Assembly (NCBI RefSeq): GCF_018326265.1
Contig: NZ_AP023360.1
Coordinates: 3,711,501 to 3,775,500, forward strand
Origin: Catellatospora sp. IY07-71
GTDB lineage: Bacteria; Actinomycetota; Actinomycetes; Mycobacteriales; Micromonosporaceae
DNA length: 64,000 nt
Direction of reading: 5' to 3'
A program made the position numbers and the translations under genes. Below the pieces are notes generated by a model. It did not search any database and was not told the DNA's origin. It saw only the letters and a program-made list of their open reading frames with translations. Each line of letters begins with the position of its first letter. The stretch's first letter is position 1. Of the stretch, positions 1 through 64,000 are shown piece by piece.

Positions 1-1001
<1,001 letters not shown>

Positions 1002-1033
1002 TGTCGCCGGTGCGGCGGGGGCGGGTCAAACGA

Positions 1034-1690
1034 TCAGCGGCGGACCGCCCGCAGCACCGCGTCGTGGATGGTGACCGGCCGCCCTTCGGGGTCGGTGACC
1101 TCGCGCGACGGGGTCGTGGTGTGGATCTCCCACGCCTCGGGGGCGAGCGCGGCGGCGGCCTGCTCGGCGGTGAACATCAGCTCCGGCAGGTGCGGGCGGC
1201 CCACCGTGGTCTCCAGGTCGGAGAAGTGGTGGCCGACGATGAGCAGCGTGCCGCCGGGCCGCACGGCGGCGGCCAGCCTGCGGTGCAGGGCCGTGCGCAG
1301 CGGCTCCGGCGTCTGCATGAACTGCGCCGACACCAGGTCGAACCCGTCCGGCTCGGGCGCCCAGGCGAGCAGGTCCTCGCGCAGCCAGGTGGTCCGGTCC
1401 GCGACGCCCGCCGCCTCGGCCGCGGCCGCCGCCCGGCCCAGCGCCACCGCCGACACGTCCACGCCGGTGACCCGCCAGCCCCGGTCCGCCAGCCACACCG
1501 CGTCCGCGCCCTCGCCGCAGCCCACGTCGAGCGCCGTCCCCGGGGTCAGCTCGGCGGCGGTCGTGACCAGGTGCGGGTTCGGGTTGCCGCTCCAGATCCG
1601 CTCCTTGGAGCCGTACCGTTCGTCCCAGAACTCGGCGGTGAAGAAGACGTCCATGTCGGGGACGTCGTGCGGGTCGTGCGTGTGGGTCAT
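1034..1690 (-). CDS. Class I SAM-dependent methyltransferase
   Basis: 218-residue cytoplasmic methyltransferase of the Methyltransf_25/11 type. Motif I is LDVGCGEGA (residues 54-62), the acidic residue ending strand beta-2 is Asp78 (VTGVDVS), and the later RPGGTLLIVGHHF segment is the usual motif following the substrate region. The N-terminal FWDERYGSKERIWSGNPNP resembles tellurite-resistance/thiopurine-methyltransferase-like proteins that begin WDxRY. The ATG at 1690 is chosen over the longer frame because GGAGGT sits 8 bases upstream. The substrate cannot be told from sequence; small-molecule detoxification is only a guess. It is followed directly by the sensor kinase gene. Confidence 0.85.
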   Translation of the reverse strand: MTHTHDPHDVPDMDVFFTAEFWDERYGSKERIWSGNPNPHLVTTAAELTPGTALDVGCGEGADAVWLADRGWRVTGVDVSAVALGRAAAAAEAAGVADRTTWLREDLLAWAPEPDGFDLVSAQFMQTPEPLRTALHRRLAAAVRPGGTLLIVGHHFSDLETTVGRPHLPELMFTAEQAAAALAPEAWEIHTTTPSREVTDPEGRPVTIHDAVLRAVRR

Positions 1691-1771
1691 GGGTGACCAC
1701 CTCCAGCTCCCAGCCTGCGCTTTCGCGCGGCCGGAGGGCAAAGTTCGTTGCCGTTCCGGCAACAACCCGGG

Positions 1772-2641
1772 TCAGAACAGGGTGAGCGGTTCGTCGTCGC
1801 GGGCCGGCTCCACCGGCTCGGGCAGGGCGGCCAGCTCCGGTACGCGTGCCCGCACCTCCCCGTGGAAGCGGCGGGCCAGCTCGGGCGCGTCGGCGTTGTC
1901 GGGCGTGTGCACGAACACCGTCGGCGAGCGCCCTTCGCGCAGCCAGCCCGCGACCACGTCCACCCAGTGCGCCCAGCCCGCCACGGTCCGGTCGGTGTCG
2001 TCGCGGCCCAGGTAGCGCACGATCGGCCGGTCGGTCAGCGCGGCCGAGCGGCGCGGCATGCGCGGCTTCTTCAGCCACGCGTCGCGCTCGGCGTCGCTGG
2101 TCGGCGGCGTGTCGAAGAACGCGACCGTGTCGAACGGCACCCACTCCGCCCCGGCCGCCCCGAGCACCTGTTCGAGCTGCCGCACCTCGCGCGGGTCCTC
2201 GAAGAACGCCCGGTGGCGCACCTCGACGGCATACCGGAAGGTGCCCGGCAGCCGCCGCAGGAACGCGGCGAGATCGCCGACGTCGCTCGGGCCGAACGAG
2301 CCCGGCAGCTGGAGCCACAGCGCGTGGTTGCGCGGGCCGAGCGGCTCGATCGCGTCCAGGAAGACCCGCAGCTCCTCGTCGGCGCCGGACAGCCGCCGCT
2401 CGTGCGTGATCGGCTTGGGCAGCTTCACCACGAACCGGAAGTCCGGCCCGGTCTGCTCCGCCCACGTCTCCACCGTGCTCCGTGCCGGGGTCGCGTAGAA
2501 GGTCGTGTTGCCCTCGACCGCGTTGCAGCAGCTCGCATACCAGCGCAGGCGCTCGCCGGGCGGCAGGGCGTGTCCCGGCCACGCTTTGTGCGTCCACATC
2601 GCGCAGCCCACGTGCAGGCGGGGGTCCAAGGTGCCGCTCAT
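1772..2641 (-). CDS. DUF72 (YecE-like) family protein
   Basis: 289-residue protein matching the DUF72/YecE family along its length: an early WTHKAWPG segment, VEGNTTFYATP near residue 45, FVVKLPKPITHERRL, then LWLQLPGSF and a C-terminal YLGRDD/FVHTPDNADAPELARRF region. The family adopts a TIM-barrel-like fold and has no firmly assigned biochemical role. Its ATG overlaps the stop of the exonuclease III gene by four bases (ATGA), indicating translational coupling, so a link to DNA repair is possible but unproven. Full length for the family. Confidence 0.85.
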   Translation of the reverse strand: MSGTLDPRLHVGCAMWTHKAWPGHALPPGERLRWYASCCNAVEGNTTFYATPARSTVETWAEQTGPDFRFVVKLPKPITHERRLSGADEELRVFLDAIEPLGPRNHALWLQLPGSFGPSDVGDLAAFLRRLPGTFRYAVEVRHRAFFEDPREVRQLEQVLGAAGAEWVPFDTVAFFDTPPTSDAERDAWLKKPRMPRRSAALTDRPIVRYLGRDDTDRTVAGWAHWVDVVAGWLREGRSPTVFVHTPDNADAPELARRFHGEVRARVPELAALPEPVEPARDDEPLTLF

Positions 2642-3513
2642 GTGTCGGTCGGGGCCGGGGCCTGCGGCAGCTTCGCGCCCCGCCCGGTGCGCGGTGCGGA
2701 CGGCGGCGGCACCACCGGGCCGATGTCGCCGTCGGGCGCCTCGTCCAGGTCGACGACCACCGGCGCGTGGTCGCTGGGGCCGGTGCCCTTGCGGGCCAGC
2801 CGGTCCACCCAGGCGGCCTTCGCTCGCGCGGCCACCGGGGCCGAGGCCAGGATCAGGTCGATGCGCATGCCGAGGTCCTGGTGGAACATGCCGGCCCGGT
2901 AGTCCCAGTAGGAGAAGACGCGCTCCTGCGGCCAGCGGTCGCGGACCACGTCGTGCAGCCCGAGCGCCTGCAGCTCGGCCAGCGCCGCCCGCTCCGGCGC
3001 GGTCACGTGAGTGCTGCCCACGAACGCCGCCGGGTCGAACACGTCCGCGTCGGCGGGTGCGATGTTCACGTCACCGGCCACGATCGCCGCCTCGGGGCCC
3101 GCGGCGACGGTGTCACGCAGCGCCGCCAGCCAGGCCAGCTTGTACCGGTAGTGGTCGGAGTCCGGCTCCCGCCCGTTGGGCACGTACACCGAGTGCACGC
3201 GGATGCCGCCGCAGGTCGCGGCCACCGCCCGCGCCTCCTGCTGGGGGAAGCCCGGCCCGTTCGGCAGCCCCTGCACGACGTCGTCGAGGCCGACCTTCGA
3301 CAGGATCGCCACGCCGTTCCAGCGGGCCTCGCCGTGCACGGCGAACGCGTACCCCCGCCCGGCCAGCTCCTCGCCCAGCAGCTCGGTGAAGGCGTCGTCG
3401 CCGAGCTTCAGCTCCTGCAGGCAGACCACGTCCGGCCTGCGCTGGTCCAGCCACGGCAGGAGCCGGGGCAGCCGCTGCTTCACCGAGTTCACGTTCCAGG
3501 TCGTCACCCGCAC
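2638..3513 (-). CDS. xth: Exodeoxyribonuclease III, AP endonuclease family
   Basis: 291-residue exo/endonuclease/phosphatase-fold protein acting in base-excision repair: cleavage at abasic sites and 3'-5' digestion of duplex DNA. Seen directly: N-terminal RVTTWNVNS with catalytic Asn7, CLQELK with metal-binding Glu34, GDVNIAPADADVFDP in the centre, and the C-terminal SDHAPVVVDL with the catalytic Asp-His pair. The GTG at 3513 is selected because the family begins (M/V)RVxTWNVN; the frame remains open upstream but that part is unlike the family. The last ~25 residues after SDHAP form a Pro-rich tail slightly longer than usual. The next gene (DUF72) starts within its stop codon. Confidence 0.93.
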   Translation of the reverse strand: MRVTTWNVNSVKQRLPRLLPWLDQRRPDVVCLQELKLGDDAFTELLGEELAGRGYAFAVHGEARWNGVAILSKVGLDDVVQGLPNGPGFPQQEARAVAATCGGIRVHSVYVPNGREPDSDHYRYKLAWLAALRDTVAAGPEAAIVAGDVNIAPADADVFDPAAFVGSTHVTAPERAALAELQALGLHDVVRDRWPQERVFSYWDYRAGMFHQDLGMRIDLILASAPVAARAKAAWVDRLARKGTGPSDHAPVVVDLDEAPDGDIGPVVPPPSAPRTGRGAKLPQAPAPTDT

Positions 3514-3631
3514 CGGACCCACGATATAGGGCAGCGGACCGGCCGGCCCGGCGGTGCACGCCGAATGCACGCGCCCCCGGTTACGTTGCCGCCGCCGCAC
3601 CGGCGCCTCCCCCGAACGACAAGGACCGGCC

Positions 3632-5293
3632 ATGACCACCCCCTCCGCGACCCCCGCCGATGTCGACGTCGTGATCGTCGGCTGCGGCCCCGTCGGCGCG
3701 CTCACCGCCAACCTGCTCGGCGTACGCGGCGTCAGCACGCTGGTCGTCGAGCGCAGCGCGCTGCCGCACGGCCAGCCGCGCGCGTTCTCCTGCGACGACG
3801 AGGCGCTGCGCGTCTACCAGCAGGCGGGGCTGCTCGGCGAGGTCGGCCCGGACATGCACCGGCCGGTGCTGGCGAACTACGTCAACCGGGCGGGCCGGGT
3901 CTTCGCCCGGGTCCGCCTGTCCGAGGTCGACTTCGGCTTCGGGCACCCGCCGCTGAACTTCTTCGACCAGCCCCGGCTGGAGGCGGCGCTGCGTACGGGG
4001 CTGGACCGCTTCGGCCACGTCACGCTGCGGCTCGGCACCGAGCTGGTGGGCCTGGCCCAGGACGCGCACGGCGTCGACGTCACCCTGCGCGACGCGGCCA
4101 CCGGGCAGACCAGCCTGGTCCGGGCCCGGTACGTGCTGGGCTGCGACGGCGCGCGCAGCACCACCCGGGCCGAGGCGGGCATCGCGCTGAGCGGGCGCAG
4201 CTACGGCGAGCCCTGGCTGGCGATCTCCGGGGACGTGCCGCCGGACGCGGTGCGCGTCCCGCACACCACGTTCGTGTGCGACTGGCGGCGGCCCGCGTTC
4301 GTGTCACCCGGCACCGCCGGCGGCTACCGGCTGGAGTTCATGCTGCGGCCCGGCGAGACCGCCGCCGGGATGACCCGGCCCGAGGTGGTCGCCGAGCTGG
4401 TCGCGCCGTACGTGGATCCGGCGCGGTTCACCGTCACGCGGGCCGTCGGGTACACCTTCCACGACCTGGTGGCCGCGCGGTGGCGGGAGGGCAGGGTGTT
4501 CCTGCTCGGCGACGCCGCGCACCAGATGCCCCCGTTCCTCGGGCAGGGCCTGGTCAGCGGGCTGCGCGACGCGGCGAACCTGACCTGGAAGCTGGCCCTG
4601 GTGCTGGCCGGGCGGGCGGGGGACGGGCTGCTGGAGACGTACGAGGCCGAGCGCCGCCCGCACACCGTGGCGATGGCGCGGATGAGCGTCAACCTGGGGC
4701 GGGTGTTCCTGGCGCGCAGCCGGGCCGGGGCCTGGGCCCGGGACACGCTGCTGACGGCGGCGCAGCTGGTGCCGCGGGTGCGGCGGGCGGTCGAGCACTT
4801 CGAGTTCAAACCCGTGCCGGCGTACGAGCACGGCCTGATGCGCGGCGGGCGGCGCAACGGCCCGGTCGGCTGCCTGTTCCCGCAGCCCACGGTGACCCTG
4901 CCGGGTTCTGCCGCGCCGGTGCCGCTCGACGAGGTGCTCGGCGACGGGTTCGCGGTGGTCGGCCTCGCGGCAGCCGTCGCGGCGCTGGGGGAGGCGGACA
5001 GTCCCTCGGGCGAGCCGGGCGGAGCGACGCCGCCGCTGCGGCGGGTGGCGGTGCATCCGGCCGGTGGCATCGTCGCGCCCTCCTCCGGCTCGGACGACGG
5101 CTCGCGGGTCGACGTCGTCGACACCGGCGGTGTGCTTGCCGGATGGCTGCGCGAGCGCGGCGTCGACCTCGTGGTGCTGCGGCCCGACCGGTTCGTGTAC
5201 GCCGTCGCGCTGGCAGCCGATGCCCACGGCGTGCTCCGCGAACTCACCGCGTCCCTCGCCGCCCCACGCCCCTCCCACACCGCCCGCCCCTAA
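3632..5293 (+). CDS. FAD-dependent aromatic hydroxylase-type monooxygenase
   Basis: 553-residue class A flavoprotein monooxygenase (PheA/TfdB/MhpA-like). The N-terminal Rossmann fingerprint is VVIVGCGPVGALTANLLG; the DG motif is LGCDGARSTTR; the GD motif that binds FAD ribityl is FLLGDAAHQMPPFLGQG. The last ~150 residues form the thioredoxin-like C-terminal domain found in phenol hydroxylases, so the length is normal. ATG at 3632 is preceded by AAGGACCGGCC; the frame is open further upstream but the added residues are not family-like. It is divergent from exonuclease III and alone in its transcription unit. The aromatic substrate (phenylpropionate-like or a natural-product ring) cannot be told. 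Confidence 0.88.
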   Translation: MTTPSATPADVDVVIVGCGPVGALTANLLGVRGVSTLVVERSALPHGQPRAFSCDDEALRVYQQAGLLGEVGPDMHRPVLANYVNRAGRVFARVRLSEVDFGFGHPPLNFFDQPRLEAALRTGLDRFGHVTLRLGTELVGLAQDAHGVDVTLRDAATGQTSLVRARYVLGCDGARSTTRAEAGIALSGRSYGEPWLAISGDVPPDAVRVPHTTFVCDWRRPAFVSPGTAGGYRLEFMLRPGETAAGMTRPEVVAELVAPYVDPARFTVTRAVGYTFHDLVAARWREGRVFLLGDAAHQMPPFLGQGLVSGLRDAANLTWKLALVLAGRAGDGLLETYEAERRPHTVAMARMSVNLGRVFLARSRAGAWARDTLLTAAQLVPRVRRAVEHFEFKPVPAYEHGLMRGGRRNGPVGCLFPQPTVTLPGSAAPVPLDEVLGDGFAVVGLAAAVAALGEADSPSGEPGGATPPLRRVAVHPAGGIVAPSSGSDDGSRVDVVDTGGVLAGWLRERGVDLVVLRPDRFVYAVALAADAHGVLRELTASLAAPRPSHTARP

Positions 5294-5649
5294 CCGCTGC
5301 GCCGCCCGCGGGTCAGTGCCGGCAGGCAGTTTCGGGGAAAGTGCACGAACAAGACGTGGGCAACCTGCACTTTCCCCGAAACTGCCTGCCGCGGAGGGCG
5401 GGCGGCGGAGGGCTGGGCGGTTACCAGGGGTTGCGAACTGCTCCGGTGTTTGTCGACAGGTGTAGTCGTGTGTCGTCATGTGTGGTGTCTGATGGTGGGG
5501 CGATGGGGGCGCCGCTGCGGGTTCGCCCGCTGGGGGTGCTGATGTAGGGGCATGTATTGTCGGTATGTGGTGCTTCGCCTGTTGTCGGCCGGTAGTCGGG
5601 ATGTCGCCGTTCGGCGGTCTGCCTGCGGTGGGCTGTCTGTACGTGGCGG
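5294..5649. other. Non-coding interval: long hairpin repeat followed by presumed left end of tnpB element
   Basis: No credible gene is seen. The first 100 bases hold a 25-bp perfect inverted repeat (annotated separately). From about 5430 the composition changes to T/G-rich (many TGTGT and GTGGTG runs), unlike the surrounding C/G-rich DNA, and continues into tnpB. This is taken as the left end of the transposable element. No tnpA (Y1 or serine recombinase) remnant was found. Confidence 0.5.
5321..5390. repeat. Palindromic repeat, TTTCGGGGAAA family (25-bp perfect arms)
   Basis: GGCAGGCAGTTTCGGGGAAA plus five more bases (5321-5345) is exactly complementary to 5366-5390, leaving a 20-base loop. 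It begins 28 bases after the monooxygenase stop and could act as its terminator, although no T-run follows. The core GCAGTTTCGGGGAAA recurs five times at 22416-22604, so this is an interspersed family and not a gene-specific terminator. Confidence 0.85.
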
Positions 5650-7122
5650 ATGTTCGGCTGTGTGCGCAGGCGGCCAGGTGTGAAGGGGTTTGAGCCGCGG
5701 GCTGGTTTCGTGGTGCAGGCGTACCGGTTCGCATTGGACCCGAATGTGGGTCAGCAGGTCGCGTTGCGTTCGCATTGCGGTGCGGCGCGGGCGGCCTACA
5801 ACTGGGCCGTGTCCTGGGTGACGGCGACGTGGTGGCAGCGCAGGGCCGAGCAGTCCTACGGCATCGCCGAGGAGCAGCTCACGCCGTGGCGGCCGTCGTC
5901 GCTGCCTGCGCTGCGTAAGGCGTTCAACGTGGTGAAGCACACCGATCCGCGGTTTGCCGGGTGGTGGGCCGACAATTCGAAGGAGTCCTACAGCACCGGG
6001 CTGGCCAACGCGGCGGCGGCGTTCGACAACTACACCAAGTCCAAGCAGGGTGTACGTGGCGGCCGTCGGATGGGCATGCCACGGCGCAAGTCCAAGCGTG
6101 GGGCGAGGTTGTCGTGCCGGTTCACGACCGGCACGATCCGCGTCGAGCCCGACCGCAGACATGTGACATTGCCGAGGCTGGGCACGATCCGCACCCACGA
6201 GAACACCCGTAAACTCCAGCGCCGCCTCGCCGCGGGTACCGCCCGGATCCTGTCGGCGACGGTGAGTTTCGCGCGCGGGCGGTGGTTCGTGTCGTTCCAG
6301 GTCGAGGTCATCCGCGACGCGCGCGCCCCGGCCCTGACCGACACCGTGGTGGGGGTCGATCTCGGGGTCAGGCACCTGGCGGTGCTGGCCGACAGCACCG
6401 GCGACATCAGGTATGTGCCCAACCCCGGGCACTACGACAACGCCCTGGCCAGGCTGCGTCGGCTGTCCCGGCGGGTCTCGCGCCGCCGGGGACCGGACCG
6501 GCGTGCTGGCCGCGCCCCGTCGCGACGGTGGGTCAAGGCCGACGCCGAACGCAACCGGGTCCACCACCGGGTCGCGAACCTGCGCACCGACGCGCTGCAC
6601 AAGCTCACCACCGCGATCCGCGCCGAATACGTCACGGTGGTGGTCGAGGATTTGAACGTCGCCGGAATGGTGGCCAACCGGCGGCTGGCCCGGAAGGTCG
6701 CCGACGCCGGGTTCGGGCAGATACGCCGTCAGATCGAGTACAAGGGCGAGTGGGCCGGCGGGGTCACCGGGAAGGCCGGCCGCTGGTACCCGTCGTCGAA
6801 GACCTGCTCGGAGTGCGGTGCGGTGAAAGCCAAGCTGCCGCTGCATGTCCGGGTGTTCACCTGCGAACAGTGCCCTTTGGTGATGGACCGTGACGCGAAC
6901 GCGGCACGTAACCTCGCCGCCCTGGCGGCGGCAGTCTTGGCTGGTACCGGAGTGGCCGGAGACCAGGACGCGAAAGCGTCGAACCCTCGTGGAGCCGACC
7001 GTCAGACCCGCGCCACCACCCGACCGCGCAAGCGGCCGGGTGGGCGGGCAGGTGGCGCAATCCCGCATCAGCGGACAGAAACGAGAGATCCTCGTCAAGC
7101 CGAAGCGGTCACGCTCCGGTGA
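5650..7122 (+). CDS. tnpB: RNA-guided endonuclease TnpB, IS605 family
   Basis: 490-residue TnpB that appears catalytically complete. N-terminal helix-turn-helix-like region (CGAARAAYNWAVS), OrfB central domain, and split RuvC nuclease: Asp237 (VGVDLGVRHLAVL), Glu333 (VVVEDLNVAGM) and Asp415 (MDRDANAARN). The zinc ribbon has Cys386/389 (CSECG) and Cys405/408 (CEQC). TnpB proteins are omega-RNA-guided DNA nucleases that help retain their element. The start is uncertain: ATG 5650 gives a 20-residue extension, while GTG 5680 or 5710 (before VQAYRFALDP, the usual TnpB beginning) are equally likely. The ~70-residue Arg-rich tail after the RuvC-III motif overlaps the predicted omega-RNA. No partner transposase is present. 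Confidence 0.92.
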   Translation: MFGCVRRRPGVKGFEPRAGFVVQAYRFALDPNVGQQVALRSHCGAARAAYNWAVSWVTATWWQRRAEQSYGIAEEQLTPWRPSSLPALRKAFNVVKHTDPRFAGWWADNSKESYSTGLANAAAAFDNYTKSKQGVRGGRRMGMPRRKSKRGARLSCRFTTGTIRVEPDRRHVTLPRLGTIRTHENTRKLQRRLAAGTARILSATVSFARGRWFVSFQVEVIRDARAPALTDTVVGVDLGVRHLAVLADSTGDIRYVPNPGHYDNALARLRRLSRRVSRRRGPDRRAGRAPSRRWVKADAERNRVHHRVANLRTDALHKLTTAIRAEYVTVVVEDLNVAGMVANRRLARKVADAGFGQIRRQIEYKGEWAGGVTGKAGRWYPSSKTCSECGAVKAKLPLHVRVFTCEQCPLVMDRDANAARNLAALAAAVLAGTGVAGDQDAKASNPRGADRQTRATTRPRKRPGGRAGGAIPHQRTETRDPRQAEAVTLR

Positions 7123-7160
7123 TGGCAGGAACCTTCCCGCCCGAAAGGCCGGGATTGCTG
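6990..7160 (+). ncRNA. Probable omega-RNA (reRNA) overlapping the 3' end of tnpB
   Basis: Nested stems lie inside and just after the tnpB 3' end. GCGCCACC (7010-7017) pairs with GGTGGCGC (7051-7058). Inside it ACCCG-A-CCGC (7018-7027) pairs with GCGG-C-CGGGT (7032-7041) across a GCAA tetraloop. A second hairpin TCCCG-C-CC/GG-C-CGGGA (7135-7154) has a GAAA tetraloop. This position and structure fit the guide RNAs of IS605 TnpB, whose 3' guide is copied from DNA just beyond the right end. Exact 5' and 3' limits are inferred. Confidence 0.6.
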
Positions 7161-7176
7161 ACATCCGAGTATGGAA

Positions 7177-7768
7177 TCAGCAACGGCAGCAGGTCGACGG
7201 GACGGTGACGTACACGACGGCCAGCACCAGCGCGGCCAATGCCGTGAAGGTCAGCACGGTGCCCGTGGCCAGCAGGCCGGTGACCCGCAGCGTCCCCCGC
7301 ACGGCCCGCCAGACGAGGTAGGCCACGACGGCCGCGCGGACCCACGGCAGCAGCGGATAGAGGTCGTGGACCAGCGATCCGACGGATCCGCGGTCGGAGG
7401 TGTGGAACAGTTGCCACAGCAGGAGCACCACGGGCCCGCCGAGCAGGGCTGCCACCGTCGCGATCATGGCCGCGGCCGACCAGGCGTGCTCCGCCGCCGC
7501 GCCGGAACAGTCCGATCGCGATGAGGCCGAGGCCCAGCACCACGGCGGACACGGCGATCAGGTGCGGCCGCCAATAGCCCAGATCGTCCACGAAGCCGAT
7601 CCGCTCGGCCCGCGCCGCCAGGATCGAACCGGCCACCGCGACCTGGGCGGCCATGCCGAGCACCGCGAGCACGGCGAAGGCCACCCAGACCGCACGAACC
7701 GCGGGAGCGAGGCCCGTCCCGGCCTGCCCGCCGCCCGGCACAGGTGCCGTTGTCTCACCGGCCATCAT
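7177..7768 (-). pseudogene. Integral membrane protein gene with a single-base frameshift
   Basis: Reading from the ATG pair at 7768/7765 (preceded by GGGGAGGAG), the frame encodes two membrane spans (AVRAVWVAFAVLAVLGMAA and HLIAVSAVVLGLGLIAIGLF) ending in FRRGGG. At a GGC repeat near 7503-7513 coding potential moves to another frame, which continues EHAWSAAAMIATVAALLG with three further spans to the stop at 7177. The interval is 592 bases, one more than a multiple of three, consistent with a one-base insertion in the GC-rich run. Restored, it would be a ~196-residue five-span protein. The defect may be genuine decay or a sequencing error. Its 3' end abuts the tnpB element, which may have replaced the original C-terminus. 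No family recognised. Confidence 0.65.
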
Positions 7769-7990
7769 GTCTCCTCCCCGTGATGAGACGCCGTGCTCGG
7801 CGTCTCGGAAGCGCCGTGAGCGCAACCGCCACGGCCCGCCGGGATGCTACGACGACTCCCGGGGCGCGTGGGCCTGCCGACCGGCCGGTGAGCACAGGTG
7901 GGTGGGAGAGGGCGCGGGCATGTGGGTCGGCTCGGCAGAAGCGCGGTTCGGTCCTGCCGTGCCGGCTGAGTCGCCCGCGACGGGGTCAGG

Positions 7991-8428
7991 TCAGGACCGG
8001 CGGGGCGGCCGGTGGGCCGGGCGGGCGTCGTCGGGCAGCTGCTCGCGCATCCAGGCGCCGCAGCTGGCCGCGTCGGGGTGGGCGCATTCGGCGACGTGGC
8101 GCAGCACCGTGGCCGCCACCCGCAGGATCTCGATCTTCTCCAGCACCTCGGGCAGCTTCTCTGCTGCGTAACGCGCCCGAGCCGCCGGGTCCGGGGTGTC
8201 CAGGATCAGGCGGATCTCGTCGGCCGTGCAGCCCAGCGCCTGGCACATCTGGATCATCTGGAGCCGGGCCGTGTGCCCGTACGTGTACCGGCGGTGCCCG
8301 TTGACCAGCCGGTCGGCCACCAGCAGGCCCTCGTCGTCCCAGTACCGCAGCGTGGTCGCGGGGACCCCCGAGCGCTCGGCGAACTGCGCCACCGTCCACT
8401 GCGGATCACGCGACGGCAGGGTGTGCAT
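7991..8428 (-). CDS. MerR-family transcriptional regulator
   Basis: 145-residue regulator. The N-terminal winged helix reads WTVAQFAERSGVPATTLRYWDDEGLL (about residues 11-36) with wing residues NGHRRYTYG, followed by the typical QMIQMCQALGCTADEIRLIL and a coiled dimerisation helix. The C-terminal region holds two cysteines (ECAHPDAASCGAW), which might bind a ligand or metal. It is divergent from the NAD(P)-binding oxidoreductase gene, and the space between contains a 19-bp-spaced promoter with a dyad in the spacer. It probably controls that gene and itself. Ligand unknown. Confidence 0.88.
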   Translation of the reverse strand: MHTLPSRDPQWTVAQFAERSGVPATTLRYWDDEGLLVADRLVNGHRRYTYGHTARLQMIQMCQALGCTADEIRLILDTPDPAARARYAAEKLPEVLEKIEILRVAATVLRHVAECAHPDAASCGAWMREQLPDDARPAHRPPRRS

Positions 8429-8447
8429 CGGCTGCTCCCCGGCGGGC

Positions 8448-8478
8448 TTGACTTCGAGTCGGCTCGAAGGTGTGCCAT
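8448..8478 (+). promoter_or_regulatory. MerR-type promoter/operator with 19-bp spacer
   Basis: -35 TTGACT (8448-8453) and a weak -10 TGCCAT (8473-8478) are separated by exactly 19 bases, the over-long spacing that MerR proteins correct by DNA untwisting. The spacer carries the dyad CTTCGAG-TCGG-CTCGAAG (8452-8469). It reads toward the oxidoreductase gene at 8526. Confidence 0.8.
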
Positions 8479-8525
8479 GACTTTAGCCCGCCCCGCCCGG
8501 GGCGGTCGTGATCGGAAGGAGCATC

Positions 8526-9191
8526 ATGGACACCCACGTCGCCGTGCTCGGCGCCACCGGCCGGGTCGGCACGCTCGTGGTCCGCCAGGCGCTGGACCGT
8601 GGCTGGTCCGCCACCGCGCTGGTACGCGACCCCGCCCGGCTGGCCGCCGACCTGAGGGGCCGCAGCGGCCTGCGGATCGTGACCGGCTCGATCGATGATC
8701 CGGCCGCGATGCGCGAGGTGATGAGCCCGGCACCGGCCGCCGTGATCGTCGCGGTCGGTGTGCGCTACCGGCGCCGGCACCCGTGGAGCGGCATCGAGGG
8801 CCGTCCCGACGTGGCTCCGGCGGCCGTGCGCACCGCGCTGGCCGCGGCTCCGGCCGGCACCCGGTTCGTGTTGCTCAGCGCGTTCGGCGTCGGGGACTCT
8901 TGGCGGCGTCTGCCCGCGCCGGTGCGGGCGGTGCTCGCGACGAGTTCGCTGCGGGTGGCGTACCGCGAGCTGGCCGTGGCCGAGCGGCTGGTGGCGGCCG
9001 CGACGCCGCCCGGCGTGGTGGTGCGGGCGGTGACGCTCACCGACGGTCCCGCGACCGGCCGCGCCGACGCGACCGGGCGGCCGCTGCGGGGCAACCCGAA
9101 GGTGAGCCGGGCCGACGTGGCGGGCCTGCTGCTGGACACGGCCGCCGGACGTGACGTGCGCGGCGGGCGGGTCCTCGTGGCCGCGGGCTGA
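8526..9191 (+). CDS. NAD(P)-binding (NmrA/SDR-like) family protein
   Basis: 221-residue Rossmann-fold protein. The dinucleotide-binding motif is VAVLGATGRVGTLVVRQAL at the N-terminus (GxxGxxG), followed by VTGSIDD and a central FVLLSAFGVGDS strand. It resembles the atypical SDR/NmrA group, which bind NAD(P)H as reductases or redox sensors; no complete Tyr-x3-Lys catalytic pair is evident (YRELAVAERL replaces it). ATG 8526 follows GGAAGGAG at good spacing. Its promoter is of MerR type, so expression is probably induced by the signal sensed by the divergent regulator. Confidence 0.8.
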   Translation: MDTHVAVLGATGRVGTLVVRQALDRGWSATALVRDPARLAADLRGRSGLRIVTGSIDDPAAMREVMSPAPAAVIVAVGVRYRRRHPWSGIEGRPDVAPAAVRTALAAAPAGTRFVLLSAFGVGDSWRRLPAPVRAVLATSSLRVAYRELAVAERLVAAATPPGVVVRAVTLTDGPATGRADATGRPLRGNPKVSRADVAGLLLDTAAGRDVRGGRVLVAAG

Positions 9192-9197
9192 CGCGTG

Positions 9198-9246
9198 AAG
9201 AAGGGCACCTTCTACAACGCATAGCGTTGAGAAGGTGCCCTTCCTT
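9198..9246. terminator. Bidirectional hairpin terminator built from an AAGGGCACCTTCT repeat
   Basis: AAGAAGGGCACCTTCT followed by ACAACGC pairs with GCGTTGAGAAGGTGCCCTTC plus CTT, giving a ~22-bp stem with a three-base loop between two convergent genes. Each arm is a copy of the AAGGAAGGGCACCTTCT unit that also occurs twice as a direct repeat at 17785-17837. Confidence 0.8.
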
Positions 9247-9254
9247 GCTCGGGG

Positions 9255-10121
9255 TCAGCAGTTGTTGCTGCGGAAGTCCGAGATCGAGAGACCGCTGTAG
9301 CCGCAGGTGTACGGCGTGAAGCGGGCGTCGTTGTTCAGGTAGCGCTTGAACCAGGAGACCAGGGCGCGCGACAGGGTCGCGTTGCTGGTCTGCGGGAAGA
9401 AGTGGCTGGCGCCGTTGAGCTCGATGTAGCTCTTGGGGCCGCCGAGGGAGTTGTAGAACGGGATCGAGTGCGAGTTGACCGCGGCGATGGTGTCGCTCTC
9501 GCCGCCGACGATCTGCACGGCCTCGTTCAGGCCGCCCCAGGTGGTGTCGAGGTTCCACGGCGCGATCGGCACACCCGCCTTGACCAGGCCGGTGGTGTCG
9601 GCCGCGAGGGCCTCCAGGGTGCCGCCGCCGCCCATGGAGTGGCCGGCGACGCCGCGGCGGCTGCCGTCGACGCGGTCACGCACGGAGCTGGGCGCCGAGT
9701 TCACGGCCCAGTTGAGGGCCGCCAGCAGCTGGCTGCCCCGGCTGGCGGGCTGGTCGTAGATGCTGTTGGTCTCGATGCCGACGACCACGAAGCCCCAGGA
9801 CGCCAGGCGCGGGCCGATCCAGCTGATGCTGGACCAGCGGGCGGTGAAGCCGGGAGAGATCGCGATCACCGGGTAGCGGCCCGAGGTGGTCGGGTAGTAG
9901 GCCACGCCGCCGCCGAAGCCGCTGACGAGGCTGGAGATGTTGTAGGTGGAGACGGAGAAGCTGCCGTTGCCGGTGATGTTGGAGGACGTCGGCGCCTGGC
10001 CGATCTCGTCGGCGTACGCGGGTGCGGCCGCGCCCAGCGCGGTTCCGCCGGCGAGGGCGGTGGCGACGAAGGCGGTGGCGACCAGGCGGGTGAGCCGCCT
10101 GCGGACGGATACTTGCGGCAC
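9255..10121 (-). CDS. Secreted polyester hydrolase, PETase/cutinase-like
   Basis: 288-residue exported alpha/beta hydrolase of the actinobacterial cutinase/PETase group. The signal peptide ends near AAPAYADE (about residue 38). Family marks: FGGGVAYYP, ISPGFTARWSSISWIGPRLA, GFVVVGIETNSIYDQP. The catalytic triad is Ser162 (GHSMGGGG), Asp210 (GGESDT) and His240 (NGASHFF). The substrate-subsite Trp189 (APWNLD) is conserved; the oxyanion position normally Tyr is Phe92. Cys273 and Cys288 sit where the C-terminal disulfide of these enzymes lies (SDFRSNNC ending). GTG 10121 is chosen for its AGGAG at 7-base spacing and the signal peptide it yields. Natural substrate is likely cutin-like or other aliphatic polyester. 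Confidence 0.9.
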   Translation of the reverse strand: MPQVSVRRRLTRLVATAFVATALAGGTALGAAAPAYADEIGQAPTSSNITGNGSFSVSTYNISSLVSGFGGGVAYYPTTSGRYPVIAISPGFTARWSSISWIGPRLASWGFVVVGIETNSIYDQPASRGSQLLAALNWAVNSAPSSVRDRVDGSRRGVAGHSMGGGGTLEALAADTTGLVKAGVPIAPWNLDTTWGGLNEAVQIVGGESDTIAAVNSHSIPFYNSLGGPKSYIELNGASHFFPQTSNATLSRALVSWFKRYLNNDARFTPYTCGYSGLSISDFRSNNC

Positions 10122-10331
10122 TGTTCCACTCCTGACGGTGAGGAACCGGCTCCGTTGCGGCGGTGCCACGGGGGACGGGGAAGCCGGTTGTCGGGCAGTG
10201 GAGCCAGTCTCATCAGCACCGGTGACAGGACGCATCGGCAGAATCGCCGGTCACGCGGCCTGCCTCGGGCGCAGGCACACCGGCCGGTGATGGGCCGGAT
10301 CACCGGTCACGGCCCGCCCGCTTTCACCGAG

Positions 10332-10345
10332 ACATGGAAACATGT
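10332..10345. promoter_or_regulatory. Dyad in the hydrolase/LysR intergenic region
   Basis: ACATG-GAAA-CATGT is a 5-bp inverted repeat with four-base spacer, 56 bases upstream of the lysR-type start, inside an AT-richer stretch. It could be the LysR binding box or an operator for the divergent polyester hydrolase. LysR boxes are usually T-N11-A, so the assignment is tentative. Confidence 0.35.
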
Positions 10346-10401
10346 GCCGATTAGTATCTACAGGTACTTCCGATCAATGATCCTTTGCCGACTGGAGGAC
10401 C

Positions 10402-11370
10402 ATGAACCTGGAGGTACGCCATCTGCGAGTGGTCTGCGCGATCGCCGACACCGGCAGCGTCACCAAGGCCGCCTCGCTGCTCGGGCTCGCCCAGCCCGCC
10501 GTCACCGCGCAGTTGCAGCGCATCGAGCGGGCCCTGGGCGGCCCGCTGTTCGAGCGCGGCCGCCGGGGTGTCACCCCCACCGCCCTCGGCGAGCTGGTGC
10601 TCACCCGCGCCCGGGTGGTGCTGCCCGCGATGAAGGGCCTGCAGGAGGACGCCGCCCGCCTGGCCGGGCAGGTGGTCCGGCCCAACCAGTGGCGCATCGG
10701 CGCGGTGAACGGCCCGATCCTCGGCGGTCTCATGTCGCGCCTGGCCGAGAGCGACGGCACGCAGGTGCTCACCCACCCCTCGCACTGGGCGGACAAGCTG
10801 GCCGAGCTGACGGCGGCGGGCAAACTCGACTTCTGCGTCGTCGGCGTCTGCGGCGACACCGTGCCCGGCGCGCCCGACGACGGGCTGGTCTGGCGGGAGA
10901 TCGCCATCGACGCCATCTTCGTGATGCTGCCCGAGAGCCACCCGCTGGCCGACAGCTGGGAGGTGGACCTGTCCGACCTGGCCGAGGCGCAGTGGGCGAG
11001 CATGCCGGGGGACGGCTGTTTCGGCGACTGCTTCGCCGCCGCGTGCGCGCGGGCCGGGTTCGCCCCGCGCACCATGCACGAGATGGACTTCGGTAACGCC
11101 CTCGACGCGGTGCAGGCCGGCCACGCGGTCGGGCTGTGCAAGGCGACGTTCCGCCGGGTGGACGGGATCGTCACGCTGCCCATCGCGGGCGGGCCGCTGC
11201 GCTGGCGGCACCTGCTCGGCTGGCACCCGCGCGGCGAGGCCGCGGCGTACGGCGAGGCGGTGCTGGCGCACGCCCGTGCGGCGTACGCGGAGTCGGCCGC
11301 CCGCAACCCGCACTATCTGAAGTGGTGCGAGGCCAATCCCCGGTTCGGGCCGCCGCTGCCCATCGCATGA
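10402..11370 (+). CDS. LysR-family transcriptional regulator
   Basis: 322-residue LysR-type regulator. The N-terminal winged helix reads LRVVCAIADTGSVTKAASLLGLAQPAVTAQLQRIERALGGPLFER (residues 8-52), followed by the linker helix and a two-lobed co-inducer domain (ending around residue 300). GGAGG lies just upstream of the ATG. It is divergent from the polyester hydrolase gene across a 280-base region, so it may regulate that enzyme in response to a breakdown product. This is inferred from position only. It is followed at 57 bases by a secreted protease on the same strand. Confidence 0.9.
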   Translation: MNLEVRHLRVVCAIADTGSVTKAASLLGLAQPAVTAQLQRIERALGGPLFERGRRGVTPTALGELVLTRARVVLPAMKGLQEDAARLAGQVVRPNQWRIGAVNGPILGGLMSRLAESDGTQVLTHPSHWADKLAELTAAGKLDFCVVGVCGDTVPGAPDDGLVWREIAIDAIFVMLPESHPLADSWEVDLSDLAEAQWASMPGDGCFGDCFAAACARAGFAPRTMHEMDFGNALDAVQAGHAVGLCKATFRRVDGIVTLPIAGGPLRWRHLLGWHPRGEAAAYGEAVLAHARAAYAESAARNPHYLKWCEANPRFGPPLPIA

Positions 11371-11427
11371 CGTTATGACCCATCAAATATCTGCCGCCAT
11401 CGATGTGGAGTTGCGAAGCTTCGGCCC

Positions 11428-12912
11428 ATGAATCGCAAACTCCTCCACCTCTCCGCGGTGGCAGCCCTCACCCTGGGCGTCACCGCCGCGCTGACCTATC
11501 CGGCGTCGGCCGACACCCGTCCCGAGAGCGCCGCCGACGCGGCCGCGACCGCGGGCGTCTCGCCCGAGGTCTTCCAGGCCATGGCCCGTGACCTCAAGCT
11601 CGACGTCGCCGGGGTCAAGGACCGCCTCGCCAACGAGAACCGGGCGGCCAAGGCCGACCTGTCGCTGCGCAAGTCGCTCGCCGGCACCTACGGCGGCGCC
11701 TGGCTGTCGGCCGACGCCAAGTCGTTCACCGTAGGCGTGACCAGCCAGGCCGAGGCCGCCAAGGTGACCGCCGCCGGCGCCACGCCGAAGCTGGTCAAGC
11801 ACAGCCTGGCCAAGCTCGACGCGGTCAAGGCGCAGCTCGACGCGGTCGCGGCGAAGGCGCCCAAGGCTATCCCCGGCTGGTACGTCGACGTCGCCGCCAA
11901 CACCGTCGTCGTGCTCTCGCGCGGCGCCGACGCGGCCGCGTTCGTCAAGGCCGCGGGGGTGGACGCGAGCGCGGTGCACATCGAGGCCACCACCGAGAAC
12001 CCGGTGCCCTACATCGACGTCATCGGCGGCAACGCGTACTACATCGGCAGCGGCAGCCGCTGCTCGGTCGGCTTCTCGGTGAGCGGCGGCTTCGTCACCG
12101 CCGGCCACTGCGGCAGCACCGGCTCGACCACCACCCAGCCCAGTGGCACGTTCCGCGGTTCCAGCTTCCCCGGCAACGACTACGCCTGGGTGCAGGTGGC
12201 CTCCGGCAACACCCCGCGCGGTCTGGTCAACAACTACGCGGGCGGCACCGTAAGCGTGAACGGCTCCACCGACGCCGCGATCGGCGCCTCGGTCTGCCGC
12301 TCCGGCTCGACCACCGGCTGGCACTGCGGCACCATCCAGGCCCGCAACGCGTCCGTGACCTACTCCCAGGGCACCGTCTCCGGCCTCATCCGCACCAACG
12401 TGTGCGCCGAGCCGGGCGACTCCGGCGGCTCGCTGATCGCGGGCAACCAGGCCCAGGGCGTCACCTCCGGCGGCTCGGGCAACTGCTCGTCGGGCGGCAC
12501 CACCTACTTCCAGCCGGTCAACGAGATCCTGCAGGCCTACGGCCTGACCCTGCTGACCGGCGGCACCACGCCGCCGTCGTCGCCGCCGCCCGGCGGTGGG
12601 GGCTGCTCGGGCTACGAGTTCACCCGCACCGGCTCGCTGTCCAGCGGCGGCAGCGTCTACCAGCCGGACAACAGCTACTACCAGTCGACCGTCTCGGGCA
12701 CCCACCGCGGCTGCCTGGCCGGCCCGTCCGGCACCGACTTCGACCTGTACCTGCAGAAGTGGAACGGCTCGGCGTGGGCCAACGTGGCCTCCGGCACGAC
12801 GTCGGCCAGCTCGGAGTCGATCACCTACTCCGGCACCGCGGGCTACTACCGCTACCGGGTGCACGCGTACAGCGGCTCGGGCAGCTACACGCTCGGCTTC
12901 AGCAACCCGTGA
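11428..12912 (+). CDS. Secreted S1-family serine protease (streptogrisin/alpha-lytic type) with C-terminal PPC-like domain
   Basis: 494-residue exported protease. Signal peptide to about residue 28 (PASADT); a ~165-residue alpha-lytic pro-domain (KSLAGTYGGAWL, HIEATTENPVP) that would fold and then be removed; and a chymotrypsin-like catalytic domain with His227 (TAGHCG), Asp251 (NDYAWV) and Ser332 (GDSGGS). Cys pairs around each catalytic residue match streptogrisins. A Pro-rich linker (TTPPSSPPPGGGG) leads to a ~90-residue domain (FTRTGSLSSGGS...DFDLYLQKW...YYRYRV) resembling the bacterial pre-peptidase C-terminal domain, which is often cleaved off secreted proteases. Its role is extracellular protein degradation. 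A strong palindromic terminator follows. Confidence 0.93.
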   Translation: MNRKLLHLSAVAALTLGVTAALTYPASADTRPESAADAAATAGVSPEVFQAMARDLKLDVAGVKDRLANENRAAKADLSLRKSLAGTYGGAWLSADAKSFTVGVTSQAEAAKVTAAGATPKLVKHSLAKLDAVKAQLDAVAAKAPKAIPGWYVDVAANTVVVLSRGADAAAFVKAAGVDASAVHIEATTENPVPYIDVIGGNAYYIGSGSRCSVGFSVSGGFVTAGHCGSTGSTTTQPSGTFRGSSFPGNDYAWVQVASGNTPRGLVNNYAGGTVSVNGSTDAAIGASVCRSGSTTGWHCGTIQARNASVTYSQGTVSGLIRTNVCAEPGDSGGSLIAGNQAQGVTSGGSGNCSSGGTTYFQPVNEILQAYGLTLLTGGTTPPSSPPPGGGGCSGYEFTRTGSLSSGGSVYQPDNSYYQSTVSGTHRGCLAGPSGTDFDLYLQKWNGSAWANVASGTTSASSESITYSGTAGYYRYRVHAYSGSGSYTLGFSNP

Positions 12913-12931
12913 CAGCCTGAACCCCGCATCG

Positions 12932-12963
12932 GGGCCCGTACGTGCCGCGGCACGTACGGGCCC
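12932..12963. terminator. 32-bp perfect palindrome between convergent genes
   Basis: GGGCCCGTACGTGCC followed by its exact complement centred at 12947/12948. It lies 19 bases after the protease stop and 18 bases before the stop of the convergent glycosidase, so it can serve both. No T-run, as usual in actinomycetes. Confidence 0.85.
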
Positions 12964-12981
12964 TCCTCATTCAGCCGCCGC

Positions 12982-15072
12982 TCAGCGCGTGGTGCAGAGC
13001 ATGCCGTTGACCGTGAAGCGGGGCGGCTCCGGGTTGGGGCCCTGGTAGTTGCCCACGAAGCCGACGTTCACGCTGGCGCCGGGCGCGATCAGGCGGTTCC
13101 AGTCCACGTTGGTCACCTTGACCGTGCCGCCGGTCTGCGACCAGTTCGCGTTCCAGCCGCTGCCGAACTGCTGCCAGGTGGTCGGCCAGTCGAAGGCGAG
13201 CGTCCAGCCGTCCATCGGCGCGGTGCCGGTGTTGACGATGTCGACGCTGCCCACGAACCCGTTGCCCCAGTCGTTGTCGTCGTTGTACGCCACCGCGCAG
13301 GTGGACGTCGCGGGCGTGACCGTCGAGAAGAGCACCGGCGGGGAGGCCCAGGAGACCTTGCCGGAGCCGTCGCGTGCGATCACGTTGGCGGTGTACGTGG
13401 TGCCCGGCGTGAGGTTGCCGACGGTGAACGTGGTGCCGGTGGTCTCGCCCCACTGCTCGGTGACGGTGCCGTGCTGCCGGTGGATCTCGTACTTCAGCCC
13501 GCTGCCGGCCGACGCGGGCCAGGTCAGCGTGGCCGACCGGTCGGTGATCGCCGACGCGGCGGGGCGGCCGGGCGCGGCCGGGCCGGACAGCGCCGCCGCC
13601 GGGCGCAGCACCAGCGTGGTGATCGAGTACGGCGGCAGGGTGACCGCGGCCGCCGTGCCGGTGCCGGTGCTGATCGCGGTGTCGCCGTTGCCGTAGCGCA
13701 GCACCTGCGCCGAGGCCGCGGGCGTGTATCCGGCGTAGGAGAGGCTGACCTGCTTGGCCGCGGCCGGGTCCTCGTTGAGCAGCATGACCGCGAGCCCGCC
13801 GTCGGCCCGCCGCGCCGCGTGCGCCTTGACCGCCGGGTCGCTGGCGCCCGCCCGGACGAACTGGTCGCCGGGCCGGGCGAAGCGGGAGACCATGCCCAGC
13901 GCGTAGTACGGCGCGAACGGGGTGTTGAGGGCGGGCTGGCAGGTCGCGCCGTCGGCGGTGCAGTTGCCCGAGGACAGCAGGCCCCAGTCGCCGTAGTCGG
14001 TCTGCCCGGCGTACTCGCCGATGGTGCCGATGCCGTTGCGCACGTTCCACCAGTTCACGGTGAGCACGCCGCGGGCGATCAGGGCGGCGTACACGTCGGC
14101 GGCGAACAGCGCGCCGGGCTGCGTGTTCATGCCCTGGGTCATGTTGATCTCGGTGACCGCGACGCCGAGGTCGCGGCCCACCTGCTGCCGGATCTGGCGG
14201 TGCAGCAGGTCGATGGCGACCGGCATCCGGTCCACCCGGGCCATGGCCTCGGCCGCGCTGCCGCCGCCGGCGTAGAAGTGCAGGATCACGTAGTCGATGT
14301 CGTCGCCCGCGATGTCCAGCACGACCTGGTTCCACGGTCCGGCGTCCCCGGCGGCGGTGATGCCGTCGGGCCACTCGCCGGGCGTGGTCAGCACCGCACC
14401 GATCTTGATGCTGGGGTCGACGGCCTTCATCGCGCGGGAGTACTCCACCACGTGGCGGGCGTACTCGGCCGGGCTCTTGTCGGCGTGGTCGTCGGCCTCC
14501 CACGGCGAGCCGTAGCGGCCGTTGCCGTAGTTCTCGTTGCCGATCTCCCACAGCTTGACCGCGTAGTCGTGCTCGACGTTGGCGTGGCGCACCCAGTCGG
14601 CGGCCTCCTGGGCGGTGCCGGTGCCGTAGTTGGCGGTGACGATCGCCTGCGCCCCGGCCCGGCGTACCCCGGCCATGAAGGTGGCGAAGTCGGTGTTCGG
14701 GGCGACGTAGCCGCCGGGGGCGGTGTGGTCGCGCCAGTGGTAGATGTCGGAGTACGAGCCGCCGGGGTAGCGCATGAGCCGCGCCCCGGCGTCCTTGAGC
14801 AGGTCGGCCGTCTCGTCGCTGCCCAGGTGGGTGTCCCAGATCGCGTGGTTGACGCCGACGGCGGTGTCGCTGACGGTCTCCCAGCCGCCCCGCACGTTGA
14901 CCGTGACGCGCACGGGCGCGTCCTCGGCGGCGGCGGGGGAGGCCGCGGCCAGGCCGGACGCGGCGAGCACGGCGGACAGGGCGAGCGCGGCCCGGCGGGT
15001 GCCGGGGCGGCGGGAGCGGAGCGGGTCGGGCGGGCCGGCCGAGGCGGGGGCTCCGGCGGGGGTCGGTGACAC
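12982..15072 (-). CDS. Secreted alpha-L-arabinofuranosidase-like glycosidase (clan GH-A) with Fn3 and CBM2
   Basis: 696-residue secreted enzyme. Signal peptide (about 1-50, ASPAAAED). The catalytic TIM barrel has RYPGGSYSDIYHW typical of GH51-like arabinofuranosidases; Glu180 in LWEIGNENYG is the acid/base candidate and Glu309 in VAVTEINMT the nucleophile candidate. A beta-sandwich follows (to about 500), then an Fn3 domain (~505-595, SATLTWPASAGSGLKYEIHR) and a C-terminal family 2 cellulose-binding module (~597-696; CAVAYNDDNDWGNGF, WNANWSQTGG, terminal MLCTTR). It likely releases arabinose from hemicellulose while bound to cellulose; exact GH family uncertain. GTG 15072 follows GAGGAG at 6 bases; the open frame upstream is not protein-like. 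Confidence 0.85.
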   Translation of the reverse strand: MSPTPAGAPASAGPPDPLRSRRPGTRRAALALSAVLAASGLAAASPAAAEDAPVRVTVNVRGGWETVSDTAVGVNHAIWDTHLGSDETADLLKDAGARLMRYPGGSYSDIYHWRDHTAPGGYVAPNTDFATFMAGVRRAGAQAIVTANYGTGTAQEAADWVRHANVEHDYAVKLWEIGNENYGNGRYGSPWEADDHADKSPAEYARHVVEYSRAMKAVDPSIKIGAVLTTPGEWPDGITAAGDAGPWNQVVLDIAGDDIDYVILHFYAGGGSAAEAMARVDRMPVAIDLLHRQIRQQVGRDLGVAVTEINMTQGMNTQPGALFAADVYAALIARGVLTVNWWNVRNGIGTIGEYAGQTDYGDWGLLSSGNCTADGATCQPALNTPFAPYYALGMVSRFARPGDQFVRAGASDPAVKAHAARRADGGLAVMLLNEDPAAAKQVSLSYAGYTPAASAQVLRYGNGDTAISTGTGTAAAVTLPPYSITTLVLRPAAALSGPAAPGRPAASAITDRSATLTWPASAGSGLKYEIHRQHGTVTEQWGETTGTTFTVGNLTPGTTYTANVIARDGSGKVSWASPPVLFSTVTPATSTCAVAYNDDNDWGNGFVGSVDIVNTGTAPMDGWTLAFDWPTTWQQFGSGWNANWSQTGGTVKVTNVDWNRLIAPGASVNVGFVGNYQGPNPEPPRFTVNGMLCTTR

Positions 15073-15273
15073 AGGGGTCTCCTCAGGGATGAGGCTGTGC
15101 ACGCGGCGCGCGGCGACGGCAGTCCCGGACCCTGCCCGCCGGGCGCGGACGCGCGCGCAGCAAGCGTGGTGTAACGGCGGGAGGCTGCCTTCCTCGACCG
15201 CCTTGATCCGGCTCCCGGGCCGGTGAGCAACGTACCACTCCAGGCATAATCTTGAATACATCGAGGGGGAGGG

Positions 15274-15633
15274 GTGGTGCCGGTGCTGCCTGAGCCGGTC
15301 TGGCCGGTGGTGATCCTGGCGCTGATCCAGCTGGGTGACGCGGTGCTGTGCGTCAGGCCGGTGCGCTTCGTGGCCGAGTGCCTGGAGGGCGTCCGCTTCC
15401 CGCACCGGCTGTGGCGGCTGCTGCCGCCGCTCAAGCTCGCCGCGGCGGCGGGGCTGCTGGCGGGCATCGTGGTGCCGTACCTCGGGGTGCTGACGTGCGC
15501 CGCGCTGGTGGCGTACTTCCTGGTCGCGATCTTCATGCACGTGCGGGCCCGGGACTTCGGCCGTCATCTGTTCGTCAACGCGCTGGGCATGCTCTTCCTG
15601 TGCGTCGCCGTCGGCGTCTACAGCTTCCTCTAG
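15274..15633 (+). CDS. Small DoxX-like membrane protein
   Basis: 119-residue protein with four predicted membrane spans (about 7-24, 46-66, 68-90, 97-118) and the DoxX-like layout, including a conserved Arg-rich first loop (LCVRPVRFVAECLEG) and MHVRARDF before the last span. DoxX-family proteins are small inner-membrane proteins linked to quinol or thiol redox in other organisms; no specific role can be assigned here. GTG 15274 has GAGGGGGAGGG immediately upstream. A CATAAT-like -10 lies about 30 bases upstream, so the leader is short. Confidence 0.65.
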   Translation: MVPVLPEPVWPVVILALIQLGDAVLCVRPVRFVAECLEGVRFPHRLWRLLPPLKLAAAAGLLAGIVVPYLGVLTCAALVAYFLVAIFMHVRARDFGRHLFVNALGMLFLCVAVGVYSFL

Positions 15634-15752
15634 TTGCCTTATTCCCGACGTGCGGTGCATCATCCGGTACGCGTGATTTGCTCGCTTTCCCCGGTTCGTC
15701 GGTTAGGCTGGCAGCTCATTTGCCCGCAGCCGTGAACCCGGAGGAGGGCTTC

Positions 15753-17786
15753 GTGACACCGCTGTCAGTGGTCGGCGTGCCTGTTTGGCGGCGCGTGGCC
15801 GCCGTACCGACGGCACTTTCCGTGATCGCGATCACACTGTTCGTGCTGACGATGGGCCAGGTGCCGCCCGCCGCGCAGAAGACCCCGTTCTGGGTCATGT
15901 CCGCACTGGCGCTGGCCGCCGCCGCGGTCACCTACGTGCCCGTGGGCAGGCCCCTGCGCGGCGTCGTGGTCAGCCCGTCGCTCGTGTTCACCTTCGCGAT
16001 CCTGCTCTGCTGGGACCTGGGCCCCGCCATCGCCGTGCAGGCGCTCGCCGTCACCGTGATAGCGGTACGCGCCCGCCAGCGGGTGCGGCACGCCGTGCTC
16101 AGCGGCGCCCGCTACGCCGTCGCGTTCGGCGCCGCCTACCTCGTGCTGCTGATCGGCGAGCCGGACCCGTTCCAGGGCGGCTCGCTGGCCGACCTGGCGA
16201 GCGACACCCTCGCCGTCGCGCTCGCGGCCGTCACCTTCACCGCCGTGTACGGCGTGGCCGTGCTGCTCACCGCACCCGACGCGCTGCCGTCCTCCGGCAG
16301 CCTGCGCTACCGCCTGGCCGCCGTGCGCGACCCCGCCGTGCACGTCACCGCGCTGACCATGCTCAGCCCCGTGCTCGCCGTCACCGGCCACGTCAGCCTC
16401 GGCTTCGTGCCCCTGGTGATCATGCCGCTCTACGCCGTGCAGCGCATGGCCCGCCTGTCCCAGGAGCGCCGCCGCGCCGCGCACACCGACGACCTCACCG
16501 GTCTCGGCAACCGCACCGGCCTGCACGCCGCGTACGCCCGCCGCCAGGCCCTCCCGGCCGCCCGCCGCCGCGGCCCGGCGCTGCTCGTCATGGACCTGGA
16601 CGGGTTCAAGTACGTCAACGACGCCCTCGGCCACGACACCGGCGATCGGCTGCTCACCGCCTTCGCCGAACGCCTGCGCGCCGCGCTGCCCGAGGGCGCG
16701 TACGCCGCGCGGCTCGGCGGCGACGAGTTCGCCGTGCTGCTCGACGAGCGCGACAGCGGCTGCGCCTGGCGGGCCGCCGAGCAGATCAGCGCCGCGGTCG
16801 ACGGCCCGGTCAGCCTCAGCGGCCTGGAGGTCGAGGTGGCCGCCGCCGTCGGCGTCGCGGTCAGCCCGCAGCACGGCGACGACTTCGTCACCCTGCTCCG
16901 CCACGCCGACATCGCCATGTACGACGCCAAGCGCGACAACACCGGGGTGGCCCTCTACCAGGCCGGCACCGACCGGCACGCGCAGCGCCTGGAACTGCTC
17001 GACCAGGTGCGCCACGCGCTCGTCACCGGCGACCGCGAGGCGATCACGCTGCACTACCAGCCGCAGGCCGACCTGATCACCGGCCGCGTCGTCGGCGTCG
17101 AGGCGCTGCTGCGCTACCGCGGCCCCGACGGCGAGCCGGTGTCCCCGGCCACGCTGATCCCGATGATCGAGCACACCCCGGTCATGCACCAGCTCACCGA
17201 CCGCATCGTCGACGACGCCGTCGCCCAGGCGGGCCGCTGGCGTGCGGCCGGGCTGAGCCTGCGTACCTCCATCAACGTGAGCATCCGCGACCTGCTCCGC
17301 GACGACCTCGTCGAGCGGCTGCGCGGCCGCCTCGCCGAGCACCGGGTGCCGCCGCACCTGCTCCAGCTGGAGATAACCGAGAGCGCCCTCATGGCCGACC
17401 CCACCCGCGCCCTGCGCACCATCAAGGCGCTGCGGGAACTCGGCGTCGGCCTGGCCCTGGACGACTTCGGCACCGGCTTCTCCTCGCTGCAGCACCTGCG
17501 CGAGATACCGCTCGACGAGATCAAGATCGACCGCTCGTTCGTGTCGGGCATGACCACCAACCGCCACGACAGCGCCATCGTCTCCTCGGTCGTCGCGTTG
17601 GCCCGCACCCTGGGCCTGCGCACCGTCGCCGAGGGCATCGAGGACGCGCCCACCCGCCACCGCCTGCGCGCCGCCGGCTGCTCCCTCATGCAGGGCTACC
17701 TGCTCGCGCCCGCACTCCCCGCCGACGCCATCCCGCAACTGGTCGCCGACGCCGCCGCCGCCCGCATCCCCACCCTCACCCCCTAA
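15753..17786 (+). CDS. Membrane GGDEF-EAL bifunctional cyclic-di-GMP protein
   Basis: 677-residue signalling protein. The first ~230 residues contain about seven to eight membrane spans (MASE-like sensory region). The GGDEF domain begins HTDDLTGLGNRTGL and has an intact GGDEF active loop (ARLGGDEFAVLL). The EAL domain has VEALLRYR, SINVSIRDL, EITESALM, LDDFGTGFSSLQHL, IKIDRSFV and MQGYLLA, so all metal and catalytic positions of active phosphodiesterases appear present. It could therefore both make and degrade c-di-GMP. GTG 15753 follows GGAGGAGGGC. In actinomycetes c-di-GMP controls development through BldD. The stop codon lies inside a repeat. Confidence 0.9.
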   Translation: MTPLSVVGVPVWRRVAAVPTALSVIAITLFVLTMGQVPPAAQKTPFWVMSALALAAAAVTYVPVGRPLRGVVVSPSLVFTFAILLCWDLGPAIAVQALAVTVIAVRARQRVRHAVLSGARYAVAFGAAYLVLLIGEPDPFQGGSLADLASDTLAVALAAVTFTAVYGVAVLLTAPDALPSSGSLRYRLAAVRDPAVHVTALTMLSPVLAVTGHVSLGFVPLVIMPLYAVQRMARLSQERRRAAHTDDLTGLGNRTGLHAAYARRQALPAARRRGPALLVMDLDGFKYVNDALGHDTGDRLLTAFAERLRAALPEGAYAARLGGDEFAVLLDERDSGCAWRAAEQISAAVDGPVSLSGLEVEVAAAVGVAVSPQHGDDFVTLLRHADIAMYDAKRDNTGVALYQAGTDRHAQRLELLDQVRHALVTGDREAITLHYQPQADLITGRVVGVEALLRYRGPDGEPVSPATLIPMIEHTPVMHQLTDRIVDDAVAQAGRWRAAGLSLRTSINVSIRDLLRDDLVERLRGRLAEHRVPPHLLQLEITESALMADPTRALRTIKALRELGVGLALDDFGTGFSSLQHLREIPLDEIKIDRSFVSGMTTNRHDSAIVSSVVALARTLGLRTVAEGIEDAPTRHRLRAAGCSLMQGYLLAPALPADAIPQLVADAAAARIPTLTP

Positions 17787-17837
17787 GGAAGGGCACCTTC
17801 TTAACGTTTTCCGTAGAGGAAGGGCACCTTCTCAACC
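17785..17837. repeat. Two direct copies of the AAGGAAGGGCACCTTCT repeat
   Basis: Copy 1 (17785-17806) and copy 2 (17816-17837) share GGAAGGGCACCTTCT followed by (T/C)AAC, 31 bases apart. The first copy starts inside the TAA stop of the GGDEF-EAL gene. The same unit forms both arms of the hairpin at 9198-9246. Each unit is itself a weak palindrome (AAGG-GCA-CCTT) and could fold at the ends of the convergent genes. Confidence 0.8.
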
Positions 17838-17851
17838 CTCACCGGCGGGTG

Positions 17852-18247
17852 TCAGCGTTTCCGCACGAACTTGACCTGATGGCCGTCGGGGTCGCGGACC
17901 CACGCGTAACGGAGCCGCCCGTCGGGCGAGTCCGCCGGAGCCGCGACGCTCGCCGCACCGGCCGCCATCGCCTGCTGATAGAACGCGTCGGGGTCGGCGC
18001 ACCACAGCACGAGCTCGGTGGACGGCTCGCCGCCCGGCACGACACCGAGACCGGCCAGCTCGTTGGCGACCCGGGCCGCGGTGAGTCCGATGCGCACACC
18101 GGCGGCCTCGACCTCCACGTGCGCGATCGGACCGGCGGAGGGCGCACGGAACGCCTCCGCCAGTCCCAGCGCGGTGTAGAAGGCGAGACAGGCCTCCACC
18201 TCCACGCAGAAGAGGTTGACCTGGACTCCGGTCACGGTCGTCGTCAT
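17852..18247 (-). CDS. VOC-superfamily (glyoxalase-like) protein
   Basis: 131-residue protein with the paired beta-alpha-beta-beta-beta units of the vicinal oxygen chelate fold: NLFCVEVEACLAFYTALGL at the start, and the terminal YAWVRDPDGHQVKFV. Members include glyoxalases, dioxygenases, and fosfomycin or bleomycin resistance proteins. The metal-ligand pattern is incomplete, so binding or resistance roles are as likely as catalysis. The gene is convergent with the GGDEF-EAL gene. Confidence 0.8.
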   Translation of the reverse strand: MTTTVTGVQVNLFCVEVEACLAFYTALGLAEAFRAPSAGPIAHVEVEAAGVRIGLTAARVANELAGLGVVPGGEPSTELVLWCADPDAFYQQAMAAGAASVAAPADSPDGRLRYAWVRDPDGHQVKFVRKR

Positions 18248-18367
18248 CCGGCGACCCTAGCCCGTTGCGGCGGTCGGGGCGTCCTGCCCGGCCGGGGTGG
18301 CGGCACCTGCCGGGCTCCGGCCGAGGTCTGGCTGCTCGACAGCGGCTTCACCCTGTACCCGGCGCGG

Positions 18368-18625
18368 CTACCGGTTGGCCTTGAGGATCGCCTTCGCCTC
18401 CTTGCTGGTGAGACCGAGTTCGTCCAGCAGGCGGCGCTGCGGGATCAGCAGCAGCCAGCCGACGCCCACCCCGAGCAGCGGCCCGAGCAGCGGGAAGTTG
18501 ATGCCCGCCATGATGAGTGCCACGGACAGCACGGCGATCACGGGCAGCGACAGCGCCAGCGAGATCATCAGGTTCCGGTGCGACCGGCGCAGCCGATCGA
18601 TGTCCGCCTGGCCGAGGGTACGCAT
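18368..18625 (-). CDS. Small two-span membrane protein
   Basis: 85-residue protein. N-terminal basic cytoplasmic stretch (ADIDRLRRSHRN), two adjacent membrane spans (LMISLALSLPVIAVLSVALIMAGI and LLGPLLGVGVGWLLLIP), and a cytoplasmic tail LLDELGLTSKEAKAILKANR. ATG 18625 has GGCGGGAG just upstream; the longer frame is low-complexity Arg-rich. No family recognised. It is divergent from the STAND ATPase gene, with a 287-base spacer in which no other feature was seen. Confidence 0.6.
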   Translation of the reverse strand: MRTLGQADIDRLRRSHRNLMISLALSLPVIAVLSVALIMAGINFPLLGPLLGVGVGWLLLIPQRRLLDELGLTSKEAKAILKANR

Positions 18626-18912
18626 GCTCCCGCCTTTCCTGCCGGATGCTCCGGCGATCCGCTTCCGCCGGGTGCGGCGCGGCCGGCGTGTGCACCGCCC
18701 GCTGCCTCCCACCCGCTGATGCGCCGACGTTAGGCACACACCACCCCGCCCGGCCGCCGCCGGACACCCGCCCGCGACCGTCCAACCAGGTCAGAACGTG
18801 GCGACAGCGCGCGGCGAAGGTCCCCGCTCCGGGCCGCTGCGGGGCCCGAGGGGCGTCCGCCCGGTCGCCTAGAATCGCTTTCGGACGGTGGCCGGGGGAG
18901 GAGTCGTACGGC

Positions 18913-21612
18913 ATGGCGCAGCCCTCGCAGAGCCACGACCCCGCCGACCCCCGGGCCGAGTTCGTGTCCGCGCTGCACAGGCTGCGCGGCAGGCTGCCCG
19001 ACGTGTCCGACGAGGTGCTCGCCCGGCGCGCCAGCGCCACCGCGCTGCCGTCGGGCCGCCGCGTCACCGTCAACGCCCGCCGGGTCGGCGAGTGGCTGAG
19101 CGGCCGCTCGGTGCCCCGCGACTTCGAGCAGGTCTTCGCGCTGGTGCGCGCGGTCGAGACGGCGGGCGGCGTGGCGGCGGGCAGCGCTCCGGGCCCGTCG
19201 GTCGAGGGCTGGCGGCGGCTGTGGCGCGCCGCGCACGAGCACCGTGCCCCGGCGCGTACCCCCACCGCGACCGCACCCGCCGCAGACCTGGTCGTCGGCC
19301 GCCCGCCCAGCGACGCCGCGTCGCTGCGGCGACGTCCCGAGCTGGCCGCCGCGATCGACGACGCGCTGGCAGACCCCGCCGTGCGCCAGGTCGTCCTCAC
19401 CGGCCCCGGCGGCTCCGGCAAGTCGCAGCTGGCCGCCGCGGCGTTCCACCGGGCACGCGGCAGCGGCGGCCTGTTCGCCTGGATCGGCGCGTCGTCGCGC
19501 CAGTCGGTGCTCACCGGGTATGCCCGGACCTGGCGGGCGCTTGCCGCGGGCCGCCACGAGCAGCCCGGCGCCCGTGCGCCCGACGGCTACGGCCATGACG
19601 AGGAGACCCAGGCCGACCTGCTGATCGCGTGGCTGCGCGCGGCACCGCAGCCGTGGCTGCTCGTGCTCGACGACGTCGACGACCCGGCGGACCTGGATGG
19701 CATGTGGCCGCTCGGCGACGCCGGACGCTGCGTGGTGACCACCCGGCGCCGCGACGCGGTGCTGCTCCGGCCGGAGTCCCGCCTGATCCCGGTCGGCATG
19801 TTCACCCCCGCCGAATCGGTCGCCTACCTCCGCAGCCGCCTCGCCGCGGACCCCGCAGCGGGCGGAGCCGGGCCCGACAGCACGCCGGCCGTACCCGACG
19901 CCGCGCTGCTCCGCGACTCCGACGTCGGCGCGGACGCCGAGCTGTCCTCCGGCCCCGACGACGAGCCGGCCGGGCTCGCCGCCGCCCTGGGTCACTTCCC
20001 GCTCGCCCTGTCGCAGGCGGCGGCATACCTCATCGACACCGGCACCCCGCTCGCGGAGTATCGGCGGCTGCTGGCCGACCGGCGCGAGCGGCTGGCCGAC
20101 CTGTTCCCGGCGTCCTCACCGGCGGACGGCCACGCCCGCACCGTCGCCGGGACCTGGCAGCTCGCCGCGCAGCGGGCGGCGGCACTGGCCAAGCCGGGCA
20201 CCGCGCAGCGTCTGCTCGAACTCGCCGCGCTGCCCGCCCCCACGGGGGTGCCCGAGCAGGTGCTGCTCACCGACGCGGCCTGTGCGTGGATCGGCGGCAC
20301 CCGCCGCGAGGCGTCCGCCGCGCTGCGCGCCCTGCACCGGCTCAGCCTGCTCACCCACGCCGACGGGGCGATCGCCATGCACGCGCTGGTGCAGCGGGCC
20401 GTCCGCGAGTCCGTCCCCGAGCCGGACCTGCCGCGCCTGGCCCGCGCCGCCGCGGACGCGCTGGAGCAGGCCTGGATCGCCGGAGTGGACCCGGCCGCGC
20501 TGTACGACAGCATCGAGGCGGTGCGCCGCGAGGCCGGTGAGCACCTCTGGCACGGCGGCATGCATCCCGTGCTGCGCCGCATCGGCGAGCACCTCAACCG
20601 GGTCGGCCGGGCCACGGCCGCCCTGGGCGAGGTCGAGGACCTGCTCCGCGAGGGCCGCACCCGGCTCGGCGACGAGCACCGCGACGTGCTGGTGCTGCGT
20701 ACGCAGGCCGCCGAGACGCGCGGGGACCTCGGCGACGCGGCCGGCGCCCTCGCCGAGCTGCGGGCGCTGCTCGCGGATGCGCGGCGTCTGCTGGGCGACG
20801 ACGATCCGGACACGCTGCAGGTCCGCCTGCACATCGCCCGGCAGCGCCTCGACCTGGGCGACCCGGCCGGTGCGCGGGATGAGCTGACCACGCTGTCCCA
20901 CGACGCCGCGCGGCTGGTCGGCGGCGAGCACCCCCTCACCCTGGCCACCCGGCGGTACGTCGCGCTGACGCTCGGCCTGGGCGGCGACCCGGCGGCCGCG
21001 CGCGACGCGTTCGCCCGGCTTGCCGAGGAGTCGTCGGCCCGCCGGGGCCCGGCGCATCCGGAGACCCTCAACCTGCTCGACTTCCTGGGCCGCTGGATCG
21101 GGGAGAGCGGCGACGCCGAGCAGGCCGTCGCGACCTACCAGCGGGCGGTCGCCGGGCTGGACGCCCTGGTCGGGCCGCTGCACCACGACACGCTGACGGC
21201 ACGCCACAATCTCGCGTACTGGCGCGGCCTCACCGGCCGGCACGACCTGGCCGTCGCGGAGTTCAGCGTCGCCGCCGCCGACGCCGTCCGGGCGATCGGC
21301 CCGCGCCACCCGACGACGCTGACCTTCCAGGCCAACCTCGCCTACTGGCGCGGCCTCGCGGGTGACCCGCAGCGCGGCATGACCGAGCTCGGTGACCTGC
21401 AGCCGGTCATCGACGAGGTGATGAGCCCGGTGCACCCCCGCGCCCTGCGCACCCGCCAGCAGCGCGCCGAGCTGCGCCACCGCGCGGGCGACCCGACCGG
21501 GGCGGGCGAGGAACTCACCGCGGTCCTGCGGGACATGCGGCAGGCGCTCGGCGACGCCCATCCCCGGACCCGCGAGGCCGCGGCACAGCTCGCCGCCTGG
21601 GACGCCGCCTGA
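18913..21612 (+). CDS. STAND-class NTPase with N-terminal regulatory domain and C-terminal TPRs
   Basis: 899-residue signal-transduction ATPase. Residues 10-110 form the helical N-terminal domain often found on actinobacterial STAND proteins (VSDEVLARRASATA...VNARRVGEWLSGRSVPRDFE). NB-ARC/STAND core follows: Walker A GPGGSGKS (164-171), Walker B LLVLDDVDD (~250), RCVVTTRRRDA sensor, and a winged-helix region with LPLALSQAAAYLIDTG. From about 560 to the end are tandem TPRs (HHDTLTARHNLAYWRGLTG; HPTTLTFQANLAYWRGLAG). STAND proteins oligomerise on ligand binding; some are regulators and others phage-defence sensors. No effector such as a nuclease or protease is fused here. ATG 18913 follows GGGGGAGGAG. 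Confidence 0.85.
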   Translation: MAQPSQSHDPADPRAEFVSALHRLRGRLPDVSDEVLARRASATALPSGRRVTVNARRVGEWLSGRSVPRDFEQVFALVRAVETAGGVAAGSAPGPSVEGWRRLWRAAHEHRAPARTPTATAPAADLVVGRPPSDAASLRRRPELAAAIDDALADPAVRQVVLTGPGGSGKSQLAAAAFHRARGSGGLFAWIGASSRQSVLTGYARTWRALAAGRHEQPGARAPDGYGHDEETQADLLIAWLRAAPQPWLLVLDDVDDPADLDGMWPLGDAGRCVVTTRRRDAVLLRPESRLIPVGMFTPAESVAYLRSRLAADPAAGGAGPDSTPAVPDAALLRDSDVGADAELSSGPDDEPAGLAAALGHFPLALSQAAAYLIDTGTPLAEYRRLLADRRERLADLFPASSPADGHARTVAGTWQLAAQRAAALAKPGTAQRLLELAALPAPTGVPEQVLLTDAACAWIGGTRREASAALRALHRLSLLTHADGAIAMHALVQRAVRESVPEPDLPRLARAAADALEQAWIAGVDPAALYDSIEAVRREAGEHLWHGGMHPVLRRIGEHLNRVGRATAALGEVEDLLREGRTRLGDEHRDVLVLRTQAAETRGDLGDAAGALAELRALLADARRLLGDDDPDTLQVRLHIARQRLDLGDPAGARDELTTLSHDAARLVGGEHPLTLATRRYVALTLGLGGDPAAARDAFARLAEESSARRGPAHPETLNLLDFLGRWIGESGDAEQAVATYQRAVAGLDALVGPLHHDTLTARHNLAYWRGLTGRHDLAVAEFSVAAADAVRAIGPRHPTTLTFQANLAYWRGLAGDPQRGMTELGDLQPVIDEVMSPVHPRALRTRQQRAELRHRAGDPTGAGEELTAVLRDMRQALGDAHPRTREAAAQLAAWDAA

Positions 21613-21660
21613 CCTGGCCGCCCGTCCGGGATGTCGGTGACCGCCCGTAGGGTCGGCCGT

Positions 21661-22353
21661 ATGGCATCCGCACCGATCATTCTCGTGCCCGGCTTCTGGC
21701 TCGGCGGCTGGGCCTGGGACGACGTCGCCGCCCGGCTCCGCGCCGACGGGCACGAGGTCACCGCGCTCACGCTCCCGGGACTGGAGCCGGCCGACGCCGA
21801 CCGGGCCGCGGTCAGCCTCGCCGACCACATCGACGCGATCTGCGACGCGGTGCAGGCCGCGGGCCGGCCGGTGCTGCTCGCGGTGCACTCCGGCGCCGGG
21901 GTCCCCGGCTACGCCGCCACCGACCGGCTGCCCGGCCTGATCGCGGCGATGGTCTACGTCGACTCGGGTCCGGCGACCGGGGCACTCGACGCGGGCTTCG
22001 ACGGCGTGGAGCAGCCGCTGCCCACCGACGACTTCGCCGGGCTCAGCCCGGAGCAGCTGGCGGTGTTCCGGGAGCGCGCGGTGCCCGAGCCCGGCGCGGC
22101 GCTGCGCGAGGCCCCGCCCCGGCCGGCGAACGACGCCCGGCTGGACGTCCCGAGCACGGTGATCTGCACATCGATGACCTCTGCCCAGATCAAGGCCGGG
22201 GTCGCCGACGGTGTGCCCTGGCTGGCCGGCCTCGCCGACCTGCGTGACGTCACCTACCTGGACCTGCCCACGAGTCACTGGCCCATGTGGACTCGCCCGG
22301 CCGACCTGGCCGCGCTCCTCGGCGACCTCGCCCACCGCGCCGCCGCGCACTGA
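21661..22353 (+). CDS. Alpha/beta hydrolase
   Basis: 230-residue alpha/beta-hydrolase-fold protein. N-terminal IILVPGFWLGGWAWDDVA carries the oxyanion strand. The nucleophile elbow is VHSGAGVPG, and the likely catalytic His is in LPTSHWPMWTRPADLAALL near the C-terminus. It resembles the HNL/MenH-like esterase group (salicylate esterase-like). Substrate unknown. It begins 48 bases after the STAND gene on the same strand, so co-transcription is possible. Confidence 0.82.
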   Translation: MASAPIILVPGFWLGGWAWDDVAARLRADGHEVTALTLPGLEPADADRAAVSLADHIDAICDAVQAAGRPVLLAVHSGAGVPGYAATDRLPGLIAAMVYVDSGPATGALDAGFDGVEQPLPTDDFAGLSPEQLAVFRERAVPEPGAALREAPPRPANDARLDVPSTVICTSMTSAQIKAGVADGVPWLAGLADLRDVTYLDLPTSHWPMWTRPADLAALLGDLAHRAAAH

Positions 22354-22415
22354 CCCCCCGCGCCCCCTTCGGTCCACGCCCACCGGGAACCCCGCACGTC
22401 CCTCACCCGAGCGGC

Positions 22416-22604
22416 CTGCAGTTTCGGGGAAACCGCACCCACCCCAGCCGAGGGGTCTGCAGTTTCGGGGATACCACACCCACCCCGTCTTGGCGGGCGG
22501 CAGCTCCCCGAAAACGCACCTACCGCACCGGAGGGCGTTGCAGTTTCGGGGAAACTGCACCAAAAGCGTGCGAATGGGCTGCAGTTTCCCCGAAACTGCA
22601 GCCC
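22416..22604. repeat. Cluster of five TTTCGGGGAAA-family palindromic repeats
   Basis: Copies at 22416-22437, 22457-22478, ~22499-22516 (inverted and degenerate), 22539-22559 (perfect palindromic unit TGCAGTTTCGGGGAAACTGCA without its first base) and 22576-22604 (arms of 13 bases around CCC). They fill the space between two convergent genes. The spacing is irregular and orientation mixed, so this is not a CRISPR array. The same core forms the arms at 5321-5390. Likely REP-like elements that also act as terminators. Confidence 0.85.
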
Positions 22605-22624
22605 ACGCGAGGCCGGCGGGGTGC

Positions 22625-23491
22625 TCAGACCGCGTCGGCGAGGGCCTGGTACTCCTCGTCGGTCAGGCGGATCTCGGCGGCGGCGACGTTCTCCTCCAGG
22701 TGGGACACCTTGGAGGTGCCGGGGATCGGCAGCATCACCGGCGAGCGGCGCAGCAGCCACGCCAGCGCCAGCTGCGCCGGGGAGGCGCCGTGCTGCTCGG
22801 CCGCCGTGGCCAGCGGGCCGCCGGGCCGGGCCAGCTCGCCGGTCGCGATCGGGAACCACGGGATGAACCCCAGATTCTCCCTCTCGCAGTGGCCGAGCAC
22901 GTCCTCGGCGCCGCGGTTGGCGATGTTGTACAGGTTCTGCACGCTCACGATCGTGGCGAGCTTGCGGCACTGCTCGATCTGCTCGACCGACACCTCGGAC
23001 AGCCCGATGTGCCGGATCTTGCCCTCCTGCTGCAGCAGCACCAGCTCGCCGATCTGGTCCTCCAGCGGCACCTTCGCGTCGATGCGGTGCAGCTGGTAGA
23101 GGTCGATACGCTCCAGGCCCAGGTGGCGCAGGCTCAGCTCGCACTGCTGGCGCAGGTACTCCGGGCGAGCCAGCGGGCGCCAGTCGTCCGGCCCGGCACG
23201 GGTCAGCCCGCCCTTGGTCGCGATGACCAGCCCGTCCGGGTACGGGTGCAGCGCCTTCTTGATCAGCATCTCGCTGACGAAGGGGCCGTAGGAGTCGGCG
23301 GTGTCGATGAGGTCGACGCCCAGCTCGACGGCGCGGCGCAGGACGCGCACGGCCTCGTCCGGGTCGGCCGGGTCGCCCCAGATGCCGGGGCCGGTCAGCT
23401 GCATCGCGCCGTAACCGAGCCGGGCGACGTCGAGATCGCCGCCGATCGTGAAGCGGCCGGCGGCCGCCGCGGGAAGGGTCTGCGTGGTCAT
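22625..23491 (-). CDS. Aldo/keto reductase
   Basis: 288-residue NADPH-dependent aldo/keto reductase with the (beta/alpha)8 barrel signatures. [10 protein letters not shown] at the start; catalytic Asp and Tyr in [17 protein letters not shown]; catalytic Lys in VIATKGGL; the His in YQLHRID; and a C-terminal [21 protein letters not shown] nucleotide-binding segment. Probably reduces small aldehydes or ketones. GAGGAG lies 5 bases before the ATG. Monocistronic, flanked by the repeat cluster downstream and a hairpin upstream. Confidence 0.9.
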
Positions 23492-23582
23492 CGTCGCTCC
23501 TCGCCTCGTGCTGGGGAGGGTCTGGCCCGCAGCTCAGCCTATCGGCCGGGGTGCCCGCCCGCGGCGGTTCGGGCAGTCGAGG

Positions 23583-23616
23583 GGGCCGTCCCACCCGGGC
23601 AGGGGCGGGACGGCCC
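23583..23616 (-). terminator. Hairpin terminator of the GH64 gene
   Basis: GGGCCGTCCC (23583-23592) pairs perfectly with GGGACGGCCC (23607-23616), 19 bases after the glucanase stop. Confidence 0.75.
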
Positions 23617-23634
23617 GTGGCCGCGCGAGCTGGA

Positions 23635-25287
23635 TCAGGGCTGCGCGACCAGGCGGAACGACTGCGCGCCCGTGCCGTTGCAGGTGTACTGCACGAGCTG
23701 GACGCTGTCGGCGGTGGACGCGGCGGGCACGTCGACGCACTTGCCGCTGTGCCGCGCCGTGAAGTGGTAGTACCCGCTGCCTTCGGAGACGGGCAGCCAC
23801 TGCTGGTTGTTGCCGCCGCCGTACGCCCACAGGTGCAGCACCGCGTTGTCGGCGGTCGACACCCCGCTGACGTCGATGACCTGCGCCGGGTTGTTGCGGT
23901 TCTCGATCCGCACGTAGCCGTTGCTGGTCGGGGTGAACCGGAACTGCTGGGCGTAGCTGTTGTTGCAGGTGTACTGCTGGATGGCGGTGCCGTTGGCGGT
24001 GCCCGACGAGCGCGCGTCCACGCACTTGTTGCTGGTCTTGTTGACCACGCTGTACCAGGTCGTCGACGAGATGGGACCGCCCGGCGTGCCGCCCGACCCG
24101 AACGGGCTCAGGATGATGCTCGCCGAGCGCGGGTCGCCGTCGTGCACCAGCGACTCGAACGCGCCGACGTCGTCGAACGCGAACGCGTACGCCTTGCCGT
24201 CCACCATGTTCGCGTGGATGATCTTGGCGTACTGGTTGGTCGGGCTGTTCTGGTAGAACTGCGCCGCGTTGGTGCTCGGCTGGGTGTCGACGGTGCCGAG
24301 CGTGCCGCGGTTGAGCGCGGCGCACAGCGTGCGCGCGATCGGGCCGACGACCAGGTCGTTGGGCGCCTGCAGGTTGCCGTCGCAGCCCCACACGTGGGCG
24401 CTGGTCGGCTTGTTGAACGAGGCGACCTGCTGGCCCGCGCTGTTGGTGAAGTTCATGACGTTGCCGCTGGTCCGCCCGAAGTAGCGGGTGTTGGGCTGGT
24501 CGGTGAACGGCACCACGGTCAGCGTCTTGCTCGTGTACGCGTTCCACGCGGAGGTGATGTAGCTGTCCAGGTACGTGGTGCTGAACAGCCCGGCCCCGGC
24601 GGCCTTGCCCGGTGCGAGCACCCGCAGCACGGTGCCGTCGGAGCGGGTGTAGACGGTGTTCGCCCAGCCGGACTGCGCCTTGATCTGGTTGATCACGTTG
24701 TTGCGGCCGTTGGAGACCACGTCGCCGGTGCGCTTGGTGGCGCCGGACGCGCCGGTCACGGTGACGGCGTGCGGGATGGCGAACATGTCCACCTGCGAGC
24801 TGTTGAGCCACAGGCCCGCGTCGTTGTAGGTGAACTCGCTCCAGTCGAACAGGATGTTGTAGTTCGCGTCGCCGGACGCCCACGGCGCGGGCTGCACCAG
24901 GCCGTCGGGGGTGAGGAAGAACTTGAGCTTCTCACCCATGGAGAAGTACGCCCGGCCGGAGAAGCCGCGCGGGAACCGGACGGTGGTGCTGCCGCCGTTG
25001 CCGGGACCGGCGATCGCCACGTCGGGGGCGGGGGAGGGCGGGAGCTGCCCGCCGGTCCACGGCGTGAACGCACCGGCCGCGTTGACATAGCCGAGCCGGC
25101 CGCTGCTGAGCTGGATGCCGATGACGTAGACCCAGACGGCCTCGCTGCGGCCGGTGTTGTTGGTGATGGTGACGGGGAGCGGATCGGGTCCGATCGCCGC
25201 GGCGGGCGCCGCGGACGCGGCGACGGCCGCGGGCACGGCCAGCGCCAGTGCGGCTAGCGCGCCGCAGACCCTTTTTCGGGTACGCAT
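23635..25287 (-). CDS. Secreted GH64 beta-1,3-glucanase with ricin-type lectin domain
   Basis: 550-residue secreted enzyme. Signal peptide to about residue 31 (AAPAAAIG). The thaumatin-like GH64 catalytic domain covers ~35-415 with Glu151 (FDWSEFTYN) and Asp167 (NSSQVDMFAIP); their 16-residue spacing equals that of the catalytic Glu/Asp pair known in laminaripentaose-producing GH64 enzymes. A short linker leads to a ricin-type beta-trefoil (~420-550) with three QxW-like repeats (QQFRFTP, NQQWLPV, AQSFRLV), which would bind glycan. It likely attacks fungal cell walls. Expression should be controlled by the two GAGAGCGCTCTC operators in its promoter. The trefoil is nearly identical in DNA to that of the ThuA-like protein. 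Confidence 0.92.
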   Translation of the reverse strand: MRTRKRVCGALAALALAVPAAVAASAAPAAAIGPDPLPVTITNNTGRSEAVWVYVIGIQLSSGRLGYVNAAGAFTPWTGGQLPPSPAPDVAIAGPGNGGSTTVRFPRGFSGRAYFSMGEKLKFFLTPDGLVQPAPWASGDANYNILFDWSEFTYNDAGLWLNSSQVDMFAIPHAVTVTGASGATKRTGDVVSNGRNNVINQIKAQSGWANTVYTRSDGTVLRVLAPGKAAGAGLFSTTYLDSYITSAWNAYTSKTLTVVPFTDQPNTRYFGRTSGNVMNFTNSAGQQVASFNKPTSAHVWGCDGNLQAPNDLVVGPIARTLCAALNRGTLGTVDTQPSTNAAQFYQNSPTNQYAKIIHANMVDGKAYAFAFDDVGAFESLVHDGDPRSASIILSPFGSGGTPGGPISSTTWYSVVNKTSNKCVDARSSGTANGTAIQQYTCNNSYAQQFRFTPTSNGYVRIENRNNPAQVIDVSGVSTADNAVLHLWAYGGGNNQQWLPVSEGSGYYHFTARHSGKCVDVPAASTADSVQLVQYTCNGTGAQSFRLVAQP

Positions 25288-25381
25288 GAAGAGCCCTCGC
25301 TTCCGGGAGTGGGACGGGGTTCAGGGCGCCGCCCGGTGGGCTTGCCGGGCGGGTGTTCGCTGCCGCAGCGGGCCCGGCTGC

Positions 25382-25440
25382 GAGAGCGCTCTCGTCCAGA
25401 GAGCGCTCTCACGTTACGGCCACGAAACGCCCACCGTCAA
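25382..25440 (-). promoter_or_regulatory. GH64 promoter with tandem LacI-family operators
   Basis: On the minus strand -35 TTGACG (25440-25435), 18-base spacer, -10 TAACGT (25416-25411), then immediately two copies of the palindrome GAGAGCGCTCTC (25399-25410 and 25382-25393, centres 17 bases apart). The sites cover the transcription start and leader, a classic repressor position. AGCGCT-centred palindromes are typical of LacI-family regulators of glucan use such as CebR of Streptomyces. Confidence 0.8.
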
Positions 25441-25472
25441 TGGACGGCGGGCGTCTCGCTCTGCCGCGCTGG

Positions 25473-28388
25473 TCAGAAGCTGCTGAGCAGCTTCACGAAC
25501 GTCTCGTCGAGCATCGTCGGATCCTGCGCGTCGAACGTCTTGCCGGCACTCGCCTTGGCGATCGCCTGCAGCGTCTTCAGGTCGGAGCTCTTGTCGAACG
25601 CGATGCAGAAGACCTTCACCGGCCGGTCCGGGTCCAGCGCGATGTCCTTCAGCAGCTTCTTGAGGTCGTTGTCGGCCGGGTACTCGTTCTCGCCGTCGGT
25701 CAGCACGACCACCGCGTTGACGCGGGTGCGGTCGTAGTTGGCCAGCATGTAGTGGTGCGCGGCGCGCACCGTGGCGTAGAGCGCGGTCAGCCCGCCCGGC
25801 TTCATGGCGCGCAGCTTGGCCGTGTACGCGCCGGAGTCCAGCTTCGACAGCGGATACTGCACCCGGTAGGGCAGCCGCTCGCCGCCCTGCCGCGACGAGA
25901 ACGCCCACAGCCCGACCCGGTCCTCGCTGTTGAGCAGCGCGATGCCGTCCGAGGCCGCCTCGACGGCCACCTCCAGCCGGGTGCGGCCGTTGACCTGGTT
26001 GGCCGTCATCGAACCGGAGACGTCCACCGCCATCAGGATGTTGGCCTTCTTGCGCAGGGTGGCCCAGTTCGCCTTGATCGCCTGCACCACGCCCGGCGCG
26101 GGCGGCTCGAAGTACTTCTGCACCGCCTCCTGGCCGCCGACCGTCGCGATGAGATCCTTCGATGCCACCATCTCGTGGTCGCGGAAGCCGATCGCCTCGA
26201 ACTCCGCCTGCTGCTCGGGCTCCTGCAGGAACGCCAGGAAGTCCGCCGCACCGCGTTGCTGCGCCGCGCTCGCCCGGGGCAGCACCACATACGGGTGGTC
26301 CAGGTTGAACGTGCCCTCCTTCGGGTAGAGCGCGACGAGCGGCTCCTTCGGCTTCTTACCCGGGGTGGGGCTCAGCTCGCCCTGGTTGTAGAGGTAGACC
26401 AGCTCCTCCTGGGTCACGATCGCGCTCAGGTCGGACGCGGCGGCGCCCTCCACGGTGGACAGGTCCACGGCCGCCAGCGAGCGGAGCAGATCCACCACGT
26501 CGTCGCTGTAGTGCGACACATTGGCCTCGATCCGCCGCACGAACCGGGTCACGTCCGCGTTGCGGATGTCGGCCTCGGTCAGGTCGCTGGAGCTGTTCGA
26601 CGCCGCGTAATACGCCGCGATCGTGGCCGCCAGGCCCGAGGTGGACAGGTTCGGGTTGTCCTTGCCGAAGGTGAACCGGCCCCACTCCGGTTTCCCGAAC
26701 GACGCCCAGCCCTGCTCGCCGGACATGCCCAGGATGTCGCCCCAGCCCAGCGGGCCGCGCTGCTTCACCTGCGCCGCCTTCGCCGCGGGCATCGCGATGA
26801 CCAGCGGGCTGTTGGCGATCGACGGGAACTCGGTGCCGCCCGGCGTCTGCGGGGCGCGCTTGTTCGCGCGGTCCAGCAGCTCCAGCTGCCCGGTCCACAG
26901 CGTCGAGGTCGGCAGCCAGACCTGCGGCTCCGGGATCCGGTTGCCCGCGACCTCGGCCCAGTTGCCGGCCAGCGCCTCCATCGCCTGGCCGGAGGTCAGG
27001 CCGTGCACGCTGATCTGCGCGCACTCGCCGCCGTACGCCCGGCCGCTGTCGTTGTAGCGCCGGGCCAGCTTCTCCACCTGCACGTTCTTCTCCGTGGAGG
27101 AGACCACGTCCAGGCGTACGCAGTCCGTGGGGCCGAAGCCGCCGCCGTAGCGCCCGTACAGGTAACCGCCCGCGGCCAGCGCCACGGTGAGCAGCGCCGC
27201 GACCGCGACCGGCCAGCGGCGACGGCGGCGCGGCGGCTGCGGCCCGACCGGCTCGGGGCCGCGCGGGGCGGGCACCGTCGGGCCGGCCATCGTGCCCGGA
27301 CCGGCCACGTCCTGGCGGGTCGGCGGCACCGGCGGGACGGCACCGAAGTCGGGTGCGGTCCGGCGCGGGTCGGCCGCGGTCGCGGCGGCCGTACGCGGGT
27401 CGACCGGCAGCCGTGGCGCGGTCTGCGTCGGCGGAGCGGGGGAGACCGGCTGCGCGGTGATCGTGGGAGGGCTCGCCGGGACGGTCGGCGGCGGCGCGGG
27501 CACCGCGACGGCCGTCGCGGCGTCGCTGCCCTCGCGCAGCGCGGCGTTCAGCGGCACCGCCCCGTGGCCCAGCAGCCGCAGCAGCACCTGCTCGGCGGTC
27601 GGGCGGGCGTGCTGGTCCTTGGCCAGGCACTCCTGCACCAGGCCCAGCAGCGGCCCGGACAGGTTGCTCAGGTCCGGCTCCTCGTGCAGCACCCGGGCCA
27701 TCACGGTGGCCATCGAGTCGTGCCCGAACGGGCCCCGGCCCGAGGACGCGAACGCCATGGTGGCCGCCCAGCCGAACACGTCGCAGCTGGGGCCGACGTC
27801 GACGTTGCGGAAGCGCTCCGGCGCCATGTACGGCACGGTGCCCATCACGTTGCCGGTCATCGTCTCCGAGCCGAGCGCGCGGGCGATGCCGAAGTCGATG
27901 ACGCGCGGGCCGTCCCCGCCGAGGATCACGTTGTCCGGCTTGAAGTCGCAGTGCACCACCCCGGCCTGGTGGATCGCGGCCAGCGCGGTCGCGGTGCCCA
28001 CGGCCAGCCGGTAGAGCGCGTTGCCGGACAGCGGGCCGTTCCCGCGCACGTGCCTGTGCAGCGTCAGGCCCTCGATGTACTCGCTGACGACGTACGGCGG
28101 CTCGGCGTCGAGCTCGGCCTCCAGCACCTGCGCCGTGCAGAACGTCGCCACGCGCTGCGCGGCGGCGATCTCCTTGGCGAAGCGGGCCCGCGCGCGGGCG
28201 TGCTGGCGCAGGTCGATGCTGAGCATCTTGACCGCCACGCGCCGCTCGTCGCCGTCCACACCGAGGTAGACGACGCCCTGCCCGCCCTGTCCCAGCCGGC
28301 CGATGAGCCGGTACGGCCCCGCCTCGCGGGGATCGTGGGCCGTCAGGGGCGCGACGTTCGGCATCGGAGCACCGGCCGCACCGGACAT
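25473..28388 (-). CDS. Ser/Thr protein kinase fused to an extracellular solute-binding and vWA domain
   Basis: 971-residue membrane protein of unusual architecture. Cytoplasmic kinase (~26-275): GQGGQGVVYLG, Lys54 in VAVKML, HCDFKPDN with Asp148 and Lys150, and DFG 165-167; HCD replaces HRD, so it is a non-RD kinase. A ~100-residue Pro/Ala-rich linker and basic stop (PPRRRRR) precede one membrane span (392-410). Outside lie a periplasmic-binding-protein-like domain (~422-745; LVIAMPAAKA, GWGDILG, ATIAAYYA) and a C-terminal vWA domain (~783-971) with MIDAS DVSGSM at 789-794. It may sense a ligand or adhesive partner outside and phosphorylate proteins inside. ATG 28388 follows AGGAGGGCGG. It neighbours two other vWA genes on the same strand, and may also have its own promoter. 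Confidence 0.88.
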   Translation of the reverse strand: MSGAAGAPMPNVAPLTAHDPREAGPYRLIGRLGQGGQGVVYLGVDGDERRVAVKMLSIDLRQHARARARFAKEIAAAQRVATFCTAQVLEAELDAEPPYVVSEYIEGLTLHRHVRGNGPLSGNALYRLAVGTATALAAIHQAGVVHCDFKPDNVILGGDGPRVIDFGIARALGSETMTGNVMGTVPYMAPERFRNVDVGPSCDVFGWAATMAFASSGRGPFGHDSMATVMARVLHEEPDLSNLSGPLLGLVQECLAKDQHARPTAEQVLLRLLGHGAVPLNAALREGSDAATAVAVPAPPPTVPASPPTITAQPVSPAPPTQTAPRLPVDPRTAAATAADPRRTAPDFGAVPPVPPTRQDVAGPGTMAGPTVPAPRGPEPVGPQPPRRRRRWPVAVAALLTVALAAGGYLYGRYGGGFGPTDCVRLDVVSSTEKNVQVEKLARRYNDSGRAYGGECAQISVHGLTSGQAMEALAGNWAEVAGNRIPEPQVWLPTSTLWTGQLELLDRANKRAPQTPGGTEFPSIANSPLVIAMPAAKAAQVKQRGPLGWGDILGMSGEQGWASFGKPEWGRFTFGKDNPNLSTSGLAATIAAYYAASNSSSDLTEADIRNADVTRFVRRIEANVSHYSDDVVDLLRSLAAVDLSTVEGAAASDLSAIVTQEELVYLYNQGELSPTPGKKPKEPLVALYPKEGTFNLDHPYVVLPRASAAQQRGAADFLAFLQEPEQQAEFEAIGFRDHEMVASKDLIATVGGQEAVQKYFEPPAPGVVQAIKANWATLRKKANILMAVDVSGSMTANQVNGRTRLEVAVEAASDGIALLNSEDRVGLWAFSSRQGGERLPYRVQYPLSKLDSGAYTAKLRAMKPGGLTALYATVRAAHHYMLANYDRTRVNAVVVLTDGENEYPADNDLKKLLKDIALDPDRPVKVFCIAFDKSSDLKTLQAIAKASAGKTFDAQDPTMLDETFVKLLSSF

Positions 28389-28412
28389 CCGCCCTCCTGA
28401 AAGTGAAGATCG

Positions 28413-28439
28413 TTGACTACGAGCCGTAAGGATAGTCAA
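28413..28439 (-). promoter_or_regulatory. Inverted repeat/possible promoter upstream of kinase fusion gene
   Basis: TTGACTA (28413-28419) and TAGTCAA (28433-28439) form a 7-bp inverted repeat with 13-base spacer, 25 bases upstream of the kinase start. On the minus strand the distal arm could also be a -35 TTGACT. It may be an operator, or a promoter separating the kinase gene from the upstream vWA gene. Confidence 0.35.
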
Positions 28440-28505
28440 GGCGTTCCACGGTCGCGCTCGCGGAGGCGAGACGGCCTCGCTATGTGGTACGGCGGGTTGT
28501 GCCGA

Positions 28506-29906
28506 TCACTGTTCGAACAGCATCTCGGCGATCTCGGCCAGCAAGCTGGAGTGATTGACCTGGAAGAACAGCCTGCCATCGGCCGGAATCCGCCAGCCGC
28601 GTTCTCTCAGATGATCCAGGAACAGTCCCTGTGGGATCGGTGATGCAGCGCTGAACATCGTGCGCGCACCCGCGCTCCAGGACGGATCCGGCTTCGCAGG
28701 GATCACCCGAGGATCTTCGGTCATGTCCTGCGCGGTGACGAAGCAGGAGACGATCGTGACGCCAGCATCCCGGAGGGATGCGAACCGGTCGGCCGGGTCG
28801 CCGTCGGTCGGCTCACCGTCGGAGACGACGAACAGCGTGGCCGGTGGTCGAGCGTCGTTCTTGGCCATGTCGGCGAGCTTGCCGAGTTCCCTGGCCACGA
28901 GGCTGACGAATCGGGCGCCCGCCTGCCCCTGCTCGTCAGGTCCGCTGCGGCGAAACGCACGCCAACTCTGGCGCAGGTCGCTCCAGGAGATGTCCGGACT
29001 CGCACGGTCCGCCTGCTCACGCGCGAATCGTGCCGTCGCCTGCTCCAGGGCAAGGCACAACGGCGTGTTTCCGTAAAGGATCTCATCGACGCCGGAACTG
29101 CCGAGTCCGGCGTTCACTCGCTTCTCAAGCAAGGTGGCCAGCTCGCCCGGAGTGAGGGTGGTCGGACCGACTCGAGTCAGCCGGTCCGCTACCACCTCGG
29201 CGAAGGTGACCCGACGGCTCGACATGGTGCGAACTATCTGTTCCGCTTCCGCGAGCCGGGACTGAAAGCCATCATCGTTCGCCTTCACCACGAGCCACAA
29301 TCCGTTCCAGGCGTCGGCGGCTCCGCGGATCCTCAACTCACCGCGGTCGCGTGCCTCAGCGAGACGAAACTGCTCCTCGGACATGTTGGGCAGAGTGCGG
29401 GTCAGGCCCTGTAACAGAGCGGGCGATTCGCGCAGGTTCGCCAATAGCATGGCGGCCTCGTGCGGGCTCAGGTTGCGCCGGATCCAGGTACGCCACCCGG
29501 CCTTCCCATGGCGCAATGCCAACCGGTCCAACTGGTCATACGGGTTCTCGCCCGCACCAGGTTCCTCAGGCGAATGCACGACAGATGCCGCCTCGGGCGA
29601 CTCTTGCTCATCGACGAGCCGCAGCAATGAGAACAAGTCGCACACTTCACCGGCAGCCGCCGTCAGGCCGAACGCGTAGGCGAAGATGCGCATCGGCGGT
29701 CTGCGCTGGTCGGTCGCCGTGGTGTCGACGGTCGCGGACGATGCCCGTGCGGCGGCCGTGCGCAATGCCTCCGTCCAGCCGTCCAGCCGGTCGACCACCC
29801 GGCCGGTGTCATTGCGAATGCTTGACTTCATCGACGCCGAGACGTCGATCAGCAGGCCGACGACATTAGGCAGCCACCCGGCGGCCTCGGCGCGGTCAGT
29901 GCTCAC
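28506..29906 (-). CDS. vWA-domain protein, paralogue of the CHAT-vWA partner
   Basis: 466-residue protein, apparently cytoplasmic (no signal peptide or membrane span). The vWA fold begins at GLLIDVSASM (MIDAS Asp21). A variable helical insert holds DEQESPEAASVVHSPEEP and LSPHEAAMLLANL. The second half has LFVVSDGEPTDGDP and ends LFFQVNHSSLLAEIAEMLFEQ. Blocks FAYAFGLTAAAGEVCDLFSLL, ILYGNTPLC, VSDGEPTDGDP and QVNHS recur in the vWA half of the neighbouring CHAT protein, so the two are paralogous modules. GTG 29906 is used; its ribosome binding site is weak. It follows the CHAT gene by 40 bases, so they probably share a transcript. Function unknown; likely a scaffold or substrate of the CHAT protease. 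Confidence 0.8.
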   Translation of the reverse strand: MSTDRAEAAGWLPNVVGLLIDVSASMKSSIRNDTGRVVDRLDGWTEALRTAAARASSATVDTTATDQRRPPMRIFAYAFGLTAAAGEVCDLFSLLRLVDEQESPEAASVVHSPEEPGAGENPYDQLDRLALRHGKAGWRTWIRRNLSPHEAAMLLANLRESPALLQGLTRTLPNMSEEQFRLAEARDRGELRIRGAADAWNGLWLVVKANDDGFQSRLAEAEQIVRTMSSRRVTFAEVVADRLTRVGPTTLTPGELATLLEKRVNAGLGSSGVDEILYGNTPLCLALEQATARFAREQADRASPDISWSDLRQSWRAFRRSGPDEQGQAGARFVSLVARELGKLADMAKNDARPPATLFVVSDGEPTDGDPADRFASLRDAGVTIVSCFVTAQDMTEDPRVIPAKPDPSWSAGARTMFSAASPIPQGLFLDHLRERGWRIPADGRLFFQVNHSSLLAEIAEMLFEQ

Positions 29907-29946
29907 GTGCCAACCCCATCACTCCACGTGGTCGAGACAGCTCCCG

Positions 29947-31578
29947 TCATCGGCCCTTCGGAAGCAGGTCCGTCTCCCCGGAGCCGGGCACCGACAGAAG
30001 GCCGACGAAACCATCGAGCGTCGCCGAATGGTTGACCTGTATGAAGCAGGCCGCATCGGGCTCCACCAGCCAGCCTTCGCGCAGAAGGTGTCGGCACAGC
30101 GGGGAGTCCACGTCCAGCCGGGATGCCATGTTGAACAGCCGGATCGCCCCCTCGGGCCAGTCGGCTCCCGGGGCGGCACGCACCAGCCGTGGAGAGGCCA
30201 GGTCCACGTTCGTCAGGTAGCAGGAGACGATGGCCACGCCAAGGTCGCGGATCTCGTCCGCGATCGGCTCCGGGTCACCGTCGGTGGGCTCGCCGTCCGA
30301 CACGAGCAGCAGGATAGGCGCGGTTCGTTCTGTCGGCGTTCGTTCGAGTTCGCGTACGAACCGGTCGCGGATCTGCCGTAGTGCGGCGCACATCGGGGTA
30401 TCACCGTAGATCAGCGGTTCGGCGTCGCCGAGCCTGGCGGCGCTGCCGCGCCAGAACCTGGCGAACTCGGAGATCTCCATCGTGGTGTCGCCTATCTCGT
30501 CGAGCCGCATGGCCAGCCGCCGCTGCACCTCCACTGCGACCTTGCGGCGGACCTCGGCCTCACCGAGGCCTTCGGCGAGACCGATGAGGCCGCCAAGACC
30601 GTAAGCGCGGGCCAAGCCGGCCAGCCCATCGAGGCCGCCGCCGTTGTACTGCGCCCGCATCTCAGCCGTATAGCGATCCGCAAGTGTCTTGACCTCCGCG
30701 GGGCTCATCACCCCGTCAGCCGCCTTGAGTAGCGAGAACATGTCGCAGACCGCGCCGCTGCGCAGACCGAACGCGTACCCGAAGACCCGCACCGGGGGGA
30801 CTGGTCCGGCCTGGGCCCGCGAGAGCTCGCCGTCGGCGAACCGTTGCAGGGAGTTGCGCACGCTCTCCAGCCGGGTGCGCATGTCGCTGCTGCGGTTGTC
30901 GAAGCTGTCCTCCATCGAGCCCGATACGTCCAAGGCAATGCCGATCAGGGCACTGGTCTCCCTGACCGCCAGCCCGTCCGCCGGCTCCGACCGGGTCGGT
31001 ACGGAAGCCGGTGATCGCCAGGTCTCGCCTTGGCGGAGCAGCACGGGTGTGGTGTGCTCCCGGCTCCCGGCGAGCCGCAACGCCACCAAACCCTGCTCGT
31101 ATGAGAACTCGACCCCCTTACCCGCGCCGATCGAGTCGTAGAACGCCTCGGAGAAGGTGATCGCGGCCGCGTCGGAGATCGGTTTCTCCATGGCGACGGT
31201 GAACCGCAGGCCCAGCGAAACGAACTCGCCCTGGTTAAGGGAGTAGCACGCGTTGAGTACGACGCACTCCAGCGGTGGGGCGTATGCGGCCAGCAGATCG
31301 GCGAGCGCATCCTGGGGCGGGATGTAACGAGCTCCGTGACTGTCCTCGAACAGCAGGCCGGTTCGCGTTCCGTGCCCGGAGAAGTGCACGATGCTGAACT
31401 CGTCGTCCAGCAGCGCTCGCCGCACGTCATCCACAGTGGTCGCATGGCGCACGACGAGCTGGATCTCGTCGCGATGACGGCTGCGCCGTACGCATTCCCG
31501 GATGGTCCGGTCTTCCTCGCCGAGCCTCAGCGCGTCGGTTCCCACAGGATTTGAGAAGAGGGCAAGGACCTTCTTCAC
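29947..31578 (-). CDS. CHAT (caspase-like) protease fused to a vWA domain
   Basis: 543-residue predicted cytoplasmic protein. The N-terminal CHAT peptidase (~1-185) has LALFSNPVG, LRLGEEDRTIRECVRRS, the His loop VHFSGHGT (His69) and the Cys loop VVLNACYS (Cys111), so the His-Cys dyad appears intact; MEKPISDAAAITFSEAFYDSIGAGKGV completes the fold. A short linker leads to a vWA domain (~210-480) with MIDAS DVSGSM (Asp217) and VSDGEPTDGDP, ending FIQVNHSATLDGFVGLL. CHAT proteases are activated effectors in several prokaryotic conflict and cell-death systems. GTG 31578 follows AGGAG (spacer 4); GTG 31590 is possible. It is first gene of a cluster with the paralogous vWA gene and the kinase fusion. 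Confidence 0.87.
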   Translation of the reverse strand: MKKVLALFSNPVGTDALRLGEEDRTIRECVRRSRHRDEIQLVVRHATTVDDVRRALLDDEFSIVHFSGHGTRTGLLFEDSHGARYIPPQDALADLLAAYAPPLECVVLNACYSLNQGEFVSLGLRFTVAMEKPISDAAAITFSEAFYDSIGAGKGVEFSYEQGLVALRLAGSREHTTPVLLRQGETWRSPASVPTRSEPADGLAVRETSALIGIALDVSGSMEDSFDNRSSDMRTRLESVRNSLQRFADGELSRAQAGPVPPVRVFGYAFGLRSGAVCDMFSLLKAADGVMSPAEVKTLADRYTAEMRAQYNGGGLDGLAGLARAYGLGGLIGLAEGLGEAEVRRKVAVEVQRRLAMRLDEIGDTTMEISEFARFWRGSAARLGDAEPLIYGDTPMCAALRQIRDRFVRELERTPTERTAPILLLVSDGEPTDGDPEPIADEIRDLGVAIVSCYLTNVDLASPRLVRAAPGADWPEGAIRLFNMASRLDVDSPLCRHLLREGWLVEPDAACFIQVNHSATLDGFVGLLSVPGSGETDLLPKGR

Positions 31579-31717
31579 GGTGCTCCTCACAGCCGGGCGG
31601 GCGTACGCGATGCCCGCGATGTGGGTCTCACCTGGTTCTGACGGACAGCCAGGAGCACCGTGCTGGATTCAGCGGTACCGCTTCCTCTCCCTCACATGGA
31701 TCGCGGCACGAGAAGGC

Positions 31718-32752
31718 CTAGGCGGGCGTGGAGCGAGGCCGGACGGAGTCGCGCTCCACCAGCCGGGCCGGGAGGATGATCGGGCAGGGGCGCTCTCCGG
31801 CCAGCAGCGCCACCAGCATCCGCGCCATCTCCCGGCCCAGCGCCTCGATCGGCTGGTGGATCGTGGTGAGCTGCGGGTCGGTGTGCAGCGCGGCGGGCAG
31901 GTCGTCGAACCCGATCACCCCGACGTCGCCCGGCACGTCGCGGCCGTACGCCCGCAGCACCCGCAGCGCGCCCGCGGCCATGTCGTCGTTGGCCGCGAAC
32001 ACCGCGTCCAGATCCGGGAACGCGTCCAGCAGCCGGGTCATCGCAGCGGCCCCGCCCGGCTCGGTGAAGTCGCCCGCCGCGACCCTGTCGGCGGGCAGCC
32101 CGGCCTCGGCCATCGCGTCCCGGAAGCCGCGATGCCGGGCGGTCGCCACGTCGGTGTCCAGCGGGCCGGTGATCGTCGCGATACGCCGGTGGCCGGTGCG
32201 CAGCAGGTGCTCCACGGCGAGGCGGGCGCTGGCCCGGTTGTCCACGTCGACGTACCAGCGCGGCTCGACGTGCAGCGGGCGGCCGCCGAAGACGACCGGG
32301 ATGGCGGTCTCCTCCGGCAGGTGGGCCAGCGGGTCGTCGCCGCTGAGGGCCATCAGCATCACGCCGTCGGCGCGGCGCGCCCGCACCAGGCGGCGCAGTC
32401 GGTCGCGGCCGTGCGGGGACGGTGCCGCGACCAGCATCAGCTCCAGGTCGGTCTTGGCCAGCTCGGCGCTGACCCCGCGTACCACCTGGGCGAAGAACGG
32501 GTCGCCGAAGGCGGCCGGGTCGTCGTTGGGCATCGCGAACACGACCGAGCCGACCTGGCTGGTGGCCAGTGCCCGCGCGGTCGGGTTGGGCACGTAGCCC
32601 AGCTCGGCGATGGCGCGCTCGACGGCCTCGCGCTTGGCCCGGCTCACGTGCGGCGCATTGTTGATCACCCGGGACGCGGCGGACCGGGAGACCCCGGCCA
32701 GGGCTGCTACCTCGTCCAATGTGGGTTGCCGTGACGGTTGGGGGGTCCCCAT
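31718..32752 (-). CDS. LacI-family transcriptional regulator
   Basis: 344-residue sugar-type repressor. DNA-binding headpiece QPTLDEVAALAGVSRSAASRVINNAPHVSRAKREAVERAIAELGYVPNPTARALA (residues ~8-64) with the hinge helix, then a periplasmic-binding-like effector domain (GSVVFAMPNDDPAAFGDPFFAQVVRGVSAEL; VIGFDDLPAALHTDPQLTTIHQP). Its effector is probably a mono- or oligosaccharide. It is divergent from the ThuA-like/ricin gene, and three AGCGCT palindromes lie between them, so it likely represses both. Related sites occur at the GH64 and GH3 promoters. ATG 32752 starts MGTPQPS; an AGGAG lies rather far upstream (14 bases), and the frame continues open but non-homologous. Confidence 0.9.
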   Translation of the reverse strand: MGTPQPSRQPTLDEVAALAGVSRSAASRVINNAPHVSRAKREAVERAIAELGYVPNPTARALATSQVGSVVFAMPNDDPAAFGDPFFAQVVRGVSAELAKTDLELMLVAAPSPHGRDRLRRLVRARRADGVMLMALSGDDPLAHLPEETAIPVVFGGRPLHVEPRWYVDVDNRASARLAVEHLLRTGHRRIATITGPLDTDVATARHRGFRDAMAEAGLPADRVAAGDFTEPGGAAAMTRLLDAFPDLDAVFAANDDMAAGALRVLRAYGRDVPGDVGVIGFDDLPAALHTDPQLTTIHQPIEALGREMARMLVALLAGERPCPIILPARLVERDSVRPRSTPA

Positions 32753-33219
32753 GGGGTGGTCTTGTCTCCTCTTGGGCGCGGTGGGCAAAGGGTAACGCGC
32801 GGTGCGCGGATCCGTACCCCCGCGCGAAGGCGGATCCTGGAAGCGCTCCCGGGGGGTCACGGGCGGCCTCGCCGGATCCGTGCACCACATTCCCCGCGTC
32901 GATCGCCGCTGGAGGCGTGCGCGTGCCACCCGGACCTCTGGCCGGCGACTGCCCTCTGTCGCCGGACTCCCGGGAGCGCTTCCAGCCCAGTGTATGCATG
33001 CCGTCCACATTGGCCAACACTGAGTCGACATCGTTCACGAAGGATTCAAGTCCTGCGAGTGCGGCGGGCCGGAAGCGCTTCCAGTCGTCATGGATAGGAG
33101 AACCGTCTTGCCTATTGGCACATCGTCAGTTAAGAATGTTTACCGGACGGTTTCTTCCAGGTTCGGCCTGGTGGGGCAGGACCCGTCTTGCCACGTCATG
33201 CCGAAACGGAGGACACGTC
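32753..33219. promoter_or_regulatory. 467-base divergent control region with three LacI-type operators
   Basis: No gene is seen. Three AGCGCT-centred palindromes are present: TGGAAGCGCTCCCG (32838-32851), CGGGAGCGCTTCCA (32971-32984) and GGAAGCGCTTCC (33071-33082, perfect). The middle and last are almost 100 bases apart; the first lies 86 bases upstream of the lacI-type start. The region upstream of the ThuA-like gene (33110-33160) is AT-rich and probably holds its promoter. The arrangement suggests autoregulation and repression of the divergent secreted protein, possibly with looping. Confidence 0.75.
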
Positions 33220-34545
33220 GTGTCTCGATCCATCCTGCCCGCCGTGCGCTGGTGGCTGGCCGCCGCCGTCGCGCTGCTCGCCGTGCTGGCCACCGGCCTG
33301 GTCGCCGGACAGCGCCCGGCGCAGGCCGCGCCCGCCTTCAAGGTGCTCGCCTTCTACAACGGCACCTGGGACGCCGCCCACATCGACTTCGACAAGGAGG
33401 CGCTGGCCTGGTTCCCGCAGGCCGCCGCACAGAACAACTTCACCTGGGAGGCGACCACCGACTGGAGCCGGCTCAACGCCACGCACCTGGCCCAGTACAA
33501 GGTGATCATGTTCCTGGACGACGCCCCGCCCGCGGACCGGCGCGCGGCGTTCCAGCAGTACATGAGCAACGGCGGAGCCTGGATGGGCTTCCACGTGACC
33601 GCGTTCAACACCGACCCGAACACGTGGAGCTGGTACTACAACACGTTCCTGGGCACCGGCGCGTTCGTGTCGAACACCTGGGGGCCGACCGCGGTCACCC
33701 TGCGCACCGAGAACCGCGCCCACCCGTCCACGGTCCGGCTGCCCGCGACGTTCCCGTCCGCGGTCAGCGAGTGGTACTCCTGGCGCAACGACCTGCGGCA
33801 GAACCCCCGGATCGACATCCTGGCGTCGATCGACCCGGCGTCCTACCCGGTCGGCACCGACCCGAACCAGACCTGGTACGGCGGCTACCACCCGATCATC
33901 TGGACCAACCGCGACTACCGGATGCTGTACGCGAACTTCGGGCACAACGCGATGAACTACAGCACCAACACGCGGCTGTCCTCGACGTTCGCCAGTGAGA
34001 CGCAGAACCGCTGGCTGATCGACGGCCTGCTGTGGCTGGGCGGCGCCACCGCCAATCCCAGCCCGAGCGTGCCCGCCTCGCCGTCACCGTCGGCGTCCAC
34101 CGGCCCGATCTCGCCCACCGCCTGGTACAGCGTGGTCAACAAGAACAGCGGCAAGTGCGTCGACGCGCGCGCCGCCGGGTCCGCCAACGGCACCGCCATC
34201 CAGCAGTACACCTGCAACAGCTCGCAGGCGCAGCAGTACCGGTTCCAGCCGACCAGCGGCGGATACACCCGGGTCGACATCCGGCTCAACGCGGCCCGGT
34301 CGCTGGACGTGACCAACGTGTCCACCGCCGACAACGCGCCGATCCAGCTGTGGACCTACGGCGGCGGCAACAACCAGCAGTGGCTTCCCGTCGCCGAGGG
34401 CGGTGGCTGGTATCACCTGGTCAACCGCAACAGCGGCAAGTGCCTGGACGTGCCGGCCGCGTCCACCGCCGACAGCGTCCAGCTCGTGCAGTACACCTGC
34501 AACGGCACCGGCGCCCAGTCGTTCCGCCTGGTCCAGCAGCCCTGA
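33220..34545 (+). CDS. Secreted ThuA-like domain protein with ricin-type lectin domain
   Basis: 441-residue secreted protein. Signal segment WWLAAAVALLAVLATGLVAGQRPAQAAP (about 10-37), then a ThuA-like glutamine-amidotransferase-fold domain (~40-270; KVLAFYNGTWDAAHIDFDKEAL, YKVIMFLDDAPP, GGAWMGFHVTAFN, YHPIIWTNRDYRMLYANFGHN). ThuA is linked to trehalose/disaccharide metabolism; secreted versions have unknown activity. A Pro/Ser linker (NPSPSVPASPSPSAS) leads to a ricin beta-trefoil (~310-441). GTG 33220 follows GGAGG at 7 bases and yields the signal peptide. Its promoter region contains three LacI-type operators, linking it to sugar control. Confidence 0.87.
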   Translation: MSRSILPAVRWWLAAAVALLAVLATGLVAGQRPAQAAPAFKVLAFYNGTWDAAHIDFDKEALAWFPQAAAQNNFTWEATTDWSRLNATHLAQYKVIMFLDDAPPADRRAAFQQYMSNGGAWMGFHVTAFNTDPNTWSWYYNTFLGTGAFVSNTWGPTAVTLRTENRAHPSTVRLPATFPSAVSEWYSWRNDLRQNPRIDILASIDPASYPVGTDPNQTWYGGYHPIIWTNRDYRMLYANFGHNAMNYSTNTRLSSTFASETQNRWLIDGLLWLGGATANPSPSVPASPSPSASTGPISPTAWYSVVNKNSGKCVDARAAGSANGTAIQQYTCNSSQAQQYRFQPTSGGYTRVDIRLNAARSLDVTNVSTADNAPIQLWTYGGGNNQQWLPVAEGGGWYHLVNRNSGKCLDVPAASTADSVQLVQYTCNGTGAQSFRLVQQP

Positions 34546-34555
34546 CCCGGCATGA

Positions 34556-34590
34556 GCCGGGCTCCCGCCACGACCTGGTGGGAGCCCGGC
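34556..34590 (+). terminator. Hairpin terminator of the ThuA-like gene
   Basis: GCCGGGCTCCC (34556-34566) pairs with GGGAGCCCGGC (34580-34590), 10 bases after the stop codon; loop of 13. Confidence 0.8.
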
Positions 34591-34676
34591 GCGTGGCGTC
34601 GAGGCGCGTTACCCCGGTGGCCGCGCTGCGGCTGTGCACCGCCCGGCCCACCACCCGAAGTCGTGGCCCGGGCCGG

Positions 34677-34759
34677 GCTTGATCGTCCGACTTGCCTGGC
34701 AGGTGGGCGAATCATGAACGCGGATGCGCCCATGTGCCAGGCAAGTCGGATGATCAAGC
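34677..34759. repeat. 83-base inverted repeat with 25-bp arms
   Basis: GCTTGATCGTCCGACTTGCC and five further bases (34677-34701) pair with 34735-34759 with one mismatch (G/A at the ninth base). The loop is 33 bases. The right arm runs over the stop codon of the convergent unknown gene (stop at 34754-34756). It looks like a small palindromic mobile or REP-type element acting as a shared terminator. No second copy was seen in the window. Confidence 0.75.
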
Positions 34760-35485
34760 GGCGGCGGGCTCCTGCGGCTGCGGCAGCGGGCTGGTCGCCT
34801 CGGCGGTGACGTCGGTGATCTGGTCGACGACGGCGGGGCCGTACGCGTCGGTGTCCACCACCCGCAGCATCAGGCTGAACGGGCGGTCGCCGTAGGTCTT
34901 CGCCAGCCGCGCGTACTCCGCCCGCAGGTGCCGTGCCCCGGCCTGGTTCGACAGGGCGGTCTGCCCGCACAGCAGGAACACCGGCCGCCCGCCGTTGGGC
35001 CCGAACACCCGCGCCAGCAGCACGTACTCGACCCGCCCCGGCTTGCACTCGTACACCTGCCCGCCGATGGTGAACGTCAGCGGGTTCGGGCTCGTGCCGC
35101 TCACGCCCACGCCGGGCAGCATCCGGCGCAGGTGGCTCTCGGTGCGCGGGTTGAACGTCGGCCCGCCCACGCAGAACTCGGTCAGCTCACCGAGCCCGAG
35201 CGGCCGGTCCTCGAACGAGGCGATCTGCGGGCGGCTGCCGCAGTCCCGCGCGATCACCGCCAGCTCCAGCAGCGCACCCATGTCGACCCGGTGCACGCTG
35301 TTCGGGTGCGGCGAGGCCGCGTGGCGGGACACGAAGAACACGCACGGCGCCTCCGCGGCCAGCCCGAAGAACGTGCGCATCCGGTGCAGCCGCCGCCGGC
35401 GCAGGGCGTACTGGGTCAGCCACACCGCCGCGGCGGCGATGGCGCTCGCCAACAGATTGATCGTCAGGTCCCACACGGGCCCCAT
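34754..35485 (-). CDS. Membrane-anchored protein of unknown function
   Basis: 243-residue protein. One N-terminal membrane span (LTINLLASAIAAAAVWLTQYAL) is followed by RRRRLHR, placing the rest in the cytoplasm. The soluble domain has FGLAAEAPCVFFVSRHA, VDMGALLELAVIARDCGS and FCVGGPTFNPRTESHLRRMLPG; the GGPxxNxxT motif is striking and may mark a nucleotide or ligand site. A C-terminal segment reads FLLCGQTALSNQAGARHLRAEYARLAKTYGDRPFSLML. I do not recognise the family. The stop codon lies inside a palindromic repeat. It is 53 bases after the vWA operon on the same strand, so it may be co-transcribed. Confidence 0.65.
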   Translation of the reverse strand: MGPVWDLTINLLASAIAAAAVWLTQYALRRRRLHRMRTFFGLAAEAPCVFFVSRHAASPHPNSVHRVDMGALLELAVIARDCGSRPQIASFEDRPLGLGELTEFCVGGPTFNPRTESHLRRMLPGVGVSGTSPNPLTFTIGGQVYECKPGRVEYVLLARVFGPNGGRPVFLLCGQTALSNQAGARHLRAEYARLAKTYGDRPFSLMLRVVDTDAYGPAVVDQITDVTAEATSPLPQPQEPAAA

Positions 35486-35538
35486 CCTCGCCGATCACGG
35501 GCCGCCCGCGCCAGACCGTCGCACCTGGACGGTCCGGC

Positions 35539-36585
35539 TCAGGAACGGTTCCAGCGCAGCGACAAGCCGACCGCGCCGACCAGCAGCAGCGCCCCCGCCA
35601 GCACGAACCAGACGGTCACCTCGACGTCGCGCTCCTGCGTGACGATCGTGCTCGGCAGGTCGGTCAGCACCTCGTTGAGCTGGTCGGCGTCCTCGGCGCG
35701 GAAATACTCCCCGCCGGTCAGCTCGGCCACCGCGGCCAGCGTGTCCTCGTCGATCAGCTGCGCGCGCCGCCCGCCGCCGAAGCGGCCCTGCCACTCCGGC
35801 CGGGTGCCCATGCCGCCGCTGCCGATCTGGTCGGGGCTGCACACCATCGGCGCGGGCTCGGTCGTGCCGAACCCGATGGTGTACACCCGCAGCCCGCGCC
35901 CCGCCGCCTGCTCGGCCGCGGTCACCGGGTCCACGCCCTGGGTGTTCGCGCCGTCGGTGAGCACCACGATGGTGTCCGGCACGAACCCGTCGCCCTCCGG
36001 CCGGGTCGTCTCGCCCAGGTCGACGCCGATCGGCACCACCTCGGGATTGATCTCCGCGACCGCGTCGATCGCGGTCAGGATCGCCTGCCCGATCGCGGTG
36101 CCGCGAGCCGTGGTCAGCCCGTCGATCGCGGCCAGCAGCGCCTCCCGGTCCGTGGTCGGGGCCACCAGCAGGCCCGAGATGCCGGAGAAGGCGACCAGCC
36201 CGATCTTCGTGCCGCCGTCCTGCGAGCGGACGAACTCGCGGGCCGCCTCCTGCGCGGCGGTCAGCCGGTTCGGCGGCACGTCGGTCGAGCACATCGACTG
36301 CGACACGTCCAGCGCCAGCACGATCGAGCTGCTGCTGGTCGGCACCCGCAGCGACGCCTGCGGGCGGGCCACGGCCGTGCCCAGCGCCAGCAGCGCGAGC
36401 ACGAACAGGGCCACCGGCAGGTGTCGCTGCCAGCGCCTCGGGCCGGGCAGCGCGGCGCGGATCAGGGCCAGGCTCGACACCCGTACCGCGAGCTTGCGTC
36501 GCCGCTTCAGCATCCACCAGCGCAGGACCAGCAGCAGGGGGGCCGCCACCAGGGCGGCCAGCGCCCACGGCCAGGTGAGCGACAT
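35539..36585 (-). CDS. BatA/BatB-like vWA membrane protein
   Basis: 348-residue protein with the aerotolerance-operon layout: N-terminal TWPWALAALVAAPLLLVLRWW span, second span HLPVALFVLALLALGTAVA, an external vWA domain with MIDAS DVSQSM and VLTDGANTQG, and a C-terminal span WFVLAGALLLVGAVGLSLRW. Its ATG overlaps the stop of the preceding paralogue by one base (TGATG). Operon with MoxR/DUF58, as in Bat systems where MoxR-type ATPases act on vWA partners. The physiological role in actinomycetes is not established. Confidence 0.87.
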   Translation of the reverse strand: MSLTWPWALAALVAAPLLLVLRWWMLKRRRKLAVRVSSLALIRAALPGPRRWQRHLPVALFVLALLALGTAVARPQASLRVPTSSSSIVLALDVSQSMCSTDVPPNRLTAAQEAAREFVRSQDGGTKIGLVAFSGISGLLVAPTTDREALLAAIDGLTTARGTAIGQAILTAIDAVAEINPEVVPIGVDLGETTRPEGDGFVPDTIVVLTDGANTQGVDPVTAAEQAAGRGLRVYTIGFGTTEPAPMVCSPDQIGSGGMGTRPEWQGRFGGGRRAQLIDEDTLAAVAELTGGEYFRAEDADQLNEVLTDLPSTIVTQERDVEVTVWFVLAGALLLVGAVGLSLRWNRS

Positions 36586-37541
36586 CAGACGATCCTTCCG
36601 TACCAGCGGATCATCAGCAGTCCGCCGAGGGTCAGCAGGAGGAGCGCGATCCCGGCCAGCGGGCCGGTCAGCTCGACCAGCTCGGGCTGGGTGGTGATGC
36701 GCAGGTCGATCGCGTCGCCGATGTCGTGCAGGGCCGCGGCGTCGCGCGCCGGGTGGTACTCGCCGCCGGTCGCCGCGGCCAGGGCGGTCAGCAGCTGCTC
36801 GTCCAGTGCGGTGGCGACCTGGTAGCCGTCGACCTCGACCGTGGTGCCCTCGACCGTGCCGACGCCCACCGTCTCGATGCGCACCCCGGCCCCGGCCGCG
36901 AGCATCGCCGCCGCCTCGGCGTCGGCGGGCGCGTCGTCCTGGCCGTCGGAGAACACCACGATCGTGGCCGAACCCCAGTAGCCCAGGTCGGGCAGCTCGG
37001 TCGCGTCCTCGGCGGGCAGGTCCACCGGCTCGCCGACGATCGCGCCCAGCGCGGTCAGGATCGCCTGCCGTAGCGATGTGCCGCCGCTGGGCGTCAGCCG
37101 GGAGATCGCCGCCTGCACCGAGCGCCGGTCGTCGGTCGGGGCCTGGGTGAGCAGTCCGCCCTGCCCGAACATCACCACACCGATGTCGACGGTGTCGGGC
37201 TGGGCCTCCACGAACGCGTTGGCGGCGGTCTGCGCGGCGGCCAGCCGGTTGGGCGCCACGTCCTCGGCGGCCATGCTGTTGGAGACGTCGAAGACCAGCA
37301 CCACCGTGCCGGACACCCGGGGCACCGGCAGCTCCGCCTGCGGCCGGGACAGCCCCGCCAGCAGCAGCGGCAGCGCCGCCAGCATCAGCGCGTACGGCAG
37401 GTGCCGGCGCAGCCCCGACCGGCCCGTCGCCGTCGCCCGGGGCGCGTTCGCGCGCGAGCGGCGCAGCAGCACGTACCCGGCGATCAGGCCCGCGCTGAGC
37501 AGCAGGCCGAAGACCAGCAGGGGTGGATACAGCACCGTCAT
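36585..37541 (-). CDS. BatA/BatB-like vWA membrane protein
   Basis: 318-residue paralogue of the next gene, same topology: N-terminal span YPPLLVFGLLLSAGLIAGYVLL, second span LPYALMLAALPLLLAGLS, vWA domain with MIDAS DVSNSM and VFSDGQDDAPADA, and a final span LAGIALLLLTLGGLLMIRW. Start overlaps the DUF58 stop by four bases (ATGA), giving tight translational coupling. Probably forms a complex with its paralogue in the membrane, remodelled by the MoxR ATPase. Confidence 0.87.
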   Translation of the reverse strand: MTVLYPPLLVFGLLLSAGLIAGYVLLRRSRANAPRATATGRSGLRRHLPYALMLAALPLLLAGLSRPQAELPVPRVSGTVVLVFDVSNSMAAEDVAPNRLAAAQTAANAFVEAQPDTVDIGVVMFGQGGLLTQAPTDDRRSVQAAISRLTPSGGTSLRQAILTALGAIVGEPVDLPAEDATELPDLGYWGSATIVVFSDGQDDAPADAEAAAMLAAGAGVRIETVGVGTVEGTTVEVDGYQVATALDEQLLTALAAATGGEYHPARDAAALHDIGDAIDLRITTQPELVELTGPLAGIALLLLTLGGLLMIRWYGRIV

Positions 37542-38428
37542 CGGGGCCTCCGCCGGGACCGGTGCACCATGCCCACCAGGGCGTCGACCAGGTCGGTGTC
37601 GGTGGTGACCCGGTGCGCCACCGCGCCCGCCCGGGTCACCGCGCCGTCCAGCGCCGCCTCCCGCTCCCGCGCCTGCGCCCGGAAGCGCCTGCGCAGCAGC
37701 GGATCCCCGGTGTCGACGAGCAGCTGCTCACCCGTCTCCGCGTCCTCGATGACGACCAGGCCCAGGTCGGGCAGCCGCAGCTCGGCCGGGTCGACGATGC
37801 GCACCGCGACCACCTCGTGCCGGTGCGCCAGCAGTGTCAGCGCCCGCTCCCAGCCCGGCTCGCCGATGAAGTCCGACAGCACCAGGAACAGCGACCGCCG
37901 CCGGGACGTGGTCGCCGCCAGCCGCAGCATCGCCGCCAGGTCGGTCGTGGCGCCGTGCGCGTCGGCGGGGACCGGCCGGTCCAGCTCGTGGGCCAGCCGC
38001 AGGATCTGGTTGCGCCCGGCCCGGGGCGGGATGACCCGCTGGTGCCGGTTGTCGTACAGGATCGCGCCCACCCGGTTGCCATGCTGCGACAGCAGCCGGG
38101 CCAGGCAGATCGCCAGCTCCGTCAGCACCGACTCCTTGCCCGGCGCGTCGCCGCCGCCGACCCGCATCGACGCCGAGCGGTCCAGCACCAGCCACGCGGT
38201 CAGCTCGCGGTCCTCGGTGTACTGCCGCACGAACGGTTCGTCCATGCGCGCCGTGACGTTCCAGTCGATGTGCCGTACGTCGTCCTCGGGCGTGTACGCC
38301 CGCAGGTCCGCGAAGTCGATGCCGACCCCGCGCCACACGGTGCGGTGCCCGCCCTGCAGGCGCCCGTCGAGACGGCGCAGCACCTGCCACTCCAGGCGCC
38401 GCAGCAGCCGGTCGGAGGCCGCCGTCAT
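37538..38428 (-). CDS. DUF58 family protein
   Basis: 296-residue cytoplasmic protein. It has the DUF58 signature YTPEDDVRHIDWNVTARMDEPFVRQYTEDRELTAWLVLDRSASM, in which a vWA-like DxSxS site follows directly, and LVLSDFIGEPGWERAL. DUF58 proteins are nearly always encoded next to MoxR ATPases and are thought to be their adaptor or client. Only two bases separate it from moxR. Confidence 0.9.
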   Translation of the reverse strand: MTAASDRLLRRLEWQVLRRLDGRLQGGHRTVWRGVGIDFADLRAYTPEDDVRHIDWNVTARMDEPFVRQYTEDRELTAWLVLDRSASMRVGGGDAPGKESVLTELAICLARLLSQHGNRVGAILYDNRHQRVIPPRAGRNQILRLAHELDRPVPADAHGATTDLAAMLRLAATTSRRRSLFLVLSDFIGEPGWERALTLLAHRHEVVAVRIVDPAELRLPDLGLVVIEDAETGEQLLVDTGDPLLRRRFRAQAREREAALDGAVTRAGAVAHRVTTDTDLVDALVGMVHRSRRRPR

Positions 38429-38430
38429 GT

Positions 38431-39417
38431 TCAGCGGCCCTGCAGCGCGAGCTCGGGCACGGGCAGCGACGCCAGCACCCGGTCCAGGATCGCGTCGGCG
38501 CTCACCTCGTCGGCCAGCGCCTCGTACGACAGCACCAGCCGGTGGCGCAGGATGTCCGGCGCCAGGTCGATCAGGTCCTGCGGCAGCGCGTAGTCGCGCC
38601 CGCGCAGGAACGCCAGGGCCCGCCCGGCCAGCACCAGGTTGATCGACGCGCGCGGGCTGGCCCCGTACGTCACGTAGCGGGCCAGGTCACCCAGGCCGAC
38701 CAGGGCCGGTTCGCGGGTGGCGTTGGTCAGGCGCACCGCGTACTCGATCAGCGACGGGTCCACGTACACCCGGTCGGCCAGCGCCTGTAGCGCGATGAGC
38801 TGCTCCGGGTCGATGACGCGCTGGATCGCGGCGGTCGCCTGCACCGCCCGCTCCACGATCACGAACTCCTCGGTCGGGCTCGGGTAGCCGACCAGGACCT
38901 TCATCATGAACCGGTCCACCTGCGCCTCGGGCAGCGCGTACGTGCCCTCGTTCTCGATCGGGTTCTGGGTGGCCAGCACCAGGAACGGCTCCGGCACCTT
39001 GTACGTCTCCCGCCCGATCGTCACCTGGTGCTCCTGCATCACCTCCAGCAGCGCCGACTGCACCTTCGCGGGCGCCCGGTTGATCTCGTCGGCCAGCAGC
39101 AGGTTCGTGAACACCGGCCCGAGCGACACCTGGAACTCGCCGCTGTGCTGGTGATACATCCGCGTGCCCACGATGTCGGCGGGGACCAGGTCCGGGGTGA
39201 ACTGCACCCGGTGGAACTGCCCGCCCACCGCCTCGGCCAGCGACCGCACGGCCAGGGTCTTGGCCAGGCCCGGCACGCCCTCGACGAGGATGTGGCCGCG
39301 CGCCAGCAGCGCCACCATCAGCCGCTCCAGCAGCGCGTCCTGGCCGACGATGACCTTCTTGACCTCGTACAGCACCTGCTCGACGGTGCCGGGGCCGGGG
39401 GTGGCGGGGTTGCTCAT
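38431..39417 (-). CDS. MoxR-family AAA+ ATPase
   Basis: 328-residue chaperone-like ATPase. Walker A GVPGLAKT (~48-55), Walker B LLLADEINRAP, sensor 1 ATQNPIENEGTYALPEAQVDRF, and arginine-finger/sensor 2 region GASPRASINLVLAGRALAF. MoxR proteins insert cofactors into, or remodel, vWA-domain partners, which are encoded downstream here. It lies 33 bases after the S1C protease gene, second in a five-gene operon. Confidence 0.92.
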   Translation of the reverse strand: MSNPATPGPGTVEQVLYEVKKVIVGQDALLERLMVALLARGHILVEGVPGLAKTLAVRSLAEAVGGQFHRVQFTPDLVPADIVGTRMYHQHSGEFQVSLGPVFTNLLLADEINRAPAKVQSALLEVMQEHQVTIGRETYKVPEPFLVLATQNPIENEGTYALPEAQVDRFMMKVLVGYPSPTEEFVIVERAVQATAAIQRVIDPEQLIALQALADRVYVDPSLIEYAVRLTNATREPALVGLGDLARYVTYGASPRASINLVLAGRALAFLRGRDYALPQDLIDLAPDILRHRLVLSYEALADEVSADAILDRVLASLPVPELALQGR

Positions 39418-39450
39418 CTGTCCGTCCTCAGTGGTTACGCGGATGGGGGA

Positions 39451-40290
39451 TCACAGCTGCGGGCGGGGGCCGTCGGCGCCCAGCGCCGTGCCGATCGGCA
39501 CGGCGAAGCCGACACCGATGAAGGTGCCCGCCTCGGTCGGGTTGGCCAGCGCGACCACGATGCCGACGGTCTGCCCCCGATCGTTGACCAGCGGCCCGCC
39601 CGAGCTGCCCGGGTTGACGGCGGCGTCGAACTGGATCAGCCCGTCCAGCTCGCCCGCCTCCTTGGCGACGATCGAGCGGTCCAGGCCGGAGACGACGCCC
39701 GAGGTCGTCGACTGGACCAGGCCCAGCGGGTTGCCGATGGCGACCACCGCGTCGCCGATCGCCGGGCCGCCGCCCATCACCGCAGGCACCAGCACCGACG
39801 GCAGCTGTGCCGGGGTCAGCACGGCGATGTCGTGCGCCGGGTCCTGCGCGGCGATGGCGGCCTTCGCGGTGGTGCCGTCCGCGAAGGCCAGCTCGATGGC
39901 GGTCGCGCCGCGGACCACGTGCAGCGCGGTCAGCACCGACCCGTCCGCGTTGGCGACCACGCCGGTGCCGGTCGCGGTGCCCGCCTTGCCCGCCGCCTTG
40001 ATGAACACCACCGACGGGGCGAGGGTCTGGTAGATCTCGCCGACGGTCAGCGGCGCGTCCGGCGACGGCGACGGAGCCGGCACCGCGACGGTCGTTTCCG
40101 GAGACGAGGAGGAGCCCCACTGGAAGGCGACCACCGCGGTCAGCGCCAGCACCGCCGCGGCCAGCGCCGCGATCAGGACCCGATGGGGGGTACGCGCACG
40201 CGGACCCGGTGGACCGCCCTCGGCCACCACCACCTGCGGGGCTGGCGGCGCGGCGGGCTCGGTCGGCACGACCCTGAAGCGACCCGGCAT
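39451..40290 (-). CDS. Membrane-anchored S1C (HtrA-like) serine protease without PDZ
   Basis: 279-residue trypsin-fold protease. Cytoplasmic Pro-rich N-terminus, one membrane span (VLIAALAAAVLALTAVVAFQW), then an extracellular protease domain with His in LTALHVVRGA, Asp in DPAHDIAVL and Ser in NPGSSGGPLVND. The usual HtrA PDZ domain is absent. It is the first gene of the moxR/DUF58/vWA operon and so may be a quality-control or effector protease of that system. Start ATG 40290 (GTG one codon earlier possible). The upstream 140 bases run into the repeat disrupted by the IS4 element. Confidence 0.88.
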   Translation of the reverse strand: MPGRFRVVPTEPAAPPAPQVVVAEGGPPGPRARTPHRVLIAALAAAVLALTAVVAFQWGSSSSPETTVAVPAPSPSPDAPLTVGEIYQTLAPSVVFIKAAGKAGTATGTGVVANADGSVLTALHVVRGATAIELAFADGTTAKAAIAAQDPAHDIAVLTPAQLPSVLVPAVMGGGPAIGDAVVAIGNPLGLVQSTTSGVVSGLDRSIVAKEAGELDGLIQFDAAVNPGSSGGPLVNDRGQTVGIVVALANPTEAGTFIGVGFAVPIGTALGADGPRPQL

Positions 40291-40457
40291 CACCTGAGCC
40301 TAGGGGTGTTACCGAACCGAGACCAGAGCCGTTCGCTGAACGTTCAACGAGAATCACCTCGGAGCAGCCTCGGAGAGCGCCCCTGCCGCCCGCATCCGCG
40401 CCGGTCCGGCGACGTGCCGCCGCCCGACGCCTGAAGATCGCGATCTCGTGTCAAAAC

Positions 40458-41979
40458 CAACGCCGTTGACTTAAGGATTTGAGCGGGCTGTCAAGCCTTC
40501 TTCGAAGATGGTGACGGTGGCGTGGAAGGTGTAGGTCTGGGTCTGCTGCGGGTGTTTGCCGGCGTTGGGGCCGTATTTGCTGGTCGGGTTCTTGCGGCTG
40601 CGGGCTTTGGCGCGTTGGCGTCGTCGGGCGGGTAGCAGGTTGTCCTGCACGGCCTGTCCGATGGCGCCGACCAGTACGGCGTGGCCGGGTGGTGGTATGA
40701 CGGCTTCGGCGGTGACGACCTGGTCGCGTGCGGTTTCGAGGGCGACGGTGAAGCTGGCCCGGTGGTAGTCGACGTCTGGCAGGGCGTCGACCGCGTCGAC
40801 GGTGATCCGGATGATCGTCTGGTAGACGGTCAGCAGGGCCCAGAGTTCCTGGTCGATGTCGGCGGGGTGGTGGGAGCGCAGGACCCGCTCGTCCAGGATC
40901 GTGGACTTGATCGACAGGTAGGTCGTCTCGACCTGCCAGCGCTGGTGGTAGAGCTGCACGAGGTCGGCCGCGGGGTAGCGGGTGTGGTCGAGCAGGCTGG
41001 TGATCAGCCGCCACTGCTCCGTGCGCACGACGCCGTCGGCGTGGGTGATCTCGACCCAGGTCTCGATGACGCGGACCTTCAGCCGGCCGTGGCCGAGAAC
41101 GGACAGGTAGGAGCCGTCGGATAGCCGGGTCAGGATCAGCGGGACGCGGCCGGCACCGGAGCGGCACAGATACTGCACGCGGGTGGCCGCGATGTCGGCC
41201 AGTAGCTTCCAGCTGTCGTAGTAGGCGTCGGCCAGCAGCAGCATCCCGGCGTCGAGTTTGTCCAGCAGCCGGCGGGCGTAGACATGCTCACCGGCGCTTT
41301 CGGGCCCGAACGCCGCCCCGAGCAGGGCGCGGGTGCCGCACTCGACCAGCACGACCAGCCGCAGGTACGGGTAGCTGAACGTCATCGCCGGACCCTGGCG
41401 TTTGGGGTAGCGCGTCCTGGTGCCGGGCCGGTCGGGCACGTGCAGGGTGGTGGCGTCCACGGCGACGGTGCGAAACCCGCGCCAGAACGCCGGCCCCGTC
41501 GTGGGCCAGGCCACCGGGCCGCAGACCGCCTCGAACAGCGCGCGCAGCGGTTTGGGGCCGACGCGGCGGCGGGCGCGGGTCAGCGCCGACGCGCTCGGGC
41601 AGGCCACCGCGAGCCCGCGCAGACCGGCGACCAGTTTCGCCCACACCTGCCGGTAGGCGCACGGCTCGAACAGCGCCAGCGCCAGCACGAAGAAGATCAG
41701 CACCCGGGTCGGCAACAGCCTGACCCGCCGCTGCGTGGTGCCGGTCTCGGCTGCCACGGCATCGACCAGGTCGAAGTCGAGAACCTGGGTCAGCTCGCCC
41801 AGATGGCCCGGCGCGAACGCCCCGGCCGCTACCGTGATCGTGCGCGTGATGGCAGACTGCTGCTGCAACGGGACTCCTCGGGTCAATTCTTGGTCGAACT
41901 GATATTGAGGAGTCCCGTTCCATATCGCCAGCCGAGACGGCCTTGACGCGGCGATCAAATCCTTAAGTCAACGGCGTTG
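40458..41979 (-). mobile_element. IS4-family insertion sequence, complete, with target duplication
   Basis: 1,522-base element. Perfect 25-bp terminal inverted repeats (40458-40482 and 41955-41979) begin CAACGCCGTTGACTTAAGGA. A 10-bp direct repeat GTGTCAAAAC flanks it on both sides (40448-40457 and 41980-41989), as expected for IS4-family insertion. It carries a single intact transposase gene. The perfect ends and duplication suggest a fairly recent insertion. Confidence 0.95.
40471..41868 (-). CDS. IS4-family transposase
   Basis: 465-residue DDE transposase (495 if the TTG at 41958, inside the terminal repeat, is used). N-terminal domain TRTITVAAGAFAPGHLGELTQVLDFDLVDAV is typical of the IS4 transposases widespread in actinomycetes. 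First catalytic Asp in TVAVDATTLHVPD; second in LLLADAYYDSWKLL; Glu within the YREK-like region YHQRWQVETTYLSIK. The reading frame is intact. TTG 41868 is preferred because AGGAG lies five bases upstream. The stop codon lies within the left terminal repeat region. Confidence 0.92.
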   Translation of the reverse strand: MQQQSAITRTITVAAGAFAPGHLGELTQVLDFDLVDAVAAETGTTQRRVRLLPTRVLIFFVLALALFEPCAYRQVWAKLVAGLRGLAVACPSASALTRARRRVGPKPLRALFEAVCGPVAWPTTGPAFWRGFRTVAVDATTLHVPDRPGTRTRYPKRQGPAMTFSYPYLRLVVLVECGTRALLGAAFGPESAGEHVYARRLLDKLDAGMLLLADAYYDSWKLLADIAATRVQYLCRSGAGRVPLILTRLSDGSYLSVLGHGRLKVRVIETWVEITHADGVVRTEQWRLITSLLDHTRYPAADLVQLYHQRWQVETTYLSIKSTILDERVLRSHHPADIDQELWALLTVYQTIIRITVDAVDALPDVDYHRASFTVALETARDQVVTAEAVIPPPGHAVLVGAIGQAVQDNLLPARRRQRAKARSRKNPTSKYGPNAGKHPQQTQTYTFHATVTIFEEGLTARSNP

Positions 41980-42065
41980 GTGTCAAAACCTGTGGTATGG
42001 CTGCACATAGTGACACGAAACAGCGATCTTCCAAGGCGGGTCAGGGTTGGTGGCCGTGTTCGGCC

Positions 42066-42111
42066 GCCTTGACCGAAGCTCCGGCGGCATGGCGGGAGCT
42101 TCGGTCAAGGC
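42066..42111 (-). terminator. Hairpin terminator of the ABC exporter operon
   Basis: GCCTTGACCGAAGCTCC (42066-42082) pairs perfectly with GGAGCTTCGGTCAAGGC (42095-42111), 15 bases beyond the permease stop; loop of 12. Confidence 0.8.
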
Positions 42112-42126
42112 GGAGGCAGGCGGCGG

Positions 42127-44571
42127 CTACTCTGCGCGCAGGGCCGTGGCGACGCGGGTGCGGGCCGCCCAGCCCGCCGGGAGTAGCGCGCCGAGCACCG
42201 CGAGCACGATGCCCGCGCCGCCGAGCAGGATCAGCTCGCCGATGCCGTACACCTCCATGGCGGACTGCGGCAGGGCGGTGGACGCGCCCTCACCCATCAC
42301 CGGGATGACCGCGTGGTGCAGCGCCACCCCCAGCGGCACGGCGATCACCCCGGCGAGCAGCCCCAGCCCCACCATCGAGGTGACCACCATGATCCGGGTC
42401 TGCCGCGGCGTCATGCCCAGCGCCTTCAGCACGCCGATCTCGTGGATCCGCTCGCGGGTGGTCAGCACCACCGTGTTCAGCACCCCCAGCGCCGCGATGA
42501 CGCTGAGCAGCACGGTGAGCATCACGATCAGCGCCTGGATGATCAGGAACGTCTCGCTGTCCTCGCTGACGGCCCGGTCCTCGACGTACACGCCGGACGT
42601 CTCCTCCGGGTACTTCGCCTGCAGCGCCTGCGTGTACGCGGCGGAGTCGGCGCCCGCCGCGAGCCCCACCTCGACCCGCGCCGAGAACGCCTGCTCCACC
42701 AGCGACGCGTCGCCGATGACCGTGTAGTTGTCGCTGCCGTTGATGACCTCCCCGACGATGGCGACCGCGCGCCCGCCGGGCAGGGTGAGCCGGTCGCCGA
42801 GCGCGAGGCCGGTCTGCCGCAGGGTGTACGACGAGAGCACGACCTCGCCCGTGCCCGCGTACCAGCGCCCGGCGGCGAGGCGGTGCCCGGCCCAGCTCGC
42901 GTCCCCGGCGTATCCGATGAGGAGGACCTCCTCGGCGATGCCCGCGACGCGGACCTCGGCGTCCTCGCGCAGCACCGAGTGCGCGGTGCCCGGCATGGCG
43001 GCCACGGTCGCGGCGACGTCCGCGGGGTCGGGCGGGTCGATCGGGGCGCGCGGGCCGCCCGGGGCCTGCGGCGCGCCGCCCTCCGGCGGGGGTGCCGGTC
43101 CGAACGCGCCGGGCACCATGACGTTCACCTCGACCACGACGGCGTCGATGCGGCTGAACGCGGTGTTGACCTCGATCATCGACGCGGACAGGCCGCTGGA
43201 GAAGACCAGGGTGATCGCGCCGAGCAGCAGCGCGACCACGGTCGCCAGGGCCCGTGACGGCCGGGCCAGCGGCATGCCGAGGCCCAGCGCGACCGGGCGG
43301 GGCAGCGCCGACGCGGTCAGCGCGCGGCGGGCCCGGAAGCCCCGGCCGGTACGCGGCGCGCGGCCGACGCTGATCGCCTGGTTGGCGGCAAGCCGCCCGG
43401 CCCGCAGCGCCGGCCCGAGCGCGGCGAGCGCGACCAGCAGCGGCGCGGCGGCCAGCACCAGCCCGACGACCCAGAGCGGCACGCCCGCGCCGTCGCCGGG
43501 TATGCCGTACGCGTCGTCGGTCTGCGCGAGCATCGGCACGGCCAGCACCGCGCCGAGCCCGACGCCGACGGCCGCACCGGCCAGCGCGGGCACCAGCACC
43601 TGCACGACGTACACGGCGACGACCTGCTCGGGGGTGAAGCCGAGGGTCTTGAGGATGCCGATGGTGCGGAAGCCGGAGACGACCGCGCCGTTGACGACGT
43701 TGACCGTGATCAGCACGGACAGCACGATGCCGAGGATCGCGAACGCCACCACGAACGGCGCGATCGCCGAGATGGACCGGTTGAGCGCCTGCCGGATGGT
43801 CACGTACGTGGTCGCGCCGGTGACCGCGCCCTGCGGGAGGCCGCTGGTGGCGGTGGCGAGGGCGGCGCGCAGCGCCGCGTCGTCGGCGCCGGGGTCGGTG
43901 AAGCGGTAGAGCATCTGCCGGGCGGTGTTCTCGCCGGTGAGCACGTCGCTCTGGGTGGGGTGGACCCACCCGTCCGCGGTGCCGGTGACCGACGCGGCGA
44001 CGCCGACGACCCGCAGCGACACCCCGTTGATGGTGAGCGTGCTGCCGACCTTGGTACGCGGCCCGGCGACTCGCCGGGTCACCACGATCTGCCCGGGCCC
44101 GGTGAGCCAGGCACCGTCGGTGAGGGTGAGCCGGTCCACGGGGCCGTGCTGCTCGCCGCGTCCCACGATGACGAACTCCAGGCCGGGCGGCCCGAACATG
44201 CCCGAGATCGGTGCGGTGACCACGTCGAACGGGCCCGCGACCGCCGCGACGCCGGTGGCCGTGGCGGTCGCGGCGAGCCGGCTCGCGGGCACGTCGGCGC
44301 TGATGGTGGCGGCGGCGTGGGCGCCCCGCGCTTCGGCGAACGCGTCGTCGAACGGCCCGTGCGAGGCGACGAGCAGCCCGACGCCCAGCACGGACGTGGC
44401 GGCCGAGAGCAGCACGACGATCCCGACGATCACGGTCTGGAGCCGCCGCCGGGCGACCGCGGCGCGGGCGGCCGCCAGCACGGCGCCCGTGCCCCGGCCG
44501 CGCCGGGGCTCCGGCGGGCGGGTGCGCTCGTCCCGCTCAGCGGCGGGGGAGACACCGGTCAGGGCGCTCAT
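42127..44571 (-). CDS. ABC transporter permease, FtsX/MacB-like (fused double permease)
   Basis: 814-residue membrane protein with two FtsX-type halves. N-terminal span (LQTVIVGIVVLLSAATSVLGVGLL), a large extracellular domain (~70-260), three spans (PFVVAFAILGIVLSVLITVNVV; VLVPALAGAAVGVGLGAVL; LWVVGLVLAAAPLLVALAAL), then a second span/extracellular/three-span unit, ending GELILLGGAGIVLAVLGALLP. The LGFTPEQVVAV and LGMTPRQTRIM segments are coupling helices. Such permeases export or extract lipoproteins, peptides or antibiotics. The second extracellular domain has a Pro-rich insert (APPPEGGAPQAPGGPRAPIDPPDP). It follows the ATPase gene and is divergent from a two-component system likely to regulate it. 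Confidence 0.9.
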   Translation of the reverse strand: MSALTGVSPAAERDERTRPPEPRRGRGTGAVLAAARAAVARRRLQTVIVGIVVLLSAATSVLGVGLLVASHGPFDDAFAEARGAHAAATISADVPASRLAATATATGVAAVAGPFDVVTAPISGMFGPPGLEFVIVGRGEQHGPVDRLTLTDGAWLTGPGQIVVTRRVAGPRTKVGSTLTINGVSLRVVGVAASVTGTADGWVHPTQSDVLTGENTARQMLYRFTDPGADDAALRAALATATSGLPQGAVTGATTYVTIRQALNRSISAIAPFVVAFAILGIVLSVLITVNVVNGAVVSGFRTIGILKTLGFTPEQVVAVYVVQVLVPALAGAAVGVGLGAVLAVPMLAQTDDAYGIPGDGAGVPLWVVGLVLAAAPLLVALAALGPALRAGRLAANQAISVGRAPRTGRGFRARRALTASALPRPVALGLGMPLARPSRALATVVALLLGAITLVFSSGLSASMIEVNTAFSRIDAVVVEVNVMVPGAFGPAPPPEGGAPQAPGGPRAPIDPPDPADVAATVAAMPGTAHSVLREDAEVRVAGIAEEVLLIGYAGDASWAGHRLAAGRWYAGTGEVVLSSYTLRQTGLALGDRLTLPGGRAVAIVGEVINGSDNYTVIGDASLVEQAFSARVEVGLAAGADSAAYTQALQAKYPEETSGVYVEDRAVSEDSETFLIIQALIVMLTVLLSVIAALGVLNTVVLTTRERIHEIGVLKALGMTPRQTRIMVVTSMVGLGLLAGVIAVPLGVALHHAVIPVMGEGASTALPQSAMEVYGIGELILLGGAGIVLAVLGALLPAGWAARTRVATALRAE

Positions 44572-44638
44572 GCCTTCTCCTCGCTGCGCTCGTCGGCGGC
44601 ACGAGTGCTGGTCCGCATGATTCGCTCGCTGCGCTCGC

Positions 44639-45319
44639 TCATGCGGGCACCGCCTCGGTGGCGCGGCCGTCGCGCATGGTGATCAGCCGCCGCCCGGCGG
44701 CGGTGGCCAGCTGCGGGTCGTGCGTCACGAGCAGCAGCGTGAGGCCGCCCTCGGACAGCTCGTGCAGCAGGTCGCGCACCCCGGCGGCGGCCTCCTGGTC
44801 GACGGCGCCGGTGGGTTCGTCGGCGAGCAGCAGCTGGGGGCGGTTCATCAGGGCACGGGCGATGGCCACCCGCTGGCGCTGGCCGCCGGACAGGCGGGCC
44901 GGGTACTCGTCGGACTTGGCCGCGATGCCGAGCCGGTCGAGCAGCTCGTCGGCGCGGCCGCGGGCCTGGGCGGTGCGCATGCCGGCCAGGCGGGCGGGCA
45001 GCAGCACGTTGTCGCGCACGGTCATCTCGTCGAGCAGGTGGAAGAACTGGAAGATGATGCCGATGTGGGCGCTGCGGAAGCGGGCCAGCGCGGTCTCGGT
45101 CAGCTTGTCGACGCGTACGCCGGCCACCTCGACGGTGCCGCCGGTCGGCCGGTCCAGCCCGGCGATGACGTTGAGCAGGGTCGACTTGCCGCTGCCGGAC
45201 GGGCCCATGACGGCGACGGCCTCCCCGGCGTGCACGGTCAGGTCGACGCCGGCCAGGGCGGGCGGCCCGGCGGCCTCGTACGCCTTCGCCACGTCGCGCA
45301 GGCGGATCAGTTCGGTCAT
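44639..45319 (-). CDS. ABC transporter ATP-binding protein, LolD/MacB-like
   Basis: 226-residue ATPase. Walker A GPSGSGKST (~41-49), Q-loop IIFQFFHLLDEMTVRDNV, signature LSGGQRQRVAIARAL, Walker B LLLADEPTGAVD, and switch His in LLVTHDPQL. Partner of the adjoining FtsX-type permease. ATG 45319 is chosen because the family begins with IRLRDVAKAYE; an earlier in-frame extension is not homologous. The 67-base gap to the permease contains no feature. Confidence 0.93.
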   Translation of the reverse strand: MTELIRLRDVAKAYEAAGPPALAGVDLTVHAGEAVAVMGPSGSGKSTLLNVIAGLDRPTGGTVEVAGVRVDKLTETALARFRSAHIGIIFQFFHLLDEMTVRDNVLLPARLAGMRTAQARGRADELLDRLGIAAKSDEYPARLSGGQRQRVAIARALMNRPQLLLADEPTGAVDQEAAAGVRDLLHELSEGGLTLLLVTHDPQLATAAGRRLITMRDGRATEAVPA

Positions 45320-45483
45320 GGTCGGGTGCCCCCTCCAGGTCGGATACCGGTCCTGGCGACCGTAGGAAGCGGGGGTACGCGGGCGCGTCCGGCGCGGGAG
45401 CGAACCTGGCGGGGTGCCGTCCGCCACGATGATGAGGCGGGTAGTCATCACGGTGGACGCCGCGGCCGGGTGAGCTGGGCACA

Positions 45484-46791
45484 ATGGTCGGCGTGCCGAC
45501 CGTCCTGCGCCGCCTGGCCGCCCGCCTCGGAGTGCCCGCCGCCGATCTCGCCCTCGCGGTGGCGCTCGTGCTGGCCGGGTTCGGGTGGGCGGTCACGGTC
45601 AGCGGCGAGGGCGGTGACGCCCCGGCGCCCGTGCGGCTGGACATCCCCGGCGTGTCCCGGATGGAGGAGCGGCCGGCGATTCCCGACATCCCGCCCGTGC
45701 CCGACCGGCCCCGCGTGGGTGAGGAGCCGCGGGCGCCGATCGGGCCGCCGCTGCTGCCCGAGCGAGCCGACGGCGGCGGGCTCGACGACGGCATGCTGCT
45801 GGTCAACCTGATCGCGGGGGCGGCGGTGGCGGTGCGGCGGCGGTGGCCGATGCGCGCGTTCGCCGTCGCCGTCGGCGGGGTGTTCGTGCTCCAGGACGGC
45901 CTGCTGTGGCCCGGCTTCCTCGCGGTGCTGATCTGCGCGTACTCGGCCGTGGCGTACGGGCGCAGCGTGCGCCGGGCCGGGGTGCTGCTGGCGGTCGCGG
46001 CGGTGATCTCGGCCTCGCTGTTCTCCCAGTCGATCCCGCAGATGCCGGGCTGGGCCAGCCCGTTCGCGGTGCTGCTGCCCGCCGGGCTGTTCGCCGCCGC
46101 GCTGCGCAGCGCCCGGGAGCGGGCCGACGCCGCCGCCCGCCGGGCCGCCGCGCTGGAGCAGGAGCAGGCGGCGACCGCCCGGGCGGCGATGGCCGAGGAG
46201 CGGGCCCGGATCGCCCGCGAGCTGCACGACGTGGTCAGCCACCACGTCAGCGTCATGGTGGTGCAGGCCGGCGCCGCTGGGAAGGTCATCGACCAGCGCC
46301 CGGACCTGGCCGCTGGGGCGCTGAGCGCGATCGAGGACAGCGGCCGGGCCGCCATGGCCGAGCTGCGCCACCTGCTCGGGCTGATGGCCCCCGCCGACGA
46401 CCGGCTGCACCCGCAGCCGGGCCTGCGCGAGCTGGACACCCTGGTCGACGCGGTACGCGCCGCGGGCCAGCCGGTGACGCTGCGCCACGACGGCGCCGAC
46501 GTGCCCGAGGGCGTCGACCTGACGGCGTACCGGGTGGTGCAGGAGGGGCTGACCAACGCGCTGCGCCACGCGCCGGGGGCCGCGACCGCGGTGCACATCC
46601 GCCGCGACGGCGCCGACCTGCTGGTCGAGGTCAGCAACGAGGCCGCCGCGGGTGAGCCGGGCGGGCCGGGCGCCGGACGCGGGCTGCTCGGCCTGCGCGA
46701 ACGCCTGCGCCTGCACGACGGCACGCTCCACGCGGGAGCCGCCCCCGACGGCGGCTTCCTGCTCACCGCGCGCATCCCGGCCGCGTCGTGA
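45484..46791 (+). CDS. Sensor histidine kinase, HisKA_3 type
   Basis: 435-residue membrane kinase. First span ~21-39, then a Pro-rich extracytoplasmic loop (~45-100) that is a plausible ligand site, followed by about four spans (104-207). DHp helix ERARIARELHDVVSHHVSVM with phospho-acceptor His248; HATPase N-box EGLTNALRHAPG and G2 motif GRGLLGLRERL. Divergent from the ABC exporter and followed by its response regulator. This arrangement suggests sensing of an envelope stress or antimicrobial compound exported by the transporter (inference). Confidence 0.92.
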   Translation: MVGVPTVLRRLAARLGVPAADLALAVALVLAGFGWAVTVSGEGGDAPAPVRLDIPGVSRMEERPAIPDIPPVPDRPRVGEEPRAPIGPPLLPERADGGGLDDGMLLVNLIAGAAVAVRRRWPMRAFAVAVGGVFVLQDGLLWPGFLAVLICAYSAVAYGRSVRRAGVLLAVAAVISASLFSQSIPQMPGWASPFAVLLPAGLFAAALRSARERADAAARRAAALEQEQAATARAAMAEERARIARELHDVVSHHVSVMVVQAGAAGKVIDQRPDLAAGALSAIEDSGRAAMAELRHLLGLMAPADDRLHPQPGLRELDTLVDAVRAAGQPVTLRHDGADVPEGVDLTAYRVVQEGLTNALRHAPGAATAVHIRRDGADLLVEVSNEAAAGEPGGPGAGRGLLGLRERLRLHDGTLHAGAAPDGGFLLTARIPAAS

Positions 46792-46887
46792 GCGCCGCGC
46801 GAGGGAGGCTGAGGGCATTAGCGAGCGTGGTGGGCGGGTCGGGTGCCGATGGCACTCGTGCTGGAGCCGAGCGAAGCGGGGGAAGGC

Positions 46888-47565
46888 ATGAGTGAGCCGC
46901 TGCGCGTCGTCGTCGCGGACGACCAGGCGCTGGTCCGCAGCGGGTTCACCATGATCCTGGCCGCGGCCGGGATCGACGTGGTGGGGGAGGCGGGCGACGG
47001 CGAGGCCGCGCTCGCGGCGGTGCGGCGGCTGCGTCCGGACGTGGTGCTGATGGACATCCGCATGCCGGGCATGGACGGCCTGGAGGCGACCCGGCGGCTG
47101 CTCGCCTCCGGCGCGACCACCACGGCCGGAGACCCCACCCGTGTGATCATCCTGACCACGTTCGACCTCGACGAGTACGTCTACGCGGCGCTGCGCGCCG
47201 GGGCCAGCGGCTTCCTGCTCAAGGACGTGACACCGGACCACCTGGTGCACGCGGTGCGGCTGGTCCGGGACGGGGACGCGCTGCTCGCGCCGTCGATCAC
47301 CCGGCGGCTGGTGGACCGCTTCACGTCGGGACGGGGCGTGATCGAGGACCACGGCGCGCTGCCCACGCTGACCGCCCGCGAGCGGGAGGTGCTGGTGCTG
47401 CTGGCGCGCGGCCTGTCCAACGCCGAGCTGGCGGCCGAGCTGCAGCTCGGTGAGGCCACGGTGAAGACGCACGTGGCCCGCATCCTGGCCAAGCTGCAGC
47501 TGCGCGACCGGGTGCAGGCGGTCATCTTCGCGTACGAGAGCGGCCTGGTCAGCCCCGGCTCGTGA
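46888..47565 (+). CDS. NarL/LuxR-family response regulator
   Basis: 225-residue regulator. Receiver domain with acidic pair Asp11/Asp12, phospho-acceptor Asp56 (VVLMDIRMPGMDG), Thr in ILTTFDLDEY and Lys in FLLKDV. LuxR helix-turn-helix ~160-215 (LTAREREVLVLLARGLSNAELAAELQLGEATVKTHVARILAKL). Partner of the preceding kinase (96-base gap). ATG 46888 follows GGGGGAAGG. Probably activates the divergent ABC exporter. Confidence 0.93.
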   Translation: MSEPLRVVVADDQALVRSGFTMILAAAGIDVVGEAGDGEAALAAVRRLRPDVVLMDIRMPGMDGLEATRRLLASGATTTAGDPTRVIILTTFDLDEYVYAALRAGASGFLLKDVTPDHLVHAVRLVRDGDALLAPSITRRLVDRFTSGRGVIEDHGALPTLTAREREVLVLLARGLSNAELAAELQLGEATVKTHVARILAKLQLRDRVQAVIFAYESGLVSPGS

Positions 47566-47592
47566 CGGCAGAAAAAATAGCGCGGCCCATGG

Positions 47593-47620
47593 TTGAAATC
47601 TGTCGTGGTGGTTATAGAAT
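47593..47620 (+). promoter_or_regulatory. Promoter of the hsp20 gene
   Basis: TTGAAA (47593-47598), 16-base spacer, TAGAAT (47615-47620), in an AT-rich island (47570-47640). A short dyad GCAAG-N8-CTTGC (47630-47647) lies just downstream and could be an operator. Its arms point the opposite way to the HspR HAIR box, so HspR control is not claimed. Confidence 0.65.
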
Positions 47621-47678
47621 TTGTGTCGGGCAAGCGAGATGTCTTGCTCGAGGCAATCACCTGGGAGGTGTGTTGATC

Positions 47679-48167
47679 ATGATGCGTTTCGACCCGTTCC
47701 GCGACTTCGACCGGCTCGCCGGCGAGGTGTTCGGCACGGCGCGCACTCCGTCGCCGATGCCGATGGACTGCCTGCGCACGGGCGACACGTTCGTGGTCCG
47801 GTTCGACATGCCGGGCATCGACGTCGAGAGCCTCGACGTCGCGGCCGAGAACGGCACCCTGACCGTGCGCGGCGAGCGGCGCCGCAACGACCCCGAGGAC
47901 GCGTCCTACCTGGTCTCGGAGCGGCCCGCCGGGCGCTACAGCCGACAGCTCGTGCTGGGCGACGGCCTGGACGTCGAGGCGATCACCGCCGACTACCGCG
48001 ACGGCGTGCTGACGCTGACCATCCCGGTCGCCGAGCGCGCCAAGCCGCGCCGGATCGAGGTCACCCGCGGGCGCGACGCCGCGCTGGAGTCGCACGAGGG
48101 GCACAAGATGATCAGCGGTCAGGCGAGCGACGACCGCGTGCCGGCCACCGCCGGTGCCGCGCGCTGA
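47679..48167 (+). CDS. Hsp20/alpha-crystallin small heat-shock protein
   Basis: 162-residue ATP-independent holdase chaperone. N-terminal MMRFDPFRDFDRLAGEVFG, central alpha-crystallin domain (~35-125; FVVRFDMPGIDVESLDVAAENGTLTVRGERR, YSRQLVLGDGLD, ADYRDGVLTLTIPV), and a short tail. Two ATGs in tandem (47679/47682) follow GGGAGGTG at about 8 bases. A recognisable promoter lies upstream. A MerR-type gene follows behind a hairpin and may be its regulator. Confidence 0.92.
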   Translation: MMRFDPFRDFDRLAGEVFGTARTPSPMPMDCLRTGDTFVVRFDMPGIDVESLDVAAENGTLTVRGERRRNDPEDASYLVSERPAGRYSRQLVLGDGLDVEAITADYRDGVLTLTIPVAERAKPRRIEVTRGRDAALESHEGHKMISGQASDDRVPATAGAAR

Positions 48168-48180
48168 CCGCGCGGGACAC

Positions 48181-48223
48181 GACCGGCGCCGGGCGGCGGA
48201 GCACCCGCCGACCGGCGCCGGTC
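48181..48223 (+). terminator. Hairpin between hsp20 and merR-type gene
   Basis: GACCGGCGCCGG (48181-48192) pairs with CCGGCGCCGGTC (48212-48223), with further GGCGG/CCGCC pairing inside. It may terminate or attenuate transcription between hsp20 and the downstream regulator. Confidence 0.65.
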
Positions 48224-48243
48224 CCGTAGGAACGGATCGGGCG

Positions 48244-48588
48244 ATGAAGGAACCCACGCAGGGCACGGGCCACACGCCGGTGCTGGGCGACGCGGACTTC
48301 CCTGGCTACTCCATGGGCACCGCGGCGCAGGCCATCGGGGTGACCCCGGCCTTCCTGCGCGCCGTGGAGACCGCGGGGCTGTTCGAGTCGCACCGGTCCG
48401 GCGGCGGGCACCGCCGCTACAGCCAGGACGACCTGCAGCGGGCCGACCGCGCGCGCGGCCTGGTCGACGACGGCATGCGGCTGGACGCGGCGGTGCGCAT
48501 CGTCGGTTTGGAGTACCAGCTGGCCGCGGCCAACGCGATGATCGAGATCCTGCGCCGCCGCCTGGGCGACCCGCCCGGCCGCGCCTGA
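48244..48588 (+). CDS. MerR-family regulator (HspR-like)
   Basis: 114-residue protein with a MerR helix-turn-helix YSMGTAAQAIGVTPAFLRAVETAGLFESHRSGGGHRRYSQDDLQRADRARGLVDDGMRLDAAVRIVGLE followed by a short coiled dimerisation helix ending MIEILRRRL. Placement directly after an hsp20 gene suggests autoregulation of the heat-shock unit in the way HspR controls chaperone operons; direct evidence is lacking. Start ATG 48244, weak ribosome site. Its stop is only 10 bases from the stop of the convergent SDR gene. Confidence 0.83.
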   Translation: MKEPTQGTGHTPVLGDADFPGYSMGTAAQAIGVTPAFLRAVETAGLFESHRSGGGHRRYSQDDLQRADRARGLVDDGMRLDAAVRIVGLEYQLAAANAMIEILRRRLGDPPGRA

Positions 48589-48598
48589 CGTCGCCCGC

Positions 48599-49357
48599 TC
48601 AGGCGGCGACCACGGCCACGCCGGTCCGGCCGCCGTCCACGTCGAGCACCGTGCCGTGCACGAACGCGGCCTCGTCGGACGCGAGGTAGACGGCCGCGTA
48701 CGCGATCGACTCCGGCCGGCCGCTGGCTCCGGCCGGAGTGCCGCGCATCATCGCCTCGGCCATGTCGTCGGCGGACTCCGGGCGGACCACGCCGGGGGAG
48801 ACGGCGTTGACGCGTACCCCCTGCGGCCCGAACTCGGCGGCCCAGGCCCGGGTCAGCGTCTCCATCGCGCCCTTGGTGGAGCTGTAGAGGGCGCTGACCG
48901 GGACGCCGAGCCGGGCGATCCAGGAGCCGAGGTTCACGATCACGCCGGAGCCGCGCTCGGCCATCCGCGGCGCGATCGCGGCGGTCAGGAAGAACGGCGC
49001 CTTGACGTTGACGCCGTACACCTCGTCGAACATCTCGCTGGTGACGGTCGGCGTCGTCGACGGCGGGTAGATGCCCGCGTTGTTGACGAGCACGTCGATG
49101 TGCCCGCCGAGCACGCGCGCCGCCTCGTCGGCCAGCGCCCGCGAGGTGGCGGGGGAGCCGTCGAGCGAGGCGGCGACGAAGTCGGCCCGCCCGCCCGCCG
49201 CGCGGATCTGCGCGACGACCTCGCCGCCGCGCTGCTTGTCCCGGCCGGAGACGGCGACGTGCGCGCCCTCGGCGGCGAAGGCCAGCGCCGTCGCGCGGCC
49301 GATGTTGCTGGTGGAACCGGTTATGAGGGCCGTCTTTCCGGCCAGGCGAGTGCCCAC
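48599..49357 (-). CDS. SDR-family oxidoreductase (FabG-like)
   Basis: 252-residue classical short-chain dehydrogenase. Cofactor motif TGSTSNIGRATALAF (TGxxxGxG variant), NNAG at ~93-96, catalytic Ser in VNLGSWIA and YSSTKGAME (Tyr-x3-Lys), C-terminal LDVDGGRTG. Substrate unknown. GTG 49357 follows GAGGAAGG. Divergent from a TetR regulator with two TGGACC-type operators between, so it is probably the target of that repressor. Confidence 0.9.
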   Translation of the reverse strand: MGTRLAGKTALITGSTSNIGRATALAFAAEGAHVAVSGRDKQRGGEVVAQIRAAGGRADFVAASLDGSPATSRALADEAARVLGGHIDVLVNNAGIYPPSTTPTVTSEMFDEVYGVNVKAPFFLTAAIAPRMAERGSGVIVNLGSWIARLGVPVSALYSSTKGAMETLTRAWAAEFGPQGVRVNAVSPGVVRPESADDMAEAMMRGTPAGASGRPESIAYAAVYLASDEAAFVHGTVLDVDGGRTGVAVVAA

Positions 49358-49390
49358 GGTGCGAACCTTCCTCGATGTCGCGGCCAAGAT

Positions 49391-49439
49391 TGGACCGCTC
49401 AGTCCAGACCGTAGCACAGAGAATGGACCGGCCGGTCCA
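49391..49439. promoter_or_regulatory. Two TetR-type operators in the SDR/tetR intergenic region
   Basis: Site 1 TGGAC-CGCTCA-GTCCA (49391-49406) and site 2 TGGACCGGCCGGTCCA (49424-49439, perfect 16-bp palindrome), centres 33 bases apart (about three helical turns). The sites lie in a 102-base divergent region, so TetR binding would control both genes. Confidence 0.85.
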
Positions 49440-49459
49440 GTTCCGGTAGGCTGGCCGCC

Positions 49460-50092
49460 GTGACCACTGCTTCCCCGGCCGCGCGGCTGACCAGCAAAGG
49501 CGTCGCCACCCGCACGCGCATCGTCGCGGCCGCGGCCGATCTGGTGCTGGCGCGCGGGGTCGGCGGCACCAGCCTCGACGACGTCCGTGCGGGCACGCTG
49601 ACCAGCAAGAGCCAGCTCTTTCACTACTTCCCCGGCGGCAAGCGCGAGCTGGTGCTCGCCATCGCCGCCCTGCAGACCGAGCGTGTCCTCCAGGCGCAGC
49701 GGCCATACCTGGACAGCCTCGACACATGGGAGTCCTGGGAGGGCTGGCGGACCGCGCTGGTCGCGCACTACGCCGCCCAGCCGCACTGGGGCTGCCCGAT
49801 CGGCACACTGGTCAGCGAGCTGACCGGCACCGACGCCGCGGCCGCCGCGGAAGTCGCCGCCCACCTGGACCGCTGGCGGGCCTATCTGAGCGCGGGCCTG
49901 CGCCGGATGAGTGAGCGCGGGCTGCTGCGCCCGGACGCCGACCCCGACCGCCTCGCGCTGGCCGTGTTCGCCTCCGTGCAGGGCGGCCTCCTGCTCAACC
50001 AGGCCACCCGTGCCAACGAGCCCCTGGCCGCCGCCCTTGACGGCGCCCTCGCCGCCCTCCACGCCGCCGCCCCCTCGGACTCCCGGGAGTAG
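49460..50092 (+). CDS. TetR-family transcriptional regulator
   Basis: 210-residue repressor. HTH region TRTRIVAAAADLVLARGVGGTSLDDVRAGTLTSKSQLFHYFPGGKRELV (~18-63), then an all-helical ligand domain. Phe-His-Tyr-Phe instead of the commoner LYYHF is a mild variation also found in the family. GTG 49460. It most likely represses the divergent SDR gene through the two TGGACC palindromes. Ligand unknown. Confidence 0.9.
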   Translation: MTTASPAARLTSKGVATRTRIVAAAADLVLARGVGGTSLDDVRAGTLTSKSQLFHYFPGGKRELVLAIAALQTERVLQAQRPYLDSLDTWESWEGWRTALVAHYAAQPHWGCPIGTLVSELTGTDAAAAAEVAAHLDRWRAYLSAGLRRMSERGLLRPDADPDRLALAVFASVQGGLLLNQATRANEPLAAALDGALAALHAAAPSDSRE

Positions 50093-50151
50093 CCCGATCG
50101 GTGGACGGCGATGCGCCGGGCGGGTAGGGGGCGCGACGGGAGTTATGTACC

Positions 50152-50171
50152 ATCGGAGAGCGCTCTCCGAT
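50152..50171 (+). promoter_or_regulatory. LacI-family operator upstream of GH3 gene
   Basis: ATCGGAGAGCGCTCTCCGAT is a perfect 20-bp palindrome with the same GAGAGCGCTCTC core as the two GH64 operators. A TTATGT/TATGTA hexamer (50143-50149) directly upstream may be the -10, placing the operator over the transcription start. Confidence 0.8.
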
Positions 50172-50244
50172 CGACGCCGCCCGGAGCGCGTGCGTGCACT
50201 CTAGCCCCCAGGATGCCGCCGCGTCCGCCGAAAGGACAGCTGCC

Positions 50245-52536
50245 GTGAACTCCCGCCTGCCGTACCTCGACCCCGCGCTGCCCACCGAGCAACGGGTCGC
50301 CGACCTCATCGGACGGATGACGCTGCCGGAGAAGGTCGGGCAGATGCTCCAGCTCGACGCCCGCGACGGCGTACGCGCCCTGGTCGAGGACATGCACGTC
50401 GGCTCGATCCTGCACACCTCCCCGGAGCGGGTGCTGGAGGCGGCCGCGCTGACCGAGCGGAGCCGGCTGCGCATCCCGCTGCTGGTCGCCGAGGACTGCA
50501 TCCACGGCCACTCGTTCTGGGTCGGCGCCACCATCTTCCCGACCCAGCTCGGCATGGCCGCGACCTGGGACCCGGCGCTGATCGAGCGGGCCGCCCGCGC
50601 GACCGCCGTCGAGGTCGCCGCCACCGGCATCCACTGGACCTTCTCCCCGGTGCTGTGCATCGGCCGGGACCTGCGCTGGGGCCGGATCAGCGAGACGTTC
50701 GGCGAGGACCCGTTCCTCATCGGCGAGTTCGCCTCGGCCATGGTCCGCGGTTACCAGGGCGACGGGCTGGACGACCCGACCGCGATCCTGGCCTGCGCCA
50801 AGCACTTCGCCGGCTACTCCGAGACGCAGGGCGGCCGCGACGCCAGCGAGGCGGACATCTCCCGGCGCAAGCTGCGCTCCTGGTTCCTGCCGCCGTTCGA
50901 GCGGGTCGCCCGGGAGGGGTGCCGCGTCTTCATGCTCGGCTACCAGTCGATGGACGGCGTGCCGATCACGGTCAACGACTGGCTGCTCAACGACGTGCTG
51001 CGCGGCGAATGGGAATACCGGGGCACCCTGGTCACCGACTGGGACAACGTCGGGCGCATGGTGTGGGAGCAGCACATCTACGCCGACTACGCGCAGGCGT
51101 CGGCCGCGGCCGTGAAGGCCGGCAACGACATGGTGATGACCACGCCCGACTTCTTCCAGGGCGCGCAGGACGCGATCGCCAAGGGCCTGCTCGACGAGTC
51201 CGACCTGGACGCCGCCGTGGCCCGCATCCTCACCCTCAAGTTCGAGCTGGGCCTGTTCGAGAACCCGCGCCGCCCCGACCCCGCCCGGCAGGCCGAGGTC
51301 ATCGCCTGCGCCCCGCACACCGACCTCAACCTGGAGGTGGCCCGGCGCTCGCTGGTGCTGCTGCGCAACGACGGCACGCTGCCGCTGTCCGGCGGGCTCA
51401 CCGCCGGGGCCGACGGCCGCGCCGCCGCGCCCGCCGACGCCCCCTCCCGCCGGATCGCGGTGGTCGGGCCGAACGCCGACGACCCGCACACCATGCTCGG
51501 CGACTGGGCCGGGGCCTCCGGCCAGTGCGACTGGCTGCCCGACGGGCATCCCCGCGAGATGATCACGACGGTGCTCGACGGCCTGCGCGCGCAGGTCCCG
51601 GCGGGCTGGACCGTCAGCCACGCACGGGGCGCGGACATCCTCACCGCCGGGCCGGACCCCGAGGGCGACACCTTCCCCGACGGCCAGCCCCGGCCGCACG
51701 TGGTCATCCCGTCCGCGCCGGACGCGGCGATGATCGCCGAGGCGGTGGCCGCCGCCCGCGACGCCGACCACGTCGTCGCCGTCGTCGGCGACCGGATCGA
51801 GCTGGTCGGCGAGGGCAAGTCCACCGCGACGCTGGAGCTGGTCGGGGCCCAGGTGGCGCTGCTGGACGCGCTCGCCGCCACCGGCACCCCGATGACCGTG
51901 GTGCTGGTCAGCTCCAAGCCGCTGGTGCTGCCGCCGTCGGCGCTGAACGCCGCCGCGATCGTGTACGCCGCCAACCCGGGCATGCAGGGCGGCCGGGCCC
52001 TGGCCGAGCTGCTGCTCGGCCTCATCGAGCCCACCGGGCGGCTGCCGATCTCGTTCGCCCGGCACGCCGGACAGCAGCCGACCTACTACAACCAGGTGCG
52101 CGGCCAGCACGGCACCCGCTACGCCGACCTCACCCAGAGCCCGGCGTTCGCGTTCGGGCAGGGCCTGAGCTACACCACCGTCGAGTACGCCGACCTGCGC
52201 GTGCTCACCCCCACGGTGACCGCCGCGGACACCGTGCGCGCGCAGGTGCGGCTGGCCAACACCGGCGCCCGCCCCGTCCGCGAGACGGTCCAGGTCTACG
52301 TCAGCGACACCGTCACCTCGGCGACCTGGGCGGACCGGGAGCTGAAGGCGTACACCCAGGTGGACCTCGCGCCGGGGGAGAGCCGCACCGTCGAGCTGAC
52401 CCTGCCCGTCGCGGACTGCACCATCGTCGACGCCCGGGGCGTGCGGGTCGTCGAGGCGGGCGCGTTCGAGCTGCTCGTCGGCTGCTCCTCCCGCCCGGAG
52501 GACCTGCTGCGCGCAGGGTTCACCGTCGTCAGCTGA
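50245..52536 (+). CDS. Glycoside hydrolase family 3 beta-glycosidase
   Basis: 763-residue enzyme without a signal peptide, so probably cytoplasmic. GH3 N-terminal barrel: LTLPEKVGQML-like start, GRDLRWGRISETFGEDPFLIGEFA, KHFAGY (186-191), and nucleophile Asp265 in LVTDWDNVG. Alpha/beta sandwich domain (IAVVGPNADDPHTMLGDW; VVAVVGDRIELVGEGKST), then a C-terminal Fn3-like domain (RPVRETVQVYVSDTV). It likely hydrolyses oligosaccharides (beta-glucosides or beta-xylosides) imported after secreted glucanase action. GTG 50245 follows AAAGGAC; GTG 50194 would add 17 residues. The GAGAGCGCTCTC operator just upstream links its control to GH64. Confidence 0.92.
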   Translation: MNSRLPYLDPALPTEQRVADLIGRMTLPEKVGQMLQLDARDGVRALVEDMHVGSILHTSPERVLEAAALTERSRLRIPLLVAEDCIHGHSFWVGATIFPTQLGMAATWDPALIERAARATAVEVAATGIHWTFSPVLCIGRDLRWGRISETFGEDPFLIGEFASAMVRGYQGDGLDDPTAILACAKHFAGYSETQGGRDASEADISRRKLRSWFLPPFERVAREGCRVFMLGYQSMDGVPITVNDWLLNDVLRGEWEYRGTLVTDWDNVGRMVWEQHIYADYAQASAAAVKAGNDMVMTTPDFFQGAQDAIAKGLLDESDLDAAVARILTLKFELGLFENPRRPDPARQAEVIACAPHTDLNLEVARRSLVLLRNDGTLPLSGGLTAGADGRAAAPADAPSRRIAVVGPNADDPHTMLGDWAGASGQCDWLPDGHPREMITTVLDGLRAQVPAGWTVSHARGADILTAGPDPEGDTFPDGQPRPHVVIPSAPDAAMIAEAVAAARDADHVVAVVGDRIELVGEGKSTATLELVGAQVALLDALAATGTPMTVVLVSSKPLVLPPSALNAAAIVYAANPGMQGGRALAELLLGLIEPTGRLPISFARHAGQQPTYYNQVRGQHGTRYADLTQSPAFAFGQGLSYTTVEYADLRVLTPTVTAADTVRAQVRLANTGARPVRETVQVYVSDTVTSATWADRELKAYTQVDLAPGESRTVELTLPVADCTIVDARGVRVVEAGAFELLVGCSSRPEDLLRAGFTVVS

Positions 52537-52554
52537 GCACGGCGGTCGCGGACC

Positions 52555-52598
52555 GCAGGGCCGCCACGACCCGGATCACGGTGTCGCGGCGGCCCTGC
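52555..52598 (+). terminator. Hairpin terminator of the GH3 gene
   Basis: GCAGGGCCGCC (52555-52565) pairs with GGCGGCCCTGC (52588-52598), 18 bases after the stop codon. Confidence 0.65.
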
Positions 52599-52711
52599 GC
52601 GCACGTCACCGTCCATGACGGAGCCCCGCGACAGGGCATGTCGCGCCGCCACTAAAGTGAGCCCGCACCTGGATCGATCGCCCCCTCCCCGCGTTCGAAG
52701 GACAGCGAGCC

Positions 52712-54580
52712 ATGGCCCGTCGAGTCGGCTACCGCGCCAAGTTCCGCTACTGGTTCGACAACACGCTGTCGCGCGGCACGACCGGGCTGATCGGCTGGCT
52801 GGGCGTGGCCTCCGTCGCCATGATCCTCGTCATCACCGCCGCGCTGGAGCTGGTCGACACCGAGGGCAGGCATCCCGAGCCGCTGCGGCTGCTGTGGGAG
52901 ACGTTCGTGACCACGTTCAGCCTCTCCGCGCCGACGGACCAGGCGTTCGTGGCCACGCTGCTGTGGTTCGTGCTGGCGCTGGGCGGCATCTTCGTCGTCG
53001 GCGCGCTGATCGGTCTGCTCACCAGCGGCGTCAACCGGCGGCTGGAGCAGCTGCGCAAGGGCCGCTCGCAGGTGCTGGAGACCGACCACACCGTGGTGCT
53101 CGGCTGGTCCGACCAGATCTACACGGTGCTCGGCGAGCTGGCCGAGGCCAACGCCAGCCGCCGCCGCGCCGCCGTGGTCGTGCTCGCCGAGCAGGACAAG
53201 GTGACCATGGAGGACCGGGTCCGGCACCGGCTGCCCGACACCGGCCGCACCCGGCTGGTGTTCCGCACCGGCAGCCCCTTGGACCTGCGCGACCTGGAGC
53301 TGGTCAACCTCAACGAGGCCCGCTCGATCATCGTGCTGGCCCCGGACGGCGTGCCCGCCGAGGACGCCGACGCGTTCGTGCTGAAGATCCTGCTCGCCAT
53401 CAACAAGGGCCCGGCGTTCCGGGGCCGCCCGCACCACGTGGTCGCGGCGGTGCGCGACAGCCGCAACCTCGCCGTGGCCGAGCTGGCCGGCGGCGACGCG
53501 GTGGTGCTCGACGGCGACGACATCGGCGCGCGGCTGCTGGTGCAGACCGCCCGGCAGTCCAAGCTGTCCGTGGTCTACCACGACCTGTTCGACTTCGGCG
53601 GCGACGAGATCTACATGACCGCCGAGCCGACGCTGGTGGGCCGGCCGTTCGCCGAGGCGCTGCGCGCGTACCAGGTGTGCTGCCCGCTGGGGCTGCTGCT
53701 GGCCGACGGCAAGACCGTGCTCAACCCGCCGCCCGGCACCGTGATCAGCCCCGGCGACCGGATCGTGCTGCTCGCCCGCGACGACTCGATGATCAAGCTG
53801 GCGACCCGGCAGTTCCCCGTCGACGAGACCGCGATCGTGCACGGCGTACGCGGCCCGGCCGCCCCCGAGAGCACCCTCATCCTCGGCTGGAACCGGCGCG
53901 CCACCCGCATCATCGAGCAGCTCGACGCGTACGTCGCCGCGGGCTCGTCGGTCGACGTCGTCGTCGACCGGCCCGACGCCGGCCCGGCCGTGAACCGGCT
54001 CGCGACCCGGCTGCGCAACCTGACCCTGCGCGCCCGCACCGGCGACACCCGCGACCGTGGCCTGCTGGAGACGCTCGACATCGTGGCGTACCACAACGTC
54101 ATCGTGCTCGCCGACGACGACCTGGACGCGCTCACCGCCGACTCCCGGGTGCTGGTCACGCTGCTGCACGTACGCGACATCCTGGCCGGGCGCGGGCCCG
54201 GCTCGATCGTCAGCGAGATGCGCGACGAGCGCGACCGCGCCCTGGCGCAGCTGACCAAGGCCGACGACTTCGTGGTCAGCGAGCAGCTGGTCAGCCTGCT
54301 GATGACGCAGATCTCGGAGAACAGGCACCTACGGTCGGTGTTCGCCGACCTGTTCGACGCCGACGGCGCCGAGATCTACATCCGGCCCGCCAGCTACTAC
54401 CTGCGCCCGAACGCGCAGGTCACCTTCGCCACCGTGGTCGAGGCGGCCTACCGGCGCGGCGAGGTCGCCATCGGCTACCGCATCGCCGAACCCGGCGACG
54501 GCCACGGCGTCGTCCTCAACCCCGACAAGGAGCAACTCATCCCCGCCATCGACCGCGTGATCGTCCTCGCCTCCAGCTGA
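52712..54580 (+). CDS. CASTOR/POLLUX-related channel protein with two RCK/TrkA_N domains
   Basis: 622-residue protein. N-terminal basic region, two membrane spans (GLIGWLGVASVAMILVITAALELV; ATLLWFVLALGGIFVVGALIGLL) around a pore-like loop LLWETFVTTFSLSAPTDQAF, then two tandem nucleotide-binding RCK-like domains (HTVVLGWSDQIYTVLGEL; STLILGWNRRATRIIEQL), each followed by a regulatory lobe. This matches the CASTOR/POLLUX family of ion channels known from plant symbiosis signalling, which also has bacterial members. The K+-selectivity motif TVGYG is absent. The transported ion in bacteria is not established. Monocistronic; AT-rich DNA follows. Confidence 0.87.
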   Translation: MARRVGYRAKFRYWFDNTLSRGTTGLIGWLGVASVAMILVITAALELVDTEGRHPEPLRLLWETFVTTFSLSAPTDQAFVATLLWFVLALGGIFVVGALIGLLTSGVNRRLEQLRKGRSQVLETDHTVVLGWSDQIYTVLGELAEANASRRRAAVVVLAEQDKVTMEDRVRHRLPDTGRTRLVFRTGSPLDLRDLELVNLNEARSIIVLAPDGVPAEDADAFVLKILLAINKGPAFRGRPHHVVAAVRDSRNLAVAELAGGDAVVLDGDDIGARLLVQTARQSKLSVVYHDLFDFGGDEIYMTAEPTLVGRPFAEALRAYQVCCPLGLLLADGKTVLNPPPGTVISPGDRIVLLARDDSMIKLATRQFPVDETAIVHGVRGPAAPESTLILGWNRRATRIIEQLDAYVAAGSSVDVVVDRPDAGPAVNRLATRLRNLTLRARTGDTRDRGLLETLDIVAYHNVIVLADDDLDALTADSRVLVTLLHVRDILAGRGPGSIVSEMRDERDRALAQLTKADDFVVSEQLVSLLMTQISENRHLRSVFADLFDADGAEIYIRPASYYLRPNAQVTFATVVEAAYRRGEVAIGYRIAEPGDGHGVVLNPDKEQLIPAIDRVIVLASS

Positions 54581-54803
54581 CCGTCCAGAACTTTTGCTGG
54601 TGCGATCAGAAGTTGTGTCAATCTCGCATTAACATCTAGACATTCAAAAAGAAGAATCATAAGGTTCCACTCGCCAGGCAACGGCGTGCCGGGCTGATCA
54701 CCGGACGTAGCGCGACGAAGTCCGTCCAGGTCCAGGCACGCCGCTCCGCGGGCTGCCGCGCCGACGACGGGTCTCGTCGTCCCCCGCTCCCGCTGGAGGA
54801 ACC

Positions 54804-57800
54804 GTGTCCAAACCATCCCGACGAGCGCGCCTGCCCCTTGTGGGCGCCCTCGCCACTCTGCTCACGGCCGCGAGCCTGGTGGCGCTGCCCGCCGCCGCCG
54901 CGGCCGCCCCGCCGCCCCAGGAGCCCGGCGTCACGCTGCGCGTCTTCGACATGCCGGCCGGTATGACCAAGCTGTGCACGCTGAAGGCGGGCCAGACGCC
55001 CAACATCGACAAGCTCATGCCGATCGTCAACTGGACCACCACCACCGACTTCGGGCTGGCGGACAACTTCCTGGTCCACGTCCTCGGCAACGTCAACATC
55101 AGCACCGCCGGCAGCTACACCTTCCGCCTGATCAGTGACGACGGCTCCCGGCTGCTCATCGACGACAACCTTGTCATCGACCACGACGGCCTGCACGGGG
55201 CGAGCGCGAAGGACGGCGCCGTCACCCTGAGCACCGGCTACCACTCGCTGAAGATCGAGTACTTCGAGGCGACCGTCGACAACCAGCTCACGCTGCAGTG
55301 GCAGACGCCGGGCTCGACCACGTTCGTCAACGTGCCCAACTCCGTGCTGAGCACCGACGCGGGCGTCGTGCGGGTCACCGCGCCGGGCAAGAAGGAGTGC
55401 GAGGCCAGCGGCGACTCGCCCGGCGACGGCCTCCCGCTGACCGGGGTGCACCCGAACTACACCCTGATGAACCTGCGCCCGAGCGGGTTCAACCCGCAGG
55501 TCACCGGGTTCGACTGGTTCCCGGACGGCCGCCTGGCCCTGCTCACCTGGGGTGGCTCGGAGACCGTCGCGGGTGAGGTCTGGATCCTCAACGGCGTCAC
55601 CGGCAACACCAGCCCGAGCCAGGTCACCAGGACCAGGGTGGCCAGCGGGCTGCGCGAGCCGATGGGCATCAAGATCGTCGACGGCAAGATGTACGTCTCC
55701 GAGAAGCAGCGGCTCACCGAGCTGAACGACACCAACGGCGACGGAATCATCGACAACTACCGCACCGTGGCGACCTGGCCGTTCGACGGCAACTTCCACG
55801 AGTTCGGGTTCGGCCTGCTCTACGAGGCCGGCTTCTTCTACCTGAACCTCTCGGTGTCGATCAACTACGGCGGCGCCACCACCGACCCGCAGGGCTCGCC
55901 CAACCGCGGCACCACCATCAAGGTCGACCGCAACACCGGCGCGGTCACCTACATCGCGGGCGGCCTGCGTACGCCGCACGGCATCGGCTGGGGCCCGGAG
56001 AACGGCATCTTCGTCACCGACAACCAGGGCGGCTGGCTGCCCTCGTCGAAGCTGCTGCACGTCAAGCAGGGCCGCTTCTTCAACCACTACATGAACCCGG
56101 CCGGCCCGTTCGACAACGCCGCGCCCACCCCGCCGGTGCTGTGGATGCCGCAGAACGAGATCGCGAACTCGCCGAGCACCCCGGTGCTGATGAACAGCGG
56201 CCCGTTCGCCGGTCAGCTCGCCATCGGCGACGTCACCTACGGCGGCCTGCAGCGGGCGTACCTGGAGAAGGTCAACGGCGAGTACCAGGGCGCGCTCTAC
56301 CGCATGACGCAGGGCCTGGAGATGGGCGTCACCGAGGTCAGCATCGGCCCGGACGGCGCCTTCTACCTCGGTGGCCTGCACGGCGGCGGCAACTGGGGCC
56401 AGGAGGGCAAGCTCACCTACGGCTTCCAGAAGCTGATGCCCAACGGCGGCAACGCCTTCGACATCCTGGCCACCCGGGCGCTGACCAACGGCTTCGAGAT
56501 GGAGTACACCCAGCCGATCTCGGCGGCCACCGCCACCAGCCTGGCCACCAAGTACAAGGTCAAGCAGTGGCGTTACGTGCCCACCGCGGCGTACGGCGGC
56601 CCGAAGGTCGACGAGGAGACCCTGACCGTCTCGTCGGCGACCCTGTCCGCCGACAGCAAGAAGGTCACCCTGGTCATCAACGGCCTCAAGCCGGGCCGGG
56701 TGGTGCACATCCGCTCGCCCAAGCCGTTCGCCGCGGCCAACGGCCAGTCGCTGTGGAGCACCGAGGTCTGGTACACCCTCAACAGCATCCCCGGCCAGCA
56801 GACCGCCACCAACCTGGCGCTCGGCAAGCCCGCCACCGCGGACAGCTCCTGCGCCACAGCCGAGGGCCCGGCGAAGGCGGTCAACGGCAGCGTCACCGGC
56901 GGCACCCTGGACAAGTGGTGCTCGCTGGGCGCGACCAAGTGGATGCAGGTCGACCTCGGCTCGACGCAGTCCGTGAACAAGTTCGTGGTGCAGCACGCGG
57001 GTGCGGGCGGTGAGGACGTCGGCTGGAACACCCGTGACTTCAACATCCAGGTGAGCACCAACGGCACCTCCTGGACGACGGTCTCCACCACGACCGCGAA
57101 CACGGCAAGCACCACCACGCACAACATCACCGCCGTGTCGGCACGCTACGTCCGGCTCAACATCACCACGCCGACCAACAACGGCAACGGCGCCGCTCGC
57201 ATCTACGAATTCGAGGTGTACGGCGGAACCGCACCACCGTCCAACAACCTGGCCCTGGGCAAGACCGCCACGGCCGACAGCTCCTGCGGCACCACCGAGG
57301 GCCCGGCCAAGGCCGTCAACGGCTCGGTGTCCGGCGGCAACAGCGACAAGTGGTGCTCCTCGGGCGCGACCAAGTGGCTCCAGGTCGACCTGGGCGCCAG
57401 CGCGTCGCTGAGCCGGTTCGTGGTCAAGCACGCGGGTGCGGGCGGGGAGAGCACCGCCTGGAACACGCGTGACTTCAACATCCAGGTCAGCGCCAACGGC
57501 ACGTCCTGGACGACGGTCACCACGGTGACCGCGAACACGGCCAGCACCACCACGCACGACATCGCGGCCACCTCGGCGCGCTACGTGCGGCTCAACGTCA
57601 CCACGCCGACCAGCGACGGCAACGCCGCGGCCCGCATCTACGAGTTCGAGGTGTACGGCACCGGCGGCACCAACCGCATCCAGCTGTTCGACGGCACCAA
57701 CCTGAACAACTTCGAGAAGACCGACGGCACGGCCGCGACCTGGCCCGTGTCCGGCGGCTCCGCGGAGGTGCTGGGCGGCGACATCCGCAGCAAGCAGGCG

Positions 57801-58262
57801 TTCGGCGACTTCAAGCTGCACATCGAGTTCTGGCTGCCGAACCTGCCGCCGGACGTCACCGGGCAGGCCCGTGCCAACAGCGGCATCTACCTGCAGGACC
57901 GGTACGAGCTGCAGGTGCTCGACTCGTGGGGCGACACCACCCCGGCCAACAACGAGTGCGGCTCGATCTACCTGAAGCTCGCGCCGTCGTCGAACGCGGC
58001 GACCGCGCCGGAGACGTGGCAGACCTACGAGGTCACGTTCCGGGCGGCCCGCTACAACTCCTCCGGCGTCAAGACGGAGAACGCCCGGGTCACGGTCGTC
58101 TGGAACGGCGTGACCATCCACAACAACGCGCAGATCGACGGGCCGACCGGGGCCGGCGCGCCGGAGGGGCCGTCCGTCGGCCCGATCCGGCTGCAGGACC
58201 ACGGCGACCCGGGCGCGAACGTGCGCTACCGCAACATCTGGGTCGAGCCGATGAGCCTCTGA
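54804..58262 (+). CDS. Large secreted multidomain protein: PA14, sugar-dehydrogenase-like propeller, two discoidin/CBM32 repeats, DUF1080
   Basis: 1,152-residue secreted protein. Signal peptide (1-36, AAAAAPPP). PA14-like domain (~40-190; YTFRLISDDGSRLLIDDNLVIDHDGLHG). Beta-propeller resembling glucose/sorbosone dehydrogenases (~215-560; GFDWFPDGRLALLTWGG, GLREPMGIKIVDGKMYVSEK, GGLRTPHGIGWGPENGIFVTDN). Two tandem F5/8-type (CBM32-like) domains (~668-810 and ~813-950). C-terminal DUF1080/3-keto-disaccharide-hydrolase-like jelly roll (~956-1152; NSGIYLQDRYELQVLDSWGD). It is probably a large extracellular enzyme on polysaccharides or their oxidised sugars; the reaction is unknown. GTG 54804 follows GGAGG. 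Upstream 220 bases are AT-rich and likely contain its promoter. No AGCGCT operator seen. Confidence 0.85.
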   Translation: MSKPSRRARLPLVGALATLLTAASLVALPAAAAAAPPPQEPGVTLRVFDMPAGMTKLCTLKAGQTPNIDKLMPIVNWTTTTDFGLADNFLVHVLGNVNISTAGSYTFRLISDDGSRLLIDDNLVIDHDGLHGASAKDGAVTLSTGYHSLKIEYFEATVDNQLTLQWQTPGSTTFVNVPNSVLSTDAGVVRVTAPGKKECEASGDSPGDGLPLTGVHPNYTLMNLRPSGFNPQVTGFDWFPDGRLALLTWGGSETVAGEVWILNGVTGNTSPSQVTRTRVASGLREPMGIKIVDGKMYVSEKQRLTELNDTNGDGIIDNYRTVATWPFDGNFHEFGFGLLYEAGFFYLNLSVSINYGGATTDPQGSPNRGTTIKVDRNTGAVTYIAGGLRTPHGIGWGPENGIFVTDNQGGWLPSSKLLHVKQGRFFNHYMNPAGPFDNAAPTPPVLWMPQNEIANSPSTPVLMNSGPFAGQLAIGDVTYGGLQRAYLEKVNGEYQGALYRMTQGLEMGVTEVSIGPDGAFYLGGLHGGGNWGQEGKLTYGFQKLMPNGGNAFDILATRALTNGFEMEYTQPISAATATSLATKYKVKQWRYVPTAAYGGPKVDEETLTVSSATLSADSKKVTLVINGLKPGRVVHIRSPKPFAAANGQSLWSTEVWYTLNSIPGQQTATNLALGKPATADSSCATAEGPAKAVNGSVTGGTLDKWCSLGATKWMQVDLGSTQSVNKFVVQHAGAGGEDVGWNTRDFNIQVSTNGTSWTTVSTTTANTASTTTHNITAVSARYVRLNITTPTNNGNGAARIYEFEVYGGTAPPSNNLALGKTATADSSCGTTEGPAKAVNGSVSGGNSDKWCSSGATKWLQVDLGASASLSRFVVKHAGAGGESTAWNTRDFNIQVSANGTSWTTVTTVTANTASTTTHDIAATSARYVRLNVTTPTSDGNAAARIYEFEVYGTGGTNRIQLFDGTNLNNFEKTDGTAATWPVSGGSAEVLGGDIRSKQAFGDFKLHIEFWLPNLPPDVTGQARANSGIYLQDRYELQVLDSWGDTTPANNECGSIYLKLAPSSNAATAPETWQTYEVTFRAARYNSSGVKTENARVTVVWNGVTIHNNAQIDGPTGAGAPEGPSVGPIRLQDHGDPGANVRYRNIWVEPMSL
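56809..57657 (+). repeat. In-gene tandem duplication of a ~410-bp discoidin/CBM32 module
   Basis: Unit 1 (about 56809-57227) and unit 2 (about 57244-57657) encode near-parallel domains: NLALGK(P/T)ATADSSC, AKAVNGSV, DKWCS, GATKW, VDLG, HAGAGGE, NTRDFNIQVS, NGTSWTTV, ARYVRLN, ARIYEFEVYG. Long stretches are also the same at DNA level, suggesting recent duplication or ongoing gene conversion. Confidence 0.85.
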
Positions 58263-58273
58263 CCTGGTGAACC

Positions 58274-58308
58274 GGCGGGAGGCGGCCTTCCTGGGGCCGC
58301 CTCCCGCC
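58274..58308 (+). terminator. Hairpin terminator of the large secreted protein gene
   Basis: GGCGGGAGGCGGCC (58274-58287) pairs perfectly with GGCCGCCTCCCGCC (58295-58308), 11 bases after the stop, followed by CCTTTG. Confidence 0.88.
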
Positions 58309-58618
58309 CCTTTGTCCAGCATCGGGACCCGATCTCGCCACCTCAACCCACCCACCCACCCACTCTCAGCGCGCCGATCTTGCGCGAACTGTGGGTGCGA
58401 CACGCTCGAATCAGGCTCAATCGCCCTCGTCAGCTGCAAGATCGACCTGATCTTGTGGGAGGCGGGGGTTGATGATCGCTACCTCGTGTCCAAAGGTGCG
58501 GTAGAACCGCAGATCATGACACGAAGGCGCGATCTTGGCCCCCGGTCGCGCGACGTACCCCCCACTGAGTACGGCGGTTCCAGCAATATGCGACCGGGCC
58601 GGACGGGAAGATGCAGTG
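58309..58618. other. Non-coding interval with GATC-containing palindromes
   Basis: No gene is seen. CAAGATC-GACCT-GATCTTG (58436-58454) is a small hairpin, and 58474-58536 is a palindromic repeat of the family that hosts the IS4 element (listed separately). GATCTTG-type words recur at 58376 and 58531. The last ~80 bases must contain the promoter and weak ribosome site of the next gene. Confidence 0.55.
58474..58536. repeat. Intact copy of the GATCGC...CTCGTGTC palindromic repeat
   Basis: GATCGCTACCTCGTGTC at the left and TGACACGAAGGCGCGATCTT at the right form an imperfect hairpin. The layout and conserved blocks match the element at 40433-42031 once the IS4 insertion is removed; only the loop differs (it has its own GCGGTAGAACCGC hairpin). 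Confidence 0.8.
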
Positions 58619-60457
58619 GTGACCGGCGAGTGCGATGCCCCGGATCTGCCCGCGGGCGCCGACCTGCTCGCGCTCGTGCGCCGGTTCGAGCCGGTGCTGC
58701 GCTACACCGCCGGTGAGCTGTTCTTCCCGATGCCCGTCGAGCAGTACCTGGCCGGCGCGGCCCTGTGGTCGTCTCGCCGGGACAGCCGGGGCACCGCCAC
58801 GCTGCTCGTCGACCACGGCAGCCTCGACCCGGACAAGCTCGCCGAGCAGGCCCGCGCCAACCCGGACGCGCCCCTGTTCCTGCGCTACGCACCGGCCTCG
58901 TTGCAGCGCCGTGAGCTGCGGGAATGGCGGCGCCGCCCGGACCGGCCCACGTTCACCGGGGTATCCCGGCTGGCGGCCGTCGGCCTGCTCGGCCGGGTGA
59001 TCGACTCGCTGATGCGGCTGTCGCTGACCCTGCGCGGCCGGGTGCCGGGCGGCCTGACCGCGGCCGTGCAGCGCCAGTACGCCGCCGTCGCCGACCCGTA
59101 CGACGCCTACCACGCCCACGTCAGCACCGACGGCGGATACGTGGTGATCCAGTACTGGTTCCTGTACGCGATGAACGACTGGCGGACCAGCTTCGCCGGG
59201 GTCAACGACCACGAGTCCGACTGGGAGCAGCTCACCCTCTTCCTCGTGCCGTCCGGCCCGGAGCCGGAGCCGCACAGCGGCGACGGGTACACCGTGGCGT
59301 GGGTGGCGCTGTCGTCGCACGACGAGGTCGGCGCGGACCTGCGCCGCCGCCCCGACGACCCGGACCTGACCTGGTCGGGCGGCACGCACATCGTCGGCAA
59401 CGCCGGGGCGGGCTCGCACTCGGGGGCGTACCTGCCCGGTGACTACCTGGTCCGGGTGCAGCCGCCCGCGCTGGCCAAGCCGTTCGCCGTGGTCAACGCG
59501 ATCAGGTGGGCGCTGCTGCCGTGGACCCGCAACCAGCCGCAGGCGGGTCTGGGCATCCCGTACGTCGACTACCGCCGCGGTGACGGCGTGCAGATCGGGC
59601 CGGGCACGGGCCGCCCGTGGACCCCGATCCTGATCGACTCGGCGACGCCGTGGGTACGCGATTACCGGGGCCTGTGGGGGCTGGACACCGACGACCCGTT
59701 CGGCGGGGAGCGGGCCCCGGCCGGGCCGCGCTACGAGCGCAGCGGCGCGATCCGGGCGTCCTGGGCCGATCCGGTGGGCTGGGCGGGCCTGGACCGGGTG
59801 CCGCCGAGCGCGGTCGCGCCCCGTGCTCGCCGGGACCGGGTCGCCGAGCTGGACGAGATCGTCGCCGACCTCGACGGGCAGATCGCGACCGGGCAAGAGG
59901 AGCTGCGCCGGGCCGCGTCGGGGCTGGAGGTGCTGCCGTCGACGGTCACCGACTCGCGGCGTGGCGGCGACGGCGCGGCCGTGCAGGTGACCGAGCGGGA
60001 GCAGGCGCTGGCCGCGCTGCGGACCCGCCGCCGCGCCGCCGTCAACGAGCGCGACCAGCTGCGCGAGGTCGGCGCCCTGGTGCCCGAGCCGCCGCCGCAC
60101 GCCCACCTGCGGCACCGGGCGGTGCCCGACGTGACCACCCCGGCGGGGACACTGTTGCGCTTCTGGACCGGGGCGTCGCTGTCGATCCTGCTGATCCTGC
60201 TGGGCTTGGGGCTGCTGTTCGACGTGGGCGGCGGGCTGTGGGTGTTCGTCGCGGCGGTGCTGCTCGTGATGGGCGTGGAGGCGCTGCTGCGCGGGCGGCT
60301 GCTGCTGTTCCTGCTGAGCCTGGCCATCATCGGCGGCTCGGTGTACCTGATCTGGCTGCTCGCCACCAACCTGCGGATCGCCCTCGGCGTGCTCGCCCTG
60401 ACCGCCGCCGTAGCCATCGGCGTGGCCAACCTGCGCACCCTTCTCGAACGCCGTTGA
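58619..60457 (+). CDS. Vps62/DUF946-like protein with coiled coil and C-terminal membrane spans
   Basis: 612-residue protein. Residues 1-330 resemble the Vps62-related family: VIQYWFLYAMNDWRTSFAGVNDHESDWEQLTLFL, VALSSHDEVGADLRRR and GGTHIVGNAGAGSHSGAYLPGDYL. A coiled-coil-like helix follows (~420-505; RVAELDEIVADLDGQIATGQEELRRAA, EREQALAALRTRRRAAVNERDQLREV), then about four membrane spans (~535-605). Function unknown; the family's bacterial members are not characterised. GTG 58619 (or 58616) lies behind GGGAAG. The upstream frame is open but not family-like. Confidence 0.7.
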   Translation: MTGECDAPDLPAGADLLALVRRFEPVLRYTAGELFFPMPVEQYLAGAALWSSRRDSRGTATLLVDHGSLDPDKLAEQARANPDAPLFLRYAPASLQRRELREWRRRPDRPTFTGVSRLAAVGLLGRVIDSLMRLSLTLRGRVPGGLTAAVQRQYAAVADPYDAYHAHVSTDGGYVVIQYWFLYAMNDWRTSFAGVNDHESDWEQLTLFLVPSGPEPEPHSGDGYTVAWVALSSHDEVGADLRRRPDDPDLTWSGGTHIVGNAGAGSHSGAYLPGDYLVRVQPPALAKPFAVVNAIRWALLPWTRNQPQAGLGIPYVDYRRGDGVQIGPGTGRPWTPILIDSATPWVRDYRGLWGLDTDDPFGGERAPAGPRYERSGAIRASWADPVGWAGLDRVPPSAVAPRARRDRVAELDEIVADLDGQIATGQEELRRAASGLEVLPSTVTDSRRGGDGAAVQVTEREQALAALRTRRRAAVNERDQLREVGALVPEPPPHAHLRHRAVPDVTTPAGTLLRFWTGASLSILLILLGLGLLFDVGGGLWVFVAAVLLVMGVEALLRGRLLLFLLSLAIIGGSVYLIWLLATNLRIALGVLALTAAVAIGVANLRTLLERR

Positions 60458-60573
60458 TCACGAACCGGATGTGCCGTCCGCCGGCACGCTCCAGCCGCGC
60501 GAGCACGGCGGCGTGTACGCGAATGCGCACTTTCCATGGCCGGTGACCGGGACACGGCAGGCGCGCGAAGACC

Positions 60574-60605
60574 GTCGGCTCCCGGCCCGCAGGCCGGGAG
60601 CCGAC
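60574..60605. terminator. Bidirectional hairpin terminator
   Basis: GTCGGCTCCCGGCC (60574-60587), loop CGCA, GGCCGGGAGCCGAC (60592-60605): 14 perfect pairs between two convergent genes. Confidence 0.9.
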
Positions 60606-60628
60606 GATGTTCCGTCAGGTGGAGGGAT

Positions 60629-61243
60629 CTACCTGTTGAACGCGACCCACTCGGTCAGGCTGGCCTGAAAGATCGTCTTGCTCGTCTTGTGCTCCGGTTC
60701 ATGGAGGTTGAAGACGTTCCCCGCGGAGTCCTCCACGTAGGTGAAGTTGGGGGTCACTGCATGTAGCGAGTCGCCGGCGTCGACCGGCGCCTGGGTGAAC
60801 AGCACCAGCTTCATGCCGACCTGGTACTGCTCGGGCGCCGGGCCGAACTCGTACTCGGTCTTCTCGTTGCCGATCTGTCCGCCGATGGCACGAACGACGA
60901 TCTCCTGACCGGGAACGAAGCCCTTGCCCTTGGTGACCTTGTCGATCTTGACGACCACGGGAGTGTAGATGAACTTGATGGCGCCGCCGCTTTCGGTGGC
61001 GCGGTCGACCTTGCGGGGAGCCTCGTGCCGGATGACCTGCCCGGAGAAGATGAGGACGTTGCCCTTGTACTCGATGGCAGACTTCGGGTCACCCTTGAGC
61101 TCGTAGCCGGACACGGTGGTCACGACCACCTGGTCAGCGCTCTCGGCCGGTGGCGCCGCAGGCGGCTGCGCGCAGGCACCGAGGGCCGCGGCTACGCCGC
61201 CCACGACGAGGATTCCGACCATACGACGTGAGTATGACTTCAT
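60629..61243 (-). CDS. Predicted lipoprotein of unknown function
   Basis: 204-residue protein with a lipoprotein signal: MKSYSRRMVGILVVGGVAAALGAC, lipobox LGAC with Cys near residue 24. The mature part is rich in beta-strand (VLIFSGQVIRHEAPRKV, FIYTPVVVKIDKVTKGKGFVPGQEIVVRAIGG, GMKLVLFTQAPVD) and resembles no family I can name. GGAAGGAG lies 6 bases before ATG 61243. It follows a matrixin-like metalloprotease gene by 17 bases, so the two are probably one operon and act together outside the membrane. Codon use is slightly less G/C-biased than neighbours. Confidence 0.75.
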   Translation of the reverse strand: MKSYSRRMVGILVVGGVAAALGACAQPPAAPPAESADQVVVTTVSGYELKGDPKSAIEYKGNVLIFSGQVIRHEAPRKVDRATESGGAIKFIYTPVVVKIDKVTKGKGFVPGQEIVVRAIGGQIGNEKTEYEFGPAPEQYQVGMKLVLFTQAPVDAGDSLHAVTPNFTYVEDSAGNVFNLHEPEHKTSKTIFQASLTEWVAFNR

Positions 61244-61260
61244 TCTGAACTCCTTCCTCG

Positions 61261-61872
61261 TCAGTAGTGGGAGGCCATGCCGGCTTTGTCGTCGGCCGTC
61301 GTGTTCTGCTTCTTCGTCCAGTTTACGTACATGACCGATGCGATCTCGGCGCTGTCCGGCGCACCGCACGCGTCGGGATGGTGCAGCCCGTTCGCATGGC
61401 CGATCTCGTGCACCGCGATGGTGCGGACGTCGACCTGCCGGTTTGCCTGGCTCATCGTGCCGGAGGTGTTCCAGCTGAAGTTGGTGTTGAGATAGACCTC
61501 GGCGTGGGTGTGTGTGCCGCTGGTCGCCGGTCCGAGCGTGATTCCGGGAACGTCCGGAAGCCCGTACGACGGGAAGTAGACGCGGTCGACCACGAACTCC
61601 GGATTGGCCGTCCCGCTGTTCCAGATCGGTCCCCACAGCGCCAGCGAGGAGTTGGTGATGCCGTTCCATTGATGCATCGCGCCGCTGACGGCGGACTGCC
61701 AGCCTGCGGGGATGCTGCTTCGCACGTGCATCGTGTAGGTGGTGTACTGCCAGCGCGAGATCTTGCAGTAAGCCTGCGCCGGCTGGCCCGTCAACACTGC
61801 GGCGGCGGTCGCCGCCAGCATGGACATGGCGATTACCGCGGCTCGAATGCCGCGGCGAGTCCCCCGTGTCAA
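61261..61872 (-). CDS. Secreted matrixin-like zinc metalloprotease
   Basis: 203-residue secreted metzincin. Signal peptide to about residue 34 (GQPAQAYC). The zinc site HEIGHANGLHH gives the full HExxHxxGxxH set (His155, Glu156, His159, Gly162, His165), followed by a Met-turn SVMY (Met181). The short length, no pro-domain evident, is typical of small bacterial matrixin-type peptidases. TTG 61872 is preceded by GGGGAGGAAC. Upstream lies an AT-rich inverted repeat likely to be its operator. Codon bias is relaxed compared with neighbouring genes, hinting at acquisition from elsewhere. Confidence 0.85.
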   Translation of the reverse strand: MTRGTRRGIRAAVIAMSMLAATAAAVLTGQPAQAYCKISRWQYTTYTMHVRSSIPAGWQSAVSGAMHQWNGITNSSLALWGPIWNSGTANPEFVVDRVYFPSYGLPDVPGITLGPATSGTHTHAEVYLNTNFSWNTSGTMSQANRQVDVRTIAVHEIGHANGLHHPDACGAPDSAEIASVMYVNWTKKQNTTADDKAGMASHY

Positions 61873-61885
61873 ATTGTTCCTCCCC

Positions 61886-61911
61886 TATATTGAGGTTGGA
61901 CCATCAATATA
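61886..61911. promoter_or_regulatory. AT-rich operator-like inverted repeat
   Basis: TATATTGA (61886-61893) and TCAATATA (61904-61911) form an 8-bp perfect inverted repeat with a 10-base spacer, 14 bases upstream of the metalloprotease start. It also abuts AAGGAG of the small divergent ORF. AT-rich dyads stand out strongly in this genome. Confidence 0.6.
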
Positions 61912-61922
61912 AGGAGCGGTCA

Positions 61923-62117
61923 ATGCGAGATTCAAGTCTGAATTGGACGATTGGATCGTCGGTCCCGAAATATCCCGAGGTCAGGCCCGGGAAGGGAGAT
62001 GGCGAGAATTCGGGACGCCGCGGGCACTGCCGAGATCGCTTGTGCCGGTCCTGTGTGGCGGCCGGGCAGCCGAGCCGTGCGGGGGAGCGCGCCCGGGCTG
62101 AAGAATCGATGGACTGA
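61923..62117 (+). CDS. Possible small ORF, 64 residues
   Basis: ATG 61923 is preceded by an excellent AAGGAG at 6 bases. The product begins MRDSSLNWTIGSSVPKYPEV, is hydrophilic, and has a cysteine cluster (HCRDRLCRSC). Third-position GC is lower than in surrounding genes and no homology is recognised. It may be a genuine small gene divergent from the metalloprotease or a chance frame. The following 144 bases to the MFS stop contain nothing recognisable. Confidence 0.3.
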   Translation: MRDSSLNWTIGSSVPKYPEVRPGKGDGENSGRRGHCRDRLCRSCVAAGQPSRAGERARAEESMD

Positions 62118-62261
62118 GCCATTGCCGGATCGCCGCGCCGGTAGGGCGGCCCGTTCAGGTGCGGGTCTGCGCCAGCCGCAGTGCCGGCTTACGCGATGAG
62201 CGACCAGCCGCCCGGCTTCGCCACCTCTACAGAGTCCGTCGGCCGTTCCCGGTGGGGTGGT

Positions 62262-63674
62262 TCAGCGGCCGGCGGGGGCGGGTGTGCGGGGGAGGCGCCC
62301 CGCCGCGACGAGACCGCACACGGCCACCACGGCGAGGACGGCCATCGCGAGCGCGTACGAGCGCTCCGGGGTGACCGTGATGCCGGCGACGATGATGGTG
62401 CCCGCGATCGCGGTGCCCAGGGACGAGCCGAGGTTGGACACGCTGCGGGACAGGCCGGAGATCTCGCCCTGCTGGCTCTCGCCGAAGCTGGACTGCACCA
62501 CGTTGACCGACGGGGTCAGCATCAGGCCCAGCCCGAGGCCGATGAACAGCAGGCCGGGCGCGAACGCCCACACGTTCGGCGACCACGCGACCATCGCCAG
62601 CAGGAGCGCGACGCCGACCGCGGTGAGCACGAACCCGGCCTGGATCAGGGTGCGCTGCGGGCGGCGCTTGGCCAGGCGCTCGGCGGCCAGGGACGAGACG
62701 AGCAGGCCCACGGTCGCGGCGGTGAAGATGATGCCGGTCTCGATGGCGTCGTAGCCGCGTACCACCTGCAGGTAGGCGGCGACCGTGAACGAGGTGCCCA
62801 TCAGGATCAGCCACTGCGCGTTCTGGGTGACCAGGCCCAGGTTCGAGGTGCGGTTGCGGAACAGGGACGTGGACAGCAGCGGCTCCTGCCCGGCGCGCTC
62901 CTTGGCCCGCACCGAGCGGAAGAACAGCACCAGGAACAGCACACCGGCGGCGATCAGGGCCAGCATCAGCCAGCCGTTGTCGTCGGCGGCGAGGATGCCC
63001 GCGACGAGCAGGACCAGACCGGTCGCGGACAGCACGGCGCCGCGGGTGTCGAAGGGCCGGGTCGGGTCCGGCGGCAGCGGGTCGGGGACCCGGCGGCTGA
63101 GCACCACGATCGCCGCGATGACGGCGGCCTGGAACACGAACGCCCAGCGCCAGCTCGCCGCCGAGGTGATCAGGCCGCCGATGAGCGGGCCGGCCGCGGC
63201 GCCGACGCCGCCTGCCGCGCTGATCGCGCCGAACGCGCGGGCGCGCGCGGCCACGCCGGTGAACAGCAGCGTGGTGAGGATGTAGACGGGCGGGATGAGC
63301 AGCGCGGTGCCGACGCCCTCCAGGATCGAGTTGCCTAGGATGAGTACGCCCAGGCTGGGCGAGACCGCGCTGATCAGCGCGCCGACGCCGTACAGGATGA
63401 GCCCGGCGGTGAAGCAGCGCTTGCGGCCGTAGCGGTCGGTCAGCTTGCCGCCGGGGATCATCAGCGCCGCCATCACCAGCAGGAAGATCGTGATCGCGAC
63501 CTGCACGCCCTGCACGGTGGTGTTCAGGTCCTGGCTGATGTCGTTGATCATCACGTTCATGTTGGAGCCGGCGAAGCTGCAGATGAACTGGGCCAGCGCC
63601 AGCGGGACGAGTGCCCGGCGCAGCTCGGCGGGCGGTCGCCCCGTCACGTCCACGGCACCCGTCACGCTGGTCAC
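62262..63674 (-). CDS. MFS drug/solute exporter, DHA2 (14-TM) type
   Basis: 470-residue transporter with about 14 membrane spans. Signatures: NMNVMINDISQDLNTTVQGVQVAITIFLLVMAALMIPGGKLTDRYGRKR (motif A) near the N-terminus and GNSILEGVGTALLIPPVYILTTLLF; central AFGAISAAGGVGAAAGPLIGGLI (motif C, antiporter type). Substrate unknown; DHA2 proteins usually export drugs or metabolites by proton antiport. GTG 63674 overlaps the stop of the upstream glycosidase gene by four bases (GTGA), so the two genes are translationally coupled. The longer open frame upstream lies within that gene. Confidence 0.9.
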   Translation of the reverse strand: MTSVTGAVDVTGRPPAELRRALVPLALAQFICSFAGSNMNVMINDISQDLNTTVQGVQVAITIFLLVMAALMIPGGKLTDRYGRKRCFTAGLILYGVGALISAVSPSLGVLILGNSILEGVGTALLIPPVYILTTLLFTGVAARARAFGAISAAGGVGAAAGPLIGGLITSAASWRWAFVFQAAVIAAIVVLSRRVPDPLPPDPTRPFDTRGAVLSATGLVLLVAGILAADDNGWLMLALIAAGVLFLVLFFRSVRAKERAGQEPLLSTSLFRNRTSNLGLVTQNAQWLILMGTSFTVAAYLQVVRGYDAIETGIIFTAATVGLLVSSLAAERLAKRRPQRTLIQAGFVLTAVGVALLLAMVAWSPNVWAFAPGLLFIGLGLGLMLTPSVNVVQSSFGESQQGEISGLSRSVSNLGSSLGTAIAGTIIVAGITVTPERSYALAMAVLAVVAVCGLVAAGRLPRTPAPAGR

Positions 63675-64000
63675 AGCTTCGCGGTCAGCGACGGGCGCAG
63701 GCGGCTGACCGCCTCGACCCGCACCCGGCCCCGGCCGAACGCGTCCACCCGCCCCCACCGGCCGGGGATGCCGAGCAGCTCGATCCGGCCCATGCCGGCC
63801 GGCAGCGCCGCGTCGACGACCAGGCTGTCGCCCAGCGGCTGCAGGCCGAGCATGGTCCGCAGCAGCAGCAGCGGAGCGCCCGTGGACCACGCCTGCGGGC
63901 TGCACGCCGTCGGGTACTGCACCGGGTAGCGGGTCGCCTCGCGCGGGTAGCCGCCGAACGCCTCCGGCAGCCGGCCGTCGAAGTACTCGGCCGCGTCGAG
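63671..64000 (-). CDS. C-terminal part of amylo-alpha-1,6-glucosidase/debranching-type glycosidase (cut by window edge)
   Basis: Last ~109 codons of a gene entering from the right. The visible end reads YFDGRLPEAFGGYPREATRYPVQYPTACSPQAWSTGAPLLLLRTMLGLQP, the hallmark of the (alpha/alpha)6-barrel GDE_C C-terminus of glycogen-debranching-like enzymes, including mannosylglycerate-hydrolase-like relatives. It is coupled to the MFS gene by a GTGA overlap, suggesting that the exporter or importer handles a sugar-related compound. Exact specificity cannot be told from the fragment. Confidence 0.8.
   Translation of the reverse strand, partial: LDAAEYFDGRLPEAFGGYPREATRYPVQYPTACSPQAWSTGAPLLLLRTMLGLQPLGDSLVVDAALPAGMGRIELLGIPGRWGRVDAFGRGRVRVEAVSRLRPSLTAKL

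Follow-up and report, generated by a model that had tools for sequence, protein, structure and literature searches.

The gene at positions 10121 to 9255 (minus strand) of the window, the 64,000-nucleotide stretch of Catellatospora sp. IY07-71 DNA analyzed here, encodes, as judged from its sequence, a homolog of the type I PET hydrolase (bacterial cutinase-like) family and is preceded by a 19-bp conserved element that also stands ahead of many other actinomycete genes of the same Pfam family, PF12740. We think it probable that the product is a secreted type I PET hydrolase that acts on ester polymers or lipids and that the gene is switched on by a LipR-like activator through this element, together with a co-induced regulon. 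The enzyme, as an enzyme, is well placed within a known kind and is unsurprising. What deserves further attention is the conserved element, the more informative feature, along with the regulon proposed for it, and the recurrence of the element ahead of PF12740 genes of soil actinomycetes hints at how such genes are naturally switched on.

Gene structure and family placement of the encoded enzyme

The gene starts with a GTG codon at 10121, seven bases 3' of a Shine-Dalgarno-like AGGAG, and ends with a stop codon at 9255 to 9257, encoding 288 amino acids. The initial annotation named no strand for 9255 to 10121; the plus-strand reading of this interval is an unrelated, different open frame and was rejected. 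Translation of the minus strand placed each of the residues cited in that annotation (the triad Ser162, Asp210, and His240, together with Trp189 and Phe92) at the number it had been given, and the motifs GHSMGG, ASHFF, and SDFRSNNC were all found in the protein. The C-terminal cysteine pair that had been described corresponds to Cys273 and Cys288, the sole cysteines of the protein. Residues 1 to 36, judged by eye, form a putative signal peptide, and the enzyme is probably secreted. In an AlphaFold model of the protein (28 sequences; mean pLDDT of 79.9), residues 7 to 37 fell below 50.

The protein matched the Pfam model PF12740 (PETase, PET hydrolase-like) at 305.4 bits (E value of 4.3e-91; profile positions 5 to 248 of 263), exceeding the curated cutoff of 28 bits, and it matched the KbPETase chain with an E value of 1.5e-114. 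The closest solved structures by sequence were KbPETase (9iw9), Kubu-PETase (8yty, 8ytw, and 8ytz), Mipa-PETase (8ytu and 8ytv), and a Thermomonospora curvata hydrolase (7ykq and 7yko), and the first ten matches in a fold search with the AlphaFold model were all to KbPETase, Mipa-PETase, and Kubu-PETase. Identities in the alignment were 66.4% over 253 residues with KbPETase, 61.4% with Kubu-PETase, 59.9% with Mipa-PETase, 57.7% with 7yko, 52.2% with LCC, and 42.4% with IsPETase. In a tree of 53 rows, comprising 46 genomic loci (best hits, sampled unevenly) and 7 PDB sequences, the protein fell within a group of 25 rows that included KbPETase, Kubu-PETase, and Mipa-PETase, with support of 100/100; the row labeled 8etx in the alignment and tree carries the sequence of 8ety. 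The PF12740 match and this clade bear out the proposal in the initial annotation that the protein belongs among the PET-active cutinase relatives.

The NCBIfam equivalog model NF051441 (BHET hydrolase BdeA) scored 297.2 bits, below its cutoff of 520 bits, and the fungal-type cutinase model PF01083 did not match the protein at an E value of 0.001; one PF01083 gene is present elsewhere in the IY07-71 genome. The tannase model PF07519 (MHETase type) had no match in this genome, and control genomes gave none either. Among the papers accessible to the search, none treats Catellatospora and polyethylene terephthalate together.

The definitions of type I PET hydrolases used here were those of a review (PMC11219463), and the protein carries the sequence features named there. 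It has a single disulfide position, with Cys273 and Cys288 aligning with the C-terminal pair of LCC and no second cysteine pair present; the His-Phe pair of subsite II is represented by His161 and Phe241; the subsite I residues His218 and Phe222 (LCC numbers) are conserved, with HSIPF invariant across 28 alignment rows; and the extended loop is absent, nothing standing opposite the IsPETase insertion in the alignment. The features of type IIb (IsPETase-like) enzymes, namely, a Trp/Ser subsite II, a second disulfide, and the extended loop, were not found in the aligned window enzyme. The flanks of the catalytic Ser and His are of the LCC type (GHSMGG and SHF) and not of the IsPETase type (GWSMGG and SHS) in the alignment. 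On family placement and on these flanks, the earlier reading was right; its use of Phe92 as a distinguishing mark did not hold up.

Phe92 had been regarded as an unusual replacement of Tyr at the oxyanion position. Phe occupies this position in 26 of the 53 tree rows and Tyr in 27, with six changes needed on the tree, and the residue does not set the enzyme apart because KbPETase, Kubu-PETase, the Thermomonospora hydrolase 7yko, PHL7, and Cut190 share it. According to the same review (PMC11219463), the position held by Tyr95 in LCC is Phe in both PHL7 and Cut190, and the consensus for subsite I is Tyr/Phe-Met-Trp. The IY07-71 genome also encodes a 67% identical paralog (locus L002) with Tyr at the oxyanion position, and the two enzymes constitute a natural Phe-versus-Tyr comparison within one genome.

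Catalysis as proposed here follows established knowledge of the family. By homology, Ser162 would attack the ester carbonyl after activation by Asp210 and His240, the oxyanion would be held by the main-chain amides of Phe92 and Met163, and Phe92 would clamp the substrate together with Trp189, so that the predicted active site consists of the triad and a Phe92/Met163/Trp189 pocket, with a Cys273-Cys288 disulfide. The natural substrates would most likely be ester polymers and lipids (cutin, suberin, and glycerides), with PET or PBAT hydrolysis as a side activity; this proposal is based on the companions found behind the element, which are lipases, an acyl-CoA dehydrogenase, and a monocarboxylate-type permease.

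It is possible, if doubtful, that the protein is a plain secreted lipase or esterase like LipA of Streptomyces exfoliatus, acting only poorly on solid polyesters, and that its likeness to PETases is one of fold and pocket only. The family does include the S. exfoliatus lipase 1jfr, class 2 lipases are among the companions behind the element, and the element and the LAL context described below resemble those of lipA-type genes. However, the nearest solved relatives (KbPETase, Kubu-PETase, and Mipa-PETase) have all been studied as PET hydrolases, KbPETase outperformed both IsPETase and LCC in the paper that describes it (PMC12228687), and the pocket residues are the type I PET hydrolase set. The window enzyme is a further natural candidate alongside these three PETases.

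A conserved 19-bp element upstream of PF12740 genes

Approximately 130 bp upstream of the gene is conserved across Catellatospora. The 19-bp element CCGGCGATTCTGCCGATGC (10232 to 10250, minus strand) is located here, 110 bp before the start codon, and departs from the family consensus CCGGTGATTTCGCCGATGC at 3 positions. In its core, GGTGA-TT-TCRCC, two inverted arms flank a central TT, and beyond it comes a second conserved block whose spacing hardly varies, at about 40 bp from the start of the element. A composite profile of the element, termed R1, matched at 10196 to 10254 on the minus strand with 21.2 bits and an E value of 0.0029 in the whole genome, the fifth best match.

The consensus was set on 46 loci and afterwards applied to 30 loci from a later search. 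At up to 3 mismatches, the element was present ahead of PF12740 genes in 33 of the 46 loci of the first set, a count that is circular because the consensus had been fixed on those loci, and in 18 of the 30 later loci, for which it is not circular; in total this amounts to 51 of 76 loci, which are best hits from related species and therefore not independent events, versus 0 of 1,520 random stretches. Relaxing the threshold to 4 mismatches gave 56 of 76 loci versus 13 of 1,520 random stretches of the same loci, and 5 mismatches gave 63 versus 42 of the same numbers. Full stretches of 12 of the 76 loci contained no element at up to 5 mismatches. The copy ahead of the Tyr paralog differs from the consensus at 5 positions, and R1 missed it both in the genome search (E values up to 10) and in a direct search of that locus (E values up to 1).

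As a site finder, the 16-mer core alone was unspecific: it had 101 matches in the IY07-71 genome at up to 2 mismatches, many of them probably coding, versus 2 for a reversed control. The 19-mer pattern at up to 3 mismatches had 47 matches versus 17 for its control, and separation of sites was achieved only with the composite profile and not with either pattern. Pattern matches in L065, L087, and L084 looked misplaced or coding.

Two further loci can be noted. In L148, a locus that we take to be Thermobifida-like, copies with 3 and 5 mismatches are found at tandem genes that are presumably Thermobifida cutinases. In genome G060, the element (1 mismatch) lies 67 nt before the start of a gene (L235:211-1437) for a 409-amino-acid protein that is PETase-like but divergent and carries additional sequence at its N terminus; it has a signal-like start, and its PF12740 domain (45.7 bits) is confined to the C-terminal half. 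Among the papers listed for regulators or a regulon of cutinases and PET hydrolases and for LipR, none was seen to deal with the 19-bp element.

R1 sites elsewhere and the proposed regulon

R1 is a sequence-only profile of 67 positions that was trained on 41 loci, none of them from Catellatospora. In a search of the IY07-71 genome (8.6 Mb), in which 150 of 23,036 first-look candidates were scored, five sites had E values below 0.01 and a sixth had an E value of 0.038. Three of the five precede alpha/beta hydrolases: the window gene, a PF20091 hydrolase with a signal-like N terminus, and a PF00561 hydrolase. A fourth lies before a gene for an MctP-like permease that is divergent from an acyl-CoA dehydrogenase gene. 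These two names indicate likeness, since the MctP model gave the permease 564 bits, below its cutoff of 625, and the best model for the dehydrogenase (pimeloyl-CoA dehydrogenase large subunit) gave 171 bits, far below its cutoff of 624. The best-scoring site of all (C1:7577808-7577859) precedes a gene for a 238-amino-acid protein that starts with MTVQIYDIMA and has no Pfam match. A homolog of this protein in genome G010 keeps the site at the same 32-nt distance; the genes of the pair are at L184:1553-2266 and L233:782-1495.

Among 13 other genomes, R1 matched 32 places at E values of up to 0.01, spread over 12 of the genomes, and 7 of these were training loci. Of the 25 others, 23 were read: 14 lie before a gene for an ester-hydrolase fold (6 PF12740, 3 PF20091, 3 of the PF00561 type, and 2 Lipase_2), 4 before an MctP-like gene, and 1 before a gene of the 238-amino-acid type, and 4 were ambiguous or coding-like; Pfam was run on seven of these proteins, matching six and not the 238-amino-acid-type protein, and the remaining assignments relied on coordinates or on near identity in sequence.

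Since the element is found ahead of other ester hydrolases and of the permease/acyl-CoA dehydrogenase pair in addition to the window gene, depolymerase, uptake, and breakdown functions would be co-induced. We give an even chance to the hypothesis that these sites mark an ancient LipR-box regulon of actinomycete PET-hydrolase-family genes, in which one LAL-type LuxR activator, sensing the breakdown products of ester polymers, would switch on polyester and lipid hydrolases of several families and, with them, an acyl-CoA dehydrogenase and a permease for monocarboxylates; the 238-amino-acid protein is perhaps also part of it. If the regulon is true, the 19-bp box could serve as a tag for finding natural polyester depolymerases by their regulation and not by protein similarity, PF20091 hydrolases included. 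A conserved box with named targets and two candidate activators is directly testable.

Candidate activators

A LipR-like LuxR/LAL protein probably binds the element and would induce transcription of the window gene in trans. We infer this identity and direction of regulation from the co-location of LAL genes with PF12740 genes, from the inverted repeat, and from the likeness of the latter to the PAS-LuxR operator, CTVGGGAWWTCCCBAG (PMC9774167). According to a review, the Streptomyces LuxR family protein LipR, whose gene adjoins lipA, is a direct activator of this operon and acts through conserved sequences that lie upstream of -35 (PMC12134079), and S. coelicolor LipR targets were inferred from binding sites in one paper (PMC8857197).

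Six regions from a single Streptomyces-like genus, and a region of the Micromonosporaceae genome G054, have a LAL gene behind the PF12740 gene; nine regions were examined, seven of which had been picked for an already seen LAL gene, and the other two (L147 and L148) were without the LipR type. The genus behind the six regions (L140 and L142 to L146) we take to be Streptomyces. Within 4 kb, a LAL gene or LAL-like frame was present in 4 of 26 named loci; the LAL-like frame of L028 runs to the end of the locus, and no DNA-binding domain was seen there. LipR-type DNA-binding domains share a distinct sequence, and a search with one of them in 11 Catellatospora genomes gave 18 matches of at least 66.9 bits, with at least one per genome, the next match having 54.1 bits.

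The IY07-71 genome encodes two LipR-like proteins, at about C1:3885909 and C1:8421817. No contiguous lipR (LAL) gene lies beside the window gene, whose neighbors encode a LysR-family and an NAD(P)-binding protein (Pfam), and the nearer of the two LipR-like genes is about 165 kb away. One of the two is approximately 14 kb from the MctP site and is clustered with genes for a thiolase, a branched-chain-type ABC transporter, and an acyl-CoA dehydrogenase. In G007, G008, and G009, a PF12740 gene is found directly behind the MctP-like gene at the end of this LAL/thiolase cluster. The second LipR-like gene forms a divergent pair with a Lipase_2 gene, and that region yielded no element. The LAL/thiolase cluster (L179:3315-19052, corresponding to C1:8421814-8437551 of IY07-71) is conserved in Catellatospora with its LipR-like LAL, thiolase, ABC transporter, acyl-CoA dehydrogenase, and MctP-like permease genes.

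A role of the element as part of a promoter or as the site of another regulator, such as an alternative sigma factor or the LacI-family protein encoded nearby in some Catellatospora, and not as a LAL operator, can be entertained tentatively and seems rather unlikely. The second conserved block and its nearly fixed spacing would fit such a role, as would the LacI-family genes near 6 of the 26 named loci (L006, L007, L009, L010, L011, and L013), that of L006 being Pfam confirmed and about 200 bp before the PF12740 gene. None of the other 20 named loci showed the LacI cluster, however, while LAL genes adjoin PF12740 genes in several genera and the inverted repeat has a layout resembling that of the PAS-LuxR operator. 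The LysR-family gene (10402 to 11370, plus strand), which is divergent from the PF12740 gene across a shared 280-bp gap in the classical LysR arrangement, was set aside as a most improbable dedicated regulator because the linkage is kept in C. bangladeshensis only; five other Catellatospora loci that have the conserved upstream 130 bp gave no LysR match in the surrounding 4 kb.

Distribution and gene neighborhood

Six Catellatospora loci match the window gene at 84 to 96%. All 11 Catellatospora genomes searched have a match at E values of up to 1e-30; a close ortholog (at least 84%) is present in 8, including IY07-71, and the remaining 3 have only a relative of 57 to 59%. At the family level, matches with E values of up to 1e-40 occur in 139 of 200 genomes. 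In five Catellatospora loci (L006 to L010), the gene is followed by DNA that matches window positions 3537 to 1815, and thus roughly 5.7 kb (3537 to 9255) differs between Catellatospora species. This variable stretch includes genes for an FAD-binding protein and a MerR protein, among others, and an IS605-type OrfB/TnpB gene at 5650 to 7122 (PF01385 and PF07282).

A perfect-armed hairpin at 9201 to 9242 (no strand assigned; fold z-score of -7.9) lies directly behind the gene and is likely a terminator shared with the convergent gene at 8508 to 9191. It is formed by the 13-mer AAGGGCACCTTCT, of which two further direct copies are found at 17789 and 17820 (window 17789 to 17832); no recurrence of this 13-mer is expected by chance. 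On the other side of the gene, the window encodes further degradative enzymes, namely, a protease with an alpha-lytic-protease prodomain (11428 to 12912, plus strand) and a protein in which fn3 domains are combined with CBM2 (cellulose-binding) domains (15663 to 12982, minus strand).

Comparison with known systems

KbPETase from Kibdelosporangium banguiense shares with the window enzyme the clade, the oxyanion Phe, the triad, and the positions of the single disulfide, but it has GWSMGG, with Trp before the nucleophile, and DHFF, whereas the window enzyme has GHSMGG, with His, and SHFF. Kubu-PETase (8ytw), of the same clade, likewise has Phe but also GWSMGG, and Mipa-PETase (8ytu), again of this clade, has GHSMGG but differs by Tyr and by Asn after the catalytic His. 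The type I cutinase LCC (4eb0) is like the window enzyme in the His/Phe pair of subsite II, His218 and Phe222 of subsite I, the absence of the extended loop, and the one disulfide; it differs in its oxyanion Tyr and in a Phe-Tyr pair where the window enzyme has Tyr122 and Gln124. IsPETase (type IIb) shares the triad and has a similar C terminus (SDFRTANC), but the window enzyme lacks its Trp/Ser subsite II, its second disulfide, and the insertion of three residues in the loop.

With respect to regulation, the closest parallel is the Streptomyces lipA-lipR operon, the S. exfoliatus lipase 1jfr being of the same family as the window enzyme. In the six regions of the Streptomyces-like genus, the 19-mer precedes the PF12740 gene and the LAL gene lies behind it. 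Unlike that operon, the window gene has no adjoining LAL gene, and the element is found also ahead of unrelated hydrolases and a permease.
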